Source: a virus | DNA length: 21,601 nt | IMG/VR virus record: IMGVR_UViG_3300048908_000082 | Span: 1-21,601 of that record | Direction: 5' to 3' (one strand) | In this document: in pieces, positions 1 to 21,601 of the stretch | How the letters are laid out: every line of letters starts with the position of its first letter | How positions within the stretch are numbered: the stretch's first letter is position 1 | Translations under genes and position numbers: made by a program | The notes under the pieces: model-generated | Databases searched by the model: none | Seen by the model: only the letters and a program-made list of their open reading frames with translations | Told to the model about the DNA's origin: nothing

Positions 1-4
1 ATGT

Positions 5-50
5 GGTGGGCCTCCTATAGGGATGTCGGGCATCCTATGGGCCGCCCACC
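5..50 (-). promoter_or_regulatory. Hairpin enclosing the ribosome binding site of the next leftward gene
   Basis: Read on the minus strand after the terminase stop, an outer 7-bp perfect stem (arms at 44-50 and 5-11) encloses an inner near-perfect stem (arms at 32-38 and 17-24, one bulged base). The strong Shine-Dalgarno AGGAGG (16-11) lies between the inner stem and the outer 3' arm. A start codon would fall at about base 2 and run off the window edge. Position after the large terminase suggests a portal gene, but none of that gene is visible. The string GTATACGTCCCG (63-52) sits just before the hairpin. Confidence 0.5.
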
Positions 51-70
51 TCGGGACGTATACGAAGGGA

Positions 71-1558
71 TCAGGCGTAAGGGTCGTAATCCTTGGCCGG
101 CTGGTGCGCCACGCCCAGGCGCTGCAGCGGAGACTTGGCCACTACCGGGAACGCGAACGACAGCGCCAGGCAGTCGCCGCGGCCGGGCGACGGCAGCCCG
201 CGGGCCTTCATGTCCTTCTTGCTCTCCAGCTGGATCTTGCCGTCGGCGCGCGGCACGGTCTCGGGCCCGATCAGATCCTGATACAGCACCTTGTCGTTCG
301 GGTCGATGGCGCCGCCCTCTTTCAGCCAGTCGCGTACCAGCTTGTACATCTCCGACCGCTTGTTCAAACAGCCAGGGTCGCCCGACGCGCCGGCGAACCA
401 CACGCCGATCCAGCCGCGGCCCATCGTGCGGCCGGCACTGATGATGCCGGTTCCGAACCCGTTGTCGATGAACACGGCATCGGCCTGGTGCTGGTCTTCC
501 AGCTGAGCCAGGATGCTGGCGACGTGCAGGTCGTTGTCGTTCTTCTCGATCGTGCGCAGGATCCGGAAGTGCAAGCCCTGGCGCAGGCCGATTTCCAGCA
601 TGTCGTCGCCTTCCCAGGCCGGGTCGCAGGTCAGGATCTTGGGCGCGAAGTCGTACTGCTCGGGGCGCAGGATCCGGGCGGCGGCGGCGTCCACGTCCTC
701 GATGCTGATGAACTGCTTGGCGCTGGCCTTCGGGAACATGCCGCGCACGCGGATCTTGACGAAGTCGGAATCTTCGCCGTAGTCGGCCACCCAGTTGGCA
801 ATCTGCGTCTTGTTGGAGATCCGGACGGTGCGGCTGTCGACCTGGCGGCAGCTCCAGCGGTGCCGGAAGCGCCGGAAGCACTCACGGAATCGGCCGGTGT
901 TTTGGGTCGGGTTCCCAAACGCCACCCAAATGATCTCGGTGTCGTTGTCGGTCAGGGCGCCCTCGGTCACCTCCCAAATGTTGTCGTGAATGGCCGACGC
1001 CTCATCAAACACGATCAGGATGCGCTTGCCCTGGTTGTGCAGGCCGGCGAATGCCTCGGTGTTGGCGATCGACCAGGGCACCATGTCGATGCGCCAGGTC
1101 TTTTCGTGCTCGGGATCCGTCGAGTGCAGGCTGGTGGCGGTCAGCTTGAACCAATGCTTAATGATGCAAAGCCGATACCATTTGCTGACCTCGGCCCACG
1201 TCTTCGTGCGCAGCTGGTTGTCGGTGTTCGCCGTCACCACGCCTTTCATGTCTTCGAACGTGGCGATCGCCCACAGGATCAGCCAGGCCACCAGCGCCGA
1301 CTTGCCGATGCCGTGCCCGCTGGCCACCGCAATCTGGATGACCTCTGACAGCTTCGTGATCACGCCGGCGCGCAGCTTCTCGCCGATCTCTTCCAGCACC
1401 TCGCTGGCCCACACGTCGGGCCCGTCCGGAAACTTGGCCAGCTCGCCGTTGCCCCAGTCGAAGGCGTACAGGACGAAACCCAGCGGGTCGTGCGTGAAAC
1501 TGGCGATGTCTTCGACCAGCTGCTGCTCGGCCTGCTGTTCTTGATTGTGTGCGGACAT
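71..1558 (-). CDS. terL: Phage terminase large subunit (ATPase and nuclease)
   Basis: This is the 495-residue packaging motor that cuts concatemeric DNA and pumps it into the prohead. Visible motifs are a Walker A GHGIGKS (81-87), a Walker B ILIVFDEAS with the catalytic D185-E186, a coupling-type motif FGNPT near 214-218, and acidic residues of an RNase H-like nuclease (D312 in CDPAW, D365 in FIDNG, D462 in GRGD). The length is normal for the family and the frame is intact. The ATG start has a GGAGG nine bases upstream. An intrinsic terminator lies just upstream, so expression may depend on read-through. The small terminase gene lies about 480 bp upstream on the same strand, separated by two short genes. 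Family identity is very likely; the headful or cohesive-end mode cannot be told from the motifs. Confidence 0.95.
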   Translation of the reverse strand: MSAHNQEQQAEQQLVEDIASFTHDPLGFVLYAFDWGNGELAKFPDGPDVWASEVLEEIGEKLRAGVITKLSEVIQIAVASGHGIGKSALVAWLILWAIATFEDMKGVVTANTDNQLRTKTWAEVSKWYRLCIIKHWFKLTATSLHSTDPEHEKTWRIDMVPWSIANTEAFAGLHNQGKRILIVFDEASAIHDNIWEVTEGALTDNDTEIIWVAFGNPTQNTGRFRECFRRFRHRWSCRQVDSRTVRISNKTQIANWVADYGEDSDFVKIRVRGMFPKASAKQFISIEDVDAAAARILRPEQYDFAPKILTCDPAWEGDDMLEIGLRQGLHFRILRTIEKNDNDLHVASILAQLEDQHQADAVFIDNGFGTGIISAGRTMGRGWIGVWFAGASGDPGCLNKRSEMYKLVRDWLKEGGAIDPNDKVLYQDLIGPETVPRADGKIQLESKKDMKARGLPSPGRGDCLALSFAFPVVAKSPLQRLGVAHQPAKDYDPYA

Positions 1559-1579
1559 GCGCGGGATCCTCCGGGAATG

Positions 1580-1601
1580 AAAAAGCCGGCGCGGGGCCGG
1601 C
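1580..1601 (-). terminator. Intrinsic terminator upstream of the large terminase
   Basis: On the minus strand GCCGGC (1601-1596), a five-base loop and GCCGGC (1590-1585) form an all-GC stem followed at once by TTTTTC. It lies between the 82-aa gene and terL, both leftward. No promoter is evident between the hairpin and terL. Confidence 0.7.
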
Positions 1602-1623
1602 GTGGTGATGGGGTGGCGGCCGG

Positions 1624-1872
1624 TTACTGCTCGCCGGGCTTGCCGCCGGTCAGGAATGTCAGGTAGGCCTCGGCCGCCTTCACTACCTGGTCATCGTCGA
1701 CGGTGGCGCCGTGCGTGGTGACTGCGTGCTGCAGCGCCAGCTGGCGCACCGCGTACTCTTCAACCCGGGACTGCACCCTGGTGATGCGGCCGGCGCCCTC
1801 TTCCGTTCTGGTGGTGGTGGGCACCCGCGGCGTCTGCCAGGTGGTGCCGGGCTCGGATCCGGGCGCGCTCAT
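1624..1872 (-). CDS. Hypothetical phage protein, 82 aa
   Basis: I do not recognise this protein. It is 82 residues, hydrophilic, with a Thr/Arg-rich first third and a mixed helical C-terminal half ending LTFLTGGKPGEQ. No transmembrane segment, Cys pair or catalytic motif is visible. Its ATG overlaps the stop of the upstream small gene in an ATGA junction, which suggests translational coupling. It is the last gene before the terminator that precedes terL. The tight coupling and conserved direction make it a likely real gene; a packaging or accessory role is only positional inference. Confidence 0.7.
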   Translation of the reverse strand: MSAPGSEPGTTWQTPRVPTTTRTEEGAGRITRVQSRVEEYAVRQLALQHAVTTHGATVDDDQVVKAAEAYLTFLTGGKPGEQ

Positions 1873-1988
1873 TGGTCGACCGGCAGGCCGTTGGCGACGC
1901 GCCAGTCGTGGCCGATCGCATAACAGGCGTACTTGACCAGCAGCGCAACGGGTTTCAGGCGGCCGGAATAGAACGGCATTTGGTGCAT
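1869..1988 (-). CDS. Small hypothetical protein, 39 aa
   Basis: This 39-residue protein starts MHQMPFYSGRLKP and has a moderately hydrophobic middle (ALLVKYACYAIG). An in-frame ATG at 2072 would overlap the small terminase by 32 bases and add an Arg/Lys-rich leader. I prefer the start at 1988 because AAAAGGAG sits seven bases upstream of it. The 3' end overlaps the next gene by ATGA. Function unknown. The hydrophobic stretch is too short and polar to call a membrane helix with confidence. Confidence 0.6.
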   Translation of the reverse strand: MHQMPFYSGRLKPVALLVKYACYAIGHDWRVANGLPVDQ

Positions 1989-2040
1989 GGGGGATTCTCC
2001 TTTTCTTTTCTTCGGTAGGGTCGCGGGTCTGCGACGTGGT

Positions 2041-2490
2041 TTATTCGGTCTCAGGCGGGATTTGCGACGCAATCGCCTGCTCGGTCGACTTCTGGCGGGC
2101 GCGGGCCCGGGCTGCTGCCATCCTGGTCGACAGCGTGGTGTTGTTGGTAATGATCACTTCCTGCTGCACGCGATCGCCGAATTCCTTGGGCAGAACCCGG
2201 GCCGCCTCCCACTTGATCGCATCCATCATCAGGCGGGCGCGGGCGGGCTCGATCCGGGTGTTCTTGGCAATGTCGTGCATGTCCTGCACTCGGCTGCGCA
2301 CGTATTCCTCGCGGGCGCGCGCGTGGAGTTGCTTTAAAGCCGGGTCATCCCCTATGCGACGCACAACATTCGCGTAAGCACGCTTCGACTTTTTGCAGCT
2401 TTGCTTGAGCGTGAGCCCGTCGGCCAGGCGCGCGATGATCTCTTCGATGTCGGCGGTGGTCAGCTCGGTGGCTCCAGCGGTGCGTGCCAT
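2041..2490 (-). CDS. terS: Phage terminase small subunit (Sf6-like)
   Basis: This 149-residue protein should recognise the packaging site and hand DNA to the large subunit. The N-terminal half (about 10-50) reads as a helix-turn-helix: TADIEEIIARLADG, then LKQSCKKSKRAYANVVRRI. The C-terminal half carries the signature of Sf6-type small terminases, a helical stretch ending in RLMMDAIKWEAARVLPKEFG. A start further upstream (2616) would overlap the 55-aa gene in another frame, so I chose the ATG at 2490, which yields a typical family length. Gene order small then large terminase on the same strand supports the call, although two small genes and a terminator lie between them. Confidence 0.85.
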   Translation of the reverse strand: MARTAGATELTTADIEEIIARLADGLTLKQSCKKSKRAYANVVRRIGDDPALKQLHARAREEYVRSRVQDMHDIAKNTRIEPARARLMMDAIKWEAARVLPKEFGDRVQQEVIITNNTTLSTRMAAARARARQKSTEQAIASQIPPETE

Positions 2491-2494
2491 AGGA

Positions 2495-2662
2495 TCAGCC
2501 CCTGATTTCCAGGGTGACGCAGCCGAAGCCGCGGCGCCGGGCCTTCCAGGTCTCCCACAGGGCGCGCAGCAGGCTGTTGCCCTGGTAGGTGGCCAGGTTC
2601 TGGTAGCCGTCGGCATCGCCGAAGTGCTTGCCCCAGGCCTGCACGGTGTACTTGGCGCCCAT
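2495..2662 (-). CDS. Small hypothetical protein, 55 aa
   Basis: A 55-residue reading frame begins MGAKYTVQAWGKHFG and ends GFGCVTLEIRG. The ATG follows directly on the TAA of the upstream gene, and the stop lies four bases before the small terminase start, so it fills the gap exactly. The protein is aromatic and basic in its second half (LLRALWETWKARRRGFG), with no known motif. The spacing and codon use argue for a real gene. Function unknown. Confidence 0.65.
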   Translation of the reverse strand: MGAKYTVQAWGKHFGDADGYQNLATYQGNSLLRALWETWKARRRGFGCVTLEIRG

Positions 2663-2971
2663 TTACTTGCCCGCCTGGTTGGCGATCAGCTGCAGCGCCA
2701 CTTCGGTGAACGGCGGCAGGCCGCCCACGATGCGCTTGGCCGCCTTGAGGAATTGGCGCTTCTTGACCTGCACGTCGCCGGCTTTCGTCATCTCGGCCAT
2801 CAGGAACTCGCCGGCCAGGTATTCCGCTTTCAGGGTCGGGCGGCAGGCGGTCAGCATCGCCAGGTAGTCGCGGCGGTCGATCACGGCCTGCGCAGCGGCT
2901 TGCGTAGGGGTCAGGGTCGGGGCGGGCGCTGCAGGCGCTTGGGCGGGCTGTGCTGCGGTCTGGTCGAGCAT
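2663..2971 (-). CDS. Hypothetical protein, 102 aa, Ala/Pro-rich N-terminus
   Basis: The first 30 residues are a low-complexity Ala/Pro/Gln segment, probably disordered. The rest (about 35-102) is helical and charged, with LKAEYLAGEFLMAEM and KKRQFLKAAKRIVGGLPPF. The start at 2971 is preceded by GGAGGAATAACC, a strong ribosome binding site. A longer in-frame version reaching 3067 would overlap the upstream HTH gene and is unlikely. It abuts the 55-aa gene with no spacer. I do not recognise a family. Position in the packaging unit suggests an accessory gene, without proof. Confidence 0.7.
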   Translation of the reverse strand: MLDQTAAQPAQAPAAPAPTLTPTQAAAQAVIDRRDYLAMLTACRPTLKAEYLAGEFLMAEMTKAGDVQVKKRQFLKAAKRIVGGLPPFTEVALQLIANQAGK

Positions 2972-2973
2972 GG

Positions 2974-3309
2974 TTATTCCTCCGGGGTGTTGGTAAGGGT
3001 GATCGGGAAGTGCAGCAACAGGACTTTCCAGCGCGCGATGGTCGACGCCCGGCGCTGGTAGGTGCAAATCTTCTGGATGGTGACCTTCGGGGCGTCGTAG
3101 GCCTCGGCCAGCTCGCTGTAGTTCCAGCCGGCGATTTCGTGCAGGTCGCGGATCTGCTCGACTTCCTTGTCGGTCAGCTTCGCGTTGGGGTGGGTCTCGC
3201 CTACGCGCAGGCCGGCTTCGTCGACGGCCACGTAGACCTTGCGACTGGTCGGCGGCACGACCTGGTCGCGGTCCTCTTCCACCAGAATGCTGGCGCCGAT
3301 CATGTGCAT
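2974..3309 (-). CDS. Helix-turn-helix DNA-binding protein, first gene of the packaging unit
   Basis: This 111-residue protein has a resolvase/Hin-type HTH at about residues 42-82: NAKLTDKEVEQIRDLHE, then WNYSELAEAYDAPKVTIQKIC. This form is common in small phage DNA-binding proteins. The N-terminal 40 residues look like a beta-rich extension. The ATG at 3309 has AGGGG six bases upstream. A sigma70-like promoter overlapped by an inverted repeat lies just upstream, so autoregulation or control of the packaging genes is a reasonable inference. DNA binding is likely; the target site is unknown. Confidence 0.75.
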   Translation of the reverse strand: MHMIGASILVEEDRDQVVPPTSRKVYVAVDEAGLRVGETHPNAKLTDKEVEQIRDLHEIAGWNYSELAEAYDAPKVTIQKICTYQRRASTIARWKVLLLHFPITLTNTPEE

Positions 3310-3339
3310 GTTATTCCCCTGGTCAATTGAACTGCGGAA

Positions 3340-3368
3340 ATTTTACAGTCCGGTTTGACTACAGGCAA
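3340..3368 (-). promoter_or_regulatory. Sigma70-like promoter for the packaging unit
   Basis: On the minus strand a -35 box TTGCCT (3368-3363) and a -10 box TAAAAT (3345-3340) are 17 bases apart. Transcription would start near 3333, leaving a leader of about 24 bases before the ATG at 3309. This is the only AT-rich gap in the left arm. Confidence 0.6.
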
Positions 3369-3383
3369 TAAATATCGTTGCCT
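3363..3383. promoter_or_regulatory. Inverted repeat over the -35 box (possible operator)
   Basis: AGGCAA (3363-3368), a nine-base spacer and TTGCCT (3378-3383) form a perfect 6-bp inverted repeat. One arm is the -35 element of the promoter above. A second small inverted repeat, GCAGC/GCTGC, follows at 3388-3404. No T-run follows on either strand, so a terminator is unlikely. Confidence 0.45.
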
Positions 3384-3418
3384 AGATGCAGCGTTTGCAG
3401 CTGCGATGCACAGGGGAT

Positions 3419-3661
3419 TTACTGACGGTCAAACCAGGGCGGCAGCTTGGCGGCCCAGGCGTCGCGCTTGGCCACGGTTTCCGGTGGCGCCGCTTCGAAC
3501 GGCAGGCAGTTGCGCGCCATCTCGGCAGACACGAAGATGACCGGATCGGCGCGCAGGCAGCGCCCGAAGCCGCGGCGGGCGGCGGCCGGGTCGCCCTTGA
3601 GATCCAGCCCGGTGCAGTCCAGGCACCGGATCCCGCGGGTTTCCATCTTCGGCGCCGTCAT
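3419..3661 (-). CDS. Cys-rich small phage protein, 80 aa, possible zinc binder
   Basis: An 80-residue protein with paired cysteines (GIRCLDCTGLDL near the N-terminus) and two more in FGRCL and RNCLPF. This spacing suits a small zinc-ribbon-like fold. The ATG at 3661 overlaps the stop of the helicase-loader-like gene by ATGA. The same frame is open much further upstream, but that is a shadow of the neighbouring gene. It is the last gene of the leftward early operon, ending about 50 bases before the packaging-unit promoter region. Function unknown; zinc binding is inference from the Cys pattern. Confidence 0.75.
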   Translation of the reverse strand: MTAPKMETRGIRCLDCTGLDLKGDPAAARRGFGRCLRADPVIFVSAEMARNCLPFEAAPPETVAKRDAWAAKLPPWFDRQ

Positions 3662-4539
3662 GGCGCTGGCTCTCCAGCCTGGCGCACCACCTGATCCTCG
3701 GCCCGGCGCAGCTGCACGCCGTCGGCCATCCGGATGTAGGCCTGATGCTCGCGCACGCGGCGGTTCAGGTTGGCCTTGAACTGCTCTTCGCTCTCCAGGC
3801 GCCGGTCGATCGCCGCTTCCACGGCCCGGTTCTTCGCTTCCATCGAGTCGGCCAGCATTTTCTTGACGGTGGCCAGCTGCGCGCGCGCCTTGTCGCGCTC
3901 TTCCGGTGCCATTTCTGGCACTTTTGGACCGGACAACAGCAGGCGCTCGCCCGACGGCACGGCATCCGGTCCATCTTCGGGCGGCGGCAGCATGTTCATC
4001 ACCGCCTTGGCCGGCAGCCTGCCCTGCTCTACCGCGCGCGTCAGCACCCGGGCGTGCTGGCTCCTGTCGAATCCCAGGTGCACGGACCACACGGCCGGGC
4101 GTTGCCCCTTCCTGGCCGCGGCCACCAGCGCCTCGTAGACTTCCAGGAACGTCTTGCGCGCGGAGATCGCCCCGCTGGACTCCAGCACCGGCCGGGCCCG
4201 GGCGAATGCTTCCGCGCACTCGGCCGTCCACACGATCGTGTCGTTCTCGTCCCGGCTGGTCAGGGCGATGGCCCAGGCTTCCTCGGCGCCCGGGCGGCCA
4301 TCGTTCCCCTTGGCGCCCTCAATGAAGCTGACCACGTCGGCCGGCACAGGGGTGAAGGTGCCGCGCTTGACGTGGTAGCCCAGCGCCTCGCGCACCATCG
4401 GCAGCGGGTATTCCTCCAGCGCCTTGAACCACATGGCTTTCGCCGTCGGGCTGACCAGCTTAGCCTGCGGCGTCTTCCCCAGGATGTCGAACGTCCCATC
4501 GAGCAGCGCCGCGAATTCGTCGAAGTCATTCTGCCGCAT
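3658..4539 (-). CDS. Probable replication partner of the O-like protein (helicase-loader-like)
   Basis: This is 293 residues. The N-terminal 75 (AMWFKALEEYPLPMVREALGYH, then FTPVPADVVSFIEG) resemble the small helical domain of phage replicative helicase loaders and inhibitors, where a bulky W-x-x-L pattern precedes a Pro-rich F-x-P-x-P-A-D-V. The middle is unfamiliar. The last 90 residues are highly charged and probably coiled coil. It starts 14 bases inside the end of the O-like initiator gene, the same order as lambda O-P. Recruitment of the host DnaB helicase is inferred from that synteny and the N-terminal pattern. No Walker motif is visible, so it is not a DnaC-type ATPase. Confidence 0.6.
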   Translation of the reverse strand: MRQNDFDEFAALLDGTFDILGKTPQAKLVSPTAKAMWFKALEEYPLPMVREALGYHVKRGTFTPVPADVVSFIEGAKGNDGRPGAEEAWAIALTSRDENDTIVWTAECAEAFARARPVLESSGAISARKTFLEVYEALVAAARKGQRPAVWSVHLGFDRSQHARVLTRAVEQGRLPAKAVMNMLPPPEDGPDAVPSGERLLLSGPKVPEMAPEERDKARAQLATVKKMLADSMEAKNRAVEAAIDRRLESEEQFKANLNRRVREHQAYIRMADGVQLRRAEDQVVRQAGEPAP

Positions 4540-5362
4540 CTATCGTCCTCCCGTCGTCGTTGTTCTGGCCACCGAACAGCAGCGCCCGGGCCGCATCGGT
4601 AGAACTCTGCTGCTGCGTGGCCAGCGCCTGGTGCGGTGCGGCCGGGCTCGGCGTCGGGATCTGGCCAGCGCCGCGCCCGCTGCGCACGGTCAGCGTGTCC
4701 CACTTCTGGCGCAGCTTGCTCGGCGACTCGATGTTCGCGCACCAGAACGAATCTTTCTTCGCCCACAGGAACAGCTCGCAGATCCCGGCATGCGTGCGGC
4801 CGTCGATCTCGCGCATCAGGCGCACGTCGTTGGCCCAGGTATCCCAGTTCGGCTCTTTCGCCGTCGCGTTCACCTTGCGCACCAGTTCAAACATCCAGCG
4901 CGCCGCCTTGTGGTCATCCTCCGTTCCATGATGCTTTTTCGCCGTTTTCCCTGGTGTTGGGTTAACTGGTGGTTCTATTGGTGGTTCTATGATGGTTATG
5001 GGTGCAGATCCTGCGGGGGTGGGGTGAACAGGCTGCGGGGGTGGTGGTGCAAAATCTGCGGGGGTGGGGTGCAAACCCTGCAGGGGTGCAGATTCTGCGG
5101 GGGTTGGAAACTTGGCCACGAAAATGCGGTAAAGGGTGCTCCGACCGCTGCGCAGGTTGCGCTGCAGGATCCCCGCGGTCTCCATGTCCGTGATGTGGCC
5201 CTGCACGGCGCGCTCGCTCATGCTGCACTTGCGGGCGATCGTCGGGATCCCCGGGTAGCACTCGCCCTCGTCGTTCGCGTTGTCGCACAGCGCCAGCAGC
5301 ACCATCTTGGGCCCGGATCGCAGGCTGGTTTCCCAGGCCTTGGTCATCAATTTAATGCTCAT
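4526..5362 (-). CDS. Lambda O-like replication initiator
   Basis: This is 278 residues in three parts. The N-terminal 85 form a winged helix (GPKMVLLALCDNANDEGECYP, then IPTIARKCSMSERAVQGHI), the HTH_36 type used by phage replication initiators. Residues 86-140 are a Pro/Ala-rich linker with HPTPA repeats. Residues 148-225 (ARWMFELVRKVN, TWANDVRLMREIDGRTH, FLWAKKDSFW) match a domain common in O-like phage proteins. The linker DNA carries iteron-like repeats that cross reading frames, as expected if the origin lies inside the initiator gene as in lambda. A weak Shine-Dalgarno precedes the ATG at 5362; the Met at 5347 is an alternative start. The downstream gene looks like its helicase-loading partner. 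Confidence 0.75.
   Translation of the reverse strand: MSIKLMTKAWETSLRSGPKMVLLALCDNANDEGECYPGIPTIARKCSMSERAVQGHITDMETAGILQRNLRSGRSTLYRIFVAKFPTPAESAPLQGLHPTPADFAPPPPQPVHPTPAGSAPITIIEPPIEPPVNPTPGKTAKKHHGTEDDHKAARWMFELVRKVNATAKEPNWDTWANDVRLMREIDGRTHAGICELFLWAKKDSFWCANIESPSKLRQKWDTLTVRSGRGAGQIPTPSPAAPHQALATQQQSSTDAARALLFGGQNNDDGRTIDAAE
4967..4990. repeat. Tandem 12-bp direct repeat beside the iterons
   Basis: TGGTGGTTCTAT occurs twice with no gap (4967-4978 and 4979-4990). It encodes IEPP-IEPP in the initiator linker. It lies in a locally AT-richer stretch (about 4925-5000) directly downstream, in coding sense, of the iteron-like repeats, where lambda has its AT-rich unwinding region. Confidence 0.6.
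5001..5108. repeat. Five iteron-like repeats (candidate replication origin)
   Basis: The core CTGCGGGGGT occurs at 5011-5020, 5033-5042, 5056-5065 and 5095-5104, with a one-mismatch copy CTGCAGGGGT at 5078-5087. The usual left flank is GCAGAT or GCAAA. Spacing is 22, 23, 22 and 17 bases. Copies 1, 3 and 5 are read in one frame (PTPA), copies 2 and 4 in another (PQ and LQ). The conservation is therefore of DNA rather than protein. Confidence 0.65.
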
Positions 5363-5383
5363 CTTTCAGTTTTCCCTGTTGCC

Positions 5384-5809
5384 TTAGACCCGGAGAGCGC
5401 CCAGCCGGTTGAATTCGTCGCTTGCCGCCTTGGCCGCGCGCCAGATGTCGACGTTCGGCACGGTGCGCAGGTAGTCCATCGTCTTGCCGATGCCGTCGCG
5501 CAGGATCCGCATTTCCTCGGCGTTCACGCCATGCTTGCCCAGGCGCTGCGCACGCTCCTGAATCCCGGCTACCGCGTCGACCATCGCCTGCGCGGTCGGC
5601 AGCAGCGGGTGGCCATCCGGCGCGATCCGGCGCACCAGGTCGGCATTGCTCAGCAGGTCATAGACGTGCTGTTCTTCGAAGTGGCCCTGCCCCAGTGCCA
5701 GGCTGGCGGCGTAGCCCGGGAATTCCAGCTGGTGCTCGTCGCGGATCCCCAGCGGCTTCACACATGGCTTTTGCTTGTACTTCTTACGTGGCTTTTTACT
5801 GCTCGGCAT
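5384..5809 (-). CDS. Conserved-looking phage protein of unknown function, 141 aa
   Basis: The N-terminus is strongly basic (MPSSKKPRKKYKQKP). The rest is helical, with LSNADLVRRIAPDGHPLLPTA, then a long helix around IQERAQRLGKHGVNAEEMRIL and a C-terminal segment ending FNRLGALRV. No catalytic motif or Cys is apparent beyond a single Cys near residue 16. The ATG has GGAGGG seven bases upstream and lies 14 bases inside the end of the winged-helix gene. The basic tail could bind nucleic acid, which is inference. It sits just before the O-like initiator, so a replication-associated role is plausible but unproved. Confidence 0.7.
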   Translation of the reverse strand: MPSSKKPRKKYKQKPCVKPLGIRDEHQLEFPGYAASLALGQGHFEEQHVYDLLSNADLVRRIAPDGHPLLPTAQAMVDAVAGIQERAQRLGKHGVNAEEMRILRDGIGKTMDYLRTVPNVDIWRAAKAASDEFNRLGALRV

Positions 5810-6263
5810 GTTCTGCCCTCCTGCGTGGTGGTGTTCTTGGTATTGCCCCGACCGGACCAGACAGCAGCGCCGACAGCCAGGTGTTGGGGTTCTTCTTCAA
5901 TCGGTCCCGGGCGGCATACAGTCGATGCTGCGCCAGGACCAGGGCGTGCTTGTGCGGATCCGCTTTGATGCGCTGCCAGCGCCGCACGTTGTAGAAGTTT
6001 TTCGACGGCGGCGGCGGTCGCTTCGCGTCCTTGCGGCTGCCGGCCCGGAATGCCGGCGCCAGGTTGCCCTCGGTGCGGATCCACTTGGCCACGTAGATCC
6101 GGCGCGGCTCGGCCTGCAGGTGGGTCAGGTAACGCTGCACGGTCGGCTTGCTCTTGCCCATCGCCACCTGCAGCTGCTCGCGCGTGAGCGCCTTTACCTT
6201 GACCAGCTCCAGCAGCTGCTCGATCGCCGCCTGGCTGCGCGGGGTGTCGAACGTGTGCGGCAT
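5796..6263 (-). CDS. Winged-helix or HTH protein of unknown function, 155 aa
   Basis: Residues 10-58 read as a winged helix: AAIEQLLELVKVKALTREQL, a recognition-like helix KPTVQRYLTHLQAE, then a short wing PRRIYVAKWIRT. The second half is basic, with HALVLAQHRLYAARDRLKK. DNA binding is likely from this pattern. Regulation or replication are both possible roles. The ATG overlaps the RusA stop by one base (TGATG), so the two are translationally coupled. The start is fixed by that overlap. Confidence 0.7.
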   Translation of the reverse strand: MPHTFDTPRSQAAIEQLLELVKVKALTREQLQVAMGKSKPTVQRYLTHLQAEPRRIYVAKWIRTEGNLAPAFRAGSRKDAKRPPPPSKNFYNVRRWQRIKADPHKHALVLAQHRLYAARDRLKKNPNTWLSALLSGPVGAIPRTPPRRRAEHAEQ

Positions 6264-6709
6264 CAGGCCGGCTCCCCTTCCACCTCGCGCACGGCCAGGA
6301 TCACGCAGGGCTCGGCGGCGTATTTCTTGCGCACGGTGGTGACGACGATCTGCGCGTCATCGGCCCACACGATGCCGTTGCAGGCGTCGGTGATCGCTTT
6401 CAGCACGTTGTCGGCGTCGGGCTTCTTGGTGGCGCGCACCTGGCCGGCGGCGGCGGCGATCTGCTTTTTCTTCGACCAGCTGACCGGGATGGGCATGCGC
6501 AATTCCATCAGCACCTCGATCGGCGCGATGCTGGCGGCGCGGGATCCCATCGCCACCTTGGCCAGCTGGCTGACCTTGCCTTCATAGGCCACGGTCTCGG
6601 ATGGGGTGTACAAGCTGACGAAGTCCGGGCGCCCCGGGCCGCCCTTGATGATGCGCGCGCGCGGTCGACCTTTCGGCACAGGCGCCCCGGGAATGGTGAA
6701 CTGGATCAC
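6263..6709 (-). CDS. rusA: RusA-family Holliday junction resolvase
   Basis: This 148-residue endonuclease should cut four-way junctions formed during phage recombination, acting as a dimer. Family signs are the N-terminal FTIPGAPVPKGRPRAR and the metal-binding acidic cluster KPDADNVLKAITDACNG (D98, D100) followed by VWADDAQI (D117/D118). The length is normal and the frame intact. The start is a GTG overlapping the upstream stop (GTGA), with AAAGGA five bases upstream. It sits between a YbcO-like nuclease gene and a winged-helix gene in the leftward early operon, a usual home for phage resolvases. It would complement the RecT and exonuclease genes transcribed in the other direction. Confidence 0.93.
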   Translation of the reverse strand: MIQFTIPGAPVPKGRPRARIIKGGPGRPDFVSLYTPSETVAYEGKVSQLAKVAMGSRAASIAPIEVLMELRMPIPVSWSKKKQIAAAAGQVRATKKPDADNVLKAITDACNGIVWADDAQIVVTTVRKKYAAEPCVILAVREVEGEPA

Positions 6710-7170
6710 ATGAGTCCTTTCTGTTTTAGCTTTTCTTGGGTCAGGCCGATGGCCCGTTCGAACTTGGCCAGCATCGCCTCTTGCGTCAGCCCGGGCGGCA
6801 GCGGGCGCCGGCCGTCGACGATGTCATGGCAGTAATGGCAGCCATACGCGCCTTCGGTGTCGGGCGCCTTCAATCCCATGCCCTTGCCCGCGGCCAGCTG
6901 GTTGGAATGGCACAGCACCGTGGTGGCCGGGTCGTGCTGACCACCAGGCAGCTGGATCAGGCAGTCTTCGCCGCGCGCCGACTTCCGGATCGGCGTCATC
7001 TTCGGACGGCTCGACTTCATCCTGGCGCGTGCTTTTGCCGGTTTCTTTTCACTCGGCGATCGCGCGAAATTTGCCGCTTTCGTTGCCGCTACCGTGCGCA
7101 GGGTGCCTGTGCGGTCCATCGGCTTCTTGGCGCGCAGCGGCGTCTTGCGTTTCAGTTCGCTGCGCTTCAT
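6706..7170 (-). CDS. YbcO/DUF1364-like putative nuclease
   Basis: This is 154 residues. The first 58 are a basic, probably disordered leader rich in Lys/Arg/Ser. The family core starts at IRKSARGEDC (C70) and contains TTVLCHSNQLAAGKGMGLK (C87, H88) and YGCHYCHDIVDGR (C111, C114, H115, D116). That Cys/His layout fits the zinc-bound nuclease fold of YbcO from the E. coli DLP12 prophage (DUF1364). It overlaps both neighbours (ATGA with the DUF5131 gene, GTGA with rusA). DUF1364 and RusA often sit together in lambdoid nin-type regions. Nuclease activity is inferred from family and was not seen directly. Confidence 0.85.
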   Translation of the reverse strand: MKRSELKRKTPLRAKKPMDRTGTLRTVAATKAANFARSPSEKKPAKARARMKSSRPKMTPIRKSARGEDCLIQLPGGQHDPATTVLCHSNQLAAGKGMGLKAPDTEGAYGCHYCHDIVDGRRPLPPGLTQEAMLAKFERAIGLTQEKLKQKGLM

Positions 7171-8120
7171 GGCCGCCCCGGGTAGCCGTCATGCTGCACG
7201 CCATCCAGCTGGCGCCCGGCCAGCTTCTTGCCGAAGTGCTCGACCACGACGCCGTTGTCGTTCTTGCCTCCCCAGGTGAACATGTGCGTGGTCTTGCCCA
7301 TGTCGAACGCCTTTTCGGTCGGCGCCCACTCGCCCCACTGTTTGAACAGGAACGGCACGCCGGCACGGTTGCACTGGTCACGCAGGTGGCGGGCCCAGTC
7401 CGGATGCATCGGCCGCGCGCCCGGGCCACTCTCGCCGCCAACGATTACCCAGTGCAGGCCGGCGCCGGTCCTGGTGATGATCGTGTCGCAGTAACCATCG
7501 AGATCCTGGCGGTCATCATCGCGCGCCGGGCGCCACAGTTTCAAGTCGACCTGTCCCAGCAGCGGCTCCATCGACAGGAAGCGCACGCGGGCCGGCAGCG
7601 CCAGCAGCTTCGGGATGTCGCGGTCGGCCTCCACCTGGTTGACGATCGACGCACCGATCCAGACGTTCGGCCACGGCGCATCCTCCCAGCGCGTGATCCC
7701 GCCCGACAGCTCAGCCAGCGCCTGGTCGAGCATCGCGTGCACGTTGCCGATCCGCTTGGTCAGCAGCAGCCAGTCAAGATTCGGCGTCGCAGCGATCAGT
7801 CGCAGCAGGTCGACGCGCCAGGCCGGGTCGACCGCGTTGTCGAACACATCGGCCAGGCTGGCGCAGAAGACGCGCTGCCGGCGGCCATGTTCAGCCATGA
7901 AGGCCGCGGCCTGCAGGTTCCACAGCATCGGCTTGTTCCAGTTCGCTGCGCTGGTGCGGCGGCGCGGCGCGCCCGGTCCCCAGTTGATGGCCTGGCCACC
8001 AGCAAACCGTGCATTGCGGGTCTCGGCGTAGCAGTGATCACAACCCGGGCCAACTTTCTGGCAGCCCTCCCAAGGGTTGAACGTGTGGTCGGTCCATTCG
8101 ATTTTGCTGTTCTCGCTCAT
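7167..8120 (-). CDS. Phage Gp37/Gp68 family (DUF5131) three-Cys protein
   Basis: This 317-residue protein starts KIEWTDHTFNPWEGC and has the family's three cysteines in C-x6-C-x2-C (C20, C27, C30), reminiscent of radical-SAM iron-sulfur binding. Other family marks are FCASLADVFD, WLLLTKRIGN, WIGASIVNQ, RFLSMEPLLG, WVIVGGESGPGARP and PFLFKQWGEW. The family is widespread in phages and its reaction is unknown. Some members are encoded next to a partner called TcmP; no TcmP-like gene is seen here. The ATG overlaps the DUF1367 stop as TAATG. Family call firm, function open. Confidence 0.9.
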   Translation of the reverse strand: MSENSKIEWTDHTFNPWEGCQKVGPGCDHCYAETRNARFAGGQAINWGPGAPRRRTSAANWNKPMLWNLQAAAFMAEHGRRQRVFCASLADVFDNAVDPAWRVDLLRLIAATPNLDWLLLTKRIGNVHAMLDQALAELSGGITRWEDAPWPNVWIGASIVNQVEADRDIPKLLALPARVRFLSMEPLLGQVDLKLWRPARDDDRQDLDGYCDTIITRTGAGLHWVIVGGESGPGARPMHPDWARHLRDQCNRAGVPFLFKQWGEWAPTEKAFDMGKTTHMFTWGGKNDNGVVVEHFGKKLAGRQLDGVQHDGYPGRP

Positions 8121-8641
8121 TAGTTTCTTTCGTATTGTCTGAGGATTGATTCGATCCCCTCTTCCGCGGCCTGCGGCGTCGCGTGGGGGAAAAGATAGTG
8201 CTGCGCGTGCGGCTTGCGCAGGAACTCGACCACTCGTTCGTGGAATTCGCGCATGTCGTCTTCACTGCAGGTCTGGAAATTGATGGACCGCGGCACCGGG
8301 AACACACCGCCCTTGGGCCCGGGCATCCAGTCGACGAAGCCGGCGCCAACCTTGAGCCACAGCCGGAATGCTTCGAAGTCGTCGACGCGCTCCTGCGCTT
8401 TGAAGATCTTGGAGATCAGGCCCATGTGCTTGCGGTGGAACACGCCGTCGCGCTGGCGCTGGATCTTGAGCTGGAAGAATTCACCCTGTGATGCCTGGTC
8501 GAGTGCGCGCACAAACCGATTCCAGGCCCGGGTGTCCTTGTCGGTGGCGCCCGACAGGTTCTCGAAGAAGAAGCGCCGCAACACAGCCCTGTCATCGTCG
8601 GACAGCTGCGCATCGGTCTGCTTGACCAGGGCGATGTCCAT
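8120..8641 (-). CDS. DUF1367 family phage protein
   Basis: This 173-residue protein matches the DUF1367 pattern: a helical N-terminus, VFHRKHMGLISKIFKAQERV, FRLWLKVGAGFVDWMPGPKG, GVFPVPRSINF, then EFHERVVEFLRKPHA. The family is common in early or nin-like regions of lambdoid phages and has no established function. Start and stop both overlap neighbours as TAATG, which points to one tightly coupled operon. Length is usual for the family and no key segment looks missing. Confidence 0.9.
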   Translation of the reverse strand: MDIALVKQTDAQLSDDDRAVLRRFFFENLSGATDKDTRAWNRFVRALDQASQGEFFQLKIQRQRDGVFHRKHMGLISKIFKAQERVDDFEAFRLWLKVGAGFVDWMPGPKGGVFPVPRSINFQTCSEDDMREFHERVVEFLRKPHAQHYLFPHATPQAAEEGIESILRQYERN

Positions 8642-8892
8642 TAGTGGGTCGCCTCTTGCTGATGCGTCGACGGCACCGGCGGCGCCAGCTCATCCAGGCG
8701 CTTGATCGACCAGCGGAATTTCCGCATCACCGCCACGCGCAGGCTGTCGGAGACCGGCATTTTCCCGTTGCGCATCTTGCTCAGGTTCGGCGCCTGCACT
8801 TCCAGCACGCGGCACAGGTCCGCATCGTTGCGAACGCGCGGGTTCTCGGCGATCAGGGTGTCGAACAGCGGGTGATCCTTTTTCGTTTTCAC
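8641..8892 (-). CDS. Small Cro-like HTH regulator
   Basis: This 83-residue protein has a lambda-repressor-type HTH at about residues 24-62: DADLCRVLEVQAPNLSKMRNGKMPV split across two helices, then a helix leading to IKRLDEL. Such proteins act as early regulators that bind operators next to their own promoter. The start is a GTG at 8892 with GAGGAAG upstream; no in-frame ATG is better placed. It is the first gene of the leftward early operon. Its promoter lies exactly inside an inverted repeat, so it probably regulates itself. It is much shorter than CI-type repressors and lacks the self-cleavage domain. Confidence 0.75.
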   Translation of the reverse strand: MKTKKDHPLFDTLIAENPRVRNDADLCRVLEVQAPNLSKMRNGKMPVSDSLRVAVMRKFRWSIKRLDELAPPVPSTHQQEATH

Positions 8893-8937
8893 GTTGTTTC
8901 TTCCTCATAAGGGTTAGAGATGGGACTACTGGCGCAA

Positions 8938-8966
8938 ATCTTACGTCATAGCTTTTTCTGACGCAA
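8938..8966 (-). promoter_or_regulatory. Leftward early promoter
   Basis: On the minus strand TTGCGT (8966-8961) and TAAGAT (8943-8938) are 17 bases apart. The start point would be near 8931, leaving about 38 bases of leader before the GTG at 8892. The -35 match is modest (3/6) and the -10 better (4/6). Location in the divergent gap supports it. Confidence 0.5.
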
Positions 8967-8969
8967 GAT
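8938..8969. promoter_or_regulatory. 11-bp inverted repeat over the leftward promoter (probable operator)
   Basis: ATCTTACGTCA (8938-8948) and TGACGCAAGAT (8959-8969) are inverted copies with one mismatch around a ten-base centre. The arms coincide with the -10 and -35 boxes of the leftward promoter. A repressor dimer bound here would block that promoter directly. Confidence 0.6.
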
Positions 8970-8988
8970 AATTAGTTTCGAAATTATC
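8967..8988. promoter_or_regulatory. Second inverted repeat in the divergent control region
   Basis: GATAATT (8967-8973) and AATTATC (8982-8988) form a perfect 7-bp AT-rich inverted repeat with an eight-base centre, overlapping the first repeat by three bases. It lies between the two divergent promoters. It could be a second operator or a host-factor site. Confidence 0.45.
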
Positions 8989-8999
8989 AGATGTTTTTA

Positions 9000-9029
9000 T
9001 TGACCCGCAACAAACGGCTGTCGTAATAT
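9000..9029 (+). promoter_or_regulatory. Rightward early promoter
   Basis: TTGACC (9000-9005) and TAATAT (9024-9029) are 18 bases apart. Transcription would begin near 9036 and read the recombination operon from 9082. TTATCCGCA (9031-9039), one base off a DnaA-box form, lies at the start point and may be chance. Confidence 0.55.
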
Positions 9030-9081
9030 CTTATCCGCAAGCAGCAACGACAGCGCAAAATAACAACTTGGAGTCAGTCGA

Positions 9082-9300
9082 ATGATCATCACCACCTACC
9101 GCCGCCTGCGCAATATCGCGCGCCGAATCGTCAAGCCGGCCCGCCTGGCTTTCATCGCCTGGCTGGACAAACAGGCCGACGCCGAGATCCAGCGCATGCG
9201 CGACGCCCGGGAAGATTCGATCAAGTACGAGCAGCGCCAGCAGCTGCGCAAGGTCGAGCTGTCCATTCAACGCAACCACATCGAGAAAGGCATTGCATGA
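9082..9300 (+). CDS. Small basic helical protein, 72 aa
   Basis: This is the first gene of the rightward operon. It is a 72-residue basic, helical protein: MIITTYRRLRNIARRIVKPARLAFIAWL, then a charged, probably coiled segment (AEIQRMRDAREDSIKYEQRQQLRKVEL). GGAG lies eight bases before the ATG. The N-terminal helix is amphipathic, so membrane or nucleic-acid contact is possible. No family is recognised. Being the first product of the rightward promoter it could be a host-takeover or regulatory peptide, which is inference from position only. Confidence 0.7.
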   Translation: MIITTYRRLRNIARRIVKPARLAFIAWLDKQADAEIQRMRDAREDSIKYEQRQQLRKVELSIQRNHIEKGIA

Positions 9301-9401
9301 TCCGCTTCGTCATCAACCAGTACCGCCTTGGCCTGCGTGTCGGCCTGCACCGCCGCAAGGCGCTGGCCCGCGCCGTCAACTCCTACTACCAGGGCTTCTA
9401 A
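9297..9401 (+). CDS. Very small basic protein, 34 aa
   Basis: A 34-residue frame starts at the ATG overlapping the previous stop (ATGA) and ends one base before the GTG of the nuclease gene. The product begins MIRFVINQYRLGLRVGLH and is rich in Arg with aromatic residues at the end (NSYYQGF). The exact fit between two genes and normal codon use support translation. Function unknown. It may serve mainly to couple ribosomes into the nuclease gene. Confidence 0.55.
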   Translation: MIRFVINQYRLGLRVGLHRRKALARAVNSYYQGF

Positions 9402-9402
9402 C

Positions 9403-10197
9403 GTGAGCACCGTTACCATCCGGGCCTCGTCCTTTGGCAGCCTGTTCGACTGCGCCTTCCGCTGGGAAGGCGAGCACCTGATGAAGCTGTACCGGCCGGG
9501 CAGCATGCGCGCCTGGCTGGGCACCAGCATCCACGCCAGCACCGCCGCGTTCGACCAGGCGAAGCTGGACGGCAAGCCGATCAGCGCCGACGAGGCGGCC
9601 GACGTGTTCGTGCAAACCCTGTATGAGCCGGCCGAGGACATCGAAAAGGATCCCAAGCTGACCATGCGCGAGGCTGAGCGCATCGGGCTCACCCTGCATG
9701 CACGCTACTGCGCCGAGATCGCGCCGCTGATGAACTACGCATCGGTCGAAATGGCACTCAAGCCGCTGGAAGTGAACGTCGACGGCCAGGTCATCCGACT
9801 GACCGGCACGATGGACCGGGCCCGGGTCGCGCGCACCAAGGCCGGCAAGATCATCGCCGACGTAAAGACCGGCGGGCGCCTGATCAGCGAAGGCGTGGTC
9901 AGCACCAAGGGCCGCAGCGCGCAGACCGGCACCTACCAGCTGCTGAGCGAGCACACCGACGGCGAGCAGACGGCCGGGTCGCAGATCCTGGCGCTGCAGA
10001 CCAGCAGCACCACCCAGGTGGGCGTGTCGCATGTGTTCGACGCCAAGCCGCTGCTGGTCGGTACGCCGCAGCACCCGGGCCTGATCGAGATGGCCGCCAA
10101 GATGTTCAAGGTGGGACTGTTCCCGCCGAACCCGCAGTCGGTCCTGTGTGACAAGAAATACTGTTCGCGCTGGAACACCTGCCCTTATCACGATTGA
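9403..10197 (+). CDS. PD-(D/E)XK exonuclease with a predicted Fe-S cluster (Cas4/AddB-like)
   Basis: This 264-residue protein should be the 5'-end resecting exonuclease of the phage recombination pair with RecT. Nuclease motifs are GTSIHAS (H44), an upstream acidic E116, LTGTMDRAR (D138), IADVKTG (D153, K155) and QTGTYQLL. One Cys near the N-terminus (C17 in LFDCAFRW) and three at the C-terminus (C249, C254, C260) follow the AddB/Cas4 Fe-S arrangement. I chose the GTG at 9403: it follows the 34-aa gene directly and opens the protein at STVTIRASSF, where the conserved fold begins. The longer in-frame form from 9328 would overlap that gene. RecT follows 20 bases downstream. Confidence 0.82.
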   Translation: MSTVTIRASSFGSLFDCAFRWEGEHLMKLYRPGSMRAWLGTSIHASTAAFDQAKLDGKPISADEAADVFVQTLYEPAEDIEKDPKLTMREAERIGLTLHARYCAEIAPLMNYASVEMALKPLEVNVDGQVIRLTGTMDRARVARTKAGKIIADVKTGGRLISEGVVSTKGRSAQTGTYQLLSEHTDGEQTAGSQILALQTSSTTQVGVSHVFDAKPLLVGTPQHPGLIEMAAKMFKVGLFPPNPQSVLCDKKYCSRWNTCPYHD

Positions 10198-10217
10198 CCA
10201 CCACCGGAGAGACCCAC

Positions 10218-11462
10218 ATGGCAACATCGACAAACCTGCAGGATCTGCAGGCCAACCAACAGGCCAATACGAACGAGCTGGCCAGGCGCGCCGCGCACCC
10301 GATCACCGGCAAGACCGACTATCTGGACAAGCGCAAGGATCTGCTGGGCGCCGGGATCCCGGGCCACATGACGGTGGAACGCGAGATTCGCACCGCCACC
10401 GTGATGCTGATGCAGTCGAAGGATCTGCAGGCCGCGACGCCCCTGTCGTTCTACGTGGCGGTCAGCATCGCCATCAATAGCGGCATCGGGCTGGGCAACG
10501 GCAAGGGCTACCTGGTCGCGTACAAGGGCAACGTGTCCTACGTCCCGGGCTGGAAAGGCCTGATCGACCTGGTCAACCGCACCGGCCGCGCCAGCGCATG
10601 GACCGGCGTGGTGCGCAAGGGCGACCAGTTCGACTATCAGCTGGGCGACAGTCCCTACCTGCACCACAAGCCGGGCGACAGCGAAGAGCACGAAGACATT
10701 ACCCACTACTACGCGATCGGCCGCGTCAAGGGCGCTGAGTTCCCGCACATCGTCGTGTGGTCGACCGCGAAGGTGCACAAGCATCTCAAGCAGTACAACA
10801 AGGTAGGCGGCAAGCACTACGCCGCGAAGAACGACGACAACTTCGAAGCCTACGGCCGCAAGGTCGTGCTGCTGCAGGTGATCAAATACCTGCCCACTTC
10901 GGTGGAGCTGGAAAACGCGATCGCCGCCGAGAACGCGAACGCATCCGGCAAATCGGCCCGCGTCGAAAACACCATCGACGGCAACTTCGTGTTTATCGAC
11001 GAGGACGCATCGGATCTTGACCAGGGCGAGGAAGAAGAGCTGCCGCGCACCGACGTGCCGGCACAGCAGCCAGCTGCCACCGAAGAGAAGCCGAGCCCGA
11101 ACCAGCGCCGCGCCGCCGATGCCGAGACCGTCGAGGTGCGCGAGGCGCAGCCGGCCGCCACCCAGGCCGCAGCGGATCCCGCGCAGGCGGGAACGGCCAA
11201 GCCGGGCGCGCTGACCCCGGAGATCTCCGAAGCCTACGAGCGCCTGATGGGACAGCTGAACCGGGCCGCGTCGCTCAGCCAGCTGGCCGATCTGCACGAA
11301 CTGATCCCCGACGTGGGCAACGCCGAACTGCGCAGCGCGCTGACCACGCTGTATAAGCAGCGCCTGGCAGAGTTCACGCCGCGCGACCAGAAGCCGGCGC
11401 AGGACGCCGCCCCGGCCGCACGCACCCGCCGCACCCGCGGCGCCGGCACCGCGCCGGAATAA
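10218..11462 (+). CDS. recT: RecT-family single-strand annealing protein
   Basis: This is 414 residues. The core (about 20-235) shows RecT features: an N-terminal AAHPITGKTDYLDKR-like lead-in, ATPLSFYVAVSIAINSGIGLG, YLVAYKGNVSYVPGWKGLIDL, GVVRKGDQFDY and HYYAIGRVKG. It would anneal single strands exposed by the exonuclease gene just upstream. The last 170 residues are an unusually long acidic then Ala/Pro-rich tail (GEEEELPRT and onward) ending in an Arg/Thr-rich stretch. Such tails often contact single-strand binding proteins, but that is inference. CCGGAGAG precedes the ATG at 10218; an in-frame TTG at 10194 is less likely. Confidence 0.9.
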   Translation: MATSTNLQDLQANQQANTNELARRAAHPITGKTDYLDKRKDLLGAGIPGHMTVEREIRTATVMLMQSKDLQAATPLSFYVAVSIAINSGIGLGNGKGYLVAYKGNVSYVPGWKGLIDLVNRTGRASAWTGVVRKGDQFDYQLGDSPYLHHKPGDSEEHEDITHYYAIGRVKGAEFPHIVVWSTAKVHKHLKQYNKVGGKHYAAKNDDNFEAYGRKVVLLQVIKYLPTSVELENAIAAENANASGKSARVENTIDGNFVFIDEDASDLDQGEEEELPRTDVPAQQPAATEEKPSPNQRRAADAETVEVREAQPAATQAAADPAQAGTAKPGALTPEISEAYERLMGQLNRAASLSQLADLHELIPDVGNAELRSALTTLYKQRLAEFTPRDQKPAQDAAPAARTRRTRGAGTAPE

Positions 11463-11495
11463 CGATTTTTACCCACCCTGAAAAGGAAACTAGAG

Positions 11496-12416
11496 ATGTC
11501 CGAGAACGACACCCAAAAGCTGGAAATCTTCACCCTGGTGAAGGAACGCTGCACCCTGTCCAACATGAATATCCGCACCGAGATGCACGGCGACGAGCGC
11601 CAGCGCGCGGTCGACCTGCAGTTCGATTTCAGCGGCGCCAACAACCTGCTGTCGAAGCTGCACCCGGACCTGCGCGCCGCGTTCTACCGCCCCGACGCGA
11701 CCGAAGACATGGTCACGCCCACCCACATGCCGCATTTGCGCTTCCCGCTGATGGGCCCGATCAGCTGGGATCTGGAGATTCCCCGCACCCGCCTGCAGCT
11801 GCACGGCGAGCGCCCCGAGGATGACGTGGTGCTGGGCGACGGCAAGACCAACAAGTTCAAGCTGCAGCTGCTAGACGGCGGCACCGTGAAATGGCACTTC
11901 CGCGTGCAGTTCTCCAACCCGAGCGACAAGGCGATCGCCGGCCTGTCCCGCTTCCTGAACGACACCGTGCCGGTCAGCCTTGAGTGCCGCGACGTGGAAG
12001 ACGAAGGCGACAACTTCGACCAGGCCGAGAAGCTGGGACAGGCGCCGATGAGCGCCGCACGCAAGAAAGCCGAAGACCTGTTCGCAGGCGGTGGCGAGCC
12101 GGCCGGCAACCTGTTCGACACGGCCGGCACCGACCTGGCGTTCCACAACGACGGTAGCCAGCCGGGCGACCCTGGCCACAGCTACACCGCCACCCCGGGC
12201 GACGATCCGGACTTCCGCGAAGTGGCGGCCGGCAGCGAACAAACCGTCACCGTCGAAGAGATCCGCGACCGTGACAATGGCGGCGTGGTCGACGCCAGCT
12301 TCGACCCGTCGCTGCCGCGCGACGATCTGGACCAGGCGCCGGTCACCGCGTCGAACGTCGAGCCGATCGGCAGGCGCCGCAGTTCGCGCAAGGTCGCCGG
12401 CGGCGGTCTGGAATAA
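11496..12416 (+). CDS. Unrecognised protein of the recombination operon, 306 aa
   Basis: I do not recognise this family. Residues 1-165 look folded and beta-rich (FTLVKERCTLSNMNIRTEMHG, AVDLQFDFSGANNLLSKLHPDL, VKWHFRVQFSNPSDKAIAGL). From about 170 the chain is acidic and probably disordered (DEGDNFDQ, TPGDDPDFRE), with a basic end (GRRRSSRKVAGG). A folded beta domain plus acidic tail is the layout of many single-strand binding proteins. Its place between RecT and an SMC-like ATPase fits that, but no OB-fold signature is clear. AAAGGAAAC precedes the ATG. Confidence 0.8.
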   Translation: MSENDTQKLEIFTLVKERCTLSNMNIRTEMHGDERQRAVDLQFDFSGANNLLSKLHPDLRAAFYRPDATEDMVTPTHMPHLRFPLMGPISWDLEIPRTRLQLHGERPEDDVVLGDGKTNKFKLQLLDGGTVKWHFRVQFSNPSDKAIAGLSRFLNDTVPVSLECRDVEDEGDNFDQAEKLGQAPMSAARKKAEDLFAGGGEPAGNLFDTAGTDLAFHNDGSQPGDPGHSYTATPGDDPDFREVAAGSEQTVTVEEIRDRDNGGVVDASFDPSLPRDDLDQAPVTASNVEPIGRRRSSRKVAGGGLE

Positions 12417-12436
12417 CCCGTAGATCCACAACCACG

Positions 12437-12454
12437 CGGGGCCACCCGGCCCCG
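12437..12454 (+). other. GC-rich RNA hairpin in the gap before the SMC-like gene
   Basis: CGGGGCC (12437-12443), loop ACCC and GGCCCCG (12448-12454) form a perfect 7-bp stem 32 bases before the ATPase start. The downstream sequence is TTACACAAG, without a real T-run, so it is at most a weak terminator. RNA stabilisation or partial attenuation is possible. Confidence 0.45.
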
Positions 12455-12485
12455 TTACACAAGAACCCAAAACGAAGGCAAGACC

Positions 12486-14276
12486 ATGAAAATCACCCGC
12501 ATCCAATCTGAAAACATCCTTGGAATCCAGAACGTCGACGTGCACCTGGCCACCCCGGTGGCGTTGTTCGCCGGTCGTAACGGCAGCGGCAAGTCGTCCA
12601 TCCAGGAAGCCGTGCGCATGGCCATCACCCAGGACAACGTGCGCGACATCACCACGAAAAAGACTTTCGGCGCCCTGGTGCACGAAGGCGCCAAGGCCGG
12701 CGGCGCCGTGGTCACGATCGACAACGACAGCGAAAAGTCGTTCGCCTTCAACATGCCGAAAGGCGAATTCGTCGGCCCGGAGATCTCCGAGCCCATGCGT
12801 GTGGCGCTGTACGGCCAGCGGTTCGCCAGGATGTCGACCGACGAGCGCCGCACGTTCCTGTTCGGCCTCACCAAGCTGAAAGCCAGCGCCGCCACCGTCA
12901 AGCCGCGCATGCTGTCCGAGAAGTGGGGCTGCGACGAAGCCAAGGTCGACGCCGTGCTGCCGCTGCTGCGCACCGGTTTCCCGGGCGTGTGCGACCACGC
13001 CAAGAGCAAGGCGACCGAGGCGAAAGGATCCTGGCGCCAGCTGACCGGCGAGACCTACGGCAGCGTCAAGGCGGCCAGCTGGGAAGCGCCGCTGCCGGAA
13101 CTGCCCGAGGGCGACCTGGTGGCACTGGCCGAGACCGTCGCCGGCTTCGACAAGAACATCGCCCAGCTGAATGAAAGTCTCGGCGCGATCAAGAACACCG
13201 CCCGGCAGGCTACCGAGGCGGCGACCCGCCGCGCAGGCCTGGCCGATGCCGCAGCCAAGGTGCCCGGCCTGGCCGAGCAGCTGGAGCTGGCCAAGAAAGA
13301 GCTGGCCGAGTACGAACCCACCGTGATGGCGCTGCGTCAGCGCGCCGCCGGCACCGCCCGCGTGGGCCTGGTGCACGACATGGCCAAGTTTATCGACACA
13401 GTGCGCCCGACCGATGCCGACGGCGCCACCCAGCAGGCCAAGCTGCTGGCCGCCTACACGAAAGAGCATGGCCCGATCGACGCTGGCCAGCCGGATCCGG
13501 AAGCGGTCAACGCCCTGCCGGAACATGAGCGCGGCCTGGTCGTGATGCGCAACCGCGTCACCAACCTGCAGCGCGATCTGGACAGCGCCACCCAGGCGAA
13601 AGGCCAGTTCGACGCGCTGGCGCCGGCCGCCGACGCTATCGACGCATCGGCCGAGATCGCCGAGATCGAGGGCATGCTGACCAGCGCCAAGCAAGGCCGC
13701 GCCGATGCCGAAGCCACCCGGCTGGACATCGAGGCCGCGAAGAAGGCGCGCGACGCCGCCAAGGACAAGACCAAGGCCGCGCAGGCAGCGCACGCCGACG
13801 TGCTGGCGTGGACCAAGGTGGCCGATGCGCTGGCACCGGACGGAATCCCCAGCGAGATGTTGGCCGAGGCGCTGGCGCCGGTCAATGCCGCACTGGAGCA
13901 GGCCGCGGTCGATACCGAATGGATGCAGGTGGTAATCGCCAGCGACATGGCCATCACCGCCGCCGACCGCGCCTACAATCTGCTGAGCGAATCCGAGCAG
14001 TGGCGCGTCGACGCGATGATCGCCCAGGTGGTCGCCGAGCTGTCGGGCATCAAGATCCTGATGCTGGATCGTGTCGACGTGCTGGACCTGCCGGGCCGCG
14101 CGCAGCTGCTGGAATGGGTCGACTCGCTGGCCTATCACGGCGTCATCGACACCGCCCTGCTGTTCGGCACGTTCAAGGCGCTGCCGGAAGGCCTGGCCGA
14201 CACCGTGACCTCGTACTGGGTCGAGCGCGGCGTGATCGCCGCCACCAGCACCGCGCCACAGCAGGCTGCAGCATGA
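12486..14276 (+). CDS. SMC/Rad50-like ATPase of the recombination operon
   Basis: This 596-residue protein starts KITRIQSENILGIQ and has a Walker A GRNGSGKSS (30-38). After a coiled-coil-rich middle (about 210-460, with a probable hinge near EPTVMALRQRAAG) it returns to a C-terminal ATPase half with a degenerate signature LLSESEQWR (499-507) and Walker B ILMLDRVDVLD (D528). The residue after the Walker B Asp is Arg instead of the usual Glu. It is far shorter than SbcC. The start follows an 69-base gap. DNA end-tethering or nuclease control is inferred from the fold and neighbours; no SbcD-like phosphoesterase is nearby. Confidence 0.85.
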   Translation: MKITRIQSENILGIQNVDVHLATPVALFAGRNGSGKSSIQEAVRMAITQDNVRDITTKKTFGALVHEGAKAGGAVVTIDNDSEKSFAFNMPKGEFVGPEISEPMRVALYGQRFARMSTDERRTFLFGLTKLKASAATVKPRMLSEKWGCDEAKVDAVLPLLRTGFPGVCDHAKSKATEAKGSWRQLTGETYGSVKAASWEAPLPELPEGDLVALAETVAGFDKNIAQLNESLGAIKNTARQATEAATRRAGLADAAAKVPGLAEQLELAKKELAEYEPTVMALRQRAAGTARVGLVHDMAKFIDTVRPTDADGATQQAKLLAAYTKEHGPIDAGQPDPEAVNALPEHERGLVVMRNRVTNLQRDLDSATQAKGQFDALAPAADAIDASAEIAEIEGMLTSAKQGRADAEATRLDIEAAKKARDAAKDKTKAAQAAHADVLAWTKVADALAPDGIPSEMLAEALAPVNAALEQAAVDTEWMQVVIASDMAITAADRAYNLLSESEQWRVDAMIAQVVAELSGIKILMLDRVDVLDLPGRAQLLEWVDSLAYHGVIDTALLFGTFKALPEGLADTVTSYWVERGVIAATSTAPQQAAA

Positions 14277-14716
14277 AGGCGTTCAAGGTAAGCAAGGCGG
14301 CCGTGGCGCGCGTGCTGGCGCCGCTGCCGATCCCGACGGTCTGCCCGTATTGTGGCGGGCCCGTCGCCCGGGAAAGCAACGCGGTGGTGTACCGGAAGGA
14401 ATACGGCCAGTGGCCATTCCTGTACCGCTGCCAGGATGCGAAGTGTGACAGCTACGTCGGCCTGCACCCGAAGACCGACATCCCGCTGGGAACGCTGGCC
14501 AACAAGGAAACGCGCGACTGGCGCAAGAAGGCCAAGGCGCTGCTGATCCCGATGTGGGAAGAGCAGGGCATGGAGAAAACGGCGGTCTATCAGTGGCTCG
14601 CCGGGAAGATGGGGATTGCCGACTGGAACCATTGTCATATCGGCTGGTTCGACATCGAGCAGTGCAAGCAGGTCATCCAAATTTGCAACGACAACCAAAA
14701 GGAAAAAGCAGCATGA
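14273..14716 (+). CDS. DUF3268 zinc-finger protein
   Basis: This 147-residue protein carries a zinc ribbon: CPYCGGPV (C24, C27) and YRCQDAKCDSYVGLH (C53, C58), followed by family marks PLGTLANKETRDWRKKAK, YQWLAGKMGI and CHIGWFDIEQC. These match DUF3268, a small zinc-finger family found in phages and plasmids with no assigned function. ATGA overlaps tie it to the ATPase upstream and the exonuclease downstream, so the three are probably made together. A nucleic-acid-binding or adapter role is inference. Complete and of usual length. Confidence 0.85.
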   Translation: MKAFKVSKAAVARVLAPLPIPTVCPYCGGPVARESNAVVYRKEYGQWPFLYRCQDAKCDSYVGLHPKTDIPLGTLANKETRDWRKKAKALLIPMWEEQGMEKTAVYQWLAGKMGIADWNHCHIGWFDIEQCKQVIQICNDNQKEKAA

Positions 14717-15357
14717 AAACGATTCTGTTCTACGACACCGAAACCACCGGCCTGCCCCTCTGGAACCTGCCGAGCGAACACCCCGAGCAGCCGCGCGTCT
14801 GCCAGCTGGCCGCCGAACTGTGCGTCGAGGAAACCGGCGAGACCCTGCGCGAGCTGAACATGATCATCCTGCCGAACGGCTGGACCATTCCCGACGAAGC
14901 GGCAGCCGTGCACGGCATCAGCACCGAGCGCGCCCTGGCCGAAGGCGTGGCCGCCGACCAGGTGATCGACCTGTTCGTCGACTTGTGGGCAGACGCCAGC
15001 CTGCGCGCCGGCCATAACGAATCGTTCGACATGCGCATGCTGCGCATCGAGCTGATGCGCCACCCCTACCACAGCATGCAGAGCATCGGCACCCCGCCGC
15101 TGTCGTTCCCCGACTACTGGAAGGCGGCGCCGGCATACTGCACGCAGTCGAACAGCACCAAGATCTGCAACCTGCCGCCGACGCCCAAGATGGTCAAGGC
15201 GCGCCGCATGGGCCCGAAGTCGCCGAACCTTGGCGAGGCCTACGAGTTCTTTACCGGCCAGAAGCTGGACGGCGCCCACGATGCGATGGTCGACGTGCGC
15301 GCGGCAAAGGCGGTTTACTACGGCATCAAGCGCCACCAGGCACAGGTAGCAGCGTAA
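14713..15357 (+). CDS. DEDDh 3'-5' exonuclease (DnaQ-like)
   Basis: This 214-residue protein has all the exonuclease motifs: LFYDTETTG (D8, E10), GHNESFDMRML (D106) and GAHDAMVDVRA (H189, D194). That identifies an active-looking DnaQ-fold exonuclease degrading DNA or RNA from 3' ends with two metals. It is a stand-alone domain; no phage DNA polymerase is visible in the window. The start overlaps the DUF3268 stop by ATGA. An insert of about 45 residues before motif III (KICNLPPTPKMVKARR) resembles stand-alone phage exonucleases. Likely role: trimming ends in the recombination operon. Confidence 0.92.
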   Translation: MKTILFYDTETTGLPLWNLPSEHPEQPRVCQLAAELCVEETGETLRELNMIILPNGWTIPDEAAAVHGISTERALAEGVAADQVIDLFVDLWADASLRAGHNESFDMRMLRIELMRHPYHSMQSIGTPPLSFPDYWKAAPAYCTQSNSTKICNLPPTPKMVKARRMGPKSPNLGEAYEFFTGQKLDGAHDAMVDVRAAKAVYYGIKRHQAQVAA

Positions 15358-15363
15358 CCACCA

Positions 15364-15389
15364 GGCGCGCCGGCAGCAGCTGGCGCGCC
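15364..15389 (+). other. Paired GGCGCGCC palindromes forming a hairpin
   Basis: GGCGCGCC occurs at 15364-15371 and 15382-15389, separated by ten bases. The pair can form an 8-bp GC stem, or ten with an inner G.U and G-C pair. It fills most of the 55-base gap before the DUF3850 gene. No T-run follows, so termination is unlikely. Confidence 0.5.
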
Positions 15390-15412
15390 ATCAACACAGG
15401 GGAGATCCACCA

Positions 15413-16003
15413 GTGAAATACCACGAACTGAAAACCGACCCGGCCGTGTTCGCCGCGGTGGCCGCCGGCGACAAGACGCACGAAATCCGCTTCAACGACC
15501 GCGACTTCCAGATCGGCGACGTGCTGCACCTGCGCGAGACCGTGGCCACCGGCGCCGCAATGCGCACGGGTGCGCCGCTGGAATACACCGGGCGCCAGGC
15601 GATGCGCGAAGTCAGCCACATCCAAACCGGCTATGGCCTGGTCGACGGCTGGGTGATCCTGTCGTTCAAGCAGGGCGAGGCGCGCCAGGGCCGCCGCAAG
15701 GAAGACGCCCATCCGGACAAACCACTGGAATGGGGCGCATCCGATGCACAGGATCCTGGCCAAAACGCCGCCGGCCAGCATGTGCACACCGATGGATGCT
15801 TTACCGAAGGCACCCAGGTTTGCGGGATCCAGGCCGCGCCGCTGACTTCGTCGATCGAAAACGCGATGATGACGCTGGACGCGGACCGCGCGCGCCGCCT
15901 GCGCGAGCGTGGCCCGGATCGTCGCGTCGAGAACCTGGCGGTGCCGGTGGAGCGCCGCAGCGGCACCGACCGCCGGGCCGACCAGAAAGGTGGTGCCGTG
16001 TGA
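15413..16003 (+). CDS. DUF3850 (PUA/ASCH-like) protein with a long C-terminal extension
   Basis: This is 196 residues. The first 85 are the DUF3850 domain: KYHELKTDPAVFAAVAAGDKTHEIRFNDRDF, split by usual turns, then GDVLHLRET, YTGRQAMREVSHI and GYGLVDGWVILSF. The fold is ASCH/PUA-like and is thought to bind RNA or modified nucleotides. The remaining 110 residues are unusual: a Gly/Asp/Gln-rich linker and an Arg-rich end with VERRSGTDRRA. The start is GTG, with GGGGAG eight bases upstream. The stop overlaps the next gene's GTG. Domain call firm, role unknown. Confidence 0.85.
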   Translation: MKYHELKTDPAVFAAVAAGDKTHEIRFNDRDFQIGDVLHLRETVATGAAMRTGAPLEYTGRQAMREVSHIQTGYGLVDGWVILSFKQGEARQGRRKEDAHPDKPLEWGASDAQDPGQNAAGQHVHTDGCFTEGTQVCGIQAAPLTSSIENAMMTLDADRARRLRERGPDRRVENLAVPVERRSGTDRRADQKGGAV

Positions 16004-16413
16004 GTGCGACCGACGCCCAGCCGATCGGCCCGCAGGCAAAACTGGCCAGCATCGGCGACGATCCCTATTTCCGGCGCCTGTTGGCGATGGCCTACAAGAA
16101 CGATGCTTTCGGCGACGAGCTGACCGCATGCGTGAATGCCTGGCACCACCGCCAGCTGGAGCATTACCGCCGATCGCCGCCCGGCATCGGGCTGCCGGAT
16201 CCGCGCCTGCTGGAGCTGGCCAAGCTTGCCCGCCTGGCGGCGCCCGATGACAAGCTGATCGCCTACGGCCGCAGCGTGCTGAGCGCGGCGAGCCACCACA
16301 CGCCGCTGCTGGCCGCCGCACAGCGAGCCCTGCAAGCCGAAGACCTGCATGCCGCCAGCCAGGCGTTGCCCGGCATGGTCCTGCCCAGCATCCCGCAGAA
16401 AGGCGGTGCATGA
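16000..16413 (+). CDS. Hypothetical phage protein, 137 aa
   Basis: The protein reads SATDAQPIGPQAKLASIGDD, then PYFRRLLAMAYKNDAFGDELTA and HHRQLEHYRRS, ending in an Ala/Leu-rich helical half (ARLAAPDDKLIAYGRSVLSAAS). It is all-helical in appearance, without Cys pairs, membrane helices or catalytic motifs. The start is a GTG overlapping the previous stop (GTGA), preceded by AAAGGTGG. A longer upstream frame is a shadow of the DUF3850 gene. I do not recognise a family. It is tightly coupled to both neighbours. Confidence 0.7.
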   Translation: MSATDAQPIGPQAKLASIGDDPYFRRLLAMAYKNDAFGDELTACVNAWHHRQLEHYRRSPPGIGLPDPRLLELAKLARLAAPDDKLIAYGRSVLSAASHHTPLLAAAQRALQAEDLHAASQALPGMVLPSIPQKGGA

Positions 16414-16862
16414 TGGCGCTGCCCTACGCCAGCGCCACCAGCGGCGCCGCCGCGCTGGAAGAAGCCAGCAAGATCCTAAACGGCTTCGGCTGCGAACGCT
16501 TCGGCACTATGACCGACAACACGGTCGGCGAGCTGATCGTGCAGTTCACGCACCGCGGGAAAAACGTCACCGTGCGCGCCAGCTTCAAGGGCTACGCCGC
16601 GGCCTGGCTGCGCGAAAACCCGTACAACTCGCGGCGCCAGTGCACCCAGGCACAGCACAGCAAGAAGGCGATGGACCAGGCCAAGATCAGCGTGTGCTCG
16701 ATCGTGCGCGACTGGATCAAGGCGCAGATCACCGCCATCGAAGTGGGAATGCTGTCGTTCGAAGCCGCGTTTCTCGGACAGATCCAGCTGGAAAACGGCA
16801 ACACCGTGCTGGACATGGCTGCTGCTGCCGGCTACGTCAAGCTGGAAGGGCCGGCAGCATGA
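16410..16862 (+). CDS. Conserved-looking phage protein of unknown function, 150 aa
   Basis: The N-terminal half is beta-like (CERFGTMTDNTVGELIVQFTHRGKNVTVRASFKGYA) and contains AWLRENPYNSRRQ. The C-terminal half is helical (KKAMDQAKISVCSIVRDWIKAQITAIEVGMLSFEAAF). The pattern, a short strand-rich platform plus helix carrying W-I-K-x-Q-I-T-A-I-E, reminds me of a recurring unnamed protein in betaproteobacterial phages, but I cannot name it. Two adjacent ATGs (16410, 16413) are possible starts, the first overlapping the upstream stop. Function unknown. Confidence 0.75.
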   Translation: MMALPYASATSGAAALEEASKILNGFGCERFGTMTDNTVGELIVQFTHRGKNVTVRASFKGYAAAWLRENPYNSRRQCTQAQHSKKAMDQAKISVCSIVRDWIKAQITAIEVGMLSFEAAFLGQIQLENGNTVLDMAAAAGYVKLEGPAA

Positions 16863-17014
16863 TGAAGACGCGCGCGGAGTGCTGCAACCAGGATTGCAAC
16901 CAGGGCCGCGCCTGCCCGCAGCGCGCCGACCGGCGCTATGGCCCAACCCTGTTCTGGCGCCTGTTCGGGTGGCTGATGCGAGATCGGCGCAGCGGCGTCG
17001 ACCGGCGCAAATAG
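16859..17014 (+). CDS. Small Cys-rich protein, 51 aa
   Basis: This 51-residue protein has four cysteines close together (ECCNQDCNQGRAC), a short hydrophobic run (LFWRLFGWLM) and an Arg-rich end RDRRSGVDRRK. Metal binding by the Cys cluster and a peripheral membrane contact are both possible. The ATG overlaps the previous stop. It is the last well-supported gene of the rightward operon, followed by a perfect-stem terminator. The C-terminal motif recurs in the DUF3850 protein's tail. Confidence 0.65.
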   Translation: MMKTRAECCNQDCNQGRACPQRADRRYGPTLFWRLFGWLMRDRRSGVDRRK

Positions 17015-17071
17015 CAGGGGATCCCCGGCTGAGCAGACTCAACAGTCAGCCCCATGCCCAGCGCATCATAA

Positions 17072-17096
17072 AAACGCCGGCCTCGCGCCGGCGTTT
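17072..17096 (+). terminator. Intrinsic terminator of the rightward operon
   Basis: AAACGCCGGC (17072-17081), loop CTCGC and GCCGGCGTTT (17087-17096) form a perfect 10-bp stem with a T-run at the end. It lies 58 bases after the last rightward stop. The A-run before the stem could let it also act, weakly, leftward. Confidence 0.8.
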
Positions 17097-17112
17097 CTAC
17101 AGGGGGGATGCG

Positions 17113-17328
17113 ATGGTAAGTTTCCGGGAAAAAATGTGGTTCACCTTTTGCCACGGCGCGAAAGGTATTGATTTTGCAGGCGATGAATGGAAAGAACGGC
17201 AGGGTGGGCGCAGGGTGAAAATAAAACGGCGCCGGTTTAGAACCGAACGCCGTTGTGGATGGGAGCGACGCGCGCGCGCCGCCGGGCTTACGTACCAGCC
17301 CGGATCTGGTCAATCTGGCTTTGCGTGA
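17113..17328 (+). CDS. Possible small basic ORF in the convergent gap (doubtful), 71 aa
   Basis: A frame of 71 codons starts at an ATG with AGGGGGG five bases upstream. It begins MVSFREKMWFTFCHGAKG, with IDFAGDEWKERQGG and an Arg-rich RRRFRTERRCGWERR. For it: a good ribosome binding site and a motif like the Arg-rich ends of two upstream proteins. Against it: it follows a terminator, contains the opposite strand's terminator hairpin (which itself encodes Arg codons), and overlaps the leftward gene by 41 bases. I list it as possible only. Confidence 0.35.
   Translation: MVSFREKMWFTFCHGAKGIDFAGDEWKERQGGRRVKIKRRRFRTERRCGWERRARAAGLTYQPGSGQSGFA
17225..17254 (-). terminator. Intrinsic terminator of the leftward late/lysis operon
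   Basis: On the minus strand AACGGCG (17254-17248) pairs with CGCCGTT (17231-17225), with an inner GGTT/AACC stem and small internal loops, followed by TTATTTTC. It lies 33 bases beyond the stop of the zinc-protein gene. Confidence 0.7.
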
Positions 17329-17659
17329 GGAACACGCGCGCGGCCCGGTCCAGGCGCTGGTAGTAGGTCAGCAATTCAGTGCTGATCATCTGCAGCGCGC
17401 CTTCGTCGACGGCGCCCAGCCGGTGCGTGTCGACGATCGGCACCGCATGCTCGCCCTTCACCACGCCCAGCACCAGCGTTTTCGGCTCGACCAGGTCAAT
17501 GCGCTCTTTCTCGTACTCGGTCGCGCAATCGGTCGAACACCACAGCGCGCCCTTGGCGTGCAGCCGGTAGGCGCAGAAGTGGCAGGCGCCCTTCGGGATC
17601 AGCTTGGTCCTGGCCAGGATTGCGGCCCGGCGCGCGGCGTCAATCTCTCCCTTGCCCAT
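17288..17659 (-). CDS. Small zinc-ribbon-like protein in the lysis region, 123 aa
   Basis: This is 123 residues. A four-Cys site C-x2-C-x11-C-x3-C (C26, C29, C41, C45: GACHFCAYRLHAKGALWCSTDCATEYEKER across two lines of sequence) looks like the small treble-clef fingers whose second half reads FCS-x2-C. The rest is mixed, with LTQSQIDQIRAG at the end. The function is unknown. It sits one base from the holin gene on the same strand and is the last gene before the leftward terminator. A regulatory or nucleic-acid role is possible; lysis is not implied by the motif. Confidence 0.75.
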   Translation of the reverse strand: MGKGEIDAARRAAILARTKLIPKGACHFCAYRLHAKGALWCSTDCATEYEKERIDLVEPKTLVLGVVKGEHAVPIVDTHRLGAVDEGALQMISTELLTYYQRLDRAARVFLTQSQIDQIRAGT

Positions 17660-17660
17660 G

Positions 17661-18185
17661 TCACGCCCCCGACAGCTTGCTGATCGTCGCGTCTTTCACC
17701 TGGCTGCTGCGCGACGAACCGAATTCAAACTGGTGCGCATCACGCAGGCAGGCGCCGAAGATGCCGGCGATGGTCGACAGAATCCCGACCACCTCGCCCG
17801 GCAGGCTGGCGCGAAAGAACACCAGCACCACCAGGCAGGCGATCAGGCCCAGGACATCCAGCGCGACCATCACGTCGGCGCGACGGTTACCGAAGCCGGC
17901 TTTGTGCAGTTCGATGTCACGCACGCGCGCGTTCTGGACATCGGCCAGAAACGCCTTGGTCAGGTCGGCATCGTTCAACATGGCGGCCTGCTGGAACTCC
18001 AGCACCTTGGCCGGGTCGGCTTTCAGCACTTCCAGCGCCGCGTCGCCAGTCGGCGCGCCGGTCACGGTCTTGGCAATGTCGATCACCTTGGTGGCCACGT
18101 CGGCGGCCTTGTCGCTGCCGGTGAAGAACTTGATCAGCGACGGCGCGAACTGCGCCAGGGTCAGGGCGAGGGTAACGGGTTCCAT
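17661..18185 (-). CDS. Holin (three-TM, gene-transfer-agent-like family)
   Basis: This 174-residue protein should form the inner-membrane hole that releases endolysin. Two clear membrane helices lie at about 104-124 (VMVALDVLGLIACLVVLVFF) and 131-147 (VVGILSTIAGIFGACL). An N-terminal amphipathic segment (residues 4-21) may be the third. The end HQFEFGSSRSSQVKDATI matches the F-G-S-S-x-x-S-x-x-K tail of the GTA-type 3TM holin family. It directly follows the endolysin-like gene. Length and layout fit the family. An alternative reading as an unrelated membrane protein is less likely given the context. Confidence 0.8.
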   Translation of the reverse strand: MEPVTLALTLAQFAPSLIKFFTGSDKAADVATKVIDIAKTVTGAPTGDAALEVLKADPAKVLEFQQAAMLNDADLTKAFLADVQNARVRDIELHKAGFGNRRADVMVALDVLGLIACLVVLVFFRASLPGEVVGILSTIAGIFGACLRDAHQFEFGSSRSSQVKDATISKLSGA

Positions 18186-18683
18186 CTATTTGGCTCCGAC
18201 GGTCAGGGTTGCGAGATCCCAGCACGACGCCCATTTTTCAGGGTGCGGCTTGCCAGGGCGCCAGGCGGCGACGTACTGCGCCCAGCCATCGGCGGCGGTG
18301 GTCGGCAGCTTGCCCGGCAGGGTGTAGATCAGCAGGCGCGCCGCGATCGCGGCCACGATGTCGTGATAGCGCATGGCCTCCCACAGCCCGGCCGGCGTGG
18401 TGTCGATGTTGAAGTCGACGCACAGCTGGCGCATGGTCGGCGCGACCAGGTAGTGCGTCAGCACGCCCTTGCAGCCACCGCCCTGTTCGAATTGCCAGAA
18501 CGATGCGGCCGGGCCGTTCTCGATGCCGCCGGCCAGCACCTGGCGGCGGTGCGCCAGGCCGGATTCCTGCAGCGCGATGGCCAGGACGAAGCGGCGCGCG
18601 TCGACGGTGTCGGCGATCCCGCAGCGGGCCAGCTCAGCCAGCGCGGGGATGATGGCCAGGTTCAGCAAGCGAATGGGGCTCAT
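18186..18683 (-). CDS. Probable endolysin with a lytic-transglycosylase-like core
   Basis: This is 165 residues. The segment LAIALQESGLAHRRQ (candidate catalytic E40) followed about 20 residues later by ASFWQFEQGGG resembles the catalytic E-S and downstream G-L-x-Q motifs of soluble lytic transglycosylases. The C-terminus (WAQYVAAWRPGKPHPEKW) is family-typical for phage proteins found beside holins. The hydrophobic N-terminus (MSPIRLLNLAIIPALAELA) could be a weak signal or anchor. The start at 18683 overlaps the upstream stop by ATGA; longer frames shadow that gene. It sits next to the holin. Muralytic activity is inferred from motif and position. Confidence 0.65.
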   Translation of the reverse strand: MSPIRLLNLAIIPALAELARCGIADTVDARRFVLAIALQESGLAHRRQVLAGGIENGPAASFWQFEQGGGCKGVLTHYLVAPTMRQLCVDFNIDTTPAGLWEAMRYHDIVAAIAARLLIYTLPGKLPTTAADGWAQYVAAWRPGKPHPEKWASCWDLATLTVGAK

Positions 18684-19027
18684 TGCTTCACCGTGACTTT
18701 GAAGGACTGCCAAACCGCCAGCGCCAGCCAGCCGAAGGCAGCCAGGGCGCCCGCGCTGGCGACCTTGGCCAGCGCCTCGCGCACCATCTTGTTGCGCAGC
18801 TCGCGCCACTCGATCACCGATTCGTGATAGCGGCGGTGGCCTTCGACATCATCAGCCGGGAACCCGGACAGCAGGCGCTTGTTGGTGGCTTCCAGGTGGG
18901 TCACTTTCGCGCTCAGCCCTTCGACCGTCGCCATAAGATCCAGCTGGTTGTCGCGCACTTCGCTGAGCAGCTGCACCAGCGGCTGCCCTCCCATACGCAT
19001 TGCTTCGTCTTGCCATAATTTATTCAT
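18680..19027 (-). CDS. Coiled-coil protein with a C-terminal membrane helix (XhlA-like layout)
   Basis: This is 115 residues. An N-terminal heptad-like region (QPLVQLLSEVRDNQLDLMATVEGLSAKV and on to about 52) is followed by a charged segment and one C-terminal membrane helix (about 90-108, ASAGALAAFGWLALAVW). The layout resembles XhlA-type lysis accessories, although sequence identity to that family is not established. AGGA precedes the ATG. It is the first gene of the lysis cassette, just after the tailspike. Antiholin or accessory holin are alternatives. It is not an Rz-type spanin, whose membrane helix is N-terminal. Confidence 0.6.
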   Translation of the reverse strand: MNKLWQDEAMRMGGQPLVQLLSEVRDNQLDLMATVEGLSAKVTHLEATNKRLLSGFPADDVEGHRRYHESVIEWRELRNKMVREALAKVASAGALAAFGWLALAVWQSFKVTVKQ

Positions 19028-19054
19028 TGTTGTCCTAGTTTTGGTGGGGAAGCA

Positions 19055-20950
19055 TCAACCGCGCGAATAGACGTAGTCGATGTAAAGCGAAGTGCCTGCA
19101 GGGATCGAAGCGGGGTTTGCGGCGCCGATATAACCGCCGGCGTTGTCGAGCAATGCCACCTTGTGCACGCTGCCGGTGCTGATCAGCACAACGGCGCCGG
19201 ACAGCCAGCCCAGGCCCGGGCGGTACATCGCCCACTTGCCGATATTGGGGACCGCGGTGTTCACCCAAAAAGGCAACTGGAACCACCAGTCGCCGGTGCC
19301 CAGCGTGGTCGTGGTGCCAGTGGTCAGAGCGACCCGGTAGGAAATGGTTTTGTAGTTCTGGTCGTACTCGGTAAGCTGCTGGCCGTTGCCGATGTTCGGG
19401 TTTGAGCCCGTACCCGTCCACAGCGTGACGATCGGGCGGCCATACGAGAACGACGAGCACTGGTTTTCGATCGCGTGCCCGTTCGGGCTTTCGTCGAGCA
19501 CGCCCCAGCTGGTGTAATTGGTCGGGCCGATGCGGCAGGCGATCGTGTCGCTGGTCATCTTCCAGCCGTAGGTGCCGAAGCCGGAAGGCGCGCCGCCGTA
19601 TGGAACGCCGTCATACAGCGGCGCCTTGCCGTGCGTCAGGCAGTTGTCGACCATGACTTCGCCGCCGGAAATCGTGATGCCGTCCCGGATGTAGGTGTTA
19701 TCAATGAAGATCTCGATGCAGCTGTCGTAAGGGTTGACGCCCACGCCGGTAACGTCCGGGTTACCCTTGAAAAAGATGGTGCCGGTGAAGCAGTTGGAAA
19801 TCTTCGTGACAGCCATGCCGGTAACGTCGATCAGCGGCTGCGAACTGCTGGTCACGCCGATGAACTGGCGGTTTGAAACATCGTTGTCCTTCGCGCCGAC
19901 GATGCGCACCGAGGGGTAGCCGCCGGAACTGGCGCCGCTGGCGTTGTAGGTCAGCAGGCTGCCGCCGATCACCAGCAGCCCGGCCGCGCCACGCGGGCCT
20001 TGCATTAAGATGCAGGAATCCTTCGTGCCGAAGATCCGCGGGCTGTCGATCCGGCAGTCGTAGGTGAAATAAGTTGGCGTGTCGCCGAACCAGATGCCGC
20101 CGCCGGTAAAGCCGGCCGCGCCGTTGCCGTCAATGCCCGGGTTGATGAACCTTACAAAGCCGGCCTTGACGCTGAATACATGGCCATTGAAGTTTTTCTG
20201 CAGCGTGATGTTGGGGTTTTCCCACTCGATCGTGATGCCGCCCCCGGTAATCTGCAGCGACGCCGTCACCTTGTAGACGCCGGCAGCGCCGTTCGGGATC
20301 AGCAGCTTCTTGGGCGTGCCGGCCTTCATCACGTAATTGAGCGCGGCCTGAATGGCGGCGGTGTCGTCGGTCACGCCGTCGCCCTTGGCGCCAAAGTCGG
20401 TCACGCTCACCACTTCGCGCAGCTTGTCCTGCACCTTGCGCAGGATGGCATTCACGCCGGCCTGTAGGAAGCCAACTAGACCAGATCCACCTGCCGCACC
20501 AATTTGCTGCACCAGCGCCAGCGCATCAAGCGCCGACTGGCTGATCGCCGCCATCCCGATCCCCAGGCCTTGCCCGATCTTCCCGGCCAGCTGCTGGATG
20601 TTGATGACCATGCGATCGAGCGCGTCATTGATCACTTTCGGGTAGAAACCGCCGTTGTTTGTCAGCTCAAGCTGCTGGACGATCGCCACGTTACTGGTCG
20701 CGGCCAACAGGGTGCCGCTGGCCGGCGCGACGGTCAGGTCGATGTAGCCGCCCGGGTTCAGGTTCTGATCGTTGTTGAGGGTGACGGTATAGTCGGCGTC
20801 TTGCGTGAGCACGGTTTCGACACCGCTGGCGCTGGTCAGGGCGACCAGCACGTCGACACGGTCGAAGACTTTGTAGGCGAAGGGAAACCGCTTCGTGACG
20901 CCATTGCCGAGGAATGGCCCGGCGGTGCGGCTGGTGTTGCTGATGGTCAT
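19055..20950 (-). CDS. Tailspike with a beta-helix (pectate-lyase-like) domain
   Basis: This 631-residue receptor-binding protein likely cleaves or binds a host surface polysaccharide. Residues 1-130 (TISNTSRTAGPFLGNGVTKRF, DADYTVTLNND, VINDALDRMVINIQQLAGKIG) are a podovirus tail-fibre-type particle-binding head. After a helical linker, VTDFGAKGDGVTDDTAAIQ (from about 183) opens a pectate-lyase-superfamily beta helix. The repeated I-x-G-G and N-x-F-x-G segments to about 480 fit its coils. The end is a Gly/Thr-rich beta domain. The ATG at 20950 has GGAG six bases upstream; the longer TTG form at 20962 is unlikely. That ribosome binding site lies in a perfect hairpin. The lysis genes follow. 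Confidence 0.85.
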   Translation of the reverse strand: MTISNTSRTAGPFLGNGVTKRFPFAYKVFDRVDVLVALTSASGVETVLTQDADYTVTLNNDQNLNPGGYIDLTVAPASGTLLAATSNVAIVQQLELTNNGGFYPKVINDALDRMVINIQQLAGKIGQGLGIGMAAISQSALDALALVQQIGAAGGSGLVGFLQAGVNAILRKVQDKLREVVSVTDFGAKGDGVTDDTAAIQAALNYVMKAGTPKKLLIPNGAAGVYKVTASLQITGGGITIEWENPNITLQKNFNGHVFSVKAGFVRFINPGIDGNGAAGFTGGGIWFGDTPTYFTYDCRIDSPRIFGTKDSCILMQGPRGAAGLLVIGGSLLTYNASGASSGGYPSVRIVGAKDNDVSNRQFIGVTSSSQPLIDVTGMAVTKISNCFTGTIFFKGNPDVTGVGVNPYDSCIEIFIDNTYIRDGITISGGEVMVDNCLTHGKAPLYDGVPYGGAPSGFGTYGWKMTSDTIACRIGPTNYTSWGVLDESPNGHAIENQCSSFSYGRPIVTLWTGTGSNPNIGNGQQLTEYDQNYKTISYRVALTTGTTTTLGTGDWWFQLPFWVNTAVPNIGKWAMYRPGLGWLSGAVVLISTGSVHKVALLDNAGGYIGAANPASIPAGTSLYIDYVYSRG

Positions 20951-20951
20951 A

Positions 20952-20994
20952 GGGCGCTCCAATGGAAAGCTGCATTCTCAGCAGTGGAGCGCCC
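20952..20994 (-). promoter_or_regulatory. Hairpin enclosing the tailspike ribosome binding site
   Basis: GGGCGCTCCA (minus strand, 20994-20985) pairs perfectly with TGGAGCGCCC (20961-20952). An inner CTGC/GCAG stem stacks on one side, leaving an eight-base bulge. The 3' arm contains the GGAG Shine-Dalgarno of the tailspike. No T-run follows, so a translational role is more likely than termination. GTATACGTCCCG (21005-20994) precedes it. Confidence 0.6.
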
Positions 20995-21018
20995 GGGACG
21001 TATACCGTTATCAGGCCA

Positions 21019-21601
21019 TTACCGCCCCTTGCTGGCCGGGCTGGCCGCGCCGGTGACCAGGCCGCGCGTCACGTCAACAGGGCCGGTCGGCTTGGCCTTC
21101 CCGGTCTGCACGTCGGTCAGGTAGGCCACTGGCCGCGCCACGGCACTGGCAGGGATCCCCAGCATCAACGAGACCAGGCTGGCCACGTCGCGCACCGCTT
21201 TCGTGCTCGATCCCTGGCCGGTCGCAGCCTTGTACACGTCAGCCGGCGCAGACACGGCGCTTTCGATCATGCTGATGGCCGGGCCGGTGCTGATCCTGTC
21301 GTCGTAGGGCTTGCCGTTGAACGTGTTGGCCAGCGAGTTGGCGGTTTGCCCGACCACAGGCACCAGCGCGGTGGCGGCGCGCAGCGTGCCCCAGCCGAAC
21401 GTCGAGGCCAGCCAGTCGTCGATGTAGCTGCCGTCCTTGTCCTCGTCGTCCGGGCCGCCGCGGAACGCCAGCGCGATGGCCTGCGCTGCCCATGCCGGCA
21501 TCAGGAAGCCAAACATCAGGATGTAGAACCCGCGCCCGGCGCCCTTGCGCAGGCCGGTGTCCTGCGCCACCTTGGCGAACTCGGTGCCCAGCAGGTTGGC
21601 C
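21019..21601 (-). CDS. C-terminal end of a long virion protein (partial)
   Basis: The frame stays open to the window edge, so only the last 194 codons or so are visible. They contain KGAGRGFYILMFGFLMPAWAAQAIALAFRG split by Gly, an acidic turn GGPDDEDKDGSYIDDWL, a hydrophobic region (GTLRAATALVPVVGQTANSLA), then YLTDVQTGKAKPTGP and DVTRGLVTGAASP. The last pieces resemble the C-terminal end of the giant polyvalent or injection proteins of Bcep22-like podoviruses. That match is from memory of pattern, not a search. The tailspike follows 68 bases downstream. Full size and N-terminal enzymes cannot be judged here. Confidence 0.55.
   Translation of the reverse strand, partial: ANLLGTEFAKVAQDTGLRKGAGRGFYILMFGFLMPAWAAQAIALAFRGGPDDEDKDGSYIDDWLASTFGWGTLRAATALVPVVGQTANSLANTFNGKPYDDRISTGPAISMIESAVSAPADVYKAATGQGSSTKAVRDVASLVSLMLGIPASAVARPVAYLTDVQTGKAKPTGPVDVTRGLVTGAASPASKGR

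Follow-up and report, generated by a model that had tools for sequence, protein, structure and literature searches.

The window analysed here, an IMG/VR phage record of 21,601 bases, carries on its minus strand an O-like replication initiator gene of 278 amino acids (4526-5362), whose best PHROG match is family 391, 'replication initiation O-like' (E=1.8e-68, residues 1-237). The protein begins with a winged-helix DNA-binding (wHTH) domain (residues 1-84; 5111-5362, minus strand), in which Pfam recognises HTH_36 (E=2.7e-10, residues 19-66) and which is the predicted reader of the iterons described below. In the AlphaFold model, residues 1-80 form helices and a two-stranded wing at pLDDT 88-98, and the top Foldseek matches of the initiator are wHTH proteins, including, with weak E-values, the RepA-type initiator domains 4pql and 4pt7. 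The C-terminal domain (residues 140-237; 4651-4945, minus strand) is homologous to that of lambda O, matches PHROGs 277, 2514 and 4880, and is predicted to recruit a helicase or its loader; residues 146-240 are ~45-50% identical to lambda-type O proteins, lambda O itself among them (tblastn). The tblastn similarity to lambda O is confined to this part of the protein. A lambda O-type N-terminal DNA-binding domain was not found, Pfam showing HTH_36 only, and a sequence-level search of the initiator gave no AAA+ domain. The linker of the initiator is proline-rich and disordered in the AlphaFold prediction.

The next gene in the operon (3658-4539, minus strand) overlaps the stop codon of the initiator gene and is a candidate helicase loader. 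It belongs to PHROG 6028, a family with no functional annotation, and is kept beside the initiator in homologues L001-L009. It matched no Pfam family, Phage_lambda_P included, in a search in which lambda P as the positive control scored 6e-62, and its AlphaFold model (pLDDT 50) was too poor for use. Genes for RusA, YbcO, NinB-like, Exo and RecT-like proteins, terminase and tail spike surround the initiator in a lambda-like layout. The early operon also encodes, between YbcO and the NinB-like gene, a DUF5131 protein (7167-8120, minus strand; Pfam E=1e-90).

Within the initiator gene, a repeat search revealed an array of five ~22-bp iteron units with a palindromic core, reading ACCCCCGCAGnnTCTGCACCCC in coding sense (5000-5104, minus strand), which is kept in homologues L001-L009. 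On the plus strand the core appears as exact CTGCGGGGGT at 5095-5104 (the first copy in coding sense), 5056-5065, 5033-5042 and 5011-5020 (the last, adjoining the AT-rich element), and with one mismatch (CTGCAGGGGT) at 5078-5087. The five near-identical copies at spacings of 22, 23, 22 and 17 bp that had been reported in a first-pass annotation were thus recovered at 5011-5104, one of them with a single mismatch. No further match to CTGCGGGGGT at 0-1 mismatches was found in the window, including upstream of the initiator gene. The same annotation had placed copies 1, 3 and 5 in one reading frame and copies 2 and 4 in another, and this is indeed the case: the coding-sense frames are 0, 2, 0, 2 and 0, and the two frames translate to HPTPAxxAP and PPPPQxxHP.

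Selection on the peptide alone, it had further been argued, would not keep such a DNA repeat. When the protein was kept and codons were drawn from the phage's own usage, none of 2000 synonymous resamples contained five or more copies of any 10-mer at up to one mismatch (mean 2.7, maximum 4), and the CTGCGGGGGT motif, present five times, averaged 0.6 copies in this null. In the homologues L001-L009 there are three or four related units of 22/23 bp, again in both frames. The array is therefore maintained as DNA, independent of frame, and the argument holds. The proposed check of whether homologues conserve the peptide without the DNA repeat was run and spoke for the earlier interpretation: the homologues retain the DNA unit, in two frames, and the layout persists in relatives with other proteins and other repeats. 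In more distant relatives an array lies at the same place with unrelated sequence, for example GGTGTCACC, CCCCCGAACGACGTTCACCCC or AGTGAAGAGGCTACACC. The unit core in the window, GCAGAwTCTGC, is a near-perfect palindrome, with an excess of dyad symmetry for the array of z = 4.7. Palindromy as a rule for the iterons of all relatives was dropped; z exceeds 2 in 38% of their arrays.

On the C-terminal-coding side of the array lies an AT-richer element (4961-5001, minus strand), a candidate DNA unwinding element (DUE). At 40% GC it ranks lowest among the 40-mers of the gene and at the 0.7th percentile within the window. It contains three same-strand repeats: AACCATCA at 4990-4997, 2 bp after the last iteron; AACCACCA at 4979-4986, 11 bp from the first repeat; and AACCACCA again at 4967-4974, 12 bp further on. 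This agrees with the earlier description of an AT-richer stretch with a tandem 12-bp repeat following the array in coding sense, the 12-bp repeat being two copies of TGGTGGTTCTAT, with a related third copy, TGATGGTT, at 11 bp distance; together the repeats span 4967-4997. Where the window and its homologues have the same amino acid in this element, the codon is identical in 62 of 62 cases, as against 59-76% in other parts of the gene; codon pairs are not independent, so the figure indicates strongly but is not to be taken as a probability. With its HTH_36-type N-terminus, its array and the same-strand AACC(A/G)TCA-type repeats (AACCATCA and two AACCACCA variants), the window fits a wider class of HTH_36 initiators.

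Because relatives with very different initiators carry the AACCRTCA element, viral contigs were scanned for the DNA element alone, and an HMM of the N-terminal domain, with seeds from the protein search only, was applied to the resulting loci. A same-strand HTH_36-type initiator gene lay upstream of tandem GAACCATCAnnnGAACCATCA (12-bp period) in 86 of the 120 matches listed. For AACCATCAnnnAACCATCA (11-bp period), 101 of 138 listed loci fell within HTH_36-type initiator genes, always on the same strand and inside the open reading frame. All three frames are used by these AACCATCAnnnAACCATCA loci (62/13/31), and an 11-bp period cannot repeat a peptide. The EPSxEPS peptide recoded with a GAG codon occurred in initiator genes in 0 of 120 matches listed, and the reversed motif in 1 of 120. 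Copies of the element outside the search pattern also occupy the three frames (21/12/11), nearly all neighbours being 10-13 bp apart, and element copies number 164 on the forward strand and 0 on the reverse. The use of all frames, the failure of the recoded peptide and of the reversed motif, and the restriction to one strand together show that the AACCRTCA repeat is selected as DNA. In approximately one fifth of the listed loci whose upstream DNA was long enough, no HTH could be recognised. Tandem copies of GAACCATCA at L055 (7322-7462), L092 (4126-4218) and L098 (10327-10371), where no HTH_36 was recognised nearby, represent either diverged initiators or unrelated repeats.

A further sample was selected by protein only. 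Among its 67 non-redundant initiators, the motif occurred in tandem in 32 and at least once in 48, while several of the others had near-variants of it, and the commonest 8-mer of the linkers was AACCATCA. The tandem motif was absent from equal-length upstream, downstream, reverse-strand and reversed-motif controls of this sample. O-like PHROGs were matched by 60 of 60 sampled initiators through their N-terminal part, and the other families matched varied. In 124 of 130 element-bearing genes a significant repeat array lies between HTH and element, with 69 different best 7-mers; the order of the parts is fixed. At 50% HTH identity these 130 initiators fall into 48 clusters, among which the iterons differ. 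As HTH identity falls from >90% to <30%, shared array k-mers drop from 0.85 to <0.1 and shared element k-mers from 0.56 to 0.28, remaining flat thereafter; the set was chosen by its element, and only the fall in array k-mers is unbiased. In the element-bearing genes the GC content of the element averages 0.40, compared with 0.56 on either side, and its coding strand is rich in A and C.

The AACCRTCA element is widely shared but not universal. Other initiator clades carry other tails of ~12 bp, such as AACCAGTCA (in initiators beginning MSMxLMxKAM), CCTAACAAT (MSAKYTF) and GATCCRTCA (MSTKLTGYVW and similar). At large distance the tail thus tracks the initiator clade, which, in a small sample, favours a phage-encoded reader. 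The first ten residues of the initiators in L176-L192 (MSIxLMxxAW, MSMxLMxKAM, MSAKYTFxAW, MSTKLTGYVW) seem to vary with the type of 12-bp tail and may offer a clue to its reader. In Klebsiella phage phiKp_30 (L189; LC768498.2, 1201-1576) we observed an unannotated HTH_36-type initiator gene, cut by the start of the record, whose linker contains the unit GGTGGGGCAGGAGCTGCCCGG, which has a palindromic core, in four identical tandem copies. Listed as a Pseudomonas aeruginosa plasmid, a circular record of 57 kb (L628; NZ_CP124637.1, 562-1272) carries an HTH initiator gene with an AACC element, followed by dnaB, and an AACC-type origin may thus sustain a phage-plasmid.

In host genomes the element is rare, being found in 1 of 299 scanned, with 0 for the reversed control; a genome survey based on PF13730 was set aside as too heterogeneous. 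Of the best ten phage matches of a short-query blastn search with the element, nine were 'primosomal protein I' genes of Pseudomonas and the tenth was a Pseudomonas phage region without annotation. The other matches of that search, an antisense one of 18 bp on an IncX1 plasmid among them, look like chance. Neither the tandem sequence nor the EPSIEPS/EPSLEPS peptide appears in any paper of the open-access literature searched, and for described in-gene origins of the HTH_36 class the same literature gave only work on lambda/Stx phages and plasmids.

In lambda and the Stx phages, gene O has iterons and an AT-rich region at its middle; all the iterons are protected by O, and the strands open in the AT-rich part (PMC7466680; PMC5043065). 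The putative origin in the window resembles that of lambda in lying inside the initiator gene, with palindromic iterons of ~20 bp in the linker and, on the C-terminal side, an AT-rich stretch with strand asymmetry; the C-terminal domains of the two initiators are homologous. The two differ in that the window has an HTH_36 N-terminus, an unrelated iteron sequence, a next gene other than lambda P, and phased AACCRTCA repeats, which the AT-rich part of lambda lacks. The earlier suggestion of a lambda-like in-gene origin is supported by the order of wHTH domain, iterons, AT-rich element and C-terminal domain and by the homology of the last, with two qualifications, the HTH_36 N-terminus and the neighbouring gene. 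Iteron plasmids with 13-mer DUEs (RK2, F, P1) and RepA-type wHTH initiators likewise combine phased iterons beside AT-rich repeats with an initiator of wHTH type. In the window, however, the putative origin is coding sequence in the initiator linker, the initiator has no Rep_3/RepA family match, and the repeat of 11-12 bp has the shared AACCRTCA core. In the basal unwinding system of bacterial origins, DnaA boxes adjoin DnaA-trios (PMC6669920). There, too, double-stranded initiator sites abut a repeated, strand-specific opening element, but the window has no AAA+ initiator of DnaA type, the sequence and period of its repeat differ, and strand capture is putative here, so that the likeness is a working analogy only.

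We consider it highly probable that this locus is the phage's replication origin, placed within its own initiator gene in the manner of lambda, with phage-specific iterons followed by a DUE element bearing a widely shared, helically spaced repeat. As the lambda and Stx origins share this order of parts, we infer a similar course of events for the window. The N-terminal wHTH domain would bind the ~22-bp palindromic iterons, probably as dimers; the iterons lie about two helical turns apart and would present one face of the DNA, while being translated as an unstructured linker. The assembled complex would then strain the DNA on the C-terminal-coding side, where the AT-richer, strand-asymmetric element, whose AACC(A/G)TCA-type repeats follow one another at one helical turn (10-13 bp), is predicted to open, and the lambda O-like C-terminal domain may recruit a helicase or loader to the opened strand. 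Binding, melting and origin firing at the array and element are predicted here from the arrangement of the parts, and a factor that reads the AACCRTCA repeats is likewise presumed. GC skew along the window tracks the orientation of the genes and gives no origin signal, this 21.6-kb fragment of a temperate-type phage being too short for a skew test.

Could the array and the AACC element be nothing more than a low-complexity linker protein, with HPTPA and EPSxEPS repeats spread by slippage and having no function as DNA? The linker is proline-rich and predicted to be disordered, and linkers of this kind often repeat. The repeats nevertheless stand in different frames, the array was never regained in the 2000 synonymous resamples, synonymous codons in the element are frozen (62/62), and the EPSxEPS peptide written in other codons never occurs in initiators among the 120 matches listed. 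For the AACC element this explanation is already refuted, and for the locus as a whole we regard it as exceedingly improbable. It is also very improbable that the array is an operator through which the wHTH protein represses early transcription by way of its own gene, with the real origin elsewhere. Such folds are mostly those of repressors and the array does lie within the gene, but copies are missing upstream of the gene and elsewhere in the window, the protein is O-like with a C-terminal domain of the predicted helicase-recruiting type, and the array never occurs without an AT-rich element after it, a part that an operator can do without.

More weight is due to an explanation that concerns the element only, namely that a host DNA-binding protein which aids opening recognises the AACCRTCA repeats in double-stranded form, instead of the phage complex reading them as a melting element. 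The constancy of the repeats while initiators and iterons change would suit a host factor, as would their spacing of one helical turn on one strand. Against it, the tails differ in other clades whose hosts are similar (Vibrio, enterobacteria), an indication that the reader is encoded by the phage, and we judge a host-protein site unlikely, if still a serious possibility. To our knowledge, AACCRTCA does not resemble the consensus sites of DnaA, IHF or Fis.

Returning to an origin opened at the AACCRTCA element, one may speculate further, with a confidence somewhat short of even, that initiators of the HTH_36 class share an opening code that does not depend on the initiator: AACC(A/G)TCA repeats at intervals of one helical turn, next to private iterons and read as single strand by one conserved factor, be it the N-terminal helix of the initiator, the loader or a host protein. 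Specificity and opening would then be separable modules. If the interpretation of the locus as an origin is right, a single DNA signature would suffice to locate origins, with an accuracy of tens of bases, in hundreds of temperate phages and prophages that are as yet uncharacterised, and dozens of natural initiator-iteron pairs would become available for deriving rules of recognition. The element would be a phage counterpart of the 13-mer and DnaA-trio elements, and the question of which sequence-specific information an unwinding element bears would become directly testable.
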